A stretch of 62,002 nt of DNA from positions 1-62,002 of the forward strand of contig JAKRSD010000001.1 in NCBI GenBank assembly GCA_022402535.1, read 5' to 3'. A program made the translations under genes and the position numbers. Origin of the DNA: Flavobacteriales bacterium. Its GTDB lineage: Bacteria > Bacteroidota > Bacteroidia > CAIKAF01. Shown piece by piece: positions 1-62,002 of the stretch. The notes below the pieces were generated by a model. That model did not search any database, was not told the DNA's origin, and was given only the letters and a program-made list of their open reading frames with translations. Position 1 is the stretch's first letter. Every line of letters begins with the position of its first letter.

Positions 1-2
1 GG

Positions 3-596
3 CCGCTTTCGCTCCTTCACTTAAATGGCTATGAAAGTAACACCATGGGAACGGGTGGTTTTCGGAATTGGATGCGCAGCGGCATTACCATTACCGCCAA
101 CGATGATATTATGTACATGGGGCCCAGAGCCAATGCCTTAGACAGAACGGATGCCATGTTTGTATGGGGAGATAATTCCCAGACGGGTAGTTTAGGACCG
201 GATAATCTGCTTTTTGCCTTTACGGCAGGTTTTGGAGATAATACTGTTCCCGGTGCAGACCTTGACGGTACTGCACCCAATGGCCGCGAAATTATGCGCC
301 TTACGGCTACAGGCAACGTGGGCATGGGACCAAGGTTCAGCAATGCGGCCCAGCCGCAGAGCCAACTGCACATAAACGGAGAAAATGCCGTGAGCACCTG
401 GTTTCAACTTTCTAACCAAACCGGCACGGGAATGCTCGCTGCCGATGGTTTACCTATAGGTGTATTAAACACAGGTACGACAGAAATCAGGCAGCAGGAA
501 AACCAGCCGCTGAAATTATTTACCAACAGTGTTGAGCGTATGCATGTAAATGCAAATGTAGTACAGCCCCTAATTATAACAGAAATGGTTTTATAG
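3..596 (+). CDS. C-terminal fragment of a repeat-rich surface (tail-fibre-like) protein, probably frameshifted
   Basis: The frame is open to the left edge of the window, so only the end of a larger protein is present; the ATG at 45 is probably internal. The roughly 197 visible residues are Gly/Asn-rich, with phrases such as GNVGMG and SQLHINGENAV that resemble long adhesin or tail-fibre-like proteins of Bacteroidota. The frame stops at 594-596, but frame 2 continues sensibly from about 563 (NRNGFIGLNNSDSRFK) to a TAA at 626-628. An indel near 555-563 is therefore likely. No T9SS sorting domain is seen. It is either a decayed gene or a sequence error; the function is unknown. Confidence 0.5.
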   Translation, partial: PLSLLHLNGYESNTMGTGGFRNWMRSGITITANDDIMYMGPRANALDRTDAMFVWGDNSQTGSLGPDNLLFAFTAGFGDNTVPGADLDGTAPNGREIMRLTATGNVGMGPRFSNAAQPQSQLHINGENAVSTWFQLSNQTGTGMLAADGLPIGVLNTGTTEIRQQENQPLKLFTNSVERMHVNANVVQPLIITEMVL

Positions 597-624
597 GGCT
601 GAATAACAGCGACTCCCGTTTTAA

Positions 625-653
625 ATAAGGTTGGTTTTATTCGCCAACCTTAT
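625..653. repeat. perfect 10-bp inverted repeat after the fragment
   Basis: ATAAGGTTGG (625-634) and CCAACCTTAT (644-653) are exact reverse complements around a 9-base loop. There is no U-tract on either side, so a classical intrinsic terminator is uncertain. The frame-2 stop codon of the preceding fragment lies inside the left arm. It could be a terminator without a T-run or a small repeat element. Confidence 0.5.
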
Positions 654-687
654 GTGCCTATACCATAGCACAACAGAGTTCTATTTT

Positions 688-1386
688 TTACAATAATGAA
701 TAGAGTTCACCAAGGGATTGAATCGTACTCGGGCAGATTTCATTTGTTTGCTCCCTTTCCTGATTAAAATGTATGGCTTTCATGCCCACCAGTCTGGCTC
801 CTTCCACATCCACCACGGGGTCATCGCCAATCATCAGGCTTTCGTAAGCATAGGCATTTCCGCAGGCAAGGGCGAATTTAAAAATGCCGGCATCGGGTTT
901 TTTGCATCCGGCTTTTTCGCTGGTGGTAACGGTTTTAAAGTATTTTTCAATGCCACACTTTTCGAGTTTAATATGTTGTACTTCTTCAAACCCATTGGTG
1001 ATGATATGTAGGGTGTATTTTGGGGAAAGGTATTCAAGTACTTCTTTTGCACCGGGTATTAAATGCGTTTTGTAGGGGGCAGAGTGAATATAATCATCTC
1101 CCAGTGCCTCGGCTAATGCTTGATTGTTGATGCCGAATTCGTTCAGAGCCATTAAAAAACGGGTAAACCTCAACTCCGTTTTTTGAATTTGGTTTTTTCG
1201 GTACAAATCCCAGCAATACTCGTTTTTTTTGATGTACACTTCAATAAAATCCTCTTTACGGATGTTGAAATTTTCGAGCCGGTGACGTTCAAAAATTTCG
1301 GAAAGGGCTTCGGAAGAGTTTTTTTCAAAATCCCAAAGGGTTTTATCCAAGTCGAAAAAAATATGTCGTACGTCTGTAAATATCAT
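688..1386 (-). CDS. HAD hydrolase, YjjG-type noncanonical pyrimidine nucleotidase
   Basis: A 232-residue HAD-superfamily phosphatase. Motif I is FFDLDKTLWD with the two catalytic Asp at residues 12 and 14. Motif II is TNGFEEVQ, motif III the Lys in GCKKPDAGIF, and motif IV IGDDPVVDVEGA. Length and motif spelling match the YjjG family, which dephosphorylates (noncanonical) pyrimidine nucleotides such as dUMP and is thought to clean nucleotide pools. The start overlaps the stop of the upstream membrane-protein gene by four bases (ATGA), so the two are cotranscribed behind upp. The pairing with uracil salvage fits a pyrimidine role, which is inference. Confidence 0.82.
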   Translation of the reverse strand: MIFTDVRHIFFDLDKTLWDFEKNSSEALSEIFERHRLENFNIRKEDFIEVYIKKNEYCWDLYRKNQIQKTELRFTRFLMALNEFGINNQALAEALGDDYIHSAPYKTHLIPGAKEVLEYLSPKYTLHIITNGFEEVQHIKLEKCGIEKYFKTVTTSEKAGCKKPDAGIFKFALACGNAYAYESLMIGDDPVVDVEGARLVGMKAIHFNQEREQTNEICPSTIQSLGELYSLL

Positions 1387-1835
1387 CGGATGAGTTCATT
1401 GATTGCCGAAAAGAAAACCGTCCATGCCGTTACGGATGCCATCATATACACCAGAATCAGTTTTTTGTTTTTAAAATAGCGGACTGCCAAAAAGTTGCCC
1501 ACCGGAATGCTCAAAAAAAGCGGGGTTAAAAATGCAATACCGGGCAGACCATATTTAGCTTTTATGAGAACCATGCGACGGCTGCTTTTGGTGATTTTCT
1601 TTTTGAATTTTTTGGGTTTGTTTTTTCGGAGACGTTCAGCAATTCTTTCTATCAGCCGGTTGATTAAATCCCCGGCATAAATAAACACCAGATTGCCCAG
1701 TAAACCCGCCGTAATCCCAAACAGCACCGACTCGCCAAAGCTGAATCCGTGCAGCCGTATGGTAGGCAAAAAAGCCATCCCGAACTTCACCGAACAGAGT
1801 AAAAGTCCTGCAAGTAAACCGCCGATTTTATCCAC
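1383..1835 (-). CDS. small integral membrane protein, possibly Sm_multidrug_ex/COG2426-like
   Basis: A 150-residue protein with about four hydrophobic segments and a very basic central loop (KNKPKKFKKKITKSSRR, around residues 70-88). The segment after the loop (YGLPGIAFLTPLFLSIPVG) resembles the small multidrug export-like family; I offer this as a resemblance only. Translation begins with GTG at 1835, five bases after the upp stop, and the end overlaps the nucleotidase start by four bases. It therefore sits inside a three-gene operon. Function unknown. Confidence 0.6.
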   Translation of the reverse strand: MDKIGGLLAGLLLCSVKFGMAFLPTIRLHGFSFGESVLFGITAGLLGNLVFIYAGDLINRLIERIAERLRKNKPKKFKKKITKSSRRMVLIKAKYGLPGIAFLTPLFLSIPVGNFLAVRYFKNKKLILVYMMASVTAWTVFFSAINELIR

Positions 1836-1840
1836 CTCAA

Positions 1841-2491
1841 TTACATTTTGGGTCCGTAAGCCAGATCGCCCGCATCGCCCAAACCGGGTACGATATACGA
1901 TTTGGCATTCAGTTCCGGGTCAATAGCCCCCACCCAGATGGTGGTGTTCTCGGGCATATGTCTGCGTGTGTATTCCAGCCCTTCTTCGCTGGCTAATGCC
2001 GCCAGAATATGTGTATGTTTAGGTCGGCCCATATGTTCCACGAGTGCCTGCCAGGTAAGTACGATAGATTGCCCGGTGGCCAACATCGGATCGCAGAGTA
2101 TGAGCACCTTTTCGTTAATGGAAGGACTGCTCATATACTCAATTTTGATTTCGAACGTACTGTCTTTATGATGCTTTCGGTAAGCCGAAATGAACGCATT
2201 TTCGGCACCGTCAAAGTAGTTTAATACACCCTGATGCAGCGGAAGCCCCGCCCGCAATATGGTGCCTACCACAATGTCATCCGAAGGCAGGTTCATTTCC
2301 GACATGCCCAGCGGGGTTTCTATGTGGCGGGTTTCGTAGTTGAGTTTTTTACTGATTTCATAGGCCGAAATTTCGCCAATGCGCTCCAGATTTCTGCGAA
2401 AACGCATTCTGTCGTTGTGCACAGAAACGTTTCGTAATTCAGAAACAAACTGATTAAAAATAGAGTTGCGCTCTCCTAAGTTGTAAATCAT
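1841..2491 (-). CDS. upp: uracil phosphoribosyltransferase
   Basis: Makes UMP from uracil and PRPP (pyrimidine salvage, cytosol). The PRPP-binding loop is visible as LILCDPMLATGQS and the uracil-binding tail as YIVPGLGDAGDLAYG near the C terminus. I chose the ATG at 2491 (MIYNLGERNS), the usual start in Bacteroidota homologues, over the ATG eight codons upstream at 2515. The protein is then 216 residues, normal for Upp. First gene of an operon with a small membrane protein and a YjjG-like nucleotidase. Confidence 0.93.
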   Translation of the reverse strand: MIYNLGERNSIFNQFVSELRNVSVHNDRMRFRRNLERIGEISAYEISKKLNYETRHIETPLGMSEMNLPSDDIVVGTILRAGLPLHQGVLNYFDGAENAFISAYRKHHKDSTFEIKIEYMSSPSINEKVLILCDPMLATGQSIVLTWQALVEHMGRPKHTHILAALASEEGLEYTRRHMPENTTIWVGAIDPELNAKSYIVPGLGDAGDLAYGPKM

Positions 2492-2662
2492 GGTACTATT
2501 ATGCTTACAGGGCATGAAAGTACTTAGAAAATGCTATCCCTACAAATGACTTTTGTCGTCTTTTCGCTTTTTCCCATAAAATATATTTCTGCTGTAGACA
2601 TGTGTGTTTTTTAGTATAACTTTACCGGATAAGCAAATGAATAGGGCCGGATGGCCTGCTGT

Positions 2663-4237
2663 ATGACAAAGTCTTTAAAATCGATAATCACAGGGGTAAT
2701 CGGGGTTCTTTTTTCCACGTTCTGTTTCGCCCAGACTTCCGTGAAGTGGGGCAATGAAGTGAAATTAAAGGGGGGCGATTTTTATTCGGGAATCATATCC
2801 GAAATGGATAGTTCGCTGTATCTGCTGAAACTCAGAACAGAAGTGTTTTTTAACGATGGTTTTTATCTGGATAAGTTTGACGCCGGCACCCTGAATTTTA
2901 AAAACACTTATCCCATCCTGCTGCGCAATGCCCGTATTGAATCGGAGGGGCGCGAACTGGTTCCGTCGTTTGAAAAAGCCATGATGATTAACGGTGAACT
3001 GGCCGTTTTTCTTACCGCGTACGATAAAGCTTCCGACAATAATATTGCGTTTGTGGCCACGTTTGATAAAAATCATTTTCAGACGGGACTTATTGAGTTG
3101 GACCGGATAGTGAATGCAAAGCGCTATAACACCGGAGGGTTTGAATTTGTGCTTTCTCCCGATGCACAGAAACTGATGATTATCCGCAAACGGCCTTTTC
3201 AGAAAAAGGAAAATGCCCGCCTCGATTTTAAAATTTTAGATTCCCGTTTTGAATTGATTCATTCCAAATCGGTATTGCTGCCCTACAAGGAGAAAAACTT
3301 TGAAATAAAACGCCATGCCCTCGATAATCAGGGAAATGTGGTGCTTTTGGCCCGCATCGAAAAAGAAAACAAAGAGTTTCTGATTGCCGATCCGGGGCAT
3401 TATTTTTCGCTGATTGAATTTTCGCCCGAGGATACTTCCGGTGTGTTTGAATATGAGCTGAGCTCAGAAAACAGGATTCTGGCCGATTTGGATTTTATCC
3501 TCAGTAATAACGATGAAATTCTCATTCCCGGTTTTTACACTCTTCCCGGTAAGGAAGGCGTTCAGGGTACTTTTTTTATGTCGATAGACCGCCGGGAACA
3601 CAAAGTAAAATCGTCTGCCGTGAAATCGTTTGAGAAGAGCCTGCTGCTCGATTTTATTAACGAACGGAAATATAATAAAGGTATGGGCCTGCCCGGTTTT
3701 AATATCAATTACACCATTCCCATATCCACGGGTGGTTTGTATGTGGTTTCGGAACAATACTACATGAGCGAAGTATGCGGAAGAGACGGAAGGGGCTTTT
3801 TAAACTGCAACTACTACTATTATTATAACAGCCTGGTGGTTTTCCGTATTTCGGAATCGGGCGAAATTTTATGGAATACCGTAGTGCCCAAATATCAGTT
3901 TTCCATCAATGACGAAGGTTTTTACTCCTCGTTTTCGTTGGCGGTAACGGGCGACAGGCTTCATTTTATTTATAACGACCATCCCAAAAATATTCAGATT
4001 CAGAAAATGGCGGAGTATAAAATCATGACCCGCCCTTCTACCTCGCAGGCTATTCATGTAACGGTAAATCCTGATGGAACCTTCATCAAAGAACCGTTGT
4101 TCAGTAATAAGGATGAAAAGTTGATTTTGCGCCCGAAATTCAGCGGACAGGTGAAAGAAGGAGAAATGATTATTTCGGCCGTGCCCAAGAATAATTACGT
4201 AAAACTGGGAACGCTTACGTTCGATTCGCCCCGTTAA
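2663..4237 (+). CDS. secreted protein of unknown function
   Basis: I do not recognise this protein. From the ATG at 2663 it has about 524 residues with a clear signal peptide (SLKSIITGVIGVLFSTFCFAQ, cleavage near residue 24). An ATG four codons earlier at 2651 is possible. The mature part is soluble-looking and rich in beta-type alternation, and it has a run of Tyr residues (NCNYYYYYN). No enzymatic motif, sorting domain or membrane helix is evident. Upstream, TAACTTTA (2617-2624) differs from the -7 box TAnnTTTG by one base. Nothing in the neighbours suggests a role. Confidence 0.8.
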   Translation: MTKSLKSIITGVIGVLFSTFCFAQTSVKWGNEVKLKGGDFYSGIISEMDSSLYLLKLRTEVFFNDGFYLDKFDAGTLNFKNTYPILLRNARIESEGRELVPSFEKAMMINGELAVFLTAYDKASDNNIAFVATFDKNHFQTGLIELDRIVNAKRYNTGGFEFVLSPDAQKLMIIRKRPFQKKENARLDFKILDSRFELIHSKSVLLPYKEKNFEIKRHALDNQGNVVLLARIEKENKEFLIADPGHYFSLIEFSPEDTSGVFEYELSSENRILADLDFILSNNDEILIPGFYTLPGKEGVQGTFFMSIDRREHKVKSSAVKSFEKSLLLDFINERKYNKGMGLPGFNINYTIPISTGGLYVVSEQYYMSEVCGRDGRGFLNCNYYYYYNSLVVFRISESGEILWNTVVPKYQFSINDEGFYSSFSLAVTGDRLHFIYNDHPKNIQIQKMAEYKIMTRPSTSQAIHVTVNPDGTFIKEPLFSNKDEKLILRPKFSGQVKEGEMIISAVPKNNYVKLGTLTFDSPR

Positions 4238-4359
4238 GCGGGAGGGTTTGTTTAGTTGTTTTAATGTTTTTGTGTTCGGTTGTTCTTTTTGTTATCGGTT
4301 ATTAGGCAGGAGGCAAAAGGCAATAGTAAACATCATCAGCACAACGATTCATCAGCACA

Positions 4360-5259
4360 TCAAGCCGGTTCTTCGGTGGCGGTTTTGTGTTCCAGGTATA
4401 ATTCTTTGATGATGCCGTCGCTCAGTCCGATTTTAGGCACGATAATCTGTTTCACGTTGCAGAATTTGCAGATGTATAAAAAGATTTCACAGGCAGGTAT
4501 GATTACGTCGGCCCGATCGGTATTCAACCCCAATATATGTGTACGGTCGTGGTAACTCATGGCTTTCAGGGTGTTGTACATGTCTTTGAGCTTCTTCACC
4601 GAAAGGGGTTTTCCTTCCTTGAGCGCCGCCAGTTTATGTAGCCGGTTTATGTTTCCTCCCGAGCCGATACCATGCAAATCTTCGGGGCATTTTTCTTTAA
4701 TTTCTTTCAGAAAAAGTTTCATCCGCTTGCGGTCCTCTTCCATCACTTTTCCGGTAAGCATTCTTACGGTGCCGATGTTGAATGAAGAAGAAAGGATTTT
4801 TTTGTTTTTGGAAAACAGCGTGATTTCGGTGCTACCGCCTCCCACATCAATAAACAGGTACGATTTTTTGGGGTCGGGTGCTTCGGTTATTTTATTGCTG
4901 AAAATTACATCGGCTTCGGTTTTTCCGTCAATGATGTTAATGACCATACCGGTTTCGAAGTAAATCTTCTGAATTACCTCGAGACCGTTTTCGGCTTCGC
5001 GCATGGCACTGGTGGCATAGGCTCTGTATCCGTTTACTTCGTGTACATCCATCAGGGCTTTAAAAGCACTCATGCTTCGGATTAATTTCTGGATTTTCCG
5101 CTCAGATATGCGTCCGTCAGAAAAAACGTCTTCACCCAACCGAATGGGCAGTCTGGTCAATGAAATCTTTTTAAATACAGGAACTTCCCCGTCTTCAAAA
5201 ACATTGTAAAACAAAATGCGGATGGCATTGGAACCTATGTCTATAGCGGCAAATTTCAA
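4360..5259 (-). CDS. Ppx/GppA-family phosphatase (exopolyphosphatase-like)
   Basis: A 299-residue member of the ASKHA fold Ppx/GppA family, which hydrolyses polyphosphate or pppGpp. Phosphate-binding loops are seen at the N terminus (AIDIGSNAIRI) and centre (FIDVGGGSTEITLF), with a further glycine loop (GIGSGGNINRL). The length corresponds to the two-domain core without the C-terminal HD domain of E. coli Ppx, which is usual in Bacteroidota. Substrate preference cannot be read from the sequence. It is a single gene, divergent from the preceding secreted-protein gene's direction. Confidence 0.88.
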   Translation of the reverse strand: MKFAAIDIGSNAIRILFYNVFEDGEVPVFKKISLTRLPIRLGEDVFSDGRISERKIQKLIRSMSAFKALMDVHEVNGYRAYATSAMREAENGLEVIQKIYFETGMVINIIDGKTEADVIFSNKITEAPDPKKSYLFIDVGGGSTEITLFSKNKKILSSSFNIGTVRMLTGKVMEEDRKRMKLFLKEIKEKCPEDLHGIGSGGNINRLHKLAALKEGKPLSVKKLKDMYNTLKAMSYHDRTHILGLNTDRADVIIPACEIFLYICKFCNVKQIIVPKIGLSDGIIKELYLEHKTATEEPA

Positions 5260-5334
5260 CCCTCAGTATTTATGCTGCAAGTATCGCAATTTAGACCTAG
5301 TTATGGTTGTGCTGTCAGTAATAAATGATAACTA

Positions 5335-6417
5335 TTAAGCCGGTTGAATGGAAACGGTTTCATTTTCAGAACTTCCCAATTTTTCAATACGTGGATTCAT
5401 TACGGCAAACCACAGCGGCGGAACAAGCGCCATAATCATACATCCCGGATACCCCGTGGGTAACTGCGGACTTTCATCAAAATGTCGAAGAATCTGGTAT
5501 TTGCGTTGTGCTTTATAATGATGGTCGCTGTGGCGGGTGAGTTCGTAAAGGAAGATGCGTCCCAGTTCGTGGTCGCTGTTCCAGGAGTGGGTGGGTTTCA
5601 CTTTTTCGTAAATGCCCGGTGCCACCTCCTTGCGGCGCAGTCCGTAATGCTCCACATAATTTACGGTTTCCAGTAGTAGAATGCCCAAGAGCGATACCGC
5701 AAAGTAAAAAACAAGGGCTTTGGCCCCGAACAATAAAAATATACCGGCGGCAAACAGGCCCTGAAACAGGGCAAAACGAATCATTTCATTTTCGGGACTG
5801 ATTATTTTTTTACCTGATCTTTCCAGACGGATTTTTTCCAATTCCCATGCTGAGAGGTATGAGTAAATAATGGTGCGGAAGTAAAAAAGATAAATGATTT
5901 CATTTTTTTTGGAAGAAGCGGGGTCCAGCGGAGTCGATACATTTTTGTGGTGGCCGCGGTTATGCTCAATGATAAAATGCATGTAATTATTGGGAAGCAG
6001 CAGCATTTTGGCCAGTATGCGTTCAAACGCATTTTGGCGGTGTCCCAGTTCATGGGCCACATTAATACCCATAACCCCCAGGCAGATACCTACAGAAAAG
6101 GTGAGCCCCAGGTATTCATGAATTTGTAAGCCGGTGTGGCTTATGGTCCACAGAAAATAAAACAAAATGGCATAGAGTAAGGGCACATTAAGATAAAGCA
6201 GAATATCGAAAAACCGTTTTTCGGAGAGTTTCATTTCGGTGGCTTCGTCGTAGTTGGCATCCGTTCCCGGAAAAACCAATTCCAATAGAGGAATCACCAC
6301 AAAAGCAATGATGACCGTAGTCCACGAAGACCACCCCGCAAAATAAATGGCCACAAAAGCCGACACGGGCAGCAGAAAACTGATGAGGTATTTAGCGTTA
6401 TTCCAGCGAAGGTTCAT
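5335..6417 (-). CDS. AlkB-type membrane non-heme diiron monooxygenase (alkane 1-monooxygenase family)
   Basis: A 360-residue polytopic inner-membrane hydroxylase. All diagnostic histidine boxes are present: HELGHR, EHNRGHH, the AlkB-specific NYVEHYGL, and LTRHSDHHYKA. Roughly six hydrophobic segments surround them. Members insert oxygen into terminal methyl groups of alkanes or related lipids, using rubredoxin and its reductase; neither partner gene is in this window. NYVEHYGL places it nearer AlkB than acyl desaturases, but the true substrate could be a fatty acid or terpenoid. A minus-strand -7 box lies 22-29 bases upstream. Confidence 0.85.
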   Translation of the reverse strand: MNLRWNNAKYLISFLLPVSAFVAIYFAGWSSWTTVIIAFVVIPLLELVFPGTDANYDEATEMKLSEKRFFDILLYLNVPLLYAILFYFLWTISHTGLQIHEYLGLTFSVGICLGVMGINVAHELGHRQNAFERILAKMLLLPNNYMHFIIEHNRGHHKNVSTPLDPASSKKNEIIYLFYFRTIIYSYLSAWELEKIRLERSGKKIISPENEMIRFALFQGLFAAGIFLLFGAKALVFYFAVSLLGILLLETVNYVEHYGLRRKEVAPGIYEKVKPTHSWNSDHELGRIFLYELTRHSDHHYKAQRKYQILRHFDESPQLPTGYPGCMIMALVPPLWFAVMNPRIEKLGSSENETVSIQPA

Positions 6418-6438
6418 ATATCAATGTGATTAGATTCC

Positions 6439-6446
6439 CAAATGTA
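6439..6446 (-). promoter_or_regulatory. -7 promoter box of the AlkB-like gene
   Basis: Read on the minus strand this is TACATTTG, an exact match to the Bacteroidota -7 consensus TAnnTTTG. It would start transcription near 6433, giving a leader of about 15 bases before the ATG at 6417. No convincing -33 TTG was identified. Confidence 0.5.
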
Positions 6447-6548
6447 GAAAAATATCAAACGTAAATCAAACACACGGCAAGTGGAACGTTTGCTTTTAAG
6501 CCTCCTCAAAAAAAGGTTAAAGATTAGGAAGTTTGGCAAAGCATTTGC

Positions 6549-6556
6549 TACATTTG
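6549..6556 (+). promoter_or_regulatory. -7 promoter box of the T9SS cargo gene
   Basis: TACATTTG matches TAnnTTTG exactly and lies 22 bases before the ATG at 6579. A TTTG at 6532-6535 may contribute to the -33 element, although the spacing (13 bases) is short. Confidence 0.5.
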
Positions 6557-6578
6557 GACAATAATTTAGCGAAAGAAT

Positions 6579-7316
6579 ATGAAAAAAGTTTTCCTGTTTA
6601 TGGCTGTTTTGGCAGTGAGTGCCGCTGTAAGAGCCCAAAGTTTTAATATACAGATATTAGATCCCAATAATAACGATGTAACCAACGGAACCTATGCCGT
6701 TCCCGGTATTGATGGTTCACAAGGCGGATATACAGACATCAAATTCAAAATTAAAAACAACGGAGCTTCGGATGTCGAGATTCGTGTACGACGCGAGAAT
6801 GTGCAAATGCCTTCCGGCTTCAATAATACCATCTGCATTGATGGATTTTGTTATCCTGCCGCAAACGATGAATCGCAGATTCCCTTCAATTTAGGGGCCG
6901 GAGTAACCGATTCTTCTTTTTATGGAACATTCAATAATCCTTCAGGCACCACCGGTGATTTGTGTGTAACGTATATCATTTTCAATTCTGCCGATGAGTC
7001 GCAGTTTGTAACGGTCAGAGCTTATTACGGTACATGCCTTACGGCTTCCATCGGGGAGGCGGTAACCGCGGAAAATGTAATGCTTTCGGCATTCCCGAAT
7101 CCGGCAAACGGAAGTGTAAACATCAAGTATAATCTGGGTGTTGAGGCCCGTCTTTTGGTTACGGATCTTACCGGAAAACAAGTGAAAAATGTAAAACTGA
7201 ATCCTGCCAATAATACGTTGCTTTTAGATATCAGCGATTTACGTCCCGGTGTTTATGTGTACTCGGTTCAGGCCGGAAACAAACGGGTAGTTTCCAAAAA
7301 ACTGATTGTAAAATAA
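6579..7316 (+). CDS. T9SS type A sorting domain-containing secreted protein
   Basis: A 245-residue protein with signal peptide (KKVFLFMAVLAVSAAVRAQ), a roughly 140-residue beta-rich passenger with four to five Cys, and a C-terminal T9SS type A sorting domain from about residue 165. That domain is recognised by AFPNPANGSV, VTDLTGKQV, LRPGVYVYSVQAG and the basic end KLIVK. The family is exported through the type IX system and anchored or released at the surface. The passenger shows no recognisable enzyme motif. A -7 box precedes it and an intrinsic terminator follows, so it is monocistronic. Confidence 0.85.
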   Translation: MKKVFLFMAVLAVSAAVRAQSFNIQILDPNNNDVTNGTYAVPGIDGSQGGYTDIKFKIKNNGASDVEIRVRRENVQMPSGFNNTICIDGFCYPAANDESQIPFNLGAGVTDSSFYGTFNNPSGTTGDLCVTYIIFNSADESQFVTVRAYYGTCLTASIGEAVTAENVMLSAFPNPANGSVNIKYNLGVEARLLVTDLTGKQVKNVKLNPANNTLLLDISDLRPGVYVYSVQAGNKRVVSKKLIVK

Positions 7317-7337
7317 TTTTTCACAAATACGCATTGT

Positions 7338-7370
7338 AAAGCCCCTTATTCAGGGGCTTTCTTTTTTTTA
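7338..7370 (+). terminator. intrinsic terminator
   Basis: AAAGCCCCT and AGGGGCTTT form a stem around a five-base loop (TATTC region), followed by C and eight T. It lies 21 bases after the stop of the T9SS cargo gene. Confidence 0.9.
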
Positions 7371-7426
7371 CGGAATCTGAAAATGCCGTTACTGAAATCG
7401 GTTTCGTTAAATTCATTTTGTTGCGT

Positions 7427-7434
7427 TATTTTTG
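7427..7434 (+). promoter_or_regulatory. -7 promoter box just before the acidic membrane-protein gene
   Basis: TATTTTTG matches TAnnTTTG. It ends eight bases before the ATG at 7442 and overlaps the alternative upstream start at 7418, which decides in favour of 7442. The transcript would be nearly leaderless. Confidence 0.5.
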
Positions 7435-7441
7435 GCGAATA

Positions 7442-8233
7442 ATGAAAGGAATATCCATTACAGGTGATTTAGAAAAAGACCAGCAGATTCTTATATTCGG
7501 AATCGGTGGGTTGATTGTGCTGATCGTATTGGCCATGATTTTGTTGCTGGTTTTAGTACTTGTCCGCCGAAATAAAGCAGCTAAACGGGCAGCAGAAGCC
7601 ATGATGCGGCCTGTAGAAGAACCCACAAAAGAAGAACAGTACAAACCGAAAGAAATTAACACTCCTGAGCCGGTTATTATTCCTCAAAAAGTAGAAACGT
7701 CCGTTGCTGAAGTTAAGCCCGAAACAGCCACTCCTGTAGTAGTTCAGTCAATACCCGAGCCCGTAAAAGCGCCCGAACCCGAATTGAAACAGGAAGAAAA
7801 GGCCCAACCGGTTGAATTGCCCAAATCAAGTCCTTCAAAGGAAATGAGTCTGGAAGAAAAGCTGGCTGAAATCAGACAACGGATGGCAGAAATAAAAAAG
7901 CAAAATCCTGAGGGGCCATCCATCGTTCTTCCCAAAGTGGGAGAGGTTTCTGCGGTTAAAACAGAAAGTCCTACCGTTGAAGAGCAACAGCCGGAAGAAG
8001 TGGTGGAAGTAATTGAAAATTCAGAAACACCCGAAGAACCGGTAGATGAAATTATTCAGGAATCTGCACCTGAAGAAGTTGTGTTGGATGCAACAGAACA
8101 GGAAAAGATAGAAACCCCATTGAATACTTCCGAAATAGAGGAGAAATCAACAGTTTTATCACCGTTTGATAAAAAAGATTTGCCCATGAAAAAGATGACT
8201 TTTGCCGAATGGGTAGAGATTTTTAAACAGTAA
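7442..8233 (+). CDS. single-pass membrane protein with Pro/Glu-rich tail, unknown function
   Basis: I do not recognise the family. The 263-residue protein has one strong transmembrane helix (around residues 17-42, GIGGLIVLIVLAMILLLVLV) followed by a basic stop-transfer stretch (RRNKAAKR). A long acidic, Pro/Glu/Val-rich and probably disordered region follows. A short helical segment (SLEEKLAEIRQRMAEIKKQ) lies in the middle and a folded-looking C-terminal peptide (MKKMTFAEWVEIFKQ) ends it. Cytoplasmic orientation of the tail is inferred from the positive residues. The start at 7442 follows from the promoter box at 7427-7434. Confidence 0.7.
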   Translation: MKGISITGDLEKDQQILIFGIGGLIVLIVLAMILLLVLVLVRRNKAAKRAAEAMMRPVEEPTKEEQYKPKEINTPEPVIIPQKVETSVAEVKPETATPVVVQSIPEPVKAPEPELKQEEKAQPVELPKSSPSKEMSLEEKLAEIRQRMAEIKKQNPEGPSIVLPKVGEVSAVKTESPTVEEQQPEEVVEVIENSETPEEPVDEIIQESAPEEVVLDATEQEKIETPLNTSEIEEKSTVLSPFDKKDLPMKKMTFAEWVEIFKQ

Positions 8234-8350
8234 TCCTTTCCGTATTTCGTCAGCGAAAAACCATTTTTTTGTTTTCCTGTTGATTTGGCGTACATTTATT
8301 CGTTAAAAAGCCTTAAAGAGTTGCGCTTCAAAATATTCACATATAAAGTC

Positions 8351-11300
8351 ATGCTATCTGTAATGCTCTGTGTATGGGGTGTTTCGGACCTATGGTCGCA
8401 GGGCTTTGTGGAAAATTTGGGTCAGTGGGATGAGCCTTTTTACTTTAAAAGTTCTGGAAGGGCTTCGCAGGTTTTTATTGAAAAAAATGCGTTGACTTTC
8501 CATATGTGGGATGGGGAATCGTATGCCGAATTTTTGGAAGCAGCGCACGACAGAAAACCCTACACGGGCGATCCCCAATTACTGAATCATGCTTATCGGA
8601 TGCGTTTTTTAGGTGCATCTTCCGGTTCATTTGTTGAAAAATTACATCCTTCCGCGCACTATTACAATTATTATCTGGGCGATAATCCGGCATACTGGAA
8701 ATCCAACGTAAAAGAATATGAAACGGTGATAATCCGTGAATTATATCCACGGATAGATTTGAAAATCAAAAAACATGGCCAGAATATCAAGTATGATTTA
8801 ATCGTAAAACCCGGGGCCGATTTCCGGAAAATCCGCTGGGCGTATGAAGGCATATCATCCCTTAAACTCAACCAAAATCAGTTGGAACTGGAAACGTCGT
8901 TAGGCAAGGTACTCGAGCTGAAACCTTATGCCTATCAGGAAGGTGAGGAAGGAAAAAAAGAAATTCCCTGCAGTTATGTACTCAAAAAGGGGGAAGTGGG
9001 TTTTGAATTTCCTGAGGGATTTGACAAAAACAAGGAATTGGTAATCGATCCGGTGTTGATTTTTTCCACATTTACGGGCGCCACATCTGATAATTGGGGA
9101 TTTACGGCCACGTATGATAACGATGGAAACGGCTATGCCGGCGGAATTGTATTCGGAATGGGATATCCGCTCTCTGTAGGTGCTTTTCAGACGGCTTTTG
9201 GAGGCGGTAATCTGGATATGACCATCAGTAAATTCAGTGCGAATGGTTCCGCATTGTTATTCTCCACTTTTTTGGGCGGAAACGGACCAGATATGCCTCA
9301 TTCTATGGTGATTAATTCACAGAATGAACTGGTGGTGATGGGTCATTCGGGTTCAACCAACTTTCCCGTATCAGCCGGCACGTACGATAATACGTTCAAT
9401 GGCGGGAACAACATTAGTTTTTGGACGGGACTGGCGAATTATCCGAACGGTACGGATATCGTGGTGGCTAAGTTAAATCCCACGGGAACGGCTCTTTTGG
9501 GGAGCACTTACGTTGGTGGCTCTGGTAATGATGGACTGAACTTAGGGAATGATTTAAAATTCAATTACAGCGACGAATTCCGTGGAGAAGTGATTGTGGA
9601 CGATCAGGATAATATTTTGGTGGTCAGTTCAACGCAAAGTGTCAATTTTCCTACGGTATTGCCTTTTCAGCCTGCTTTTGCAGGCGGAAGCACGGATGCC
9701 TGTATATTCAAGTTGAATCCGACGTTAACCACCATGATGTTCAGCAGTTACTTTGGAGGAATTGATGATGATTCGGGATATGGGATTCAGATTAATTCAT
9801 CCGGACAGGCTTACTTTTGCGGAGGAACCAAAAGCTCTAATCTACCTGTAACTCCCGGCGTGGTTAAACCCAATTATGGCGGTTTGGTGGACGGTTTTTT
9901 GGTAAGGCTGAATCAGGTGGGAAATACTATAGCCGCCTGTACTTACATTGGTACGCCTAACTATAATCAAACCTATTTTGTACAAATTGATGAATTGGAT
10001 AATGTGTATGTAACCGGCCAGAGTATTGGCGGATACCCCATACAGGCAGGGCCTTCCGGCTCAGTGTATTCAGTTCCCAATACGGGGCAGTTTATTCACA
10101 AAATGAATCCTGCGCTTACCACCACCATTATGTCCACATCGTTTGGGGCCAATATCGGCGCCACGTTTAATCTGGTTCCTTCGGCCTTTCTGGTAGATGT
10201 GTGTAATTATATTTATATAGCCGGCTGGGGTGGCACGGTAAATACTTCGGGCGGAAATACTCAGGGTTTGCCCGTTACCCCGAATGCATACCAGATGAAC
10301 ACCAATGGCAGCGATTTCTATCTGATTGTTTTCCGCGAAAATGCTGAAGGCATTCACTATGCCACCTTTTTTGGAGGTGTGCCCGCCGAACATGTGGACG
10401 GTGGTACCAGCCGCTTTGATAAAGACGGTATCGTGTATCAGGCTATTTGTGCCGGCTGCGGAGGAAATAGTCTGGTGCCTACCACACCCGGTGTATACAG
10501 TAATACAAACAATTCTACCAATTGTAATCTGGCGCTCATCAAATTCGATGTTTCGGATTATACAGCCATTATCGCGCCCGATGTGCCCCCACAGGTTTGC
10601 GTGAATACCAATGTTACATTTACCAATCAAAGTACGGGTGGAACCCAGTTTTTATGGCTGTTTGGCGATGGCAATTCGGCAACCACGTATAATGCGCAGC
10701 ATACGTACACCACTCCCGGAGATTACACCGTAATGCTAATAGCCACACAGGAAGCAGCCTGTATTCCATCCGATACCGCCTTTGCCGAAATTACGATTGT
10801 ACCTCCACCGGAAGTAACCGTTCAGCCGGTAAATATCATCTGTCCCGGCGATTCCGTCGAACTTACCGCTTCGGGCGGAAATTCATATCAATGGTTAAGT
10901 TCCCCCGGTTTACCCGCTAATCAGGCTAATCTATCCAATCCAACCGTTACGCCTATGACCACCACAACCTACACGGTGATTGCTTTTGGTCAGTGTGGAT
11001 CGGATACGACTCAAATTACCGTTCCGGTGGTAGATTTCAGTATTCAGGCGAGTCCCGATGATACCATTTGCGTGGGCGCCGATATTCAATTGTGGGCTTC
11101 CGGAGGAACAGGTTATCAGTGGTCGCCAGCCACGGGATTAAGTAATCCGAATGTAGCCAACCCTTTGGCAAGTCCCGATCAAACTACAAACTACGTGGTT
11201 ACTGTTACCAGCCCGGAAGGATGTGTGTTGATGGATACCGTCCGCATTCAGGTGGATGTGTTTCCTGTTACTAATGCCGGCCCCGATGTATTGATTTGTC

Positions 11301-12214
11301 TGGGTCAATCTATTCAGTTGCAAGCCACAGGTGGTACTTTCTTCACGTGGAGTCCGCCTACGGGGCTTAGTAATCCCAATATTTCCAATCCGGTGGCGTC
11401 GCCCGTCGTGAATACCCAATATGTGGTGGTGGGTTCCAACAGCTGTGGTTTTAGTTCCGATACCCTTGTGGTGAATGTACAGCAGGTATTCCCTGTTGCC
11501 GGTCCCGATACGGTAATCTGCCCGGGTACTCAGGTTCAATTGTATGCCTATGGCGGAGAAACCTATCGTTGGAGTCCTTCTGCCTATTTGAATAATGCCA
11601 ATGTTCAATTTCCGGTTGCCAGGCCTCTGAGTAACATCACTTACACGGTAGAAGTTACTGATTCCATCGGCTGCGTGGCATACGATACGGTTCAGGTATA
11701 TATTTATCCTTATCAATATCCGTCTGCGGGACCTGATTTGTTGATTGAATTCGGCCAAAGCGAAACCCTTACCGCATCGGGAGGTAATGGCAATTACACA
11801 TGGAGTCCCCCTGATTTTTTATCCTGCACCACCTGTCCTAATCCTACGGTTACACCCACCCAAACTACCGGTTATACACTTACGCTGACCGATGATAACG
11901 GATGTAGCTTTTATGATACGGTTACCGTTTTTGTGACGGGAGACTTATGGGTTCCCAATGTATTTACACCCGGCGACGTAAATGGTCTCAATGACTTGTT
12001 TTTCAGTTTAGGCCGGGATATTGAATCGGTAGAAATGATGATTTTTAACCGTTGGGGCGAATTGTTGTTTTCTACTCAGGATAAACATGATGGATGGGAT
12101 GGAACATACAAAGGGAAACTCTGTCCTTTGGGGGTTTATGTGTGGAAAATCCGATACCGGGAAACATCGGGTAGGGAAGGGAATTTAATAGGACATGTTA
12201 CCTTATTACGATAA
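8351..12214 (+). CDS. large T9SS type B (gliding-associated C-terminal) protein with SBBP-like, PKD and Ig-like repeats
   Basis: From the ATG at 8351 it encodes 1287 residues; an upstream TTG at 8285 would place extra sequence before the signal peptide (LSVMLCVWGVSDLWSQ). Then come an N-terminal domain of the DUF7948 type (ENLGQWDEPFYF onward) and a long beta-propeller-like region of SBBP-type repeats such as TFLGG and YVGGSGNDG. A PKD domain follows (FTNQSTGGTQFLWLFGDGN). Four related modules of about 90 residues carry the phrase SP.TGLSNPN. A CHU_C-type sorting domain (PNVFTPGDVNGLNDLF, FNRWGELLF, DGWDGTYKG) ends it. Such proteins are exported by T9SS and stay on the surface; ligand unknown. 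TACATTTA at 8291-8298 is a near-consensus -7 box. Confidence 0.88.
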   Translation: MLSVMLCVWGVSDLWSQGFVENLGQWDEPFYFKSSGRASQVFIEKNALTFHMWDGESYAEFLEAAHDRKPYTGDPQLLNHAYRMRFLGASSGSFVEKLHPSAHYYNYYLGDNPAYWKSNVKEYETVIIRELYPRIDLKIKKHGQNIKYDLIVKPGADFRKIRWAYEGISSLKLNQNQLELETSLGKVLELKPYAYQEGEEGKKEIPCSYVLKKGEVGFEFPEGFDKNKELVIDPVLIFSTFTGATSDNWGFTATYDNDGNGYAGGIVFGMGYPLSVGAFQTAFGGGNLDMTISKFSANGSALLFSTFLGGNGPDMPHSMVINSQNELVVMGHSGSTNFPVSAGTYDNTFNGGNNISFWTGLANYPNGTDIVVAKLNPTGTALLGSTYVGGSGNDGLNLGNDLKFNYSDEFRGEVIVDDQDNILVVSSTQSVNFPTVLPFQPAFAGGSTDACIFKLNPTLTTMMFSSYFGGIDDDSGYGIQINSSGQAYFCGGTKSSNLPVTPGVVKPNYGGLVDGFLVRLNQVGNTIAACTYIGTPNYNQTYFVQIDELDNVYVTGQSIGGYPIQAGPSGSVYSVPNTGQFIHKMNPALTTTIMSTSFGANIGATFNLVPSAFLVDVCNYIYIAGWGGTVNTSGGNTQGLPVTPNAYQMNTNGSDFYLIVFRENAEGIHYATFFGGVPAEHVDGGTSRFDKDGIVYQAICAGCGGNSLVPTTPGVYSNTNNSTNCNLALIKFDVSDYTAIIAPDVPPQVCVNTNVTFTNQSTGGTQFLWLFGDGNSATTYNAQHTYTTPGDYTVMLIATQEAACIPSDTAFAEITIVPPPEVTVQPVNIICPGDSVELTASGGNSYQWLSSPGLPANQANLSNPTVTPMTTTTYTVIAFGQCGSDTTQITVPVVDFSIQASPDDTICVGADIQLWASGGTGYQWSPATGLSNPNVANPLASPDQTTNYVVTVTSPEGCVLMDTVRIQVDVFPVTNAGPDVLICLGQSIQLQATGGTFFTWSPPTGLSNPNISNPVASPVVNTQYVVVGSNSCGFSSDTLVVNVQQVFPVAGPDTVICPGTQVQLYAYGGETYRWSPSAYLNNANVQFPVARPLSNITYTVEVTDSIGCVAYDTVQVYIYPYQYPSAGPDLLIEFGQSETLTASGGNGNYTWSPPDFLSCTTCPNPTVTPTQTTGYTLTLTDDNGCSFYDTVTVFVTGDLWVPNVFTPGDVNGLNDLFFSLGRDIESVEMMIFNRWGELLFSTQDKHDGWDGTYKGKLCPLGVYVWKIRYRETSGREGNLIGHVTLLR

Positions 12215-12252
12215 CCTAAAAAGCGGTAAAGCAAAAAACCGTAAACTTGTGC

Positions 12253-13761
12253 ATGGCGGTATATGATGCAGTGATTGTCGGAAGCGGTTTGGGCGGATTA
12301 GCCACAGCACTTATTCTTGCTAAAGAAGGAATGCGGGTAATTGTACTCGAAAAGAATCGGCAACCGGGTGGAGCACTGCAAATTTTCTCCCGCGATAAAG
12401 CGATTATCGATACCGGAGTTCACTATTTAGGAAGCCTTGGCAAAGGCGAGGTCCTCGAACGTTATTTTTCATACTTCAATATTTATGACAAGCTGAAACT
12501 CGAAAAACTTGATGATTCGGGTTTCGACAGGGTATTGCTGCCTTCGGGAGAGTATCCGTATGCACAGGGTTTTCATCAATATGCCGAAACGCTTTCCACT
12601 TATTTTCCGAAAGAAAAAGATGGCCTGAAGAAGTATGTGCATGCCCTGGAGGAAGTTATCGGACATTTTCCGGTGTACAGGGTTGAACCGGGTTTGGTGA
12701 ATCCTGTGGAAAATAAATGGATGCAGGTTACGGCCAAAGATTGGATTGCCGGTTTTGTGAACGATCCGATACTCAGGCAGGTATTGGCAGGAACGCATAT
12801 GCTCTATGAAGGTAATCCGGAATCTACACCGGCTTATGTGCACGCCATGACGGTCGCATCCTACATTAAAAGTGCTTGGCGCATGGTGGATGGAGGCGGT
12901 CAGTTGGCCAAATATCTGGTGGATGAAATCAAAAAACACGGCGGCGAATTCAGGAATTATACTGAAGTAGCCGGCCTCAGGGGAAAAAATGGTGAAATTA
13001 CAACTGCCATCACCCGGCAGGGAGAAGAATTTGAAGGGAAAAAATTTATCTTCAATATTCATCCTTTTCTCATGTTGGATATGTTTCCGGAGGGTATGGT
13101 TCGCAAAGGCTATGCATCCCGAATTAAAACGCTTCCTAATTCCTTGGGCACTTTTACGGCACATTGTATCATGAAACCCGGACAGTTTGCATACCGCAGG
13201 CATAATGTATACGGATTCACACAACCCGATGTGTGGAATGCTTCGCAATACACCACAAATGATTGGCCCCGTTCTTTTGCTGCTTTTTTTTCGCGCAGGG
13301 CCGATTCGTCGTTTACGGAGTGTGCCAATCTGATGACGCTGATGCGCTTTGAAGAAGTGGAACCTTGGTCAAAATCGTTCAGAACTTATCCGCATTTTTC
13401 CGATTCCAGAGGAGAGGATTATGAAGAATGGAAAGCCCAAAAAATTGAAAAAATTCTCAATCTGGCCAATGAATGTATGCCCGGTTTTAAAGATTCCGTG
13501 CAGTCGGTGTATGCTTCCACGCCCTTGAGTTACCGCGATTATATCGGTTCGCCGGAAGGCAGTATGTACGGTATCCGCAAAGATGCCCGCTCACCGTATG
13601 CATCCGTTTTTTCGCCACGCACCAAAATTTCTAATGTGTTTATGACCGGCCAAAACCTCAATTTGCATGGCATAGTGGGGGTAACTATTTCTTCGGTGAT
13701 TACGGCAGGCGAAATATTGGGTAATGAATACCTGCTTAATAAAATCCGCAGCTCAGGGTGA
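12253..13761 (+). CDS. FAD-dependent oxidoreductase, phytoene desaturase/carotenoid isomerase (CrtISO/retinol saturase)-like
   Basis: 502 residues starting at ATG 12253; an upstream TTG overlaps the probable -7 box TAAACTTG (12242-12249) and is unlikely. The N-terminal dinucleotide-binding fold is clear (DAVIVGSGLGGLATA, then VIVLEKNRQPGGAL). The C-terminal FAD contact is VFMTGQNLNLHGIVGVTIS. This arrangement is typical of the CrtI/CrtISO/retinol saturase group, which desaturate or isomerise polyenes. No other carotenoid genes are in the window, so the substrate is open; a lipid or polyene-pigment role is inference. Confidence 0.8.
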   Translation: MAVYDAVIVGSGLGGLATALILAKEGMRVIVLEKNRQPGGALQIFSRDKAIIDTGVHYLGSLGKGEVLERYFSYFNIYDKLKLEKLDDSGFDRVLLPSGEYPYAQGFHQYAETLSTYFPKEKDGLKKYVHALEEVIGHFPVYRVEPGLVNPVENKWMQVTAKDWIAGFVNDPILRQVLAGTHMLYEGNPESTPAYVHAMTVASYIKSAWRMVDGGGQLAKYLVDEIKKHGGEFRNYTEVAGLRGKNGEITTAITRQGEEFEGKKFIFNIHPFLMLDMFPEGMVRKGYASRIKTLPNSLGTFTAHCIMKPGQFAYRRHNVYGFTQPDVWNASQYTTNDWPRSFAAFFSRRADSSFTECANLMTLMRFEEVEPWSKSFRTYPHFSDSRGEDYEEWKAQKIEKILNLANECMPGFKDSVQSVYASTPLSYRDYIGSPEGSMYGIRKDARSPYASVFSPRTKISNVFMTGQNLNLHGIVGVTISSVITAGEILGNEYLLNKIRSSG

Positions 13762-13762
13762 T

Positions 13763-14395
13763 TTATTTTTTCTGTAGATAATCCAGATACGTATTCCGTG
13801 AAATAAAACGGGCTCCCATACTCTCCAAATGCGAAGTATAAACCTGGCAGTCGATGATTTGATATTGGGAGTGTTGACAAAGCCATACCAAGGCACTTTT
13901 AGACGCATCCGAAACTTTACTGAACATACTTTCGCCACAAAATACCTGACCGCAATCCACGCCGTAGAGTCCGCCGGACAATTTTCCTTTTACAAATACT
14001 TCCACGCTGTGGGCCATACCCAAATGATGCAGCCGGATGTAGGCTCTTCGCATTTCGGGGGTAATCCAGGTGCCTGTCTGATCTTTGCGCGAAATGTTTT
14101 TACAGGCTGATATTACTTCTTCAAAACAGGAATTCATTTTAATTTCCACATCCTCCCGCTTTAAAAATTTCTTTACGCTGCGCGAAATGTTCACATCTTC
14201 AGGAAACAGCACAAAACGCTCGTGGGGCGAATACCACAAAATCGGTTCTCCTTCCGAATACCAGGGAAATATACCGTTTTGATAGGCCAATTTCAGTCGC
14301 TCAGGCTGTAAATCTCCGCCAACAGCGAGCAGTCCGTCTTCTTCGGCCAGTGCCGGATCCGGAAATACTAACTCTTTATTCAGCCTGAAAATCAT
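13763..14395 (-). CDS. aat: leucyl/phenylalanyl-tRNA--protein transferase
   Basis: A 210-residue enzyme that transfers Leu or Phe from tRNA to N-terminal Lys/Arg of proteins, marking them for ClpS/ClpAP degradation (N-end rule). Family signatures are near the N terminus (GLLAVGGDLQPERL, YQNGIFPWYSEGEPILWYSP) and centre (GTWITPEMRRAY, SVEVF, GGLYGV, GESMFS). The normal length is about 210-240. It is convergent with the oxidoreductase gene, ending one base from it. GACTTTTG just upstream on the minus strand is a 7/8 match to the -7 box. Confidence 0.93.
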   Translation of the reverse strand: MIFRLNKELVFPDPALAEEDGLLAVGGDLQPERLKLAYQNGIFPWYSEGEPILWYSPHERFVLFPEDVNISRSVKKFLKREDVEIKMNSCFEEVISACKNISRKDQTGTWITPEMRRAYIRLHHLGMAHSVEVFVKGKLSGGLYGVDCGQVFCGESMFSKVSDASKSALVWLCQHSQYQIIDCQVYTSHLESMGARFISRNTYLDYLQKK

Positions 14396-14440
14396 TCAGC
14401 AAAAGTCGTAATACCATTTGTGAAAACACATTCTCTGTTT

Positions 14441-14448
14441 TACATTTG
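14441..14448 (+). promoter_or_regulatory. -7 promoter box immediately before the DUF5686 gene
   Basis: TACATTTG matches TAnnTTTG exactly and ends five bases before the ATG at 14454. Transcription would start at or next to the A of the start codon, implying a leaderless mRNA. Confidence 0.55.
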
Positions 14449-14453
14449 AACGC

Positions 14454-16925
14454 ATGAGCCGCCTTCTTTTTTTTCTTCTGACCTTCATGGCGGTATTATT
14501 TTTCAATAAAAAAATAGCTGGGCAAACTCCTGTGGTGGGTAAGGTTACAGAACTTTCTACCGGAATCCCGATTCCTTTTGCTAACGTCATTAAAAAAGGT
14601 TCCCTGCAGGGAACCGTAACCGATACCTCGGGTGTTTTTATATTGAAAGGAAAATTCAATGAATCGGATAGCCTGCGAATTTCGGCTGTAGGGTATATCT
14701 CCCAAACGGTGGCTTTTTCTAAAGACACACTTCGTGTTTTTCTTCAGTGGGATACCAAACAAATCGGCTCGGTGGAAATTAAAGCGGGCGAAAATCCGGC
14801 TATTCTGCTTCTGCGAAAAGTGTTGGCACGTAAACCCCAAAATAATCCCGAATATAGAGACTACTACCGCTGTGATTCCTACAGCAAAGTGCAGATTGAT
14901 TTTTTGAATATGCCCAAAACGCCTCCTCCAAAAGGGCTGCTTAAAGATTTTTCGTTCATGTGGAACAACATTGATACCACAGATTCGAACCGCACCCGGC
15001 TTCCCGTATTTTTTAGTGAAACGGCCGCTGATTATTATTTTCGGAAAAATCCCCGTTCCGAAAAGGAATATGTAACGGGTTCCAAAGCCTCTGGATTTCA
15101 AAATCCTGATGTGAGCCGCATGGTTACGGATGCCGATAACAAAGTGAATTTTTATGAGGAATACCTTTACATCTTCAATAAAAACTTTCCTTCGCCGCTC
15201 AACGATAATTTTAAAGTAACCTACCGCTACTATCTGGACGACAGCTTTTATGTGGATGGCGTGCAACATTATCTCATTAATTTTTTACCGAAAAATCCCG
15301 CTGATCCTGCTTTTTCGGGATATATGATTATTCAGGGTGAAGATTATGCCGTAGTGGAAACCCACCTGTTATATACTGCCGAGGGCAATGTCAATTTTAT
15401 CCGCTCTTTGGATATTAAACTGCATTATGCACGAACACCCGAAGGCATCTGGTTTCAGGACCGGCAGGTTTTTCGGGCAGATTTATCGCTGTTGGAGCGC
15501 AACAAAGAAATTCCCGGCGTGCTCATTACCAAAACTGGAATTTATACACATCCGCAGTTTACGCCTCCTGCCGATTTACGGATTTTCAGAGGTGAAAACA
15601 AACTCGAAATGCCCGAAGAAGCCCTAGAACGAAAGGATGATTTTTGGGAATCTAAACGCCCGGAGGAACTGGAAAAAAAAGAAGCCGGCATTTATCAGTC
15701 GGTAGATTCCCTGCGGAAAAATTCAAAATTCAGAATACTGAAAGGCGTGGTGGGAGCCATAGGTGGAGGATATATCCGTGCCGGGAAAATAGATGTGGGC
15801 GATGTGCAGACTTTTTTCAGCTGGAATCAGGTGGAAGGTCCGAGAGTGAAACTGGGTTTCCGTACCAACCGTTTTTTAACCAAAAAGTTTTTGTCCAAAT
15901 ATTGGGCAGCTTATGGCTTCCGCGACAGAATGTTCAAAGGCGGGTTTGAAGCTTCGTATTATCCCATGGGTATTTTTGGGCGCAGGCATCATGTGGGAGT
16001 GAAAGCCATGTCGGATATGCAGCAGATCGGTATGAGTGATAATGCCATGCCGCTCGATAACGTATTTACCAGCATCAGCCGCACTTCTCCGCTTACACGA
16101 CTCACTCTCGTACGCGAAGGAATCATACATTACGAACACGATTGGTTCGATGGGTTTGTAACCCGTTTATCGGCCATATACAGGCAGGTCATTCCCCGTG
16201 GAGGATTTGTCTTCACGGAAATTCATAGTGACGGAACCACGAACAACCTGCGCGAAATCACTAATACCGAACTGAAGTTTAATACCCGTTTTGCCTACAA
16301 AGACCGTCGTCTTTCAGCTACGTTTACCCGCCGTGTTTTCGTAAATAAATATCCCGTTATTTCGTTTGAAGCGGCCAAAGGATTTAAGGGTGTTTTTGGT
16401 AGCGATTATAATTACTGGCGTGTGAAACTGAGCGTTTCTCACCGCCAGAAAATGGGCAAACTTGGGTATATGGATTATATGCTGGAAGGTGGAAAAATTT
16501 GGGGTAATCTGCCTTATCACCTGTTAGAGGTGCACAACGGAAACCAAACTTTTATCAACGACGATGCAGCGTTCAACACCATGCGTTTTTTTGAGTTTGT
16601 AAGTGACCGGTATGTGAGTCTGCATGTAGAAAACCATTTTGAAGGATTTTTCTTTAACCGCATTCCGCTTTTCAAAAAGCTGAAGTGGCGGGAGTTTCTG
16701 GTAAACAAAGTGCTGGTGGGCGGATTGAGCACTCAGAACCGCAACGGGCCTTTGGTATATCCTGGTGGATTAAGTGCCCTACGCCAGCCCTTTTGGGAAA
16801 CAGGATTTGGTATTGAAAATATATTTAAGGTAATCCGTGTGGATTTTTTATGGCGTGTGGGCCCGATTGATACGCCGGGAGTAAGACGTTTTCACATAAA
16901 ACCGAGTCTGTACTTCAGATTTTAG
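14454..16925 (+). CDS. DUF5686/carboxypeptidase-regulatory-like outer membrane protein
   Basis: 823 residues. A signal peptide (LLFFLLTFMAVLFFNKKIAGQ) is followed by a CarboxypepD_reg-like domain (VVGKVTELSTGIPIPFANV, GTVTDTSGVF) at about residues 25-110. A long DUF5686 region ending in amphipathic beta strands and a terminal aromatic residue (SLYFRF) suggests an outer membrane barrel. This family is widespread in Bacteroidota and has no firmly assigned function; a role in surface assembly or transport is only inferred. The gene stands alone, with aat divergent upstream and a repeat element downstream. Confidence 0.85.
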   Translation: MSRLLFFLLTFMAVLFFNKKIAGQTPVVGKVTELSTGIPIPFANVIKKGSLQGTVTDTSGVFILKGKFNESDSLRISAVGYISQTVAFSKDTLRVFLQWDTKQIGSVEIKAGENPAILLLRKVLARKPQNNPEYRDYYRCDSYSKVQIDFLNMPKTPPPKGLLKDFSFMWNNIDTTDSNRTRLPVFFSETAADYYFRKNPRSEKEYVTGSKASGFQNPDVSRMVTDADNKVNFYEEYLYIFNKNFPSPLNDNFKVTYRYYLDDSFYVDGVQHYLINFLPKNPADPAFSGYMIIQGEDYAVVETHLLYTAEGNVNFIRSLDIKLHYARTPEGIWFQDRQVFRADLSLLERNKEIPGVLITKTGIYTHPQFTPPADLRIFRGENKLEMPEEALERKDDFWESKRPEELEKKEAGIYQSVDSLRKNSKFRILKGVVGAIGGGYIRAGKIDVGDVQTFFSWNQVEGPRVKLGFRTNRFLTKKFLSKYWAAYGFRDRMFKGGFEASYYPMGIFGRRHHVGVKAMSDMQQIGMSDNAMPLDNVFTSISRTSPLTRLTLVREGIIHYEHDWFDGFVTRLSAIYRQVIPRGGFVFTEIHSDGTTNNLREITNTELKFNTRFAYKDRRLSATFTRRVFVNKYPVISFEAAKGFKGVFGSDYNYWRVKLSVSHRQKMGKLGYMDYMLEGGKIWGNLPYHLLEVHNGNQTFINDDAAFNTMRFFEFVSDRYVSLHVENHFEGFFFNRIPLFKKLKWREFLVNKVLVGGLSTQNRNGPLVYPGGLSALRQPFWETGFGIENIFKVIRVDFLWRVGPIDTPGVRRFHIKPSLYFRF

Positions 16926-16960
16926 GGTGAAAGCTGGAATTTTTTACAAGGAAAGCGGGT

Positions 16961-17056
16961 ATTACGCCCTTACAGGGCTGAGCTTGTAGTGTGTTTTCCT
17001 TATCCATCGCCGGCTGGACTTCATCCTGCCTTGGTACATTACGCCATTTCAGGGCT
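16961..17056. repeat. REP-like palindromic repeat element
   Basis: Two 19-base direct repeats, ATTACGCCCTTACAGGGCT (16961-16979) and ATTACGCCATTTCAGGGCT (17038-17056), agree at 17 of 19 positions. The first contains the inverted repeat GCCCT/AGGGC. Between them lies an imperfect hairpin, GCCGGCTGGA against TCCTGCC (about 17009-17031). The layout matches the intergenic palindromic elements known in Bacteroidota genomes, recalled from general knowledge. It fills the only long gap between the DUF5686 gene and ppa. Confidence 0.65.
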
Positions 17057-17104
17057 ATGCATCGAAAGAAGTATTTTTTTAGTAATAAAGCTCTTATAGA
17101 ACTT

Positions 17105-17647
17105 TTATTTCTTTTCTGAATGTGCGTAATTCTCCACACACTCGTGAAACACTTTGATGGCGGCAGTGGCATCACCGAATTCTTCAATCAGTACCGTTTT
17201 GTTTTCCAGGGTTTTGTAATCCTGAAAAAATCGTTTGATTTCAACCATCGTGTGGGGTGGTAAATCGGCAATTTCAGAAATAAAGTTGACCGAAATGTCG
17301 TTTTCGGCCACGGCTATGATTTTGCGGTCGGTTTCGCCCGAGTCGATCATGTGCATATACCCGATAATACGGGCTTGCATCAGGCAGAGCGGTTCCACTT
17401 TTTCGGAGCAGATTACCAAAATATCCAGCGGGTCTCCGTCGCCATCCAAAGTTTGCGGTATAAACCCATAATTGGCAGGATACATAACCGAGGAATAAAG
17501 CACACGGTCCATTTTCAACAGCCCGGTTTCTTTATCCAGTTCATATTTAACCTTGCTGCCTTTGGGAATTTCAATCAGGCATTTCACCACGTTATTTTTT
17601 TCGGTGTGTGGCTTTATGTTATGCCAGGGATTGAAAGGGTTTATCAT
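17105..17647 (-). CDS. ppa: inorganic pyrophosphatase (family I)
   Basis: Hydrolyses pyrophosphate to two phosphates in the cytosol. The 180-residue protein has the metal-binding signature DGDGDPLDILV, the substrate contacts EIPKGSKVKYELD and MYPANYGFIPQT, and the usual length for a bacterial hexameric enzyme. It is the last gene of the minus-strand oxidase-accessory run, 13 bases after the small CxxC protein gene, so it is probably cotranscribed with it. Confidence 0.95.
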   Translation of the reverse strand: MINPFNPWHNIKPHTEKNNVVKCLIEIPKGSKVKYELDKETGLLKMDRVLYSSVMYPANYGFIPQTLDGDGDPLDILVICSEKVEPLCLMQARIIGYMHMIDSGETDRKIIAVAENDISVNFISEIADLPPHTMVEIKRFFQDYKTLENKTVLIEEFGDATAAIKVFHECVENYAHSEKK

Positions 17648-17660
17648 AAAATGAATCGTA

Positions 17661-17897
17661 TTACTCTTTTCCTTGCGCTCTTCTTTCGCGGCGGTGTTTA
17701 ATGATAAAATACAACGTACCCGCCAGAATAATGTAAGGAATGACCATCAGATACAAAATCCCGCTGTTAAAACCTTCAGCAGCCTCTTTATCGTCTTCAA
17801 TGGCCGAACGGCACATCACGCATTGCGCCAAGGTGTATTGGGCAAAGCTGAAAATCATCGTCAGGCTCAATACAATTTTTAAGAATCCTTTTTTCAT
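17661..17897 (-). CDS. small secreted/membrane CxxC protein of the oxidase cluster
   Basis: From the ATG at 17897 (MKKGFLKIV) it has 78 residues; an ATG at 17921 would add eight and overlap the DUF420 gene. A signal peptide ends at AQYTLAQ, directly before CVMCRS, so two Cys in CxxC spacing sit at the mature N terminus. A transmembrane helix (ILYLMVIPYIILAGTLYFII) and a basic tail (KHRRERRAQ) follow. Its position beside Sco1 and DUF420 genes suggests a periplasm-facing role in copper or oxidase assembly. That is inference. Confidence 0.7.
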   Translation of the reverse strand: MKKGFLKIVLSLTMIFSFAQYTLAQCVMCRSAIEDDKEAAEGFNSGILYLMVIPYIILAGTLYFIIKHRRERRAQGKE

Positions 17898-17917
17898 GAT
17901 GTATAATGCATTTGAAA

Positions 17918-18460
17918 TCATTGATAATAAGGCGAAATGAGTAAATACACCAACACGCCTGAAACCGACACATAAAACCAGATGGGCCAGGTAAGTTTGG
18001 CGATTTTTTTATGTCGGGCAAACTCGGCAGTTAACCCCCGGTAAGCCGTGTACAGAATAAATGGTAGAATGATTGCTGCCAGAAAAATATGGCTGATTAA
18101 AATGATATAGTATATCGTTTTCAAAGGGCCATCGCCACCGTACGAAGTAGAATCGCTCAGCAGGTGATGGGCGATATAGGAAACCAGAAACAATCCTGAA
18201 AGCACCATGGAGGCACCCATCAGGCGTTTATGGGCTTCGTACATTTTTTTCTTCACAGCCACCAGCGCCAATACCAATAATACCGAAACCGTGAAGTTGA
18301 TAGAGGCATTCAGGGTGGCAAATACATGTACATCAAATCCTAAATCGGCTTCGACTTTAATGCGTGATAAAAAGGCCACGGCAACAAAAACCACTACAGA
18401 TAATCCCACGATGAGGATGCCGGCTTTCATATCGTTTTTTTGAATTACGGGAGATAACAT
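17918..18460 (-). CDS. DUF420 membrane protein (CtaM/YozB-like)
   Basis: A 180-residue protein with five predicted transmembrane segments and conserved His in the helices (MYEAHKRLMG, SYIAHHLLSDST, LISHIFLAAI). The DUF420 family includes CtaM/YozB proteins associated with cytochrome oxidase assembly in Firmicutes; a similar role here is supported by the neighbouring Sco1, cyoE and oxidase subunit genes. The start at 18460 (MLSPVIQKND) is preferred over an internal Met at 18430 because the segment before the first helix resembles other members. Confidence 0.82.
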   Translation of the reverse strand: MLSPVIQKNDMKAGILIVGLSVVVFVAVAFLSRIKVEADLGFDVHVFATLNASINFTVSVLLVLALVAVKKKMYEAHKRLMGASMVLSGLFLVSYIAHHLLSDSTSYGGDGPLKTIYYIILISHIFLAAIILPFILYTAYRGLTAEFARHKKIAKLTWPIWFYVSVSGVLVYLLISPYYQ

Positions 18461-18508
18461 ATACTTAATTTCGGCTCAAAGGTACTAAGGAAACCGCAGT
18501 GCTTCTCA

Positions 18509-19174
18509 TTATTCTTGAAGTAAAATTCGGATATCGCGGATAAGGTCTTCGGTTTTTCCTTCTTCGGTTCCGTCGTAGGCTCCGCGGATGTGTCTGTTTT
18601 TATCAATCAACACCAAAAAACCACTGTGAATGTATCCCCCAGGCGCTTTGTCATCTTTTTGGGCAAAAGCCATATACTGGTTTTCGCATATGGAGTAAAT
18701 GGAATCCCGGTCTCCGGTCAAAAATTTCCAGATACGGGTATCTGCGCCTTTTTCATCGGCATATTTGCGCAACACGGCAGGTTGGTCATAATCGGGGTCA
18801 ATAGAATGCGACAAAATCATAAAATCAGAACGTGAAGCAAATTCATCCTGTACTTTTTTCAGGTTACCCGTCATGATGGGGCAGATAGAAGGGCAGGTAG
18901 TGAAAATAAAATCGGCCACATATACTTTGCCCTCCACCGTTTTTTCGGTTACTATATTTCCGTCTTGGTCGGTAAACGAAAATGCGGGAATTTGATGCTG
19001 AACGGTATCCGAAAAGGATACCCCATTTTCCTCACGAAATGTAATCACGGGTTCGCCCAAAAAAGGAAGTGTTTTTACAATGTTTTCGGCATCGTTGATT
19101 TCCTGTTTGTTCTCTTTGGAACCGCAGCCAAATCCAAGAGAAATAAATAATATGATGGTAAATGTACGTTTCAT
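18509..19174 (-). CDS. Sco1/SenC copper chaperone lipoprotein
   Basis: 221 residues with a lipoprotein signal (TIILFISLGFGC, acylated Cys at about residue 17), so it is tethered on the periplasmic side. The thioredoxin-like fold carries the Sco copper motif CPSICP and the conserved downstream His in YIHSGFLVLID. The family delivers copper to the CuA site of oxidase subunit II. It lies six bases after a Cys-less paralogue and upstream of DUF420. Confidence 0.92.
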   Translation of the reverse strand: MKRTFTIILFISLGFGCGSKENKQEINDAENIVKTLPFLGEPVITFREENGVSFSDTVQHQIPAFSFTDQDGNIVTEKTVEGKVYVADFIFTTCPSICPIMTGNLKKVQDEFASRSDFMILSHSIDPDYDQPAVLRKYADEKGADTRIWKFLTGDRDSIYSICENQYMAFAQKDDKAPGGYIHSGFLVLIDKNRHIRGAYDGTEEGKTEDLIRDIRILLQE

Positions 19175-19180
19175 TTTTTA

Positions 19181-19891
19181 TCAGTTAAATTCAATAAAAC
19201 GGTGGGTTTTATAGGCCAGTTCATATTCTTTGTAGAGCAGCAGAATTTCTTTTTTGATATTGGAAATTTCGCCCTGTTTCACCGGGTTAAAATAGGAACG
19301 GATGCGTCCTTCTTTATCTATCAACACCACGGAAGAAGGGTCAAATGGTTCCGGGTAATTCGGATCTGTTTTGAAGAATCCTTCGGTCTGAAGCGACTGT
19401 ATCAGCGAATCGTTTCCATAGAGTTCAATCCAGCGGGCATCCGCCCCGTTAAGTTTACGGGTCTTTTCAGATGGAAGGATATATTGGATTTTACTCGAGT
19501 CTGCATGTTTCCAAAAGGTAATCCAATATAATTCCGGAAACTCGGGGAGGATTTCTGAGGCTGCATACACCACTTCTTTGGGCACTTCATTCAATAAAGC
19601 AGCATCCAAAAAATGACCCAGATATAAACGTCCTTCCAAATTTTTGGAGTTGAAGTTGAGATCGGATGGAATCGCTGTGAGCGTAAACTTCGGAATCTGA
19701 TGATAAATTGTGTCAGTAACGGTACCGCCTCGTACGGTTTTAGTTTCCGTGATTTTGGGACCGTAAAATTTTAGCCGGTTTACTTTGTGTACGCCTGCAT
19801 AAATCAGGAAGTAAAAAACGGCTGCAGGACCTATAAATAAAAGCAGCAGTAAAGCGGCTTTGGTAGTTTTGTTTAATTTCTTTTGCGCCAT
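19181..19891 (-). CDS. Sco-like thioredoxin-fold protein lacking the copper-binding Cys and His
   Basis: 236 residues with an N-terminal membrane anchor (AALLLLLFIGPAAVFYFLIYAG). It shares the Sco1 layout of its downstream neighbour: HQIPKFTLT corresponds to HQIPAFSFT, RLYLGHFLDAALLNEVP to the CxxxC segment, and SSVVLIDKEGRIRSYF to SGFLVLIDKNRHIRGAY. At the metal site the two Cys are replaced by Asp-Ala-Ala-Leu-Leu and the His by a Pro-Ser-Ser context, so copper binding in the Sco manner is not expected. A structural or assembly role with Sco1 is a guess. Confidence 0.75.
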   Translation of the reverse strand: MAQKKLNKTTKAALLLLLFIGPAAVFYFLIYAGVHKVNRLKFYGPKITETKTVRGGTVTDTIYHQIPKFTLTAIPSDLNFNSKNLEGRLYLGHFLDAALLNEVPKEVVYAASEILPEFPELYWITFWKHADSSKIQYILPSEKTRKLNGADARWIELYGNDSLIQSLQTEGFFKTDPNYPEPFDPSSVVLIDKEGRIRSYFNPVKQGEISNIKKEILLLYKEYELAYKTHRFIEFN

Positions 19892-19899
19892 AATACATT

Positions 19900-19932
19900 A
19901 AAAAAAAGCCCTCTTTGTGTTAAGAGGGCTTT
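19900..19932 (-). terminator. intrinsic terminator after the subunit IV gene
   Basis: On the minus strand, AAAGCCCTCTTA and its complement form a stem of about 11 bp around a short loop, followed by a run of eight T. It separates the oxidase structural genes from the Sco-like genes. No -7 box is visible between it and the next start, so partial read-through may feed the downstream genes. Confidence 0.88.
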
Positions 19933-19949
19933 CGTTTTGAATATTGTTT

Positions 19950-20423
19950 TTAGTGATGCGACTCTTCTGCACCGTGTTTTCCGCCTCCGTCATCATGGTG
20001 GCCTTCTGTGGCATGGCCTTCATGATAAACCCGTTTGAAGAAATCAGGGCGCACCAGCTGATTGTCGCGGAGAGCATACCCTTCAAACATCATAAGGGCA
20101 ATAAAATAAATTAAAAAGGTTGTGGTAAGTGAAACCGTCAGTTTGAAGTTAAACTTTTCATCACCCAAGTGCATGAATGAAAATACGATGTAGTAAGCTT
20201 TAACTAAAGTAAGCGTAATGAAGAACCATTTTTCACCCACGGCAGACATCAATCTTTTTTCACCACCGCCTAAGTCATTTAAGAAGGCAAATCCTACTTC
20301 AACGGTAGTAACGGCTAATAGAATCCAGAATACTTTCCAAATCCATTTGGTTTTTGGTTTTTCAATTTCCTGACCGGGCACATACGTGTGCATGTGGTAA
20401 TGGTCCATTTGAAATCCTGCCAT
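19950..20423 (-). CDS. cytochrome c oxidase subunit IV (CoxD/CyoD-type)
   Basis: 157 residues with three transmembrane segments (IWKVFWILLAVTTVEVGFAF; FITLTLVKAYYIVFSFMHLG; VSLTTTFLIYFIALMMF), which match the prokaryotic subunit IV family. The C-terminal tail is rich in His, Gly, Glu and Asp, and a His-rich N terminus precedes the first helix; these could bind metal, but that is speculative. It ends 17 bases before a terminator and follows the subunit III gene. Confidence 0.85.
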   Translation of the reverse strand: MAGFQMDHYHMHTYVPGQEIEKPKTKWIWKVFWILLAVTTVEVGFAFLNDLGGGEKRLMSAVGEKWFFITLTLVKAYYIVFSFMHLGDEKFNFKLTVSLTTTFLIYFIALMMFEGYALRDNQLVRPDFFKRVYHEGHATEGHHDDGGGKHGAEESHH

Positions 20424-20464
20424 GCGTCTAAAATTTTATCGTTTGTGAATAAATGAAATGCGAA

Positions 20465-21187
20465 CTAGATGAGATAGAAGAAGGTGAATACGAATACCCA
20501 GACTAAATCTACAAAGTGCCAGTAAAGTCCCACTTTTTCAACCATTTCGTAATGGCCTCTTTTCTCCATCACTCCACGCAGAACCATACCCAACACAATG
20601 ATGTTTAACACCACTCCGCTGAATACGTGAGAACCATGAAAACCCGTGATAAAGAAGAAAAAGTTGGCAAATAACTGCGCTCCATATTCATTGTAATGCA
20701 TATTGGCACCATGTACGATATATTCCGAACCGTCAGCCAATAAAAGACCTGTTGCTCTTCCGGCATCTGTACCGGAAATGAAATGATACCATTCCCAAGC
20801 CTGTGAGCCTAAGAAGGCAAAACCGCCGATAATGGTCCAAATCATCCATTTTACCACGGCTTTTTTATCGAAACGGTGACCAGCTTCCACAGCCAATACC
20901 ATAGTTACCGAAGACATAATGAGGATGAAAGTCATCAAAGAAACGAAAGCCAGTTTGATGTGTCCATCGTAAAAAGGGAAGTGATTAAATACTTCGTCGG
21001 GAGCAGGCCAGTAACCGTTTTCCGCCTTGTTTCTCATCACTCCGTAAGAAATAAGAAGAGAGGAGAAAGTGAACGCATCGGAGATGAGGAAAAACCACAT
21101 CATCATTTTGCCATAGCTTACATTAAACGGAGCTACACCACCGCCCCAAACACCTTTTTCTGAAGGAACACTAGCTGTATGTGCCAT
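20465..21187 (-). CDS. cytochrome c oxidase subunit III (first of two)
   Basis: 240 residues, with hydrophobic segments typical of heme-copper oxidase subunit III and the conserved endings TGFHGSHVFSGVVLNI and YWHFVDLVWVFVFTFFYL. The conserved Glu/His contacts of the family (QAWEWYHF, HGSHVFSG, WHFVD) are visible. It is inserted in the inner membrane as part of a caa3/cbb-like oxidase; subunits I and II are not in the window. It lies between a shorter subunit III-like gene and subunit IV. Confidence 0.92.
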   Translation of the reverse strand: MAHTASVPSEKGVWGGGVAPFNVSYGKMMMWFFLISDAFTFSSLLISYGVMRNKAENGYWPAPDEVFNHFPFYDGHIKLAFVSLMTFILIMSSVTMVLAVEAGHRFDKKAVVKWMIWTIIGGFAFLGSQAWEWYHFISGTDAGRATGLLLADGSEYIVHGANMHYNEYGAQLFANFFFFITGFHGSHVFSGVVLNIIVLGMVLRGVMEKRGHYEMVEKVGLYWHFVDLVWVFVFTFFYLI

Positions 21188-21276
21188 AATTCTTTGTTAT
21201 CCTTGTTTAGACTGCAAATAAAATCAGTTTTTTCAAAAATGCGAAGGAAATGTTAAAAAAAACACCTCTATTTTTA

Positions 21277-21873
21277 TCAACTCTTAATAACGAGAAAGAC
21301 AAACAGGTAGAGCCACAGGAAATCAAGGAAATGCCAGAAAATGGCTGTTAATTTGATACCCAGGTGATTCTGTGGCGAATACTTTCCGCGCAATGCCTGA
21401 ATCCACGTGTAAAAAAGAGAAATTAATCCGCCGGCAAGGTGGGCAAGGTGGGTGCCGGTAATCACGATAAAAAATGAACCCGACAGGTTATTCGGATCCA
21501 CAAAGCGGATTCCGTTTTCGGCCAGTTCGCCCCAGCCGACAATCTGCATTATGCAAAACACGGCGCCTAAAGCCAGCGTAATCAACAGGTAGTTGGCGCC
21601 TGCTTTTATGTTGTTGTTTTTTACCGAAGTGCGGGCCAGATTTACCGTAATGCTGCTGACCAGCAAAACGGCCGTTGAATACCAAAAAATCATGGGCAGC
21701 TCAAAATCGAACCATTTTTTCTGTCCTTCGCGTACGATGAAGGCACTCGTGAGTGCCGCAAATATCATGGCCATGGAAGCAATGCCCAGCCAGAGTATAA
21801 ATTTGGAATTGCGCTCTTTGTCTTTGAGTTCCGTGATTTCTTTTTCGGTGAGCGGTTGAATAGATTCCTGCAT
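21277..21873 (-). CDS. cytochrome c oxidase subunit III-like protein (second, shorter)
   Basis: 198 residues with five transmembrane segments and the subunit III signatures GTHLAHLAGGLISL and IFWHFLDFLWLYLFVFL. It is shorter than the neighbouring 240-residue paralogue. Two adjacent subunit III genes are commonly seen in Bacteroidota oxidase clusters. The start is three bases after the cyoE stop, showing translational coupling. Confidence 0.9.
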   Translation of the reverse strand: MQESIQPLTEKEITELKDKERNSKFILWLGIASMAMIFAALTSAFIVREGQKKWFDFELPMIFWYSTAVLLVSSITVNLARTSVKNNNIKAGANYLLITLALGAVFCIMQIVGWGELAENGIRFVDPNNLSGSFFIVITGTHLAHLAGGLISLFYTWIQALRGKYSPQNHLGIKLTAIFWHFLDFLWLYLFVFLVIKS

Positions 21874-21876
21874 AAT

Positions 21877-22776
21877 TTAAAAGTTTATGTACAATAACAA
21901 CTGAATCACCGGAAGGTAAAAAAAAGAGCCGAACATCACCAATTTGGCGTCTTCCATACTGCATGTTTTATAAAGTCTGAATGCAGAGTATGTGAAGGCT
22001 ACGGAAAAAACTTCCATCGCAATTAAGGTGCCCATATTGCAAAATCCGAATGCATACGGAGTGGCCACGGTTGGAATGAGCATAGCTGTGTAAAAAAAGA
22101 TGATGGCGGCATTTTCTTTACTGTGTCCGCTTTTTAACGGTAAAAGCCAAAAACCCGCTTTCTGATAGTCGTGGTGCATCCGCCAGGCAATCGCCCAAAA
22201 ATGCGGAAACTGCCACATGAACTGAATGAAAAATAACACCCAGGCTTCGAATCCGAGGCTGCCTTTGGCCGCTACCCATCCTAAAAGAGGGGGAAGCGCT
22301 CCAGGAATTGCCCCTACAAAAACAGCGATGGGCGTCACTTTTTTAAGCGGTGTATAAATAAAAGCATATATGAGTAAAGCGCCCACACTCATGGCGGTGG
22401 CTGTAGGATTGGTGCCAAACCATAAAATCAGGGTGCCTAAAACGCCTGTAATCAGCGAAACGGCCATTCCCTCTGTTGGGTCCATTCTTCCTGCGGCCAA
22501 CGGACGGTTTTTGGTGCGGTCCATCAGTTGGTCCGAATTTCTTTCAAACACCTGGTTTAATCCATTGGCTGAACCGGTAATAAACGAACCTCCGATGGTT
22601 ACTGCGATTAAGGATAAGGTATCAATATTGCCTTCTGCACCGATTAAATACCCCAAAACAGCAGAAACTATCACCAATGCGGCCAGTCTGAATTTTGTGA
22701 GTGTCAGATAGTCATTGAATTTGCCGCTTTTTTTGGAGAGGGTTCCGGCTTCTGAAGTATGTATTGTTTTCGCCAA
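21877..22776 (-). CDS. cyoE: protoheme IX farnesyltransferase (heme O synthase)
   Basis: A UbiA-family membrane prenyltransferase of about 299 residues that makes heme O for the oxidase. It contains the Asp-rich prenyl-diphosphate motif in NQVFERNSDQLMDRTKNRPL and several transmembrane helices. Start choice: the frame opens with TTG at 22800, but that lies within a perfect minus-strand -7 box (22798-22805), so I place the start at the next TTG (22776). There is no ATG before about residue 90. First gene of the oxidase accessory run. Confidence 0.92.
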   Translation of the reverse strand: MAKTIHTSEAGTLSKKSGKFNDYLTLTKFRLAALVIVSAVLGYLIGAEGNIDTLSLIAVTIGGSFITGSANGLNQVFERNSDQLMDRTKNRPLAAGRMDPTEGMAVSLITGVLGTLILWFGTNPTATAMSVGALLIYAFIYTPLKKVTPIAVFVGAIPGALPPLLGWVAAKGSLGFEAWVLFFIQFMWQFPHFWAIAWRMHHDYQKAGFWLLPLKSGHSKENAAIIFFYTAMLIPTVATPYAFGFCNMGTLIAMEVFSVAFTYSAFRLYKTCSMEDAKLVMFGSFFYLPVIQLLLYINF

Positions 22777-22797
22777 AATGATTTTGCTTAAGCGCGG

Positions 22798-22805
22798 CAA
22801 AAGTA
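22798..22805 (-). promoter_or_regulatory. -7 promoter box of the oxidase cluster
   Basis: On the minus strand TACTTTTG, an exact TAnnTTTG match. Transcription would begin near 22792, which excludes the TTG at 22800 as start of cyoE. Confidence 0.5.
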
Positions 22806-22919
22806 CGTTTTTTGAACGAATGCCCTAATGTTTATGAAATGAGAAATGAGTATGATTTTTCCAGCGTTGAATCCATAGTGAAATAGGTTGTGTTTGATTT
22901 TTATGCCTTATTTTGAGGC

Positions 22920-24323
22920 ATGAAAATTTCTTTCCACGGCGCAGCAAGAACAGTAACCGGTTCTAAACATTTGATTGAAACCGAATCGGGTAAGCAGATA
23001 TTACTGGATTGCGGAATGTTTCAGGGACATGGCACTGATGCCGATCGTTTGAACCGTCATTTTGGTTTTGATCCGGCTTCGGTGGATGTGCTTCTGGTTT
23101 CGCATGCCCATATCGATCATTCGGGTCTGATTCCACTCTTGGTGAAACAAGGTTTTCGGGGTGATATTTATTGCACCCCCGCCACCCGAGACCTGATGGA
23201 AATTATGCTCTTAGACAGTGCCGGTATTCAGGAATCGGACATTAAATACCTGAATAAAAGGAGGAAAAAACAAGGCAAAACACCTCTTGCCCCACTATAC
23301 ATGGAAGAAAACGTGGTGCAGGCCATGAAACTGGTGCGCGAAGTACACTATGATACCGAAACCGAACTGTTTAAAGGCTGCCGGTTTATGTTTACCGATG
23401 TGGGACACATTGTAGGCAGTGCGGCCGTACATGTGGCAATAACCGAAAACGGAAAAGAAACCCGGATTACGTTTTCGGGAGATATTGGCCGTTACGGTCA
23501 GGAAATCCTGAGAGACCCGCAACCTTTCGGTCAGGCCGATTATATTTTATGCGAAAGCACATACGGGAATGAACTGCATGTTGCCAATGATAATCCGGAT
23601 GAAGACCTTTTGCAGCATATAGAAGAAACCTGCATCCGAAATGCCGGTAAATTAATCATTCCGGCATTCAGTGTGGGCAGAACGCAAGAGTTGTTGTATA
23701 AGCTGAATCATCTTTTTTTGGAGCGCCGGCTTCCGCATATCAATTATTTTGTGGATAGTCCGCTGTCGCGAAAGGCCACCCAGGTGATGCGTGATCACAC
23801 CAACCTCTACAACAAAGAGGTGAAAAAACTGATGCAGCGCGACGATGACCCGTTTGATTTTCCTTACCTTACCTTTATAAATGATGCGGAAGAATCCAAA
23901 GCCTTGAACAGTTCCAACGAGCCTTGTGTGATTATATCAGCTTCTGGAATGGCAGATGCCGGACGGGTAAAACATCATATTGCCAATAATATCGGTAAAC
24001 CTGAAACCACCATTTTGATTGTGGGCTATTGTGAACCCGATTCTTTAGGCGGAAGACTGATGCGCGGAGCCCGTGAGGTGAAAATTTTTGGCGAAGAGTA
24101 TCACGTAAACTGTTCTGTGAAGGTGATGAAAAGCATCAGTGCCCACGGCGATTATAAGGATATGATCCGGTTTTTATCCTGTCAGGATCCCCGTGAAGTA
24201 AAAACCGTTTTTTTGGTGCACGGAGAATACGAAGAACAGATTATTTTCCGGGAAAGATTGCAGGAAGCCGGATTTCGGGATATTGATATCCCCGATTTGC
24301 ATGCCAGTAGAGAATTACATTAG
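22920..24323 (+). CDS. metallo-beta-lactamase/beta-CASP ribonuclease-like protein
   Basis: 467 residues, the typical size of bacterial CPSF73-like beta-CASP proteins, which cleave RNA. The zinc motif HAHIDHSG is at about residues 61-68 with further ligands in DVGHIVGSA and FSGDIGR. The beta-CASP and C-terminal RMMBL parts show IIPAFSVGRTQELLY, ISASGMADAGRVKHH and SISAHGDY. Cytosolic RNA processing is the family role; the particular target is unknown. The start ATG lies four bases after TTATTTTG, a near-match to the -7 box. The 3' end overlaps the convergent downstream gene by four bases. Confidence 0.9.
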   Translation: MKISFHGAARTVTGSKHLIETESGKQILLDCGMFQGHGTDADRLNRHFGFDPASVDVLLVSHAHIDHSGLIPLLVKQGFRGDIYCTPATRDLMEIMLLDSAGIQESDIKYLNKRRKKQGKTPLAPLYMEENVVQAMKLVREVHYDTETELFKGCRFMFTDVGHIVGSAAVHVAITENGKETRITFSGDIGRYGQEILRDPQPFGQADYILCESTYGNELHVANDNPDEDLLQHIEETCIRNAGKLIIPAFSVGRTQELLYKLNHLFLERRLPHINYFVDSPLSRKATQVMRDHTNLYNKEVKKLMQRDDDPFDFPYLTFINDAEESKALNSSNEPCVIISASGMADAGRVKHHIANNIGKPETTILIVGYCEPDSLGGRLMRGAREVKIFGEEYHVNCSVKVMKSISAHGDYKDMIRFLSCQDPREVKTVFLVHGEYEEQIIFRERLQEAGFRDIDIPDLHASRELH

Positions 24324-24862
24324 TTCTTTTTGGAGACCTTGAATGAATCGAAAATTAACGAGGCCGTAGGCCGGTATTTTCCATAAGCTTCTTCGGCCAT
24401 GGTAAAGGTGAGTATGAACAAGGTATTTCCTTTTTTCAGAATTCGCTGATACCAAATCAGCTTTTTATCGTTCATCATGCCTGAAAAAATAATTTCTCCA
24501 TATTCGCCTCCTTTTCCATTCAATATTTCCGAAGAAACTGTTTTACCCTCCTCAAATGACTGAGGAACTTGATCAAGGGTCAATTGCACGACATCTTTCA
24601 ATGAAATGTCAGTGTTAGGATTTATAACCAGGTTGAAGTTTTCATTAAAATCGTCCTGTGGCGTTTCTTTAGGAGATACCACTGCTATTTGAGTGCCCCT
24701 GAAGGCTAATTTTTTTTCCCAGTTTGCCGGATACTTCATGGAAAATGCCCATTCTTTGTCTTTGTATGTAGCCCATTTTGATTTGCTTTTCTGAGCATGT
24801 ACCCCTATAAAAATGAAAAGTAAAAATATCGTTGCTGTTGTTTTTAATTGTTTGATATGCAT
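24320..24862 (-). CDS. secreted PsbP/DcrB-like protein
   Basis: 180 residues with a signal peptide (TTATIFLLFIFIGVHAQ). The mature part has the fold phrase WAFSMKYPANWEKKL, followed by alternating strands and a terminal SLIFDSFKV; this pattern resembles the DUF1795/DcrB/PsbP-like family. Function in Bacteroidota is unknown. It overlaps the convergent beta-CASP gene by four bases and lies downstream of the SDR gene on the same strand (11-base gap), so it may be in that operon. Confidence 0.65.
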   Translation of the reverse strand: MHIKQLKTTATIFLLFIFIGVHAQKSKSKWATYKDKEWAFSMKYPANWEKKLAFRGTQIAVVSPKETPQDDFNENFNLVINPNTDISLKDVVQLTLDQVPQSFEEGKTVSSEILNGKGGEYGEIIFSGMMNDKKLIWYQRILKKGNTLFILTFTMAEEAYGKYRPTASLIFDSFKVSKKN

Positions 24863-24873
24863 ATGATTAAAAA

Positions 24874-25680
24874 TTATGGATTAAGTGCGTTGTTGCCCAA
24901 TTTTACCCAGCCTGTTTTTTTGTGGGTGAATTGAATAAAGGCATGTGGAATCAGCGGTAAGAGCCATACGGTCAGCTTGTTGAGTATCCCGGGAATACAC
25001 TCTGCTTTGTTACAAAATAAAGCGTGCAGAGCTTTTCGGGCAACAAAATCGGCGTTTTGCATGATGCCGGTGTTCTTGGCCAATTTCAGGTTCACCTTGT
25101 TGGGGTCATACAAGCCTGTGGCGGTGGCTCCCGGAATCAGACAGGTTATTTTGATGCCGGTATGTTTCATTTCGTTGCGGAGTGCGCGGGTAAAATAACG
25201 CATAAAAGTTTTTGATGGGCCGTACAAAGATATTCCCGGGTAGGGCATAACCGACGAAATTGATGAAACATTCAATATATATCCGTTTCCTGCGGTTTTC
25301 ATTTTTTCACCGAAAAGGCGGCAAAGCATCACGGGGGTGTTCATGTGCAATTGAAGAATGGTTCTCACTTTTTCTACCGGAGCCGCTGTTACTTCCGAAA
25401 ATAAGAGCATACCGGCATTGTTGATTAAAATGTCAATATCCAGTTTTTCGTTTTCGCAGAAAGCAAATACTTCCGCGGCTGATTCTTCACGGCTCAAATC
25501 ACAATAAAAGGGAATACATGCCACTGTATATTTACGTTGAATTTCGTCTGTACATACAGGTAATAAATCCACCTGATTGCTTACCAAAACCAAATCAATG
25601 CCTTTTCCCGCCAACTCATGTGCCAGGGCGTATCCTATACCCGATGTCCCTCCGGTGATGAGTGCTCTTTGTCTTTTCAT
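24874..25680 (-). CDS. short-chain dehydrogenase/reductase
   Basis: 268 residues from the ATG at 25680, whose first base triplet overlaps the stop of the upstream OYE gene (ATGA). An earlier in-frame ATG at 25701 lies inside that gene. It is a classical SDR: cofactor loop TGGTSGIGYALA at the N terminus, NNAG at about residues 88-91, catalytic Ser in NVSSISSV and YGPSK for Tyr and Lys. A hydrophobic C-terminal stretch (KLTVWLLPLIPHAFIQF) hints at membrane association. Substrate unknown; coupling to an ene-reductase suggests lipid or xenobiotic reduction. Confidence 0.88.
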   Translation of the reverse strand: MKRQRALITGGTSGIGYALAHELAGKGIDLVLVSNQVDLLPVCTDEIQRKYTVACIPFYCDLSREESAAEVFAFCENEKLDIDILINNAGMLLFSEVTAAPVEKVRTILQLHMNTPVMLCRLFGEKMKTAGNGYILNVSSISSVMPYPGISLYGPSKTFMRYFTRALRNEMKHTGIKITCLIPGATATGLYDPNKVNLKLAKNTGIMQNADFVARKALHALFCNKAECIPGILNKLTVWLLPLIPHAFIQFTHKKTGWVKLGNNALNP

Positions 25681-26840
25681 GCCTGAGTGTGCTGAATGCA
25701 TTTAAACGGACCGTTGTACATGACGGCTATGCAGTGGTTGCAGGTATCGCAGGAACTATGTACCATTTTTTCTTCCAGAATGCGGTTTACAAAATCCGGA
25801 TCGCGGATTAACGCCCTCGCTATGGCTACGGCATCAAATCCTTCGTGCATGGCTTCTTCAATATTTTCTTTGGATAAAATGCCGCCTACATACACCAACG
25901 GCATCTTGAGGTTTTTACGGAAAATGCGGGCATCTTCCATGAAGTAATTTTCCTTGAATGGTACATCCGGAATCAACAGATTGCCAAAGAGGCGCACAAA
26001 CAGACCCATCAGCGGGTTATTCATTCCGCGGGCCAGGGTTTTCAAAGGCATTTTGCCGCGCATCACATACATGGGGGCTTTGCTCACATACCCTCCACTC
26101 AGCACCAGCGCATGGGCACCCAGTTCCTGAATTTTTTGGGCCACCTGCAAGGATTCTTCCATTTCCACGCCTCCTTTGAATCCGTCACGCAGATTCATTT
26201 TCACCAGCACGGCTGTTTTATCCTGAGCGGCTTCCATCACTTTAGTAAGCACCTTTTCCAGAAAACGCATTCGGTTTTCGAGCGAACCTCCATATTCGTC
26301 TTTCCTTTTGTTGATATGCGGCGATAAAAACTGACTGATCAGATAGCCGTGTCCTGCATGAATTTCCACGGCATCAAAACCGGCTTCCCTTGCCAGAAGT
26401 ACCGCGTTTCCAAAATCAGTGGCCACCTGCTCAATCTCTTTATGGCTCATTTTTTTGGGAAATGAAGGCGCATATAAATTGATATGGGTGGAAGCGCTCA
26501 GCGGTCGGCTGCCGATAACCGAACGTTTGGCCATATTGCCACAATGTCCGAGTTGGATGGAAGCGGCCGCATTTTCGGCATGAATGGCATCGGTGAGTTT
26601 TTTTAATTCCGGAAGAATTTCGCGGCGCATCCAGAGCTGATGCGGAAACGAAAGTCCGCTTTTACACACGGCGGCATAAGCCACGGTGGTCATGCCAATT
26701 CCTCCGCGGGCTACCGAAGTGTGGTATTGAATAAGTTCATCGGTTACGCCGTGGTTCCGGCTCATACCTTCGAATGCCGCTGCGCGAATGGTGCGGTTTC
26801 TGAGCCTGAGCGGACCGATTTGTACGGGTTGTTCAAACAT
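25677..26840 (-). CDS. NADH:flavin oxidoreductase, Old Yellow Enzyme family, with C-terminal Cys cluster
   Basis: 387 residues forming an FMN TIM barrel. Recognisable parts are the N-terminal IGPLRLRNRTIRAA, the active-site HAGHGYLISQFLSP with its catalytic His pair, NKRKDEYGGSLENRMRF, and the C-terminal VAIARALIRDP phosphate site. The last 20 residues carry CDTCNHC plus one further Cys (CxxCxxC-x11-C), similar to the [4Fe-4S] ligands of 2-enoate/2,4-dienoyl-CoA reductases, although the protein lacks their extra NAD domain. It is translationally coupled to the SDR. It probably reduces activated C=C bonds. Confidence 0.85.
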   Translation of the reverse strand: MFEQPVQIGPLRLRNRTIRAAAFEGMSRNHGVTDELIQYHTSVARGGIGMTTVAYAAVCKSGLSFPHQLWMRREILPELKKLTDAIHAENAAASIQLGHCGNMAKRSVIGSRPLSASTHINLYAPSFPKKMSHKEIEQVATDFGNAVLLAREAGFDAVEIHAGHGYLISQFLSPHINKRKDEYGGSLENRMRFLEKVLTKVMEAAQDKTAVLVKMNLRDGFKGGVEMEESLQVAQKIQELGAHALVLSGGYVSKAPMYVMRGKMPLKTLARGMNNPLMGLFVRLFGNLLIPDVPFKENYFMEDARIFRKNLKMPLVYVGGILSKENIEEAMHEGFDAVAIARALIRDPDFVNRILEEKMVHSSCDTCNHCIAVMYNGPFKCIQHTQA

Positions 26841-26927
26841 GGGATAAATGTAAAATTAATATACTTCCGAAACTGAAATTCTTTCTTAGGGACGGGGTAA
26901 TAAATTCCCTTTTTACATGCATTGTGT

Positions 26928-26935
26928 TACCTTTG
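26928..26935 (+). promoter_or_regulatory. -7 promoter box before the conserved unknown gene
   Basis: TACCTTTG matches TAnnTTTG exactly and ends seven bases before the ATG at 26942, implying an almost leaderless transcript. It argues against the upstream TTG at 26924. Confidence 0.5.
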
Positions 26936-26941
26936 CACTCC

Positions 26942-28384
26942 ATGAGTACTGCTGAAAATCAAACCCCTGAAAGAGAAATATTGTCTACCGCCCGAAAAGC
27001 GCTCCGTGTAAATCTGGACCCTGCATTTTATGGTTCTTTTGCCGAAATCGGAGCAGGGCAGGATGTGGCGAACATCTTTTTTGAAGCAGGGGGGGCAAGT
27101 CAGACAGTGGCCAAAACCATGAGTGCTTACGATATGGCATTCAGCGATAGTATTTATGGGGTAGAAGCAGACGGGCGTTATGTGTCGCAAAGTCGGGTAA
27201 TTAAAATGCTCGACCACGAATACGACCTGTTAGAAGAGCGTTTGCCCGAACGTAAAAAGGATACCTGCTTTTTTGCATTTGCTAATACGGTAGCTACCAT
27301 CAATTTTCATAAAACCAGACCCGGTCACGGATGGCTCGGATGCCGTTTTCAATGTTCACCCGAAACTGAACCCAATGAACTGGTGATTCACGTCAGGCTC
27401 AAAGAGCCCGAAAAACTCCTTCAGCATAAAACCCTGGGCGTGGTGGGAACCAACCTGATTTATGCCTGTCGTTTTCTGCGCGAAGATCCGTTGGCGATTA
27501 TGCTTTCGTTGATGGATAATCTGTCGTGGGATAAACTTGAGGTGGATTATTTCAGCCTGACGGGACCTGATTTTGAGCATGTGGACAACCGGCTTATGAG
27601 TCTGAAAATGGTAAAACACGGCCTTACCGATGCCACCATGTTTCTGCCTGACGGGGATATGATTCAGCCGGCCGATTTACTCTATAAAAAGAATGTACTG
27701 GTGCTACGCAGCCGTTTTAAACCGATTACCCTCACCGGTATCGATATGCTGAAAAATGCCATCCGGGATTTCACTTCAGAACCTGATGTAAACCCCGACG
27801 AAACGGTGGTGGTAAGCGAATTGTCGCTCAATCACCTGAGAATGACGGACCGCGAAATAGATGAACGCGATTTTCTGGATAGAGCAGATACCTTATGCGC
27901 TTTGGGCCATACGGTAATGATTTCTCAATTCAAAGAATACCATATTCTTTCGAAATACATTACCCGTTTTTATACCCGCAAAAAAGTGGGACTGGTGCTT
28001 GGTTTGCCCAATCTTACCGGATTATTCGACGAAAAAGTTTACGATGCCTTGCCGGGAGGGATTTTAGAAGCCATGTCGCGAATGTTCACCAATCAGGTAA
28101 AAATGTATGTATATCCGATGCTCGGTGAAAACGGTCAAATTTTGAAACTCAAAGATTTTGATTGCCCAGAAGGGGTGAAACCCTTGTTTGACTACCTGAT
28201 ACAAAACAACAAAATGGCCGACATCGCTAACTTTAATCCGGATGTGTTGGGCATTTTTGCCGATGATGTGCTCAGGATGATTCATGAGGGAAATCCCGAA
28301 TGGGAAAAATTTGTTCCGGTGTATGTGGCCAATATCATTAAGGAGAAGCATATTTTCGGCTACACGGATAAGGTAAATAATTAA
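26942..28384 (+). CDS. conserved Bacteroidota protein of unknown function (often mis-named in databases)
   Basis: 480 residues, starting at ATG 26942. The sequence is cytosolic-looking, with no signal peptide. Highly conserved-looking blocks include GSFAEIGAGQDVANIFFEAG, KTMSAYDMAFSDSIYG and HDHE-like YDLLEERL near the N terminus, GHGWLGCRFQ in the middle, and NFNPDVLGIF near the C terminus. I recall similar sequences labelled as TonB receptor or NMN adenylyltransferase in databases, but neither fold is apparent: there is no signal peptide or barrel, and no HxGH nucleotidyltransferase motif. I do not assign a function. It stands alone on the plus strand. Confidence 0.75.
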   Translation: MSTAENQTPEREILSTARKALRVNLDPAFYGSFAEIGAGQDVANIFFEAGGASQTVAKTMSAYDMAFSDSIYGVEADGRYVSQSRVIKMLDHEYDLLEERLPERKKDTCFFAFANTVATINFHKTRPGHGWLGCRFQCSPETEPNELVIHVRLKEPEKLLQHKTLGVVGTNLIYACRFLREDPLAIMLSLMDNLSWDKLEVDYFSLTGPDFEHVDNRLMSLKMVKHGLTDATMFLPDGDMIQPADLLYKKNVLVLRSRFKPITLTGIDMLKNAIRDFTSEPDVNPDETVVVSELSLNHLRMTDREIDERDFLDRADTLCALGHTVMISQFKEYHILSKYITRFYTRKKVGLVLGLPNLTGLFDEKVYDALPGGILEAMSRMFTNQVKMYVYPMLGENGQILKLKDFDCPEGVKPLFDYLIQNNKMADIANFNPDVLGIFADDVLRMIHEGNPEWEKFVPVYVANIIKEKHIFGYTDKVNN

Positions 28385-28409
28385 TAAAACGCATTTAGGG
28401 ACAGAGTTA

Positions 28410-28417
28410 TACCTTTG
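28410..28417 (+). promoter_or_regulatory. -7 promoter box of the small zinc-ribbon gene
   Basis: TACCTTTG, exact TAnnTTTG match, 29 bases before the ATG at 28447. The ATG at 28431 is out of frame. Confidence 0.45.
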
Positions 28418-28446
28418 TGGTTACCAAACCATGAAACACATTGTGT

Positions 28447-28764
28447 ATGAACGCGGAATCTGAAACAAAATCGGTCCCGGAAAATCAATCCGAAAAAAAA
28501 TGTGCATCCTGCGGAAAATGGACCCGATGGTCTCGTCAGCAGGATGATGTTTGTGAGCATTGCGGCGCCGAATTGTCTACCCATTTAAAAGAAAAAGAAG
28601 CCCGTGCCGAAAGAATGAAAAGCTATCCCAAAGGCCTTTTTCCGGTGAAAGAACATGACGCCGTCCTCATAAAAATGGGTAAGTATAGTATCAACACCAT
28701 CCATGTGATTTTCACGGCAATCGTGAGTTTTATTGTATGGTTCATAACCTTTGTGGTAACCTGA
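28447..28764 (+). CDS. zinc-ribbon membrane protein, unknown function
   Basis: 105 residues. A zinc ribbon is visible as CASC (residues ~20-23) and CEHC (~35-38) with CxxC spacing on both sides. A basic linker and one C-terminal transmembrane helix (IHVIFTAIVSFIVWFITFVV) follow. The ribbon would face the cytosol. The gene overlaps the next one by 28 bases. I do not know the family. Confidence 0.7.
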   Translation: MNAESETKSVPENQSEKKCASCGKWTRWSRQQDDVCEHCGAELSTHLKEKEARAERMKSYPKGLFPVKEHDAVLIKMGKYSINTIHVIFTAIVSFIVWFITFVVT

Positions 28765-29144
28765 AAAAGTCAATTGCCTACCTGTTATATGGCCTATTGG
28801 CCTTGTTATATATTCTGCATCAGGCGACCATAAAATTTGATGTGTTTATATCCTCTTGGGTTCACGGATATTTAGATGACTTTTTGGCGCTTCCTTTAAT
28901 TTTATTTTCAATTTTGTTGCTGTTCAGAATGGTTATTTTCAAAGGAAAAAACTACACCATTCCATACATGTATATTATTCTCACCTGGGCTTTTTTTTCA
29001 GTCTATTTCGAAGTGTGGTTGCCCCTAAAAAACAATGCTTTCACTGCCGATCCATGGGATATGTTGGCATACGGAGCAGGGGGAATCCTGTTTGTGCTGA
29101 TGCAGAAACCCTTTGAGAAAACGAATGTTCGAGAGCAAAATTAA
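28737..29144 (+). CDS. small multi-pass membrane protein
   Basis: 135 residues with four hydrophobic segments (LLYGLLALLYILHQ; LALPLILFSILLLFRMV; PYMYIILTWAFFSVYFEVWL; DMLAYGAGGILFVLMQK). It resembles a family of short Bacteroidota membrane proteins sometimes labelled magnesium citrate secondary transporter; that label rests on weak evidence. The ATG at 28737 lies within the end of the zinc-ribbon gene, so translation may be coupled. Confidence 0.65.
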   Translation: MVHNLCGNLKKSIAYLLYGLLALLYILHQATIKFDVFISSWVHGYLDDFLALPLILFSILLLFRMVIFKGKNYTIPYMYIILTWAFFSVYFEVWLPLKNNAFTADPWDMLAYGAGGILFVLMQKPFEKTNVREQN

Positions 29145-29178
29145 CGGTGTCTTAACCCCATTCTTTCGGTCTTAAAAA

Positions 29179-29186
29179 TAGATTTG
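29179..29186 (+). promoter_or_regulatory. -7 promoter box
   Basis: TAGATTTG, exact TAnnTTTG match, 13 bases before the ATG at 29200. Confidence 0.45.
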
Positions 29187-29199
29187 TAAAAAATGACCG

Positions 29200-29808
29200 A
29201 TGAGTACACCGAAAAAAATCCTCGTTTTCATGGTTCTCTGCGTTTGGGGAACCCTCTCTGTGTTTACTTTAATTCATCATAAACCTTTTGAAAATGGCGG
29301 AGAAACCGAAACAATGTTTCATACTTTACAAGTGGAAAATGGTTTGGCCACTTTTGAAATATTCAGAAATGGGCAAAACTTTCCTGAAGTAGATTTTCGA
29401 TTTCCTGCCGGCAGTTTCCAATTTTCCGTTCCCGAAGCAGCGGGTTATTCGGGCGTAAGAGGATTAGCGCCATTGCATGAAAACCGTTTGGCGTTGTCTT
29501 TTATTATTCCTCATAAGCCTGATACTTTGGTTATTATTTCTCCCAATACCATCCACATTACAGAATATGCCCTGGCGCTTAATGCTGAAGGGAATTGTGT
29601 GGCTCACTTAGCGCCCAACACTTCAGATGAAGTAGATTTAGTAATAAGCGATTTGGACGGCAGATGGGAAAACCGCACACCTTTGCCGGGCTTGAATCCC
29701 TCTAGCCTGAAATCCTTATCCATTTTTTCTGCATACTTTGAAAACGAATATTTTCATTTGAATACTCCCTACGGAAGCATAAGAAAACAGTACATATCCC
29801 CTGTTTAG
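29200..29808 (+). CDS. membrane-anchored or secreted hypothetical protein
   Basis: 202 residues beginning with a hydrophobic segment (KILVFMVLCVWGTLSVFTLI) that acts as a signal peptide or anchor. The rest is soluble and beta-rich with no recognisable motif. Its stop at 29808 is only two bases before an inverted repeat that precedes the heme-uptake genes. Function unknown. Confidence 0.65.
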   Translation: MSTPKKILVFMVLCVWGTLSVFTLIHHKPFENGGETETMFHTLQVENGLATFEIFRNGQNFPEVDFRFPAGSFQFSVPEAAGYSGVRGLAPLHENRLALSFIIPHKPDTLVIISPNTIHITEYALALNAEGNCVAHLAPNTSDEVDLVISDLDGRWENRTPLPGLNPSSLKSLSIFSAYFENEYFHLNTPYGSIRKQYISPV

Positions 29809-29810
29809 GT

Positions 29811-29826
29811 TACCTACGATTAGGTA
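29811..29826. promoter_or_regulatory. palindromic candidate operator upstream of the HmuY/TonB operon
   Basis: TACCTA (29811-29816) and TAGGTA (29821-29826) are perfect inverted repeats around CGAT, 57 bases upstream of the -7 box. No T-run follows, so it is unlikely to be a terminator. A regulator-binding site is possible but unproven. Confidence 0.35.
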
Positions 29827-29859
29827 GTATATTTACCAATAAATTACCCAAAAATGCGA

Positions 29860-29890
29860 TTGTAAGGCCTCCGGTCGCAGTATAGCTTTG
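29860..29890 (+). promoter_or_regulatory. promoter of the heme-uptake operon
   Basis: TTG (29860-29862) and TAGCTTTG (29883-29890) are separated by 20 bases, close to the Bacteroidota -33/-7 arrangement. It predicts a transcription start near 29897, about 25 bases before the ATG at 29922. Confidence 0.55.
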
Positions 29891-29921
29891 TCCCCGAATT
29901 TAATAAGTAATAATATAGAGG

Positions 29922-31214
29922 ATGAAGAAGTTTTTCTTTTTATTGATTTTGGCTTCGGCTGCTTTACAAACACAGGCGCAGAATTGGATTCCCGATTCGG
30001 TTGTGCTTGGTCCGGGGTATACTAACCGTGGTTTTTACAGTCTGGAGAATGGGAATGTGGGCTCGGTGCCTTTCAATACCCGCGACTGGATGATCGATGT
30101 AAGCGCGGTATATTCGGCTACCATTCGTATCAACGGAGGATTTTTTGCGGAGTGTTACAAATACACCGCCGATGATACAGCCGATTGGGCTACTTTGGAT
30201 ACGACAGGATTAAAAGCCGGTAACGGCTGGGTGCGTGCCCGCGACGACAGGCAATCGTTAGCTCCTTCCGCATTTGAATATGGCGAAACCGGCCATCCTA
30301 ATTACGGATGGGGAGATTATAATCAAATTACGCACGTAGTAACTGGTAACAGTCTGTTTGTTTATAAAACGGTTGGAAACGGAACCCCCAATTCTGCCCA
30401 ATGGAAAAAAATATGGATTAAAGAACTGAGTGCATCCCCCAGAGAATTTATCATCTGGGCCGCTGATTTAGACGGCGGAAATCAACAAACGATAACCATC
30501 AGTAAAGAAGGGGTTACTAATAAAAGTTTCATTTATTACAGTTTTGCTACCAACGAAGTATATAACGATGAGCCTGCCGCAAATTCGTTTGATTTAATCT
30601 TCACCAAATTCGAAGATGAATATTCATTTATGGGAGGAACTTCAATACAGGCGGTTACCGGAGTAGAAAACAACAATGGGGTTTTCGTGGCCCGTGTACA
30701 GGGCATTCCTGCCAACGACGCCGTTTATACGGATTATACTTTGGAAACGGACATTTACGGTATCGGTCATGATTGGAAAACGCTGAATATGCAGACTTTC
30801 CAGTTTGTGTTAGCTGATTCGCTCAGCTATTTTGTGCAGGATGTACCCGGCAATATCTGGCAGATCCGCTTCACCGGATTTTTGGGTACTTCTACCGGAA
30901 AATACCGTTTCGAAAAACGCAAAGTAGCTTTTGCTTCCGTGGAAGAAAGCGTAACCGTGGGTGCGTGGAATGTATTTCCAAATCCTACTTCGGATTATGC
31001 GCAGGTTGTATTCTCTGCCAAAACAGCAAGTCCTGTGCGTATTTCTTTGATTGATTTATCAGGAAAAGTACGCGTAACGGAAAACATCACTTCACAGGTG
31101 GGTATCAACCAGCACACACTTTCATTACAGGGCAAAAACCTGGCATCGGGTGTGTATGTGTTGCAAATCCATGCCGGAGAAACCGTAAAATCTACCAAAC
31201 TGGTTGTTCGATAA
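29922..31214 (+). CDS. HmuY-like protein with C-terminal T9SS type A sorting domain
   Basis: 430 residues with a signal peptide (FFFLLILASAALQTQAQ). The central part matches the HmuY lipoprotein two genes downstream: FIYYSF followed by EPAANSFDLIFTKF here against FVYFSF and EPAKNTYDLYFTHY there, then GHDWKTL and IWQIRFTGF against GYDWKSY and FWKMRFVSF. The last 80 residues are a T9SS type A domain (NVFPNPTSDYA, LASGVYVLQI, KLVVR). HmuY proteins bind heme outside the cell; this one would be exported by T9SS instead of being lipidated. Heme ligands cannot be assigned by eye. First gene of a three-gene operon. Confidence 0.75.
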   Translation: MKKFFFLLILASAALQTQAQNWIPDSVVLGPGYTNRGFYSLENGNVGSVPFNTRDWMIDVSAVYSATIRINGGFFAECYKYTADDTADWATLDTTGLKAGNGWVRARDDRQSLAPSAFEYGETGHPNYGWGDYNQITHVVTGNSLFVYKTVGNGTPNSAQWKKIWIKELSASPREFIIWAADLDGGNQQTITISKEGVTNKSFIYYSFATNEVYNDEPAANSFDLIFTKFEDEYSFMGGTSIQAVTGVENNNGVFVARVQGIPANDAVYTDYTLETDIYGIGHDWKTLNMQTFQFVLADSLSYFVQDVPGNIWQIRFTGFLGTSTGKYRFEKRKVAFASVEESVTVGAWNVFPNPTSDYAQVVFSAKTASPVRISLIDLSGKVRVTENITSQVGINQHTLSLQGKNLASGVYVLQIHAGETVKSTKLVVR

Positions 31215-31217
31215 ACA

Positions 31218-33470
31218 GTGACCGGAAGAGTATTTTCAGTGATATTTTGTTTGCTTTGGGCGGGTACTGTATCCGCTCAAAGCTTTTTGCATCTGAAAGA
31301 GGCAGAAACGGGTTCCGATTTGTTTGGAGCCCACATAAAATTTTCGGATCCTGAAAATAAAGAACGATACAAATTCGACATTTCCGATAATTCGGGAAAG
31401 GTGGAAATTCCTTTCACCGGGAAAGTAAAAATATCGGTTACGTATCTTGGGTATAAATCCATAGATACATTGTTGACGGGTGGTTCGCATACGCTTACCC
31501 TGTATCCGCTCAAAAATATTTTAAAGCCTGTAGAACTGGTTTCTGATTTTATTCCACGGGGTGAGGATGCCGTAGTACAGCAGATTACCGTGATAAACCG
31601 GGAACGGATAGAAAATCAGGGAGCTCAAAATTTGCGCGATCTGCTTACCAATAACCTCAATATCCGCATTGCCAACGATAATATTTTGGGTTCATCACTT
31701 TCTATGCAGGGCATAGGTGGCGAAAATGTAAAAATCATGATTGACGGTGTGCCCGTGATTGGCCGTTTGGATGGCAATATCGATTTGGGTCAGATCAATC
31801 TCAACAATATTGAACGGGTTGAAATCATTCAGGGTCCGGCTTCGGCGGCTTATGGAACCAATGCACTGGGCGGGATTATCAACCTTATCACCAAAAAAGA
31901 CATCACCACTACTGTGGAAGCGGGCGTTACGGGGTATTACGAAACGGTAGGAAATTATAACGTGGATGCCAATGCTTCATTCCGGGTAAAAAATCATAGC
32001 CTGCGTTTTTCGGGTGGCCGTTATTTTTTTGATGGGTTCAACAGTCAGCCCGACAGCACCCGGTTTATGCAATGGAAACCCAAACGTCAGGCCTTCGGTG
32101 ATGTGCAGTATATCTGGAAAATAAAAGAAGTTTCGCTCAGGTATTTGGGTTCTTACTTCAATGAAAAAATTGAAAACAAAGGACGTCCCCTGGCTCCTTT
32201 TGGTGTTTCGGCACGAGATAATTATTACATCACCGATAGAATTTCCAATACCCTTTCGTTTACAGGTTTCCTGAAGCCAAGGCATCATTTGGATGTTACG
32301 GCAAATTATTCGCTTTTTGTGCGTAATGTAGAAGTGATTTTTAAGGATCTGGTAACGCTTGATAAAAACCTGCTCGAAAAAAACACCGACCGCTTCAACC
32401 TGATTATGTCGCGTGGTATTTACAGCTACACGGGCGCTTCCGAGAAATTGTTGGTTCAGGCGGGTTACGATATTAATGTGGAAACCGGTACCGGTCCGCG
32501 AATTAAAACGGGTACCCAGAGTATGGGCGATTATGCCGGATTTTTATCGGCAGAATATACCGCATGGAAAAGGCTTACCCTTAAACCCAGCTTCCGATAT
32601 GGCTACAACAGCCGCTTCCGGATGCCCGTAATCCCTGCATTTGCCCTGAAAATTCAGGCACATAAATATCTCCAGCTCCGGGCGGCGTATTCCCGAGGCT
32701 TCAGAGCGCCTGATTTGAAAGAATTATATTTTGAATTTATTGATGTAAACCACAATATTGTGGGTAACGAAAACCTGAATGCAGAAACATCGCATAATGT
32801 GACGGCATCACTTACTTTTAAAATGAATAAAAAAGACTATGCCTTCAGCATAGAACCTTCAGGTTTTTATAACGATATCAATAACCGCATAACCCTGGTT
32901 TACACCGGCGATTTATCGGCTAACGGAATTCCGGTGTACACCAACCGGAACATCGGACGATTCCAAAGTACGGGAGCCAATGTGAATTTAACGTTCGCAT
33001 ATAAAGGGTTGCAGTTGAATTCCGGTTTTTCGTACACGGGAATTGCCCAAACCTTTAATAACCAAAACATACAAAACGCAGAATTCCTTTTTTATCCTGA
33101 AGTGCGTACCAACCTGACTTATACCTATACCCGTTGGAATATATCGGGAAATCTGTTTTATAAATATAACGGCACCCAACCTTTCCTTTTTACGGATGAA
33201 AATGAGGAGTTGATCCGGGGAAGTATTCAGGGTTTTCATACTTTGGATGTGGGGGTTACCAAACATTTTTTTAAAAAAGCATTGCGGATTACCGCATTGG
33301 GCAAAAACCTGCTTAACGTCAGAAATCTCTTGCAAAATGGGATTGCACCGAATGGAGGCGCACATTCTTCATCCGCCGGACCTGTTTCTGCCGCATGGGG
33401 TAGAACTTTTGCTTTGGCTGTGAGTTATAATTTCTCTTGGACAAAAAAGAAAAATGAAAAGAATCAGTAG
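31218..33470 (+). CDS. TonB-dependent receptor, probable heme (HmuR-type)
   Basis: 750 residues starting at GTG 31218, three bases after the preceding stop. A signal peptide (VFSVIFCLLWAGTVSAQ) is followed by a carboxypeptidase-regulatory-like domain (residues ~22-100), a plug domain (INRERIENQGAQNLRDLL, MIDGVPVIGRLDG, NIERVEIIQGPASAAYGTNA) and a 22-strand-type barrel. The barrel ends GRTFALAVSYNFSW with a short basic tail. The substrate is inferred from the two flanking HmuY-type genes. It transports across the outer membrane using TonB energy. Confidence 0.88.
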   Translation: MTGRVFSVIFCLLWAGTVSAQSFLHLKEAETGSDLFGAHIKFSDPENKERYKFDISDNSGKVEIPFTGKVKISVTYLGYKSIDTLLTGGSHTLTLYPLKNILKPVELVSDFIPRGEDAVVQQITVINRERIENQGAQNLRDLLTNNLNIRIANDNILGSSLSMQGIGGENVKIMIDGVPVIGRLDGNIDLGQINLNNIERVEIIQGPASAAYGTNALGGIINLITKKDITTTVEAGVTGYYETVGNYNVDANASFRVKNHSLRFSGGRYFFDGFNSQPDSTRFMQWKPKRQAFGDVQYIWKIKEVSLRYLGSYFNEKIENKGRPLAPFGVSARDNYYITDRISNTLSFTGFLKPRHHLDVTANYSLFVRNVEVIFKDLVTLDKNLLEKNTDRFNLIMSRGIYSYTGASEKLLVQAGYDINVETGTGPRIKTGTQSMGDYAGFLSAEYTAWKRLTLKPSFRYGYNSRFRMPVIPAFALKIQAHKYLQLRAAYSRGFRAPDLKELYFEFIDVNHNIVGNENLNAETSHNVTASLTFKMNKKDYAFSIEPSGFYNDINNRITLVYTGDLSANGIPVYTNRNIGRFQSTGANVNLTFAYKGLQLNSGFSYTGIAQTFNNQNIQNAEFLFYPEVRTNLTYTYTRWNISGNLFYKYNGTQPFLFTDENEELIRGSIQGFHTLDVGVTKHFFKKALRITALGKNLLNVRNLLQNGIAPNGGAHSSSAGPVSAAWGRTFALAVSYNFSWTKKKNEKNQ

Positions 33471-34446
33471 TATATATATTCTTGTTTTAGCACTGGTATT
33501 TTCCGGATGTTTTAAAGAAGACGATCCCGTGCCGCCTTATGTTTCCCCTCCGGGAGTGATTACGGCACAGGCCGAAACCAAACCCGATTATTCCATGCAG
33601 ACGTATTACGATTTGGCTACCAATTCGTTTGTGTCATCCAACCACCGCGAAGACTGGGATATTTCCTTTTTATGCCGTGTGGGTATTTCGGCCATTTATC
33701 TTAATTCTGCCAAAAGAATGCGCGTACACGATACTCAAAGCGAAGATTGGCAGGTAGCCGTAACCGTGAGTAATCCCACGTTGGAATGGAAGTTTGACGA
33801 AAGCACCGGAGAGCCTGAAAATACGGCGTTTTATGGCTTTCAGCTTAATCGTATTTATGTGTTGGATTTGGGATTATCAACATTGGGTTCGTCTTTAGGA
33901 TATCGCAAAATCCGATTCACGCAGGTAACGGAACAAACGCTTTCGTTTGAATTTGCCGATTTGTCCGGGAATAATGTGCAAGCAGGCTCTCTTACTAAAA
34001 ACAGCGATTATAACTTTGTGTACTTCAGTTTTAAAAATGGAGGACAATCCGTTTTTCCTGAACCGGCAAAAAACACTTACGACTTATACTTTACCCATTA
34101 TACCACTCGTGTTTTCTACGAAGGCAGCACAACTGAATTTGAATGGTATCTGGTGAACGGTACGTTGCTTAATCCCGATGGAGTAGCTGTTGCTGTGGAC
34201 AGTACCGATAATTTTTCGGGAATTACCTATGCGGATTTGTCCGGATTTACATTTTCAACACAGCGTGATTTTATTGGCTACGACTGGAAAAGCTACGATA
34301 TTGATGCCGGTGTTTATACCGTGCTCCTTCAAAATACCTATTTGATTCGTGATCGCAGCGGCGAATTTTGGAAAATGCGTTTTGTGAGTTTTACCAACGA
34401 TTTAGGCGAACGCGGATACCCTACATTTGAAGTGGCGAAATTTTAG
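33454..34446 (+). CDS. HmuY-family heme-binding lipoprotein
   Basis: 330 residues with a lipoprotein signal (ISSIYILVLALVFSGC, Cys at about 18). The start overlaps the receptor gene by 17 bases. It has the HmuY pattern: a Y/F-rich beta fold, FVYFSFKNG, EPAKNTYDLYFTHYTTRV, GYDWKSYDI and FWKMRFVSFTNDLGE. In Porphyromonas gingivalis HmuY captures heme and passes it to HmuR. The axial ligands here cannot be assigned without alignment. It and the first operon gene are paralogues. Confidence 0.85.
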   Translation: MKRISSIYILVLALVFSGCFKEDDPVPPYVSPPGVITAQAETKPDYSMQTYYDLATNSFVSSNHREDWDISFLCRVGISAIYLNSAKRMRVHDTQSEDWQVAVTVSNPTLEWKFDESTGEPENTAFYGFQLNRIYVLDLGLSTLGSSLGYRKIRFTQVTEQTLSFEFADLSGNNVQAGSLTKNSDYNFVYFSFKNGGQSVFPEPAKNTYDLYFTHYTTRVFYEGSTTEFEWYLVNGTLLNPDGVAVAVDSTDNFSGITYADLSGFTFSTQRDFIGYDWKSYDIDAGVYTVLLQNTYLIRDRSGEFWKMRFVSFTNDLGERGYPTFEVAKF

Positions 34447-34521
34447 CCGTTCACAACAGTCCGTTGATAGAAAGCCATAGTGCAATATATCAAAGGGCAT
34501 TGTTTTCCGTTATTTTGGGGT

Positions 34522-35289
34522 ATGAATCTCAACGGGCTATACGTCATTCTGTTTTTGTGTTTTCCTTTTATTTCCTGCGGACAGGGAATAGCACCACCTC
34601 CCGCCCCCTCTAAACAGGCACAAGATTCGATTTCTGTAGTGGACACATTACCTAAAAAAGTGCGAAACCTGGCCCGATTTGAGGGTGAAATAAAAAAAAT
34701 GGAAGAAGGCGACCGGGTTGACCCAAAGCCTCAGCAAGCGGTCCTTTTCGTAGGCAGTTCCAGTATCCGCTTTTGGAAAACCCTCACAGAGGATATGGCT
34801 CCGATGCCGGTCATAAACCGTGGATTTGGCGGGGCAGTTACCGCTGAAGTCAATTATTATTTTCATCGGATAGTTTCATTGCATAAGCCTCGAATTTTGG
34901 TGCTGTATGTGGGTGAAAATGATTTATTTAATCCGGATGTCAGTATAGATTCCGTAGCGCTTGATTTTAACGCTTTTCGGGATAGCGTCAGCCTTCATTT
35001 ACCTAATACACGATGTTTTTTTGTGAGTGTGAAACCTTCGCCCGCACGGTGGGGTTTTCAGGAAAAATTCACCCAGGCCAATGCCCGTTTTAAAGCCATT
35101 TGTGAAGCCGAACCGCAATGGGAATATATTGATGTGGTTCCTGCCATGCTGAATGGCGAAGGAAACCCCAAACCGGAAATATTCAAAAGCGATAAATTGC
35201 ACCTGAATGCGGCAGGGTATCTGCTTTGGAAAAATAAAATAAAGCAACGGATTCAAAAAGAATGGAAAGAATTGCAGGTAGGGAAATAA
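34522..35289 (+). CDS. SGNH/GDSL-family hydrolase lipoprotein
   Basis: 255 residues from the ATG at 34522; the upstream ATG-less extension to 34480 lacks signal character. A lipoprotein signal (LYVILFLCFPFISC) precedes a Pro-rich linker. The SGNH blocks are all visible: block I FVGSSSIRFW with Ser, block II RGFGGAV with Gly, block III YVGENDLF with Asn, and block V DKLHLNAAGY with Asp and His. It is an esterase or acetylhydrolase acting outside the inner membrane; the substrate is unknown. TTATTTTG (7/8 match to the -7 box) precedes the ATG by a few bases. Confidence 0.85.
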   Translation: MNLNGLYVILFLCFPFISCGQGIAPPPAPSKQAQDSISVVDTLPKKVRNLARFEGEIKKMEEGDRVDPKPQQAVLFVGSSSIRFWKTLTEDMAPMPVINRGFGGAVTAEVNYYFHRIVSLHKPRILVLYVGENDLFNPDVSIDSVALDFNAFRDSVSLHLPNTRCFFVSVKPSPARWGFQEKFTQANARFKAICEAEPQWEYIDVVPAMLNGEGNPKPEIFKSDKLHLNAAGYLLWKNKIKQRIQKEWKELQVGK

Positions 35290-35350
35290 AGGTGTTAAAC
35301 TTTTTAAAAATAAACAGCGGTTGTTTTGCTTTAAAGTAACATTGCAAAAT

Positions 35351-36886
35351 ATGGTTTTACGGTTTATCAATATATGGTTTTGCTTTCTGGTGTTTACGGT
35401 TGCTATGGCTTCCGGCCCTGCCGATGTAGAAAGGTTTTATGAGCCATTGGATAAACTGTCGAAAAATCCCTTACTCCAGTCCCGCGATAAAATCTCTCCC
35501 GTAAATTCTGATGAAATTTTCCCTTTCAATGCCCTGCAGTTTGCTGATAAACTGAAAAAAATACCGGGAATGCCTTTTGATGAGCAGGTGCAATATCATT
35601 TGAAACGCCTCACAGGTTCTTATGCCAACCCTGTATTTGATGCCCTTGGTATTTTTGCCGAATTAGATTCGTTGATTGTATCGGAATTTACTTCGCGGGG
35701 TGTGCCTGCCGAGTATGCTTTACTGGCCCCCATGTTGTCGGGAATGAATGCACAATATATGGGACCCGAAGGCAAAAGAGGCGTTTGGCAGTTGGATGTG
35801 GTTACGGCTGTACGCTATGGCTTAATCGTTTCTGAAACCCGCGATGATCGGGATGATCCCATTCTGTCTGCAACAGCAGCGGCGAGTTATCTGCGCGATT
35901 TAATGAATCAGTATAAATCGTCGGAAGAGTTGCTGTGGGTTTATATTTCGAGTCCTGCAGAAGTGAAAAGGGCTTATGCCAGAGCACGATCCGTTCAGTT
36001 AGAAGTAGTGAGGGCGAATCTACCGGGCTATCTCAGACATAGCCGCCCTTTATTTTCTTCGTGGGTTTTTCTTTGGAAATCGTTTAATATGGATAATCTG
36101 ACCCGCTTTTCGCCTTCCGTATTTATGCCGGCTGAACGAGTGAAGGCGCCCAACAAAATCCATTTGGGGCAAATTGCTGAAGTGATGGAGATTCCCGTTT
36201 CGGAATTGAATGAGTTGAATCCGGCACTTAAAAACAGCATTGCCCAAAAACAGGAATTCATTTGGTTACCCAAAGGAAAAGGAGCCGAATTTCAAACCTT
36301 AGCAAACTCGATTGCTTCTTACAAAGACACGTTATACTTCTCGAAGAATCAAGTCAGGCCCATTGTGGTTGACAGAGATTCGCCAGCTAACCAGGCTACG
36401 ACTACGGTAACCACCACGGAAAAAAAATACCATGTGGTAAAATCGGGTGAAACCCTTTCACACATTTCCGGAAAATATAAGGTGAGCATTTCATCCATAA
36501 AAAAGTGGAATAATTTAAAATCCAGTCATATCCGTGCGGGCCAAAAACTGATTGTTCGACAAACCGTCCGTAAACCCATTATTGCTCCACAGGAGGATAA
36601 AACGGTAAGAGAAAACGTGGTCATTGAGCAGGTGAAAAAAGAGGAGGAAGAAAACAAAGTAAACCAAGAGCCGCCGGCTGAAATAACGCCAAAAACTCCT
36701 GAAGCTCCTAAACCTCAGCCCAAAGTACAGCCCAAAGAAGCATGGGCGTATTACACCGTGAAGTCAGGCGATACCTTATATTCCATCGGGAAGAAATACG
36801 GAGTGGCTTATACTAAAATCAAGGAGTGGAATAAGTTACGATCGGATAACATTCAGATAGGCCAAAAACTCAAAATCAAAAAGTAA
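35351..36886 (+). CDS. LysM protein with degenerate MltD-like lytic transglycosylase domain
   Basis: 511 residues from the ATG at 35351, preceded by TAACATTG (35337-35344, 7/8 match to the -7 box). A signal peptide (FINIWFCFLVFTVAMAS) leads to an SLT-like domain at about residues 100-250. In MltD the catalytic Glu lies in a LLPxVES motif; the aligned stretch here is LLAPMLSGMN, with Leu129 at the Glu position. The AAYNSG-like motif is also missing. Three LysM-like units follow: a degenerate one (~262-307) and two good ones (HVVKSGETLSHISGKY, YTVKSGDTLYSIGKKY). It probably binds peptidoglycan without cleaving it. Confidence 0.82.
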   Translation: MVLRFINIWFCFLVFTVAMASGPADVERFYEPLDKLSKNPLLQSRDKISPVNSDEIFPFNALQFADKLKKIPGMPFDEQVQYHLKRLTGSYANPVFDALGIFAELDSLIVSEFTSRGVPAEYALLAPMLSGMNAQYMGPEGKRGVWQLDVVTAVRYGLIVSETRDDRDDPILSATAAASYLRDLMNQYKSSEELLWVYISSPAEVKRAYARARSVQLEVVRANLPGYLRHSRPLFSSWVFLWKSFNMDNLTRFSPSVFMPAERVKAPNKIHLGQIAEVMEIPVSELNELNPALKNSIAQKQEFIWLPKGKGAEFQTLANSIASYKDTLYFSKNQVRPIVVDRDSPANQATTTVTTTEKKYHVVKSGETLSHISGKYKVSISSIKKWNNLKSSHIRAGQKLIVRQTVRKPIIAPQEDKTVRENVVIEQVKKEEEENKVNQEPPAEITPKTPEAPKPQPKVQPKEAWAYYTVKSGDTLYSIGKKYGVAYTKIKEWNKLRSDNIQIGQKLKIKK

Positions 36887-36891
36887 ATCGG

Positions 36892-37914
36892 CTAGAAAAC
36901 GAAATCGGTGGGTGCTACGCCGGTGGTGAAGTTTTTTAATAATCCCCCGCCCGAACTGAAAATATACACGCTTCCCGCAGAGCTGAAATCGCCGGCGTCA
37001 CCAAGCCATACCTGCCCATTTTCGGGATGAATGCCGATACCATAAAAGTATTTTCCGGGTAAAGAAATAAACTGTTCCGGATTGGAAACATCATCCATTG
37101 ATTTGCGATATACTTTTCCGCTGTACAAAAAATATAACATATTCTGCTGTGCATTCATGCGAAGTTTTGAAGCTCCATAATCCGGTAGTACATATTCCCA
37201 TTCAACATTGCGGGTTGATTCATTCACTCTGACCAGTTTTGAAGGGGTATTATCCATATAATTTCCGCCCGTGAGAATCCAAATTTTTCCATTGGCATCT
37301 TTGCGGATGGAGGTGCTGCCATAACCCACCAAAACACTGTCTGCTACGGCATCATTTTCTAAAATATACGTGTATTCGCGCATGCCGTTGGTAACCCATA
37401 CGCCGTTTTCTGTTTTCAGCATTTCTTCGGTCCATCCCGGCAGGGAAATAGTACCTGTAATGCTCATAGAATTTAGGTTTACAATAGAAACGGCACCCGA
37501 AAATAAATCCGAAACATAGGCTTTCCCGGGCTCGGTTACACATACGTATCGCGGCGAAGTAAAGCCCGAAAGGGTCCCTTTGCTTTTAAAATCGGTAGGA
37601 TTTACCGTTTCAATTTTGCCTGAATTATTCACTACTATGTAGGCGGTGTTATTATAAACAATCATGCTTTGCAGCACATCGCCCAGTGGAATGCCGTTTG
37701 CTGTTTCAAAAATGTTGGTTACCAATTCGCCATTTTCTGATTTATAAAAATCTATTCTTGAATTTCCCTGTAAAAATGCGCCTTCACAGAGAATAAATGT
37801 ACCATTCCCCGAAAAGGTATTTTCTGGATCTGTATTTTCTTTTTTACAGGCTGTAAAAAGCGTGGTAGATAAAAGCAGTAGGGCCGCAGCTCTTTGAATG
37901 TTGTTCTTCAGCAT
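36892..37914 (-). CDS. BtuG-like beta-propeller lipoprotein (YncE/DUF5074 type)
   Basis: 340 residues with a lipoprotein signal (AALLLLSTTLFTAC). The mature protein is a repeated-strand sequence of YncE-type propeller blades (KIETVNPTDFKSKGTL, AVSIVNLNSMSITGTISL, YGIGIHPENGQVWLGDAG). It lies 13 bases after a BtuB-like receptor gene that is headed by a cobalamin riboswitch. In Bacteroides, BtuG is a surface lipoprotein of this fold that binds B12 with very high affinity and docks on BtuB; the same role is inferred here. It converges with the LysM gene with five bases between. Confidence 0.8.
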   Translation of the reverse strand: MLKNNIQRAAALLLLSTTLFTACKKENTDPENTFSGNGTFILCEGAFLQGNSRIDFYKSENGELVTNIFETANGIPLGDVLQSMIVYNNTAYIVVNNSGKIETVNPTDFKSKGTLSGFTSPRYVCVTEPGKAYVSDLFSGAVSIVNLNSMSITGTISLPGWTEEMLKTENGVWVTNGMREYTYILENDAVADSVLVGYGSTSIRKDANGKIWILTGGNYMDNTPSKLVRVNESTRNVEWEYVLPDYGASKLRMNAQQNMLYFLYSGKVYRKSMDDVSNPEQFISLPGKYFYGIGIHPENGQVWLGDAGDFSSAGSVYIFSSGGGLLKNFTTGVAPTDFVF

Positions 37915-37927
37915 AAGTATGTGTTAT

Positions 37928-39874
37928 TTATCTTTTTTTTTCTGGTAAAATTTTATGAAAACCGAGACTGATTCCCACCCGGAAATTCCGGCCGGGCATG
38001 GGGCGGAATTCGATGATTTCGTATCGTGTATTGGTTATATTGTCTAATTCAAACCATGCATTCAGTTTGAAGCCTAAAAAATACACCGCCTGTCTGATCC
38101 CCACGGCTCCCGTATGAAATGAGGGGATAAATGCCGAATTATCGGCCAACGTATAACGCAATCCGGTGAATCGGTGGGCGTAATACAGTGTGGTTCTTTT
38201 TATACTGAATGTGGCCGAAACGGAACCTAAATGCATCGGAATATTGGGAAGTTGTTTGCCGAATGCGGGGTCCCCTTCAAAGCGGGGTTTGGCGCGTACC
38301 GCCTTTGTATAACTGTAATGTCCTTCCAGCACAAATGACCGGTTATTCTTGTACATACCCAATTTGATATCACTTTCGTTTCCGAAACCCCTTGTGCGGT
38401 CAATGTTTTCGGGCGTCCAAAAAAGGGGTCCGGGAATCCAGACTATACGGTTTTGTATGGTTTGATGAAATCCGGTGGATGAAATGAAAATGGAGAATTT
38501 TCTACCATTTTTACTTTCTATGTTTTTTTCGAATTGGGCGCCGAGTTCCTGAGCCAATCCCGTTTCGGGTTTTAAATTCGGATTTCCGCCCGGAAACCAG
38601 TATAAATCATTAAAAGAAGGTTGTCTGTAATTTCGGTTGATTCGCATCCGCAGTGAAAAAGACTTAACCGGTTCCAGACGCACACTCAGCGAAGGACAAA
38701 AGGGCGTCCATTGGCCATCGGTAATTTCTTCTACGGCCTGTATGGCCGCTTCGCCCAATTGTTTGGGCAGCAGATATCGATACCCCAGGAATAAAGACGT
38801 TTGGTTTCTTTGAGGGCTGAGTGCCTGATATTCGGACATGAACACTTTATAGTAGGCGTGATTCACTCCCGCCATCAATGAGTGATTTTTGTGTATGGAA
38901 TACACATACTCGGCCTGTGATAGCGACGCATATTGAATCATGAAAGACGGATTCGGCAGCGAATGTTCATTGTAGAAAAGATAATCGTACAAAAAGGCGG
39001 TTTTCAGGCTCAGGCTGTGCTTTTCGCGGAAGGTATGTTTCCATCCGATCATGCTTCGCAGATTTTTATCAATCTGTTTGGCCTTTCCGTTTCCCGTAAT
39101 CATAGTGCCGGGGATTTGCCTCTTATTAACCTGATACCAGATGGAGGTAGTAATTTCTCCATATTTTTTTAGTTGATGGGTATAATCGGCATTTAATGAA
39201 TATCCTCTTGCCGCCGCATTTTCAAGGCGTTCTAAAGGTCGGTTGATGAGCGTGCGGTTTACGTATGGAAAGTTGTTCAAAGTAGAGTAAAGCCTCACTC
39301 CGGCTGAAAAAACATCGCGGTTGCCTTTATAAGCCAGATGAAAAAATTGATTGTTCCGGTTAAAAGACCCAAATTCTAATCCGGCACCACCATGTATTCC
39401 CTTTTCTTTGGGAGCAACGGGATTCACCTGTAAAGTTCCGCCAATCGCACCCGAACCAAATAATCCGCTTTGTCCGCCCGGAAGCAGGGACATTTTGTAA
39501 TTCTCAGGAACCGATTCCATGCCCGGATCGGGCGTGGCATTCACTGTGTTTTGTAAGGTGAATCCCCGCCATATAATCGGAGTATGAACCGCTTCGGTAC
39601 CGCGTAGTGAAAGGGATGATAGTAATCCGGGACCGTAAGATTTTACAAACACCACATTACGATGCTGAAGTAATTGGGCTAGAGTTCTGAAGGTATCGGT
39701 GGCTTCGGTTCTAACCCGTAACGCGGGGTCGAATAACACTTTATGGGTTTCAGAATAAGTGAATTGGGACAACTTGTGATAATGAACAGGCAAAGAATCG
39801 GATTGCGAATAACAGGAATAACCCTTCAGAAGGGCAAACACAAAAAGCGGAATATGAATTTGTTTTTTCAGCAC
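37928..39874 (-). CDS. TonB-dependent receptor, probable cobalamin transporter (BtuB-like)
   Basis: 648 residues. A signal peptide (IHIPLFVFALLKGYSCYSQ) is followed by a plug domain (LAQLLQHRNVVFVKSYG, LSLRGTEAVHTPIIWRGF, GGQSGLFGSGAIGGTLQV) and a beta barrel that contains RQPSFNDLYWFPGGNPNLKP. No N-terminal carboxypeptidase-like domain is present. The substrate is inferred from the B12 riboswitch immediately upstream and the BtuG-like gene downstream. Confidence 0.88.
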   Translation of the reverse strand: MLKKQIHIPLFVFALLKGYSCYSQSDSLPVHYHKLSQFTYSETHKVLFDPALRVRTEATDTFRTLAQLLQHRNVVFVKSYGPGLLSSLSLRGTEAVHTPIIWRGFTLQNTVNATPDPGMESVPENYKMSLLPGGQSGLFGSGAIGGTLQVNPVAPKEKGIHGGAGLEFGSFNRNNQFFHLAYKGNRDVFSAGVRLYSTLNNFPYVNRTLINRPLERLENAAARGYSLNADYTHQLKKYGEITTSIWYQVNKRQIPGTMITGNGKAKQIDKNLRSMIGWKHTFREKHSLSLKTAFLYDYLFYNEHSLPNPSFMIQYASLSQAEYVYSIHKNHSLMAGVNHAYYKVFMSEYQALSPQRNQTSLFLGYRYLLPKQLGEAAIQAVEEITDGQWTPFCPSLSVRLEPVKSFSLRMRINRNYRQPSFNDLYWFPGGNPNLKPETGLAQELGAQFEKNIESKNGRKFSIFISSTGFHQTIQNRIVWIPGPLFWTPENIDRTRGFGNESDIKLGMYKNNRSFVLEGHYSYTKAVRAKPRFEGDPAFGKQLPNIPMHLGSVSATFSIKRTTLYYAHRFTGLRYTLADNSAFIPSFHTGAVGIRQAVYFLGFKLNAWFELDNITNTRYEIIEFRPMPGRNFRVGISLGFHKILPEKKR

Positions 39875-39959
39875 CTGTTATAAGTTAAAAACAGGCCGGA
39901 ACGGAAAATCCGGTGCAGGCGGAATGGATTTACGCCAAACTGCAAGTACCTGAGGCTTT

Positions 39960-40160
39960 TTTCCCGAAGCCCGGCCAATATGTCGCATCCGGCAGGTCTT
40001 CTGACTTACCCCGGTTTTGGAGCCTTCCCGTGTTAGCCACAGTGGCAGTTTTCCAAACCTTGTTCCTCTTAGGAACGGGGCTTACAGCAGCGGGTACTGT
40101 TCCCGATTTTCACAGGATTCCCTTTTCATTCATGAATACCCTTCATGAAACCAAATGCGG
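39960..40160 (-). ncRNA. cobalamin (B12) riboswitch
   Basis: On the minus strand the leader contains the conserved B12 box as AAGTCAGAAGACCTGCC (around 39989-40007), preceded by the core elements GGGAATCCTGTG, CCCGCTGCTGTAA and GCCACTG in the expected order. It lies between a minus-strand -7 box (40163-40170) and the BtuB-like gene at 39874. In Bacteroidota this element usually represses translation or transcription of B12 uptake genes when adenosylcobalamin is present. A GGGCTTCGGG-type hairpin follows the box near 39957-39975. Confidence 0.92.
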
Positions 40161-40162
40161 GT

Positions 40163-40170
40163 CAAAGATA
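40163..40170 (-). promoter_or_regulatory. -7 promoter box of the riboswitch transcript
   Basis: On the minus strand TATCTTTG, an exact TAnnTTTG match, placing the start near 40157 at the 5' end of the riboswitch. Confidence 0.55.
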
Positions 40171-40182
40171 CTCTTTTGGCAT

Positions 40183-40190
40183 TATCTTTG
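40183..40190 (+). promoter_or_regulatory. -7 promoter box of the outer membrane protein gene
   Basis: TATCTTTG, identical to the divergent box 12 bases away on the other strand. It lies 29 bases before the ATG at 40220. Confidence 0.5.
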
Positions 40191-40219
40191 CGCCAAGCGA
40201 GAAACTAATTCTGAAATTT

Positions 40220-40816
40220 ATGAAAACAAAAATGATGGCTTTGGCTGCATTGATTGCAGTATCAGCATGGATAACAAAACAGGCACATGCACAGGCTTTT
40301 GAAAAAGGCGGAAAATACCTGAATCTGCACTTAACCGGCAGTAATTACTGGAACATTGATGTCCAAAACAACTGGCCCGGAAGCTGGAGAAGCCCGAATG
40401 TTGGAGGCGTAACGGTTCAGATGGAGTGGGGAATTCATGAATATGTAGGATTAGGGTTTTATACCGGAATCCAAGGCGGTGTAACCTCATATGGTTGGTT
40501 TATACCGGGAACAGGCACAGGATGGTCTTACGGATTGCTTTCGGTTCCTGCGGGAGTAGTAACCAATTTTCACTTTTATCAGTTAATTGCCGATAAAACC
40601 GGAAAAAATATTCATGCAGATAAACTGGATGTGTATGCAGGTTTGAGTCTGGGTTCGGGGATAGCGTTTTATCCGAGACCGAATTGGGTAACTCCGATGT
40701 TCTTTGTTGGTCCTCATGCAGGAGCCCGATATTTCGTAAAGCCTAATTTAGGCTTAGGGCTTGAAGCGGGTTACGGAAAATCATTCATCAGCGGTGGTTT
40801 GACATTCAAGTTGTAA
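40220..40816 (+). CDS. outer membrane beta-barrel protein
   Basis: 198 residues from the ATG at 40220, which follows the promoter box; the ATG at 40145 lies within the riboswitch leader region and upstream of that box. A signal peptide (MMALAALIAVSAWITKQAHAQ) precedes alternating amphipathic strands rich in Gly, Tyr and Trp. It ends in FISGGLTFKL, which has the hydrophobic end typical of barrels. Family and cargo unknown. It is divergent from the B12 uptake genes. Confidence 0.75.
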   Translation: MKTKMMALAALIAVSAWITKQAHAQAFEKGGKYLNLHLTGSNYWNIDVQNNWPGSWRSPNVGGVTVQMEWGIHEYVGLGFYTGIQGGVTSYGWFIPGTGTGWSYGLLSVPAGVVTNFHFYQLIADKTGKNIHADKLDVYAGLSLGSGIAFYPRPNWVTPMFFVGPHAGARYFVKPNLGLGLEAGYGKSFISGGLTFKL

Positions 40817-40835
40817 TCCTGAATTTTATATATCG

Positions 40836-40868
40836 AAAAAGGTCCGACATTTTGCCGGACCTTTTTTT
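40836..40868. terminator. bidirectional intrinsic terminator
   Basis: GGTCCG (40841-40846) pairs with CGGACC (40856-40861), flanked by five A on the left and seven T on the right. It serves the barrel gene on the plus strand and kbl on the minus strand, whose stop codon sits in the T-run. Confidence 0.88.
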
Positions 40869-42063
40869 ATTTAATGATGTTGAGTTCTTTTCCTACTTTG
40901 GTAAATCCCGCCAGGGCTTTATCTAAGTGTTCCCGCGTATGTGCCGCCGAAATCTGTACCCGGATTCTTGCCTGACCTTTGGGTACCACCGGATAAAAGA
41001 AACCGATTACATAAATGCCTTCTTCCAATAATTTGTCTGCCATTACCTGGGATAGTTTTGCATCGTAAAGCATTACCGGTACAATAGCCGATGCCCCGTC
41101 TTTTATATCAAATCCCGCTTCGCGTATTCCCTTTTTGAAATAATTCACATTGTTTTCAAGTGTATCTCTCAGTTCCGTGGTGGATGAAAGCAGGTTAAAC
41201 ACCTCAATCGAAGCTCCCACTATGGAAGGAGCCAATGAATTACTGAAAAGATAAGGACGCGAACGTTGCCGGAGCATTTCAATAATTTCTTTTCTTCCGG
41301 TAGTATATCCGCCCATGGCGCCTCCCAAGGCTTTCCCTAATGTACCGGTTACTATATCCACGCGATCCATTACTCCACAGAGTTCGGGAACTCCACGTCC
41401 TGTTTTGCCGATAAATCCGGCAGAATGGCATTCATCAGTCATCACCAAAGCATCGTATTGATCGGCCAAATCACAGATTTTATCCATTTGGGCAACATAT
41501 CCGTCCATCGAAAAAACGCCATCCGTCACAATCAGTTTAAAGCGATGGCCGGCTTCCTTTGCGGCTTTCAGCTGAGCTTCCAGATCTTGCATATCGTTGT
41601 TTTTATAACGATAGCGGACCGCTTTGCAAAGCCTTACCCCATCTATGATGGAAGCATGATTCAATTCATCGGAAATGATACAGTCCATTTCATTCAGCAG
41701 GGGTTCAAAAACCCCTCCGTTGGCATCAAACGCCGCTGCATAAAGAATGGTGTCTTCCGTGCCGTAAAAATCGGCAATCTTACGTTCCAGTTCTTTATGA
41801 ATATCCTGGGTTCCGCAGATAAAACGTACACTGCTCATCCCGAAGCCGTGAGTATCCAATGATTTTTTTGCTGCTTCAATCACCCTCGGATGAGAAGAAA
41901 GACCCAGATAATTGTTCGCGCAAAAATTCAGAACCGTTTTACCGTTTACGGTAATTTCGGCTCCCTGAGGCGAAGTGATGATGCGTTCTTTTTTATAAAG
42001 TCCTGCTTCCTGAATGGATTGAAGTTCATTTTGCAGGTATGATTTAAGTGCTCCGTATGCCAT
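40867..42063 (-). CDS. kbl: glycine C-acetyltransferase (2-amino-3-ketobutyrate CoA ligase)
   Basis: 398 residues from the ATG at 42063 ([10 protein letters not shown]), chosen because a -7 box lies just upstream at 42083-42090; an in-frame ATG at 42123 would precede it. A PLP-dependent alpha-oxoamine synthase: [14 protein letters not shown] at the N terminus, [18 protein letters not shown], the cofactor Asp/His region TDECHSAGF, and the Schiff-base Lys in [10 protein letters not shown]. It converts 2-amino-3-ketobutyrate plus CoA to glycine and acetyl-CoA in threonine breakdown. The threonine dehydrogenase gene is not in the window. Confidence 0.93.
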
Positions 42064-42082
42064 AATGTTTTGGATGTTTGGG

Positions 42083-42090
42083 CAAAGGTA
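42083..42090 (-). promoter_or_regulatory. -7 promoter box of kbl
   Basis: On the minus strand TACCTTTG, an exact TAnnTTTG match, 19 bases before the ATG at 42063. Confidence 0.5.
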
Positions 42091-42127
42091 ATTGATTCTC
42101 TCTTTCAGCCTACTTTTCCGCAATGGC

Positions 42128-42156
42128 TTGTTTTGCGGTGTAATTTGTTAGATTTG
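42128..42156 (+). promoter_or_regulatory. promoter of the aspartoacylase-like gene
   Basis: TTG (42128-42130) and TAGATTTG (42149-42156) are 18 bases apart, a good -33/-7 pair. The start codon is at 42177. Confidence 0.5.
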
Positions 42157-42176
42157 GCTTCCACAATATCAGTTTT

Positions 42177-43145
42177 ATGGAAGAAGGCAATCTGGATGAG
42201 AATACATTATATCTGGGCGATTACCTGGTAAGTCCCGGCGAATCGGCGGTATGGGAATTAAAAATTGCTCGTCTTCCCTCCGGCACAAGAATAAAAATGC
42301 CGATTTATGTATTTCGTTCACATAAACCCGGTCCCAAAATATTGCTTTCGGGTGGTTTGCATGGCGATGAAACCAACGGAATCGAAATCGTCAGGCGATT
42401 GATTAAATCCAGGTACCTAAGCGATTTGGAGTGTGGAAGCGTGGTGGCGGTTCCTATTATGAATGTATTCGGATTCCTGAATTTTTCCCGTTCGGTTCCG
42501 GATGGAAAAGACGTAAACAGAAGTTTTCCGGGCAGAAGATCGGGTTCATTGGCCTCGTTAACGGCCTGGAATCTCGCACAGAAAATTATTCCTGCGGTAG
42601 ATTATATTGTCGATTTTCATACCGGAGGGGCCAGCAGAACCAATTATCCTCAGGTGCGATTTACCACCGGAGATGAAAAATCCAAGGAGCTTTCTCATCT
42701 GTTTGCCGCTCCGCTATCATTGCCTTCTGCTCCCATAAAAGGTTCTTTGCGCTGGTATGCCGGCAGTTTAGGTAAATCGGTTCTTGTGTATGAAGGAGGG
42801 GAGTCCATGCGCAATGATGAGCACGTAATTGAAGAAGGCATAAACGGCGTTCTGCGGCTCATGTCCGGACTTAACATGACCATGCATCCGGTAACCTTAC
42901 CGGATAAAAGTTACCGTTTGTCAGGTTCTTCATGGATACGGGCGCCCAAATCGGGTATGTTCAGGCCTTTTAAGTCTTCCGGGGATGCTGTAGCAGCCGG
43001 TGAAACGATGGGAATTATCAACGACCCGTTTAATGCGTATGAAGCGTTGGTAAAAGCGCCAAAAAGCGGTCATATTCTGGGGCATAACAACATATCGTTA
43101 GTGCATCGGGGCGATGCATTATTTCATTTGGGCATTGAAGAATAG
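42177..43145 (+). CDS. succinylglutamate desuccinylase/aspartoacylase family zinc hydrolase
   Basis: 322 residues of the M14-like AstE/AspA family, cytosolic. The zinc motif is SGGLHGDETNG (His and Glu) at about residues 59-69, and the third ligand is the His of VDFHTGG at about 143-149. DVNRSFPG is the substrate-Arg region. The C-terminal part (KAPKSGHILG, HRGDALFHLG) is a beta-sandwich/lipoyl-like extension often seen in these proteins. Members deacylate N-acyl amino acids; the exact substrate is unknown. Confidence 0.87.
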   Translation: MEEGNLDENTLYLGDYLVSPGESAVWELKIARLPSGTRIKMPIYVFRSHKPGPKILLSGGLHGDETNGIEIVRRLIKSRYLSDLECGSVVAVPIMNVFGFLNFSRSVPDGKDVNRSFPGRRSGSLASLTAWNLAQKIIPAVDYIVDFHTGGASRTNYPQVRFTTGDEKSKELSHLFAAPLSLPSAPIKGSLRWYAGSLGKSVLVYEGGESMRNDEHVIEEGINGVLRLMSGLNMTMHPVTLPDKSYRLSGSSWIRAPKSGMFRPFKSSGDAVAAGETMGIINDPFNAYEALVKAPKSGHILGHNNISLVHRGDALFHLGIEE

Positions 43146-43198
43146 TTCTGAACGAATGTTAAAGTGTAGTTGATTTTAGCTAAATTGCATATTAAATT

Positions 43199-43206
43199 TA
43201 CTTTTG
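43199..43206 (+). promoter_or_regulatory. -7 promoter box
   Basis: TACTTTTG, exact TAnnTTTG match, 21 bases before the ATG at 43228. It overlaps the upstream alternative start at 43204 and excludes it. Confidence 0.5.
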
Positions 43207-43227
43207 CAATTATTAAACAACATACAC

Positions 43228-44169
43228 ATGAAAAAATTATTTACAATTAGCTCGGCCGTTGTATTATTGGCAGCTTCGGCCACTGCCCAGAGAGAAATTG
43301 GACAACCTCTTCAGTCAATGGCTCATCCGTTCTCTGTATCTATGGACAAAGCTCCTTTTGACACGCTGCTTCCACCCGTTCGCACCGGTTGTACAGATGA
43401 TTTATTCCTGTACGGTGGTAATTTGGGTAATGGAAACACCGGTTTTGTATTGGGTACCAACTCGTTTGATGACGTAGAAAAAGGTCAAATTTTTACTAAT
43501 ACAGCGACAGGGTATGTTTCCGTAGCTTTCGGTTTTGTTTATGTAGCTGGAGCCGGTAACTATGCGGCTAAAGTTTACAACACAGCTGCCGGCGTACCTT
43601 CCCAGCTTTTAGGAGCCAGTGCGCCTACTCCTGCTGCTGCTGTTCAAAACAATATTATGGTATGGGCGTTCAATCCTACCGTATTTGTTGAAGCCGGTGA
43701 TTTTGCCATTACAACAGTTGTAGGTGGTCCTTCTATTACTGCAGGAGATACCTTAGCCTTTTTCTCTACAGAATTAGATTGCGGCGGTGCTCAGTCTGTT
43801 GAAAAATGGGAAGACAACACTTGGCATACCGTAGTTTCAGCTTGGGATGCTGATTTCGATTTAGGTATGGGTGTAATCGTTGACCGCGCTGCCGGTATCG
43901 AAGATGCCAATATGCCTGCTGCCGGTATTGCGCCAAACCCTTCAGTAGATTATACGCTGTTAGGTTATCAAACCAAAGAAAACGGTAACGTGGTTATTCG
44001 TATTACCGATCTTTCCGGAAAAGTGGTAATGGTAATCAACGAAGGAAACAGAGAAGCAGGTATTTATACCCGCAATATCAATGTTACTGAGCTTTCTGCC
44101 GGTACTTATGTTTACGAAGTGAGCTGCAACAACAAGTCTGTAAAAGGACGTATGATTGTTTCTAAATAA
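43228..44169 (+). CDS. T9SS type A sorting domain-containing secreted protein
   Basis: 313 residues with a signal peptide (FTISSAVVLLAASATAQ), a beta-rich passenger with few Cys, and a C-terminal T9SS type A domain (GIAPNPSVDYTLL, ITDLSGKVV, LSAGTYVYEVS, MIVSK). The codon use (many GCT and GGT) looks more biased than in its neighbours and could reflect high expression. The passenger contains no recognised enzyme motif. A promoter box and a strong terminator make it monocistronic. Confidence 0.87.
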   Translation: MKKLFTISSAVVLLAASATAQREIGQPLQSMAHPFSVSMDKAPFDTLLPPVRTGCTDDLFLYGGNLGNGNTGFVLGTNSFDDVEKGQIFTNTATGYVSVAFGFVYVAGAGNYAAKVYNTAAGVPSQLLGASAPTPAAAVQNNIMVWAFNPTVFVEAGDFAITTVVGGPSITAGDTLAFFSTELDCGGAQSVEKWEDNTWHTVVSAWDADFDLGMGVIVDRAAGIEDANMPAAGIAPNPSVDYTLLGYQTKENGNVVIRITDLSGKVVMVINEGNREAGIYTRNINVTELSAGTYVYEVSCNNKSVKGRMIVSK

Positions 44170-44189
44170 TCGACAAACAAATCTTATTA

Positions 44190-44225
44190 AAAAAGGCTTC
44201 TCATTTGAGAAGCCTTTTTTTTATT
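44190..44225. terminator. bidirectional intrinsic terminator
   Basis: GGCTTCTCA (44195-44203) pairs perfectly with TGAGAAGCC (44206-44214), with A-rich left and T-rich right flanks. It ends both the T9SS cargo gene and the convergent phosphodiesterase gene. Confidence 0.92.
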
Positions 44226-45121
44226 TAAAAACGCAAGGTCATCAACACCGAAAAATGGTCGGAAAGGTCTTCATTTTGGGGGCTCCATCTTTGCATGTAA
44301 CGTTTTACTTCCCGCTGCATAAAAGAAGGTTTTACCCCATTGGCTTTGTAAAATACAAAATCAATCACTTTCCGGCTTTCCGGATTATATCCGCCCATAT
44401 CATTCAATAAATGGTCGCTGGTGTATTGCAATTCCCCCGTTAAATCACCGTCTTCCATTTCAAAAGTGGCCAACATGGAAGTATAAATATCGGTTCCCTT
44501 TCGGATATTAAAATCTCCCGCCATAAGCTGTGGAACGCCCTGTTTGGCATGTTTTCTCATCATGGCCACAATTTCTAAATACTGCCCGGTTTTTAACACA
44601 AGGGTTCCTCCGGCTTCCATATGTGTGCCCATAATCTGAAGGGTTTGCCCGTTCCATTCGGTTTCAACCAATAAGGCACCTTTTCGGGCAAAACAATCTT
44701 CCTTTTCACATTCCGTAAAATCTATACTATCCAAGGTTTTTAAAGGTGTTTTGCTGAAAATCATCACCCCGCTGTTCAGTTTAATTCCACATTTTTTATC
44801 GTTTGCGGGTCCTGCCGTATATGGATAATGCGGAGCCAACTGTTTGCTGATGATTCGCATGCAGTGCTTATCAAACGCTTCCTGAAATACGATGATATCA
44901 ATATTATCCGCAATCAGTTTTTCGGGAATAAGCCTTGCTCTTTTTACGGGACCATGTTTCAGGTGGGCAATCCAACGGGGCAACATCTGTATGTTGTAAG
45001 AAAGTACCCGCAGTTCTTTTTCTTCTTTGATTAAACCGTTGTTAGGGTGGGCAAAACTTGCCGAAGAAATAAGCATGGCCGAAACCATGACAAGGAAAAT
45101 GGATTTATAAAATGTGCTCAT
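44225..45121 (-). CDS. secreted endonuclease/exonuclease/phosphatase-family phosphodiesterase, sphingomyelinase-like
   Basis: 298 residues with a signal peptide (SIFLVMVSAMLISSASFAH). The DNase I-like fold is marked by LRVLSYNIQMLP, IIVFQEAFD with the catalytic Glu, GTHMEAGG, MAGDFNIRKGTD, and SDHFSVLM with the terminal catalytic His. The order and VLSYNIQMLPRW resemble bacterial neutral sphingomyelinases more than nucleases. A phospholipase C-type or other phosphodiesterase role is also possible. It acts outside the cytosol. It may recycle host or self sphingolipids, which Bacteroidota contain. Confidence 0.8.
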   Translation of the reverse strand: MSTFYKSIFLVMVSAMLISSASFAHPNNGLIKEEKELRVLSYNIQMLPRWIAHLKHGPVKRARLIPEKLIADNIDIIVFQEAFDKHCMRIISKQLAPHYPYTAGPANDKKCGIKLNSGVMIFSKTPLKTLDSIDFTECEKEDCFARKGALLVETEWNGQTLQIMGTHMEAGGTLVLKTGQYLEIVAMMRKHAKQGVPQLMAGDFNIRKGTDIYTSMLATFEMEDGDLTGELQYTSDHLLNDMGGYNPESRKVIDFVFYKANGVKPSFMQREVKRYMQRWSPQNEDLSDHFSVLMTLRF

Positions 45122-45230
45122 TTCGCAAACTTACACGAATATTTTTCACCGTATAATACGGATTCATCCGCAATTGATAACGAAAAATGAGTTTCTCTGT
45201 AACTTTTTGTAGAGTAGGGCGTCTTATCTG

Positions 45231-45238
45231 TAATTTTG
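45231..45238 (+). promoter_or_regulatory. -7 promoter box of the ECF sigma gene
   Basis: TAATTTTG, exact TAnnTTTG match. It ends seven bases before the TTG start codon at 45246. Confidence 0.5.
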
Positions 45239-45245
45239 GAAAAGT

Positions 45246-45728
45246 TTGACGGCATCAGAATATAACCGGTGTGTAGATGAATTTGCCGACGGAGTGTACC
45301 GATTTGTGTTGAAAAACATACGCGATACCGAAGCGGCCAAAGACATTGTACAGGACACGTTTGAAAAAATGTGGCGCCTGCGCGACGGCATTGATGCCCC
45401 CAAAGCCAAATCGTATCTATTCACTGCGGCCTACAGAACCTTGGTGGATTATACCCGCCGCAGAAAAAACCAGGTTTCGGATGAGAAATTAGTCCATTGG
45501 GAATCGGAATCTGATTTTAATATTGACCTGCGCGAAATGATTGATAAAGCCTTGGATACGCTGCCCGAAGATCAACGGGTGGTGATAACCCTGCGTGATT
45601 TGGAAGGCTATTCGTATGAAGAAATCGGAGAAATTACCGGACTCAATGAATCGCAGGTGAAGGTTTATATATACAGGGCCCGATTGGCCATGAAAAAGTT
45701 TTTGGTAAGTCGGGAGGTGTTGGTATGA
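45246..45728 (+). CDS. ECF-type RNA polymerase sigma factor
   Basis: 160 residues with region 2 (NRCVDEFADGVYRFVLKN, AKDIVQDTFEKMWRLRD, around residues 8-52) and region 4 (LPEDQRVVITLRDLEGYSYEEIGEITG, around 108-135). No ATG precedes region 2, so the TTG at 45246 is the likely start; other Bacteroidota ECF factors begin with the same T-x-x-E-Y pattern. It overlaps the next gene by four bases (ATGA), typical of a sigma/anti-sigma pair. The regulon is unknown. Confidence 0.9.
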   Translation: MTASEYNRCVDEFADGVYRFVLKNIRDTEAAKDIVQDTFEKMWRLRDGIDAPKAKSYLFTAAYRTLVDYTRRRKNQVSDEKLVHWESESDFNIDLREMIDKALDTLPEDQRVVITLRDLEGYSYEEIGEITGLNESQVKVYIYRARLAMKKFLVSREVLV

Positions 45729-46729
45729 TAAACAGAACAAATTATGAAGCTTGGTTTGTGTCTTATTTAGACGGAACTCTTTCTGCCGAAGAGCAGAAAT
45801 CGCTTCGTCTGTTTTTGCTTGAAAATCCTGATTTAGCTGAAGAATTGGAAGCGGTTTCGGATGTGGAACGGCTTGTTGCTTCTGAAAATACTCCTCCTTT
45901 TCAATCCCTGAAAAAGAAAATTGTACCTGCAGGTGATTTGAATGAATCGAATTATGAAGACTCTTTCATTGCCCTGCATGAAGGCGATTTATCAGTTTCA
46001 GAGATAAGATCGGTAAACGAATTTTTGGCTCTAAACACTTTTCTACAAAGAGAAGCCGATGCTTTTTCAAAAATAAGAGTGACCCACAGCGGCGAAATAT
46101 ATCCCAATAAATCGGCCCTGAAGCATACACCCGTAATTCCGCTTTTCATCCGAATCTCGGCGGTGGCGGCGTCTGTATTATTATTCGTGGGCGTTTTCCG
46201 TTTTTGGAATACCGAAAAGGAAGGGAGCACCACGCGTACTTTATATTCGGTTTCCGTTAACCCGGCATATCCTTCCGTGGATATAGTGAATAAAAATTTG
46301 CCTGATGAAACGTTCCCTTCTATACAAGTTGAGAAAACGAATCGGGTAAGGGAAGAATTGATGATTCAAAAGGAAATACAGATGGTTTCGGTAGAACCGG
46401 TTTCCCTTACCCCATTGGCTCAAGTGGATTACAATACGAGTGTAAAAGCTAACCCCATGAATATGAAACCGGTTTTGGAAGAGAAAGAATATGCTTCGCT
46501 CAAAGAAGTGGCCGGGGTGATTTTAGAAACCGGTGTGGGCGAAAACGGCCTATCGGATGGGCTGAAAGAACAACGAAAAATAACGGCGGGAGATATGATG
46601 GATGTGGCGGCTCTTCCCTTTAAAAATGCCGATAAACCCTTCATCACATCACGCAAAAAGGAGAAATCAGGTACCCGCGATGTGAAAATCAGATTAGGCA
46701 TTTTTGAAGCCGAATTTGCCCTTAAATAG
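45725..46729 (+). CDS. putative anti-sigma factor, single-pass membrane protein with two N-terminal repeats
   Basis: 334 residues, coupled to the ECF sigma gene by a four-base overlap. Two related modules occupy the N-terminal cytosolic part: NYEAWFVSYLDGTLS (about residues 6-20) and NYEDSFIALHEGDLS (about 76-90), each followed by a helical stretch of about 30 residues. A transmembrane helix follows (IRISAVAASVLLFVGVFRF, around 142-160), then a long low-complexity exterior domain. A sigma-binding role is inferred from position. The end overlaps the convergent YfhO gene by eight bases. Confidence 0.72.
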   Translation: MINRTNYEAWFVSYLDGTLSAEEQKSLRLFLLENPDLAEELEAVSDVERLVASENTPPFQSLKKKIVPAGDLNESNYEDSFIALHEGDLSVSEIRSVNEFLALNTFLQREADAFSKIRVTHSGEIYPNKSALKHTPVIPLFIRISAVAASVLLFVGVFRFWNTEKEGSTTRTLYSVSVNPAYPSVDIVNKNLPDETFPSIQVEKTNRVREELMIQKEIQMVSVEPVSLTPLAQVDYNTSVKANPMNMKPVLEEKEYASLKEVAGVILETGVGENGLSDGLKEQRKITAGDMMDVAALPFKNADKPFITSRKKEKSGTRDVKIRLGIFEAEFALK

Positions 46730-48884
46730 TTGATCTTTTTATTGGGATAAAACCGATGAACAGCAATACCAGAACAGTTATTGCACTTACGTAAAAAGCC
46801 CGGTTTACGGCTTTGTTTTTATAGACAAATTCAACCGTATGTTTGCCGCTTGAAACGGGAACGGACATGAATAACGAATTACTTTGAATGATTTCCGTTT
46901 CTTTCCCATCTACTAAAGCCGCCCAGCCGGTGTATTCAGATTGAAGCAGGGTAAGGAAATACGCTTGTGATGTTTCAGTTTGAAGGGTGATGGACGAAGG
47001 CGAAATGTCCTTGATTTTTACCATTTCATTCTGTAAAATGGAGTCCGTTGAAATACTGTTATAATTCACAAAAATGTCTTCCTCAACATATAGACTTGTA
47101 GGTTGGATATTGCCGGCTTCCCGGTCTGTGTTAAACTGTTTGAAGCTGCGTATATCACGGCTTACATACACCAGCGGCAGCGTATTTATTTTTTCCAGTT
47201 CATCCGGATATAAATCAATCAGATTTAGGGTGGATGTGAAAATGAAATTATTCATTCCATCAGACGAAGGTTGTTTTTTGAAGATGTTGAGGTTTTTCCA
47301 GAAAGGTCCGCTCACCAGTTCGGGAGCTTTGTTGCCTATGGGTTCCAGTGTGGGAATGGGAAACCCTTTTGTGAAACCTTGTTCTCCTGCTTTTGATTCC
47401 GTTCCCGTGAATTCTTTGTAAAAAACCGTGTATGGACTATTGAGCTGAACGGCTAATAGTAAATCCGCCGTCAAAAATAAACCCCATATAACCACCCGTT
47501 TTTGTGTGGATATATTCAGTTTTAACATGCCGAAAGCCAATAGTAAAAACAATCCTGCAGGAATGGCCTGAATGACCATGTTGTTCCACATCACGGGGTC
47601 TTCTAGGCGGATAAATAAACGGGTTTGATAAAATTCGGAAAGTGAAAACGGATCGGAAAAATAAGCGAATAGCCCCAAGGATATAACAACAACAGCAGTA
47701 ATTAATAAAAGGAATTCAGCGATTTTTTTGAGCGGATATTTATCCAACAGGATTTCCTGCAGCATATAACCCGAAACGAGCAAAAACGAAAGGATGACAT
47801 AAATACGGAACACACTGGGAAAACGAAAAATATTCATGGCCGGGAAATACTCAAAAAGCCAGGCTCTCACGGGTAACGCATTGCCCACGGCCGCAGCCAG
47901 CGCAAAAAGTCCAAAGCCTAAAAACACCTTTTGCAGCGGTGTTTTTTTTCGGATAAGCGCCAGTAAAAACACAGGCACCATAAGCACGCCGAAATAGGCA
48001 TTACTCATGGACATATCGGTCTGAATAAAATCGTTATCGACCGAAGTAAAAGGAAATACAAACGATAGAAAAGATTGTACGGAAAAAGGACCGTACAAGG
48101 CATTTTGTAATTGAAAACTGTTGGCCCGGGTAATGTATGGTAAGGCTCCATAAACAGAAACCAGCATCACGGAGGCTGCCGCGATATAAAACAGTGCCAA
48201 CAGCAGGTTCATGCCAATTCGCATCCTCAATTGATGATACTGTTTTTCCTTAGCATCTCCGATAAGAAAATAGAGAAACAAAACCGCCAGAAAATAAACC
48301 AGAATTACAGTAAAAGCGGGATATCCGCCCGTGATGAGCATAAAGAGTGCTAAGGCCGTTTTAGCTGCATATTGAATCGTTAACGTGCGTTGCAGTTTGA
48401 TAAAATATAACAACACAAAGGGAATCCAACAGGCCGAAATGATATAGGTGATGTGTTGGGCATTTCCCGCAAAAAAGCCGGATAACATATAGGCAATGGC
48501 GAGCAGCAGGGATGTGTTTTTGGTAAGGTTAAAAACACGCGCCAGCTTGAAAAAACCGATTCCGGCCAATCCGATATGGAATACCAATTCCAACGCCAAG
48601 GAATGTAATGTGTAGCCTTTCAAAAAACCGATAATCCACACCACCGGATACCAGGCACCCGACGAAGGGTCGGCGTGTATAGGCGAACCGAACAGTTGAT
48701 AATAATTCCAAAGGGGCAGCTCGCCGGATTGAAGTATTTCGCCCACCAGAAAACGCCAGGGATAATAACAATCGGGCATGTCGTATTTTACCGGATACAC
48801 CATGAAAGCTACCTGCCAAAACGCTAAAACGGCTATGACAAATAACAGCAGATAGCGCGTGAGGTAGGGGAGTTGCCTTTTCAT
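46722..48884 (-). CDS. YfhO-family polytopic membrane protein
   Basis: 720 residues with about a dozen transmembrane segments in the first 480. It has the YfhO signatures DMPDCYYPWRFLVGEIL and PLWNYYQLFGSPIHADPSSG near the N terminus, and a C-terminal soluble beta domain (TSQAYFLTLLQSEYTGWAALVDGKE). The fold is of the GT-C glycosyltransferase type. Its YfhO relatives in Firmicutes act in glycosylation of teichoic acids or glycolipids; the acceptor here is unknown. It overlaps the upstream YihY gene by four bases. Confidence 0.88.
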   Translation of the reverse strand: MKRQLPYLTRYLLLFVIAVLAFWQVAFMVYPVKYDMPDCYYPWRFLVGEILQSGELPLWNYYQLFGSPIHADPSSGAWYPVVWIIGFLKGYTLHSLALELVFHIGLAGIGFFKLARVFNLTKNTSLLLAIAYMLSGFFAGNAQHITYIISACWIPFVLLYFIKLQRTLTIQYAAKTALALFMLITGGYPAFTVILVYFLAVLFLYFLIGDAKEKQYHQLRMRIGMNLLLALFYIAAASVMLVSVYGALPYITRANSFQLQNALYGPFSVQSFLSFVFPFTSVDNDFIQTDMSMSNAYFGVLMVPVFLLALIRKKTPLQKVFLGFGLFALAAAVGNALPVRAWLFEYFPAMNIFRFPSVFRIYVILSFLLVSGYMLQEILLDKYPLKKIAEFLLLITAVVVISLGLFAYFSDPFSLSEFYQTRLFIRLEDPVMWNNMVIQAIPAGLFLLLAFGMLKLNISTQKRVVIWGLFLTADLLLAVQLNSPYTVFYKEFTGTESKAGEQGFTKGFPIPTLEPIGNKAPELVSGPFWKNLNIFKKQPSSDGMNNFIFTSTLNLIDLYPDELEKINTLPLVYVSRDIRSFKQFNTDREAGNIQPTSLYVEEDIFVNYNSISTDSILQNEMVKIKDISPSSITLQTETSQAYFLTLLQSEYTGWAALVDGKETEIIQSNSLFMSVPVSSGKHTVEFVYKNKAVNRAFYVSAITVLVLLFIGFIPIKRSTI

Positions 48885-49825
48885 GATTTTTTGGGAAGGG
48901 TTTTAACACCGGCCAGTTTTCCTGCGGCAATTCCTGCATTCAGCTCAAATCCCGTGAGCAGTACAAGGCAGTTGATAAATATCCAGATCAAAAACACCGG
49001 AATGGAACCCAGCGTTCCGTAAAGGGTGTTGTAGCGGTCGAAATTGGCGAAAAATTCGGCTACGGCCACAGACGAAATAATAGACAGATTACAAGCAGAA
49101 AAGGCGCCGGGTGAAATAAATCCGAGGCGGAATTGACGGGCTGGAGCCAAAAAATAAACCAGACTGATAATCAACAGAATGATGATATACAAACTGATTA
49201 ATCGTACGATGTAGGTTACCGTGCCGGCGTATTCGGCCCAGCCTGTGCGGGCGGCCATAGACTTTATCAGATTACCGATTACAATTAACCCAAATATAGA
49301 CCCCACCGTGATGATAAAAACAAACACCAAAATTCCCAGGGCTTTCAGCCGCATTTTGCCTCCCGGTTCGGTAATGTGTGCCGAAGCATTCATGGCGCGT
49401 ATCATACCTACAATGCCGTTGGTAGAAAAGAAAAACGCCGCCAAAAAACTCACGGACATCAACCCGGTATTTGACGAATTTACCACCTGTTCCACGGTTT
49501 GCCTCAGTAACGAACTTACCTGCGGCGGCATCAGTTCTTCGTAGTTCTTCAGCAGCATATCCTGAAATCCTTCAATAGGCACCACAGGAATGAGCGTACA
49601 TAAAAATAAAATGGCGGGAAATAAAGCCATGAAAAATTTGAACGTCATGGCGGCGGCGCGGTCAAACGGACTGTGTTTGGTTAATCCGTATACAAAATAT
49701 TCGGTAACAAAATAAATCGGAATGCCCCTGAAACCGGGCAGGGAATGCTTGCGCGACCATAACAGAAGCGCTCTTACAGGCGGAAATTCTTTAATCCATT
49801 TTTTTATTTTATCGGCATATATCAT
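48881..49825 (-). CDS. YihY/BrkB-family membrane protein
   Basis: 314 residues with six hydrophobic segments. The YihY signatures are the N-terminal HSPFDRAAAMTFKFFMALFPAILF, FSTNGIVGMIRAMN, and the C-terminal LGSIPVFLIWIFINCLVLLTGFELNA. Proteins of this family were once called RNase BN, which is incorrect. A transport or envelope role is likely. It is translationally coupled by four-base overlaps with both nadC upstream and YfhO downstream. Confidence 0.9.
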   Translation of the reverse strand: MIYADKIKKWIKEFPPVRALLLWSRKHSLPGFRGIPIYFVTEYFVYGLTKHSPFDRAAAMTFKFFMALFPAILFLCTLIPVVPIEGFQDMLLKNYEELMPPQVSSLLRQTVEQVVNSSNTGLMSVSFLAAFFFSTNGIVGMIRAMNASAHITEPGGKMRLKALGILVFVFIITVGSIFGLIVIGNLIKSMAARTGWAEYAGTVTYIVRLISLYIIILLIISLVYFLAPARQFRLGFISPGAFSACNLSIISSVAVAEFFANFDRYNTLYGTLGSIPVFLIWIFINCLVLLTGFELNAGIAAGKLAGVKTLPKKS

Positions 49826-50655
49826 AGGGCCTTCAGGCTCAGGTCTAAACTTTTAACACTGTGGGTGAGGGCTCCGCTCGAAATAAAATCAACGCCCGTG
49901 AGGGCATATTCCAGTACATTGTCTTCCGTAATGCCGCCCGAAGCCTCGGTTTCGTATTGCCTGTTAATGCGTATCACCGCTTTTTCCAGTCTTTCCGGGC
50001 TGAAATTATCCAACATGATCCGATGCACTCCGCCCACTTCCAGTACCTGCTCCAGTTCATCCATGCTGCGCACTTCAATTTCTATTTTCAGATCGAGTTT
50101 GTGCTTTTTCAGATAGGCAGTTGTTTTTTGAATGGCTTCTTTAATTCCGCCGGCAAAATCTACATGATTGTCTTTAATCATAATCATGTCATACAGGCCG
50201 AAACGGTGGTTATATCCCCCGCCGATACGCACGGCTTCCTTCTCCAGAAACCGCATCAGCGGAGTCGTTTTCCGGGTATCAAGTAATTTAGCCTGTGTAC
50301 TTTCTATGGTAGAAACAATGCTTCGTGTTTTGGTGGCTATTCCGCTCATACGCTGCATCACATTAAGCAGGGTCCGTTCAATGGTGAGCATACTGGCAGC
50401 CGAACCTTTCAGGTAGAAGGCTTTCTGTCCTTTTTCAATAGTGTCGCCATCATTGAGCATCGCATCAAATTCCAGTTCGGGGTCGTACATGTGTACAATT
50501 TCTTGGGCTACCCGCATGCCCGCCAATACGCCTTTTTCTTTTACCAATAACACCGATTTTCCTTGTGTGGATCGGGGTACGGTAGCCAGCGTGGTATAAT
50601 CACCCGGGCCTACATCTTCTTGCAATACGAGGCGTACAAATTCGTTTAAATCCAT
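49822..50655 (-). CDS. nadC: nicotinate-nucleotide diphosphorylase (carboxylating), quinolinate phosphoribosyltransferase
   Basis: 277 residues from the ATG at 50655 (MDLNEFVRLVLQED), a standard start; the extension to 50742 overlaps the upstream gene. It converts quinolinate and PRPP to nicotinate mononucleotide in NAD synthesis. Family features: DVGPGDYTT, LLNVMQRMSGIAT, LLDTRKTTPLMRFLEKEAVRIGGGYNHR, IKDNH, and the TIM-barrel loops EIEVRSMDEL and IMLDNFSPE. Last residues SSGALTHSVKSLDLSL are normal. Confidence 0.95.
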   Translation of the reverse strand: MDLNEFVRLVLQEDVGPGDYTTLATVPRSTQGKSVLLVKEKGVLAGMRVAQEIVHMYDPELEFDAMLNDGDTIEKGQKAFYLKGSAASMLTIERTLLNVMQRMSGIATKTRSIVSTIESTQAKLLDTRKTTPLMRFLEKEAVRIGGGYNHRFGLYDMIMIKDNHVDFAGGIKEAIQKTTAYLKKHKLDLKIEIEVRSMDELEQVLEVGGVHRIMLDNFSPERLEKAVIRINRQYETEASGGITEDNVLEYALTGVDFISSGALTHSVKSLDLSLKAL

Positions 50656-50695
50656 GGCATTATATTTTATTTCCCGAAGGGAAAGTTTTTTATAC

Positions 50696-51688
50696 TCAGG
50701 CCAGTTGATCCAGCATGTTTTTGAGCTTGATGATAACATCAATTTCCGAAGGATCGTATCCTCCTTTTTCGGCTAGTATACAACTGGCGATGTCGGTAAG
50801 TTGAATCAGATACAACACACTTTCAAGCGGGCTGGCCCCTTTCGATTTCAGGGTGAACACCTTGCCGGTGTATTGCGAAACCACATCGCGGGTAAACTGC
50901 ATTCTCACTGCATTGCGCGAATATTCCAAGCCGGTTTCAATAAACACCACCGACGTGTCGGGATGTTTTTTACGCCAACCCACCAGTTCGTTATGGTTCA
51001 TCTCGGGAATTACCCGGTTGCTGCACACCATTTTCGCATTTTCGCTCAATTGCTGACAAATACGAACGGCCAAAGCTTCGTATCCGCTTTCGGAATAAAA
51101 GATGGGGAATGTGTTATACACGGCTTCGGCAAATAATTCCGCTTCTTTCCGTATGGATTCGCCTTCTTTTTCCAGGGTTTCGGCAGTCTGTATCCATTGG
51201 GCTTTGTATTCCTCGGAAATAAGTCCTGCCTGCGAAAAAATATGATAAAGCTGCCCCAGGGAATAGCCGATACACGACCGCGGAGGCATACCGCCCGGTA
51301 TTTCAATCAAACCGTACCCCTTTTCGCGGAAGAGTTTTCCGAGTTTTCCACCCGAGGTAACGGCAATCATTTTGGCCCCTTTTTTTTCGGCTTCGTACAC
51401 CGCCGAAAGGGTTTCTTCGGTATTACCCGAGTAGGAGCAGGCTACAAATAAAGTTTGGGAATCTACAAAAGCCGGGCAGAAATAGTCTTTGTTTACATAC
51501 ACGGGTATGGGACATTCTTTTTTAGAAAGTTCGGCAATGAGGGAAGCACCGATTCCGCTTCCGCCCAAACCGCTCAAAACCACATTGTTGATATTGCCCG
51601 ATAATGCCCGAAAGTCGTATCTGCTGCTAATTTCCAATGCTTCCCTCAGTTGTGCGGGAAATGCATCTACAAGTTCTTTCATACCCAT
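50696..51688 (-). CDS. bifunctional phosphoglucose/phosphomannose isomerase
   Basis: 330 residues with two SIS domains. The first has LSGLGGSGIGASLIAEL and VACSYSGNTEETLSAV (sugar-phosphate loop), and the active-site base lies in EMNHNELVGW. The size fits the PGI/PMI family of about 320-350 residues, which interconverts glucose-6-P and fructose-6-P and also mannose-6-P. First gene of the minus-strand operon with nadC, YihY and YfhO. A near-consensus TTTATTTG lies upstream on the minus strand. Confidence 0.88.
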   Translation of the reverse strand: MGMKELVDAFPAQLREALEISSRYDFRALSGNINNVVLSGLGGSGIGASLIAELSKKECPIPVYVNKDYFCPAFVDSQTLFVACSYSGNTEETLSAVYEAEKKGAKMIAVTSGGKLGKLFREKGYGLIEIPGGMPPRSCIGYSLGQLYHIFSQAGLISEEYKAQWIQTAETLEKEGESIRKEAELFAEAVYNTFPIFYSESGYEALAVRICQQLSENAKMVCSNRVIPEMNHNELVGWRKKHPDTSVVFIETGLEYSRNAVRMQFTRDVVSQYTGKVFTLKSKGASPLESVLYLIQLTDIASCILAEKGGYDPSEIDVIIKLKNMLDQLA

Positions 51689-51747
51689 GATTAATCATGA
51701 CAAATAAAGCGATTTTTGCCGAAAAAGGGAACGCCGCGCAAATTGCC

Positions 51748-51755
51748 TACTTTTG
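51748..51755 (+). promoter_or_regulatory. -7 promoter box just before the RNase H gene
   Basis: TACTTTTG, exact TAnnTTTG match. It ends five bases before the ATG at 51761, so transcription would begin at the start codon (leaderless) and the upstream in-frame ATG at 51716 is excluded. Confidence 0.55.
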
Positions 51756-51760
51756 CGGCA

Positions 51761-52249
51761 ATGGAAGAAACCGTTCACATATTTACCGACGGTGCCGCCT
51801 CCGGAAATCCGGGTCCCGGCGGACTGGGAATCGTGATGCTTTTCGGAAATAAAAAAAAGGAAATGGCCCGCGGGTTCCGCCTGACCACCAACAACCGCAT
51901 GGAGCTGCTTGCCGTGATCCTGGCGCTCGAAGCCCTCAAAACCGAAAAACACCCCACGGTGGTGTATTCCGATTCTAAATATGTGGTGGATGCCATCAAC
52001 AAAGGGTGGCTGTTTGATTGGGAGCGAAAGCAGTTTGCCAAAAAAGCAAATCCCGATTTATGGGCCCGTTTCTTGCCGCTTTACCGCAGACATAAGCCCC
52101 GCTTTGTATGGGTAAAGGGCCATGCCGATAATGCCTACAACAACCGCTGCGATGAACTGGCCGTAGAGGCATACAAAAACGGAAAATTGGAAACGGATGC
52201 CTATTTCGAAAAATTGAAAGCACAGGAAAAAGACTCGTTGGGTTTTTAG
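51761..52249 (+). CDS. rnhA: ribonuclease HI
   Basis: 162 residues from the ATG at 51761. All four catalytic acidic residues are visible: Asp10 in FTDGAASGNPG, Glu in NNRMELLAV, Asp in YSDSKYVVDA, and Asp in GHADNAYNNRCDELA. It degrades RNA in RNA-DNA hybrids. The length is typical of type I enzymes. The leader is essentially absent. Convergent with the next gene, five bases away. Confidence 0.92.
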   Translation: MEETVHIFTDGAASGNPGPGGLGIVMLFGNKKKEMARGFRLTTNNRMELLAVILALEALKTEKHPTVVYSDSKYVVDAINKGWLFDWERKQFAKKANPDLWARFLPLYRRHKPRFVWVKGHADNAYNNRCDELAVEAYKNGKLETDAYFEKLKAQEKDSLGF

Positions 52250-52254
52250 GATTA

Positions 52255-54060
52255 TTACTTCCTTCGGATAACTACTTTCTTTAGCAATCCAGCTTTAGCC
52301 ATTGATTTTTCTCCGGTTTTTTCCAGATCTTTTAAGGTAAAAGAAACGCCGCCCTGCAATGTTTTTCCGTTTGTGTATTCTGCCACAAAACGTACGCTGA
52401 GTTCATCCTTTGCATGTATCCGTTCCACCGGAAAACGGAGGGTTTGATGAATGTTTACATCTGCAGGAATTTCACGTATTTTTTCTTCCCCCATGCTTCC
52501 CTGGACCGTAATCATTTTCAGGCTTTTCATGCCTTTTTTAAATTTGGCTAATGCAGTAAATTCCAGCTCCGGAACTTCTTGCAACGCTTCTAATTGCACT
52601 TCGGCAGAATCGGTCAATGTACCGGTGATAAATCCACTTTGGGAATGGGTTGTATTCAAATTCACCTTTAGTCGTGTAGTGGTATTTTCTTTGTTTTCAA
52701 AAGCCCGGTAGGGAATGAAAAACGTGTTGGGTTGCTGTAGATTTGAAGTATTCACCCATTGATTCAATGCGCCGGATGTGGAAAAATAGGTTTTGTTTTT
52801 ATCGGACATTTGACATTCGAATCGCATGTCGTTCAGGTATTTGGGGTCAAAACCATACTCGGTCCATACTTCTATTTGTAGGCCATACACGCCGTTTTGT
52901 TCCACTTCCTGAGGCTTTTTCCAGTGTAAAGTGATATCGTCGGTTTGTGTTATATTTTTTTCGGGGAAAGCTGTAAATCCGCAAATGGGTATATTCCATT
53001 CGGTGTCTGTTATAGTAACGGTTGTTTGGGCATTTGCAGGCCATTCCCAGGCAGGCATAAAATAGTGCAGCCTGTTTTGCGCATTTGCCTGAAAATCCCT
53101 AAGCGGAACAGTTTTATGCACCAAACCTTCAGCGGAAAGAATATGTATGTTCTTTACTTCCGCATTTCGCGATTCAGGCGGGGAGAGTTGAACAAGATAC
53201 CCCGTTATGCCCTCTTGTTTTAGGCTTTCTATACTAAATTGTAAATCCGGACAATCGGGCCGAACTTTCCGCATCACTTCTATACGTCCGGATTTTACGT
53301 ATTGGGATGTCAGCCCACTTTTCGTCCATCGGGTTTCTCCTTGTAATTTCGGAAATTCAAAACTTCCCATAACATCATTGCGCGATATCAGATCATGGTC
53401 ATATACAGTAAGCGCAAGGATTTCGTCTTCCATCATCTGAAAATTTCCCGATTTGTCAGGAGCGTAAAGTGAATTTTGTGCAACGGAAGTTCTCAATACT
53501 TCCAATCCATTGCTTTTTAAAACCCAAAATAAATCGGGTAACCCTTTACCGGCTTTGCTTTTTCGGCCTACAAACAAATTTACGAGGGGAATATCTTTCG
53601 CTGCCACATCATAGGTGCCCTGGGCCACGGAAATGCTGTCTACACGGGCTTGGGTAAGATACAACCTTGGCATGGAAAAACGGAAATTTCCTTCGCGGAG
53701 TCGGGGCCATGTAACGCTGCCGTCCAGGGTTTGAGCATCTAACCGGTATTGCATTTCATGCATTCCTTCGGATAAACTGAGCAGGGTATACGGCACAAAA
53801 ATGGATAAACTGGCCGTGGCGTTTTTTACGGGATTATCCGTGATTTCGGCCTGTTTTCGGGGCATATTGTCCAATGGAAAATACACATCATATCCTGTAG
53901 GATGGGTGAGAACCAATCGATAACTTATGGTTCCTGATTTTTCGGTGGTGCTGAACAGCTCATTTTCGGAGTAAGAATAGCTCGCCGGAAAACGGAACAA
54001 AATGCCTTTTGCTGATTTCACTTCGGAATCGGGCAGAATACGGATTTCACCTACTTGCAC
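52255..54060 (-). CDS. 601-residue C-terminal part of a secreted C2-like domain protein (separated from its N-terminal part by one stop codon)
   Basis: The open frame starts at GTG 54060 with no signal peptide. It is in the same frame as the 163-residue secreted protein upstream, from which only one TAA and one GAG codon divide it. A region of about 100 residues around 190-270 (LPDLFWVLKSNGLEVLRT, ILALTVYDHDLISRNDVMGSF) follows the C2 domain pattern. The remainder is beta-rich with no recognised motif, and the C terminus is basic (LLKKVVIRRK). Either the gene is a broken single gene with the neighbour, or it restarts on its GTG. Confidence 0.65.
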   Translation of the reverse strand: MQVGEIRILPDSEVKSAKGILFRFPASYSYSENELFSTTEKSGTISYRLVLTHPTGYDVYFPLDNMPRKQAEITDNPVKNATASLSIFVPYTLLSLSEGMHEMQYRLDAQTLDGSVTWPRLREGNFRFSMPRLYLTQARVDSISVAQGTYDVAAKDIPLVNLFVGRKSKAGKGLPDLFWVLKSNGLEVLRTSVAQNSLYAPDKSGNFQMMEDEILALTVYDHDLISRNDVMGSFEFPKLQGETRWTKSGLTSQYVKSGRIEVMRKVRPDCPDLQFSIESLKQEGITGYLVQLSPPESRNAEVKNIHILSAEGLVHKTVPLRDFQANAQNRLHYFMPAWEWPANAQTTVTITDTEWNIPICGFTAFPEKNITQTDDITLHWKKPQEVEQNGVYGLQIEVWTEYGFDPKYLNDMRFECQMSDKNKTYFSTSGALNQWVNTSNLQQPNTFFIPYRAFENKENTTTRLKVNLNTTHSQSGFITGTLTDSAEVQLEALQEVPELEFTALAKFKKGMKSLKMITVQGSMGEEKIREIPADVNIHQTLRFPVERIHAKDELSVRFVAEYTNGKTLQGGVSFTLKDLEKTGEKSMAKAGLLKKVVIRRK

Positions 54061-54063
54061 CTC

Positions 54064-54555
54064 TTACTTTTCAATCGGAATCTGCTGCAACACCTGGGCA
54101 GTATAACGGCTTCCGGCAAAGGGCGGTAGCGCGGTTCCGTTGAGTTTATGTACGGCCCGCCCCATCAGGGTAAATTCCTGTTTTCCTGTTTTGGCAAAGG
54201 CATAATACGGAAAATGGGCCCTGAGTCCGTATTCATTACCCTTCATACCGCTCAGGTGGAGAAAAAACGAAGGATTGGCGTCCGCAATCGCCAGGGTATC
54301 GCCCTGTTTGTCGGCCAGCCAGAGATATAAATTATAATCGGGAGGAAACAGGGAGTTGCCGTTTTTTTTCAATTCGCTATGCAGGTAGCGTCCTTCCACA
54401 TCAAAACGCACGGAAAGACCGGCATTAAACGTGTTTTTATGTTCGGTGAATTGGATGTTTTTGAAAGAAAATTCCTGAAAATCCTGCAGGGGATTTTGTC
54501 CAAAAACGAATGCGCCCCAAAACATCGGCAGCGCGAAAAGGAATGCTTTTTTCAT
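54064..54555 (-). CDS. secreted protein, N-terminal part of the split C2-like protein
   Basis: 163 residues from the ATG at 54555 (MKKAFLFALPMFWGAFVFGQ signal peptide). The extension to 54606 lacks signal character. A soluble beta-rich domain follows, ending PIEK before TAA at 54066-54064. The frame resumes with GAG-GTG into the 601-residue ORF, and a C-to-T change in a Gln codon would explain the stop. It starts ten bases after the stop of a small membrane protein gene. Confidence 0.65.
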   Translation of the reverse strand: MKKAFLFALPMFWGAFVFGQNPLQDFQEFSFKNIQFTEHKNTFNAGLSVRFDVEGRYLHSELKKNGNSLFPPDYNLYLWLADKQGDTLAIADANPSFFLHLSGMKGNEYGLRAHFPYYAFAKTGKQEFTLMGRAVHKLNGTALPPFAGSRYTAQVLQQIPIEK

Positions 54556-54565
54556 GGGCCGGTCA

Positions 54566-54907
54566 TCACCCGTTATTGCCTCCTGCCAGAAAATAAAACG
54601 CCACACTTACAATCAGCAGTTGAACTGCCAAAACCTGCGTAATATCTCCGTTCCAAGAAATAATAATCTGCGAAACAGACAGGCAGACCAATCCCAATGC
54701 CGAAAGCACGGTCATGGTATCGGTTTTGAAAAATCCGCCCACAAAAAGCAATACGGAAAGTACCATAAACAGGGTGCCCAGTACAAATGCTTTGGAGGTG
54801 AAATCAAACGATGAAAAGGTCTGGTAATTGGCCAAAACCCCATACAACAGAAAGGATACCCTGAAAAGCCAATTAGCAATCGGTGCTGCAGATTTCATTG
54901 CGTTCAT
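54566..54907 (-). CDS. small four-helix membrane protein
   Basis: 113 residues with four hydrophobic segments (NWLFRVSFLLYGVLANYQTF; AFVLGTLFMVLSVLLFVGGFF; TMTVLSALGLVCLSVSQIII; LAVQLLIVSVAFYFLAG). I do not recognise the family. An ATG three codons in (54898) is an alternative start. It follows pyrC by three bases and lies ten bases before the split secreted-protein gene, so it belongs to that operon. Confidence 0.68.
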   Translation of the reverse strand: MNAMKSAAPIANWLFRVSFLLYGVLANYQTFSSFDFTSKAFVLGTLFMVLSVLLFVGGFFKTDTMTVLSALGLVCLSVSQIIISWNGDITQVLAVQLLIVSVAFYFLAGGNNG

Positions 54908-54910
54908 GTG

Positions 54911-56248
54911 TTATCGGTTAAAAAGTAAGCGTTCTCCGCGCGTACGTTCATCAAATATACCGTTTTCATACACCAGATTACCATTTACGAACGTATGGGT
55001 AATGCCGTGCGAAAAGGTATCGCCTTCAAACGGGCTCCAGCCGCATTTGTACAGCACATTATTCCGGGTAACGGTTTCGTTTTTTTCGGGGTCTATCAAC
55101 ACCAGATCGGCAAAATACCCTTCGCGGATATACCCCCGGCGGTCAATCTGGAATAAATCGGCCACGTTATGTGCAAATTTCTGTACAATCAGTTCGTACG
55201 AAAACACGCCCTGCGCCACCAGTTCCATCAATGCGGGAATGGCATGTTGCACCAGGGGGCCTCCGCTGGGTGCTTTGGAATAATCCATGGCTTTTTCTTC
55301 CAGGGTATGCGGAGCATGATCCGTGGCGAGTACGTCAATTCTTCCGTCCATCAGGGCTTTGCGGATTTCTTCGCGGTCCTGCAGCGATTTCACCGCAGGA
55401 TTCCATTTGATGAAATTTCCTTTCATAAGGTAATCGGCATCGGTAAACCACAAATGGTGCACACAGGCTTCTGCCGTGATGCGCTTTTCGGACAGGGGAA
55501 TATCATTCCGGAAAAGCGATGTTTCTTTGGCGGTACTGATGTGCAGAATATGGATGCGGGTATTGTATTTGGTGGCCAGTTCCACAGCTGCCGAAGAGGA
55601 GGCATAACAGGCTTCCACGTTGCGGATAATCGGATGCGCCGTTACGGGAATCCCTTCGGGATGCAGGCTTTGGTAACGGGCCAGGTTGGCACGTACGATT
55701 TCTTCTTTTTCGCAATGCAGCGCAATGAGCATGGGACATTCTTTGAAAATGCCGTCCAGCGTGGCGGCATTATCCACCAGCATATTTCCGGTGGAAGAAC
55801 CCATGAATATTTTTACCCCACATACCGTTTTGGGGTCGGTTTTCAGTACTTCTTCCAGATTATCGTTGGAAGAACCCATAAAAAACGAATAATTGGCCAA
55901 GGATTTTTCGGCGCCTATGGCATATTTTTCAGCCAACAGTTCCTGTGTCAATGCCGGAGGACTGGTATTGGGCATTTCCATGAAAGAGGTGATGCCTCCC
56001 GCCACGGCGGCCCGGCTTTCGGTGTATAAATCGGCTTTATGGGTAAGGCCCGGCTCCCGAAAATGCACCTGATCGTCAATAGCTCCCGGAATCAGGAGCT
56101 TTCCCTTTGCGTTTATTAAAGATTCGCCCTTTTCAGGGATAAGTCCCTGCTCTGAAATTTGTTCAATTTTGTTGCCGCGGATGCGCACATCCGCCTGATA
56201 ACGTCGGCCTTCGTTAATCAGCAGTGCGTTTTGGATGAGATAAGCCAT
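54911..56248 (-). CDS. pyrC: dihydroorotase (type I)
   Basis: 445 residues. It catalyses carbamoyl-aspartate to dihydroorotate in pyrimidine synthesis. The amidohydrolase signature is DDQVHFREPGLTHKAD with two zinc-ligand His. Later ligands are LHCEKEE and HILHISTAKE, and the catalytic Asp lies in DVLATDHAPHTLEEK. NPAVKSLQDRE is family typical. The usual carboxylated Lys of the family seems to be the Lys of VCGVKIFMGSS. Second gene of the minus operon, 25 bases after the polyprenol-mannose synthase. Confidence 0.93.
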   Translation of the reverse strand: MAYLIQNALLINEGRRYQADVRIRGNKIEQISEQGLIPEKGESLINAKGKLLIPGAIDDQVHFREPGLTHKADLYTESRAAVAGGITSFMEMPNTSPPALTQELLAEKYAIGAEKSLANYSFFMGSSNDNLEEVLKTDPKTVCGVKIFMGSSTGNMLVDNAATLDGIFKECPMLIALHCEKEEIVRANLARYQSLHPEGIPVTAHPIIRNVEACYASSSAAVELATKYNTRIHILHISTAKETSLFRNDIPLSEKRITAEACVHHLWFTDADYLMKGNFIKWNPAVKSLQDREEIRKALMDGRIDVLATDHAPHTLEEKAMDYSKAPSGGPLVQHAIPALMELVAQGVFSYELIVQKFAHNVADLFQIDRRGYIREGYFADLVLIDPEKNETVTRNNVLYKCGWSPFEGDTFSHGITHTFVNGNLVYENGIFDERTRGERLLFNR

Positions 56249-56273
56249 ATGGATGATATTAAATAAAAGCGAA

Positions 56274-57008
56274 CTATTTGCGGGGCTTTATTTTTCCGAA
56301 CCAGCCCCTCAGCACCATGTCAATCACCCCAAAGGCCGCTTCGCGGATAATTCCGCCCGACATTTTGGAGGTTCCTTCCAGCCTTTCGGTGAAAATGATG
56401 GGCACTTCTTTCAGTTTGAAACCGAGTTTCCACGCCACAAATTTCATTTCAATCTGAAACGCATATCCTTTGAATTTGATACGGTCTAAATCTATGGTTT
56501 CCAACACATTTCTGCGGTAACATTTGAACCCGGCGGTGGCATCGCGAATGGGCATGCGGGTAACCCAGCGCACATACACCGAAGCAAAGTAAGAGAGCAG
56601 CACACGGCTCATGGGCCAGTTCACCACATTCACGCCCGTTAAATAACGCGAACCGATAGCGAGGTCGGCATCAGTTTTACAGGCTTCGTAGAGTTTCAGT
56701 AAATCATCGGGATTGTGCGAAAAATCACAGTCCATTTCAAAAATATAGTCGTAGCCTTTTTGCAGGGCATACCCAAAACCGGCAATATAGGCCGTACCCA
56801 GTCCGTTTTTTCCGGCGCGTTCCAACAGATGCAGTTTTGCGCCAAATTCGTGTTGAAGTGTTTTTACGATGTTTCCCGTTCCGTCAGGCGAGCCGTCGTC
56901 CACAATGAGCAGATGAAAATCGGCCGGCAGGCTGAACACCTTACGCACCATGCGTTCAATGTTCTCTTTCTCGTTGTAGGTGGGTATGATGATTAATGCG
57001 TCAGACAC
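56274..57008 (-). CDS. polyprenol monophosphomannose synthase (family 2 glycosyltransferase)
   Basis: 244 residues, a GT-A glycosyltransferase without a transmembrane extension. Motifs: IIPTYNEKENIE, the nucleotide site IVDDGSPDGTGNIV, metal DXD-like MDCDFSHNPDDL, IGSRYLTG, and RDATAGFKCYRR. The pattern matches dolichol/polyprenol-phosphate mannosyltransferases, which load mannose from GDP-mannose onto a lipid carrier at the membrane. First gene of the pyrC operon. The substrate sugar is inferred from the family. Confidence 0.9.
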   Translation of the reverse strand: MSDALIIIPTYNEKENIERMVRKVFSLPADFHLLIVDDGSPDGTGNIVKTLQHEFGAKLHLLERAGKNGLGTAYIAGFGYALQKGYDYIFEMDCDFSHNPDDLLKLYEACKTDADLAIGSRYLTGVNVVNWPMSRVLLSYFASVYVRWVTRMPIRDATAGFKCYRRNVLETIDLDRIKFKGYAFQIEMKFVAWKLGFKLKEVPIIFTERLEGTSKMSGGIIREAAFGVIDMVLRGWFGKIKPRK

Positions 57009-57090
57009 TTCAGGGCAATTATCGCGTTGAACTATATTTTGCTTCCGGCACGAAAATATGGGAATTAAACGTTACTTCCTTCTAAAATGG

Positions 57091-57098
57091 TATTTTTG
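57091..57098 (+). promoter_or_regulatory. -7 promoter box of the SPOR-domain gene
   Basis: TATTTTTG, exact TAnnTTTG match. It ends 12 bases before the ATG at 57111 and overlaps the alternative start at 57087, which is thereby excluded. Confidence 0.55.
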
Positions 57099-57110
57099 CA
57101 AAAAAAGTTC

Positions 57111-57554
57111 ATGGTGGTCCGTTTTCTGTTTTTCTTCTTTCTCAGCCTCACCGGTCTGACTTCTCTTTATGCGCAGGTGGCTCCTGCCGATACCCTGGCT
57201 TCGTATGAGCGTGTGGGGCAGGGAAAAGTGTCGATGATTGTGCCTTCGGCGGTGGAGGAATTTATGAACAACATGAAATCATCCACTTACACGCCCACGG
57301 GTTTCCGTGTACAGCTTACCAGCGAAAGCGGACAGGGTTCGCAGGCCCGGGCCAACGAAGTGAAAGCCCGATTCATGTCAAATTACAAAGACGTGAATTC
57401 TTATCTGGTTTGGGAAGCCCCCAATTTCAAAATCCGTGTGGGCGATTACCGCACCAAGTTCGAAGCCGCCATGTTCTGGAAACAGATACAGGCCGAATTC
57501 CCCAACAGTTACATTGTGGAGGATAAAATCAATCCGGGCGGCAAAAGACGTTAA
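57111..57554 (+). CDS. secreted SPOR-domain protein
   Basis: 147 residues from the ATG at 57111, chosen from the promoter position. A signal peptide (VRFLFFFFLSLTGLTSLYAQ) leads to a short linker and a SPOR domain (GFRVQLTSESGQGSQARANE, DVNSYLVWEAPNFKIRVGDY, NSYIVEDKI, about residues 65-142). SPOR domains bind denuded peptidoglycan glycans and often target proteins to division sites. No other domain is present. Convergent with the ferredoxin-like gene, six bases away. Confidence 0.85.
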   Translation: MVVRFLFFFFLSLTGLTSLYAQVAPADTLASYERVGQGKVSMIVPSAVEEFMNNMKSSTYTPTGFRVQLTSESGQGSQARANEVKARFMSNYKDVNSYLVWEAPNFKIRVGDYRTKFEAAMFWKQIQAEFPNSYIVEDKINPGGKRR

Positions 57555-57560
57555 CTGCCT

Positions 57561-57794
57561 TTATTCTTCTGATTTATTTGTGCGATACGATAAGGCGCCG
57601 GAAGGACATTTATCAATGGCATCCTTAATTTTTTGTGTTTCCGAAGCATCCATGTGAATCCATGGTTTTTCTTTGGGTTTAAACACCGCCGGATTGTTGC
57701 GCACGCAATTGCCCGAGTGGATGCATTTGCCCGATTGCCATACCACGGTGATTTCACCGTTGCTGTATTCTTTGGTCAGGTTGTTCTTGTCCAT
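57561..57794 (-). CDS. (4Fe-4S) mono-cluster ferredoxin-like protein (Fer4_19)
   Basis: 77 residues from the ATG at 57794 (MDKNNLTKEY); the longer frame to 57863 lies inside the next gene. Three of the Cys are seen in GKCIHSGNC and IDKCPSGAL, the pattern of the divergent single-cluster family. The last Cys of the classical set is missing, which is a known feature of this family. It lies 11 bases downstream of a GNAT gene, a pairing often found fused or adjacent. Confidence 0.8.
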   Translation of the reverse strand: MDKNNLTKEYSNGEITVVWQSGKCIHSGNCVRNNPAVFKPKEKPWIHMDASETQKIKDAIDKCPSGALSYRTNKSEE

Positions 57795-57805
57795 AATTGA
57801 ATGTG

Positions 57806-58084
57806 TTAAAGTACGTCTTGAATGGCCGATTCTTTGTCGAACACGCTTTTGGCAAACGGACATAAGGGTAAAATTTTGATGCCTTTCTGACGGGCAAAAT
57901 CTACCGCAGCGAACACCATTTTTTTACCGGCTCCCGTTCCGCGCAGGGCATCATCCACTTCGGTGTGGTCTATGATGATTCGCGCGGTGCCTGCCCAAAC
58001 ATAGGTCATGTGGGCCAGTTCGCGCCCCTCTTTTTCTATGTAGAATTTACCTTTGTTGTCCTGTTCGCTTTGCAGAATTGTCAT
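57806..58084 (-). CDS. GNAT-family N-acetyltransferase-like protein (COG2388/NATD1-type)
   Basis: 92 residues, a minimal GNAT domain. The acetyl-CoA pyrophosphate loop is ALRGTGAGKKMVFAAVD, and ILPLCPFAKSVF is the characteristic C-terminal piece. Substrate unknown. The adjacent (4Fe-4S) protein gene suggests joint function. Confidence 0.85.
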   Translation of the reverse strand: MTILQSEQDNKGKFYIEKEGRELAHMTYVWAGTARIIIDHTEVDDALRGTGAGKKMVFAAVDFARQKGIKILPLCPFAKSVFDKESAIQDVL

Positions 58085-58111
58085 CCGTTTACTGTCTTTT
58101 GATGGAGCAAT

Positions 58112-59917
58112 TTACAACTTTTCAGGCAGGGTGTAGGTTCTTCCTTCGTTTGCTTTTTTGAGGTAATCCGTCAGGGGTGCAAAATAATCTGTCATGGGTT
58201 TGGCGCTCATTTCGCTGCCCAGTGTTTCTTTCAGGTGTTCGCGCCAATCTACGCTGGCTCCCGGATACATCAGTTTTTTCAGGAAATCGCCGGTTTCTTT
58301 GCTGCCGAAGTAGTTGGCCGCATGGGTATCCTGTTTCAGGATTTTGGTGCAGATATGGTCGTGAAACTGGAATAACAACACTGTAGATAAGGCATAGTCG
58401 TAGTATTGGGCCGCATCGTTGTTGATGTGCGTTTTGGAGGCCGCATCGCAATACTCTTCGCCTCTTGCCGAAGGAGGCACAATTCCCTGGTATTTGGCCA
58501 CCAGTTCCCACCAGCGTTTGTTGTATTCGTTTTCGGGCAGGTTTTTGCCGTACAGTTCATATTCAAATTCGGTCATTACGCCGGCCGCCCAGGGCAGCAT
58601 CACCACATAGTTCAGGGCTTCTTTCATCAGCACCTGGGTCATGTCCACTTCCACATCGGCAGGCACCAGTCCGTACTGTTCCAAAAACGGTTTTTGCATG
58701 GAGGCCAGCCCGATCAGTGTGCCCATAGCTTCGTGGTAAGCGCGGTTGGCTCCGCCCCGCAGAATAATCGGCACATCGGGATTGCTGTAGGTCATGTAGT
58801 AATAAATATGCCCCAGTTCGTGCAGCACGGTTTCCCACCATTCGGCGTTGGGTTCCACACTCATGAGCGAGCGCACATCTTTGTCGTTATCCATGTGCCA
58901 GGCCGATGCGTGGTTATTCTTTTTGTAGCCCGCATCGGGAGGAAGCGGATACAGGCTCGATTTTTCGTAAAACGATTTAGGCAGACTGTCGAAACCCAGG
59001 CTGATGTAGAATTTTTCGCCTTCTATCATAATCCATTCGGCCGATTTTTTGCGCAGTTCTTTGTCGGGGTCAAAACCCTGCACCTCAATCATGGCGGTCC
59101 AGTCCTGTCCCCAGCGGTTAGGCACCCAGTGGGCGGGCAGCATATCGGGCACGGGCTGTTTATATTTTTCGGCCAGGGTATAACGTGCCCAGGTATGCAG
59201 TTCGCGGTACACGGGCCATACATCATTAATCATGTCGCGGCAGGTCTGTACCATTTCATCCGAAGTCATGCCGTATTCCGACACCTGATAGGCAAAATAA
59301 TCGCTGTAGCCCAAAGGTTTCACCACACCGTTGCGCAGTTCGCGCAGGGTAACCAGCCCCGGTTTCAGGGCTTTGCCCACCTCTTTGGAAACCTCCCAGG
59401 CCTGTTGGCGTTCGGCCAGGTTGGTGGAACTTTTCAGGATTTCGTCCAGTTCGTTGGTGGTCACCGATTTGTCGTTCAGTTTGAAATCGTAGCCGAACAG
59501 GGTGCGGGTCTGTTCCGTTTCGGCGGCAATGCGTTTATCAATCAACTCGCCGGCCGTGGCGGGGTTACCGCCGGCCATGAATAAAATGGCCTCCAGCTGT
59601 TTCACCTGAAGGGGTTTCAGTTTGTCTTTTTGTTTCAGGGCATTTTGGGCAAAAGCAATGTTTTCGGCACTGCCCGTAAACTCGGCAAAGGCCTTGTTGG
59701 CTTCTTCGGCTTTTTTGCCTGTAACCGTATCGCCTTCCACAATTTGGGTGTTCAAGGCCCATTCGGCTTCTGCCGAGGCTTTGAGCAGCGATTGCCACGT
59801 GGTGTTATAGGCGTCTAACTTCGCCTGAATTTCTTGTTGATAAGCTTCTGTATTGTTTTTGGAACCGCAGGAAAATAACAGCACCGAAACCGAAAGACCG
59901 AAGAATACTTTTTTCAT
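58112..59917 (-). CDS. M2-family (angiotensin-converting enzyme-like) zinc peptidase lipoprotein
   Basis: 601 residues. A lipoprotein signal ends in SVLLFSC, so the protein is membrane-attached outside the cytosol. The zinc motif HELGH is at about residue 365, with the third ligand Glu in NRAYHEAMG about 24 residues later. Other ACE-family phrases are MLPAHWVPNRWGQDW and SRGGANRAYHEA-like contact region. ACE-like enzymes are dipeptidyl carboxypeptidases. A copy of this gene's 5' end occurs at 61796-61907. The region is somewhat richer in G+C than its neighbours. Confidence 0.9.
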   Translation of the reverse strand: MKKVFFGLSVSVLLFSCGSKNNTEAYQQEIQAKLDAYNTTWQSLLKASAEAEWALNTQIVEGDTVTGKKAEEANKAFAEFTGSAENIAFAQNALKQKDKLKPLQVKQLEAILFMAGGNPATAGELIDKRIAAETEQTRTLFGYDFKLNDKSVTTNELDEILKSSTNLAERQQAWEVSKEVGKALKPGLVTLRELRNGVVKPLGYSDYFAYQVSEYGMTSDEMVQTCRDMINDVWPVYRELHTWARYTLAEKYKQPVPDMLPAHWVPNRWGQDWTAMIEVQGFDPDKELRKKSAEWIMIEGEKFYISLGFDSLPKSFYEKSSLYPLPPDAGYKKNNHASAWHMDNDKDVRSLMSVEPNAEWWETVLHELGHIYYYMTYSNPDVPIILRGGANRAYHEAMGTLIGLASMQKPFLEQYGLVPADVEVDMTQVLMKEALNYVVMLPWAAGVMTEFEYELYGKNLPENEYNKRWWELVAKYQGIVPPSARGEEYCDAASKTHINNDAAQYYDYALSTVLLFQFHDHICTKILKQDTHAANYFGSKETGDFLKKLMYPGASVDWREHLKETLGSEMSAKPMTDYFAPLTDYLKKANEGRTYTLPEKL

Positions 59918-60045
59918 GATTTACCCAGATTTGAAGTAAAGAAAATCATTTTATCGGAAATGGGGAAGGGGAGAGGGTAAGATTGTACTTACGATTTGCG
60001 GAATGGCATTCTGCAGTTAAAGGCTTCAGTGTTATACAAAGCACG

Positions 60046-60067
60046 GCCCCCGATTGCAACCGGGGGC
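60046..60067. repeat. GC-rich hairpin between the M2 peptidase and T9SS cargo genes
   Basis: GCCCCCG (60046-60052) pairs with CGGGGGC (60061-60067) around an eight-base loop. It has no adjacent T-run, so a classical terminator is not clear. It resembles short hairpin repeats scattered in Bacteroidota. It sits in the 188-base gap between the two genes, in which no coding is seen. Confidence 0.5.
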
Positions 60068-60105
60068 ACGAAATAAAAACTGGACAACCGTTTTTTGAGG
60101 GCTTT

Positions 60106-60753
60106 TTATTGCTTTATCACTTTACATGTATGTTCTAAATTATTCCCCATTTGAAATAAATAGAGACCATCCCGTAAGTTACTGATATCCAAGGTCGTGT
60201 TTTCTGAAAGGATTTTTCCCGTTAATATAAGTTTTCCACTATAATCATAAACGACGTATCGGGTGCCAATCAGATTTACATCGTTTTGAATGGTAACTTG
60301 ACTTTTTGCGGGATTGGGGAAAACAGAAAATACTTTTTCTGTTTCAGGGGAATTGAAAAATCCGCTGTTTGCTCCGAAAGTAAGTAAACAGGTGTCGTTA
60401 GTGAAGGATTCATTACCGTATATAAAAACCGCTGTTAATGGCTGACAGGTAAAAGATCCATTTACAGTCACCGGATAATCAAACGTGCTTTGTCCAAATT
60501 GTCCGAAGAAGTTCATGGTACCTGTAGCAACAGTATCTCCATTACAATCAAGCACCGCAGAAACATAAGGATAGTTTATAAATGTGGCTGAATCAGCAGA
60601 AAACAGGATACTGATATTATACCCATTTGAATTTAAAGAATCCGGACTTATTCCTGTAATTGAAAAATCAGAACAGGTAACAGGCTGCGCCATTAGTTTA
60701 ACGGTAAATACGACAACGGTAAAGGCGGTCACAAAAAATGATTTAGATTTCAT
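60106..60753 (-). CDS. T9SS type A sorting domain-containing secreted protein
   Basis: 215 residues. A signal peptide (FVTAFTVVVFTVKLMAQ) is followed by a passenger of about 110 residues with four Cys (CSDFS, LDCNG, FTCQP, NDTCLL), likely disulfide-bonded. A C-terminal T9SS type A domain follows (SVFPNPAKSQVTI, VYDYSGKLILTG, LRDGLYLFQM, CKVIKQ). No known enzyme motif. It is followed on its strand by the GC-rich hairpin. Confidence 0.83.
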   Translation of the reverse strand: MKSKSFFVTAFTVVVFTVKLMAQPVTCSDFSITGISPDSLNSNGYNISILFSADSATFINYPYVSAVLDCNGDTVATGTMNFFGQFGQSTFDYPVTVNGSFTCQPLTAVFIYGNESFTNDTCLLTFGANSGFFNSPETEKVFSVFPNPAKSQVTIQNDVNLIGTRYVVYDYSGKLILTGKILSENTTLDISNLRDGLYLFQMGNNLEHTCKVIKQ

Positions 60754-60864
60754 AAACGTTTATTTTTAATTTATAATCTGGAAATTCTAAGGCTTTCCAT
60801 TTGCCTTTTAGTTAAGACAAATGTACATCCACCATTTGCGGCGGATGTTATGAAAAACCGTCAA

Positions 60865-61749
60865 TTACTTATGAATTTCAGCCAATTGTTTAGTTAATTC
60901 TGAAGGAGGCTGCCCCGTTTTGGCTTTAATAAAACTTGAAAATGAAGCGGGAGAATCAAAACCGAGTTGGTATGCTATCTCTTTATGCGACAATTCTTCA
61001 AAAAGCAACATGCGTTTTGCTTCGAGTAAAATTCTGGAGTGGATGACCTGAAGAGGGCTTAATCCGGTATGTTTTTTAGTGGATTCAGAAAGTTTTTTTT
61101 CAGTGGTTCCGAGCTTTTCAATATAATACCTGACCCCCAAATTATTGGTGTAATGAAGTTCCAATAATTGGTAGAAATCGATTAATAACCTTTTATCTGA
61201 AGCCTTTGTTGAATTATCTTTTAATCGGCTGTTTTCAATAACTAAAGAAATAAAAGCCTGTAAGAGGTGGGTTACAACCAGATTGTTTGTTGCATCGTTT
61301 TTACTGAGGTGTTTGCTCAAAATATCCAGAAGTGACTGTAGTTCTTCAAATAAATCGGGACGATTTTCAAAAATTATTGCCGGGTTATCATAAAAAAGGA
61401 GCTGTCTTAGTATGGACCGCAGTTCAGCGGAGCTGATCCGGTCTTCAGTAAATTGAACAACGGTGCCTGAGGAGTTATTCCTGTTCATTAAGTGAATCTG
61501 CTGCGGACAAATAATATAACAGCTGTGGTTATGTCCTGCATAATTTTTAAAATCAATAAGTTGGTTACACCCGCCGACTTCAATCAGCATGATTTCGAAA
61601 TAAGTATGCCTGTGTTCTCTTTTAAAATCGTAGGGATTTGTGTGATCCAACGGTAAAATATTGATTTGCTTGGAATCATGCTCAAGAGAATGTACGGGAA
61701 GTTTTTTCTTTTCCGTACGCTGTTTTGATGTATAATTCGCATCTTTCAT
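60865..61749 (-). CDS. AraC-family transcriptional regulator
   Basis: 294 residues. The N-terminal part (about 25-110, KREHRHTYFEIMLIEVGG) is a cupin-like sensing domain. The C-terminal half, after a helical linker, has two helix-turn-helix units (YYIEKLGTTEKKLSESTKK and HKEIAYQLGFDSPASFSSF), with the AraC ending AKTGQPPSEL. It probably activates nearby or distant genes in response to a small molecule. No target operator is recognised. Confidence 0.9.
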   Translation of the reverse strand: MKDANYTSKQRTEKKKLPVHSLEHDSKQINILPLDHTNPYDFKREHRHTYFEIMLIEVGGCNQLIDFKNYAGHNHSCYIICPQQIHLMNRNNSSGTVVQFTEDRISSAELRSILRQLLFYDNPAIIFENRPDLFEELQSLLDILSKHLSKNDATNNLVVTHLLQAFISLVIENSRLKDNSTKASDKRLLIDFYQLLELHYTNNLGVRYYIEKLGTTEKKLSESTKKHTGLSPLQVIHSRILLEAKRMLLFEELSHKEIAYQLGFDSPASFSSFIKAKTGQPPSELTKQLAEIHK

Positions 61750-61795
61750 GTAAGCATGGTAAATGTATGATTTTAAATTATATGTGTGTGTTTTA

Positions 61796-61907
61796 TCAGT
61801 TAGAAAAAAACAACAACACCGAAACCCAATGACCGAAGAATACTTTTTTCATGATATCCCCGGATTTCAAGTAAAGAAAATCATTGTACTGGAAATGGGG
61901 AAGGGGA
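61796..61907 (-). pseudogene. duplicated 5' end and upstream region of the M2 peptidase gene
   Basis: Bases 61807-61907 match 59872-59972 without gaps, with about 9 differences over the best 89 bases (counted by eye). The copy holds the start codon (ATG at 61852-61850) and the leader peptide MKKVFFGHWVSVLLFFSN, which stops at 61796, just where the lipobox Cys would be. The bases upstream of the ATG are also duplicated. It appears to be a remnant, lying 46 bases upstream of the AraC gene start. Confidence 0.7.
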
Positions 61908-61926
61908 TGAACGGGACAAGAAGAAA

Positions 61927-61998
61927 AAACTCCGAAGGAGTTGAAAGTGTCTTAGACCCCTATTTTTTGGATAAAACCGTTCGAAGAGTTTAGGTCTA
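61927..61998. repeat. inverted repeats at the right edge
   Basis: AACTCC/GGAGTT (61927-61932 and 61936-61941) forms a perfect stem with a three-base loop. TAGACC (61952-61957) and GGTCTA (61993-61998) are a wider inverted pair. No gene is credible in this stretch. Such motifs resemble intergenic repeats of Bacteroidota. The window ends here, so the element may continue. Confidence 0.4.
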
Positions 61999-62002
61999 TT
62001 TC

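Follow-up and report, generated by a model that had tools for sequence, protein, structure and literature searches.

The three-gene locus and its control region

The forward strand of the window (the whole stretch of 62,002 nucleotides that we analysed) carries at positions 29922-34446 three contiguous genes, encoding a HmuY-type protein that we call T9Y, a TonB receptor and a HmuY lipoprotein. The limits of the three open reading frames are exactly those given in the initial annotation of this DNA. Pfam and NCBIfam searches, together with the reading frames, also bore out its description of a type A domain in the first gene, a TonB receptor with a GTG start in the second, and in the third a HmuY lipoprotein whose gene overlaps that of the receptor by 17 bp (33454-33470). 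The genes and their control elements are as follows.

29811..29826, + strand: inverted repeat TACCTA-CGAT-TAGGTA, likely operator, kept in nearly all close relatives inspected
29860..29890, + strand: probable -33/-7 promoter of Bacteroidota type, read from the sequence (TTG at 29860-29862, 20 nt, TAGCTTTG at 29883-29890)
29922..31214, + strand: T9Y, predicted T9SS-exported HmuY paralogue (430 aa, ATG start)
31218..33470, + strand: predicted TonB-dependent heme receptor (750 aa, GTG start)
33454..34446, + strand: HmuY lipoprotein (330 aa, ATG start; lipobox Cys19, then FKEDD)

The GTG of the receptor lies 3 nt past the T9Y stop codon, and gaps within the set do not exceed 3 nt. Promoters of Bacteroidota follow the consensus TTG/TAnnTTTG, and an element of this type precedes T9Y. 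Because of this promoter and the very short gaps, the three genes are likely read as one transcript.

The inverted repeat sits just upstream of the promoter. We found TACCTA-N4-TAGGTA, exact or with 1-2 changes, ahead of the T9Y start codon in almost every close relative inspected; more distant relatives carry a different box. Only two exact copies occur in the 3.4 Mb genome, the second of which (G000:C12:253540-253555) lies before a c-type cytochrome/respiratory operon. It is possible that the heme operon and the c-type cytochrome operon share a regulator. Near the second site we also observed TTTAGAATCTTTCTAAA, which resembles the box before T9Y in two relatives (L082 and L101).

Just upstream of the operon, an ORF of 202 aa (29200-29808, + strand) had no Pfam or NCBIfam match. 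The classical hmuSTUV genes (CobN-like and membrane genes) are absent directly downstream, where a GDSL hydrolase and a LysM-type protein are encoded instead. Convergent with the heme set, a DUF5074 lipoprotein (36892-37914, - strand) and a TonB receptor (37928-39874, - strand) make up a BtuB/BtuG-type unit for B12 uptake, preceded by a cobalamin riboswitch (39974-40170, - strand, 107.8 bits). A relation of the three-gene locus itself to B12, through this nearby riboswitch, was ruled out: the riboswitch serves the separate receptor/DUF5074 unit on the opposite strand.

Two HmuY-type proteins with probable tandem modules

The lipoprotein belongs to the HmuY family (PF14064, 58.1 bits against a cut-off of 27), and its structure search returned eight entries of the HmuY family (Z 12.8-15.8) before the score dropped to 6.2 for the next, unrelated entry. 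Its lipobox Cys19 is invariant, and at least two acidic residues follow the cysteine in 61 of 64 relatives. With both the lipobox cysteine and the acidic export signal, the protein is predicted to reside on the cell surface.

T9Y is clearly related to this lipoprotein. The two align at 26% identity over 182 aa (BLASTP, E 3e-13), and profile-profile comparison of their families gave a probability of 100 (E 7e-47, 280 columns). They have in common the motifs FIYYSF/FVYFSF, EPAANSFDLIFT/EPAKNTYDLYFT and HDWK/YDWK; the motif sharing proposed in the initial annotation is therefore real, with a resemblance beyond chance in both comparisons. T9Y itself has no match to PF14064 at the cut-off of 27 bits, whole or as either half, and its orthologues L046 and L041 do match (35.1 and 30.5 bits). 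AlphaFold2 modelled both proteins with high pLDDT (T9Y 93.5, lipoprotein 94.2). The best 50 Foldseek matches listed for T9Y held no HmuY entry; a second look, with VIA-align, did find HmuY entries. In the latter search, the six best structural matches to mature T9Y residues 1-320 were PinO, heme-HmuY, BfrB, apo-HmuY, BVU_2192 and BF2707, all of the HmuY family (Z 12.6-13.9, 131-137 residues aligned, rmsd 2.9-3.4). Structure prediction and search had been named beforehand as the check on the kinship of the first protein; the AlphaFold2 model and the structure search yielded a HmuY-like fold, and a non-HmuY fold was not found.

The remainder of T9Y resembles the tail of proteins exported by the type IX secretion system (T9SS). 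Mature residues 317-411 match the C-terminal domains of mirolase, PorU and NucA (Z 10.7-12.1). All the marks of a T9SS type A cargo are present: a hydrophobic N-terminus, predicted to be a signal peptide with AQ at its end, the sorting domain of type A (TIGR04183, 49 bits against a cut-off of 23), and T9SS genes in the same genome (SprA; PorU, 1131 bits against a cut-off of 420). Together, the sequence comparisons and the model indicate that T9Y is a full-length HmuY paralogue with an added T9SS C-terminal domain. Its predicted parts are:

29982..30515, + strand: first HmuY-like module of T9Y (residues 21-198; from hhalign of halves and the N half of orthologue L133)
30516..30932, + strand: second HmuY-like module of T9Y (residues 199-337; from hhalign of halves and the C half of orthologue L046)
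30972..31208, + strand: T9SS type A C-terminal sorting domain (residues 351-429; PF18962, 46 bits)

HmuY proteins known so far consist of one module. The cores of T9Y and the lipoprotein are about 1.5 to 2 times the length of known HmuY, and hhalign matched the N half of T9Y both to its own C half (probability 93.9, E 1.5e-7, 115 columns) and to the C half of the lipoprotein (94.4, E 8.6e-8). As controls for these two comparisons, the highest values from 30 column shuffles were 3.9 and 1.4, and the reversed profile gave 5.0 and 0.2, respectively. Between the two halves of the lipoprotein the match was weaker (65.4, against no more than 10.1 in shuffles). Among relatives, single halves cover nearly the whole HmuY profile: the N half of orthologue L133 aligns to PF14064 positions 2-141 (28.9 bits), and the C half of orthologue L046 (residues 190-314) to positions 3-147. 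Because the halves match each other and single halves in relatives span the profile, both T9Y and the lipoprotein probably are tandem duplications of the HmuY module. The structural matches of T9Y span residues 1 to 320, which hints that the two modules may pack in an intertwined manner.

The receptor, the link to heme and the spread of the gene set

The receptor carries a TonB plug (81 bits) and a barrel (95 bits) in Pfam, and its gene includes the segment that bears on the ligand:

32700..32780, + strand: FRAP box, His512 and NENL box of the receptor (His512 codon 32751-32753)

The FRAP and NxxL motifs are the signature of heme/hemoglobin receptors, although mutants in them behave variably (PMC9331221). 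Of 72 relatives, 71 retain the histidine between them, as in heme TonB receptors of the HmuR/HemR type. The best NCBIfam families for the receptor are TIGR01785 and TIGR01786, at 109 and 117 bits, under their cut-offs of 317 and 324.

HmuY binds heme via two axial His or Met residues. No equivalents of these ligands were evident by sequence in the T9Y or lipoprotein families, and the lipoprotein family alignment contains no conserved His. His125 and His138 of T9Y sit in a loop without clear alignment to HmuY, and the conservation of His125 is biased by the search pattern. We claim no heme ligand, since the alignment is ambiguous in the loop of HmuY His134/His166.

Three lines of evidence connect the set to heme, none of which depends on HmuY annotation. 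The first is the receptor signature; the second is co-occurrence with HemS. Among 247 genomes drawn evenly from the class, HemS was present in 20, and T9Y (counting strong matches) occurred in 18 of these 20 versus 66 of the 227 others (Fisher 1e-7). Counted by genus, T9Y was found in 11 of 13 with HemS versus 46 of 122 without (p 0.0014). HemS is absent from 66 of the 84 genomes with T9Y. The third line is linkage. In two relatives (L041 and L131) the genes run on one strand in the order T9Y-HmuT-HmuU-HmuV-HemS-receptor-HmuY, in three (L050, L133 and L134) a HmuTUV-HemS block adjoins the set, and in L132 HemS lies, by its coordinates, between T9Y and the receptor. The genome of the window has HemS alone, on another contig. 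These results support the view, first put forward in the initial annotation, that the locus is a heme-uptake operon.

We consider it improbable that the ligand is instead another tetrapyrrole or a metal complex. Such a ligand would fit the lack of obvious conservation of the HmuY heme ligands and the CbiX/ferrochelatase-like gene found within the set in L036 and its relatives, but the linkage to HemS and HmuTUV and the FRAP-His signature of the receptor speak against it. Heme is the ligand that we favour.

The gene set is widespread. In the first 29 loci that we collected (28 relatives plus the window), nearly all carry the three genes. A contig scan with alignment of closer relatives gave 64 loci, some from assemblies in common with the first 29; of the 59 with sufficient sequence, 56 contain the complete set, and T9Y comes first in 55. 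Profile matches to T9Y occurred in 88 of the 247 class genomes, 84 of them strong once four with only a weak single match are set aside, and a second HmuY-type match was present in 83 of those 84. The set therefore recurs in about one third of the sampled genomes of the class, and it was seen in dozens of genera. Chance neighbourhood or an annotation artefact is refuted by this conservation; we found nothing in favour of such a reading and give it practically no weight.

Some loci depart from the plain three-gene order. CbiX/ferrochelatase-like and PepSY membrane genes lie between T9Y and the receptor in L036 (7988-9522) and also in L035 and L037, where they might act on an incoming tetrapyrrole. 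In L046 (7752-9800 and 12034-12492), genes for DUF6607, hemerythrin-like, DUF6686 and DoxX proteins are inserted in the set. Two loci, L066 and L085, are titled Competibacteraceae and Saccharospirillaceae yet contain typical Bacteroidota genes; these public MAG names look wrong.

Probable surface anchoring, proposed heme transfer and known systems

We think it quite probable that the locus is a heme-acquisition operon in which T9Y and the lipoprotein both hand heme or a hemoprotein to the receptor encoded between them, where binding, surface attachment, delivery and their order are steps that we infer. T9Y would cross the inner membrane via its signal peptide and the outer membrane via the type IX system, and would most likely be fixed outside by a PorU-type sortase, while a lipid would tether the lipoprotein to the outer surface. 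Both proteins would take heme, or a heme-bearing protein, and pass it to the TonB receptor. The two-stage capture put forward in the initial annotation would be one possible order of transfer. With two HmuY modules apparent in each protein, four would serve each receptor. Uptake would continue inside, where HemS may handle heme; an HmuTUV-type ABC transporter, linked to the set in relatives, could take part.

In ten full-length relatives the first protein lacks the T9SS tail, and all ten have a lipobox Cys; by a rough test, a loosely lipobox-like Cys occurs in 5 of 63 tailed first proteins. The ten form one Bacteroidales clade nested among tailed proteins, with branch supports of 45-95 en route, some of them weak (45-87), and 95 on the branch separating the clade from its nearest 23. 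Most simply, a single conversion of a T9SS-delivered protein to a lipoprotein accounts for this pattern, and display at the surface would then be what both forms require. Loss of the T9SS from genomes with a lipid-anchored first protein was ruled out, as SprA is present in 10 of 10. In two of these lipoprotein-form proteins (L114, 7614-8900; L117, 7647-8963) an extra N-terminal TDTSATTGG stretch precedes the HmuY core.

That a lipobox takes the place of the T9SS tail in one clade favours surface display over release, and an alternative account of T9Y, compatible with a heme function, has a probability that we put a little short of even: T9Y would be an anchored co-receptor that docks on the receptor with the lipoprotein, rather than a diffusing or first-stage hemophore. 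The exchange of anchors with SprA kept suggests that a surface anchor was retained. It is, however, one change on the tree and hence one event, reached through some weak branches, and later cleavage could release T9Y. The HmuY of P. gingivalis is released by cleavage.

The tree also bears on how the two proteins might share the work. T9Y and the lipoproteins lie on opposite sides of one branch (support 100), which suggests one old duplication followed by joint inheritance. T9Y has its own conserved loop, TGHP(N/D)YGWGxYNxxTHxVxG, the conservation of which is overstated because the relatives' loci were gathered partly by a pattern containing YGWG. Paralogues that split long ago and remain distinct, one with a loop of its own, could act in parallel on different sources, such as hemoprotein and free heme, and not in series; we regard such a division of labour as possible and rather doubtful.

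The locus may represent a widespread and previously unnamed class of Bacteroidia heme-uptake systems, in which two tandem-HmuY paralogues, one displayed by the T9SS (in one clade by a second lipid anchor) and one by a lipid anchor, bracket the receptor, and heme passes between four surface modules. We advance this broader proposal tentatively, at somewhat less than even confidence. If true, the T9SS would help to capture nutrients at a TonB receptor, and evolution could exchange the export route of a hemophore while leaving the gene set intact. A large share of environmental Bacteroidia would then have a heme system with two hemophores, of which only single HmuY proteins, in pathogens, have been studied.

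In the open-access literature searched, we found no description of tandem HmuY modules or of a T9SS HmuY paralogue and a HmuY lipoprotein flanking one receptor. The initial statement that no operon with both export routes had been described was too strong in light of the P. endodontalis hmu operon (PMC11208336) and the T9SS HmuY of F. columnare (PMC9618737). Several Porphyromonas species encode two to three HmuY homologues (PMC12106395).

The P. gingivalis HmuY-HmuR system (hmuYRSTUV) likewise combines a protein of HmuY fold with a neighbouring TonB receptor for heme. It differs in its one HmuY lipoprotein, which is about 216 aa long and has a single module, against two proteins of two predicted modules each here, and in the CobN-like and other genes (hmuSTUV) that follow there. 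In P. endodontalis, the T9SS type A gene POREN0001_0445 lies upstream of hmuY and hmuR and was demonstrated to belong to the hmu operon; unlike here, hmuY adjoins the T9SS gene and hmuRSTUV come next, and the product is described only as beta-barrel-like, not as HmuY-like (PMC11208336). F. columnare C6N29_01035 joins a HmuY domain and a Por_Secre_tail on one T9SS-secreted protein, as T9Y does; it was reported as a single gene, with no partner lipoprotein described, and its deletion impaired neither growth nor virulence (PMC9618737). In P. intermedia PIOMA14_I_1196-1198, too, a HmuY gene adjoins a T9SS type A gene, and iron depletion induces the two about 100-fold; unlike ours, that unit is described without a receptor (PMC10434189). 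The F. psychrophilum hfpR-DoxX-hfpY genes have one hemophore and the receptor first; like the present set, they combine a receptor with a HmuY-family hemophore, there co-transcribed, and the DoxX gene recurs in our relative L046 (PMC9331221).
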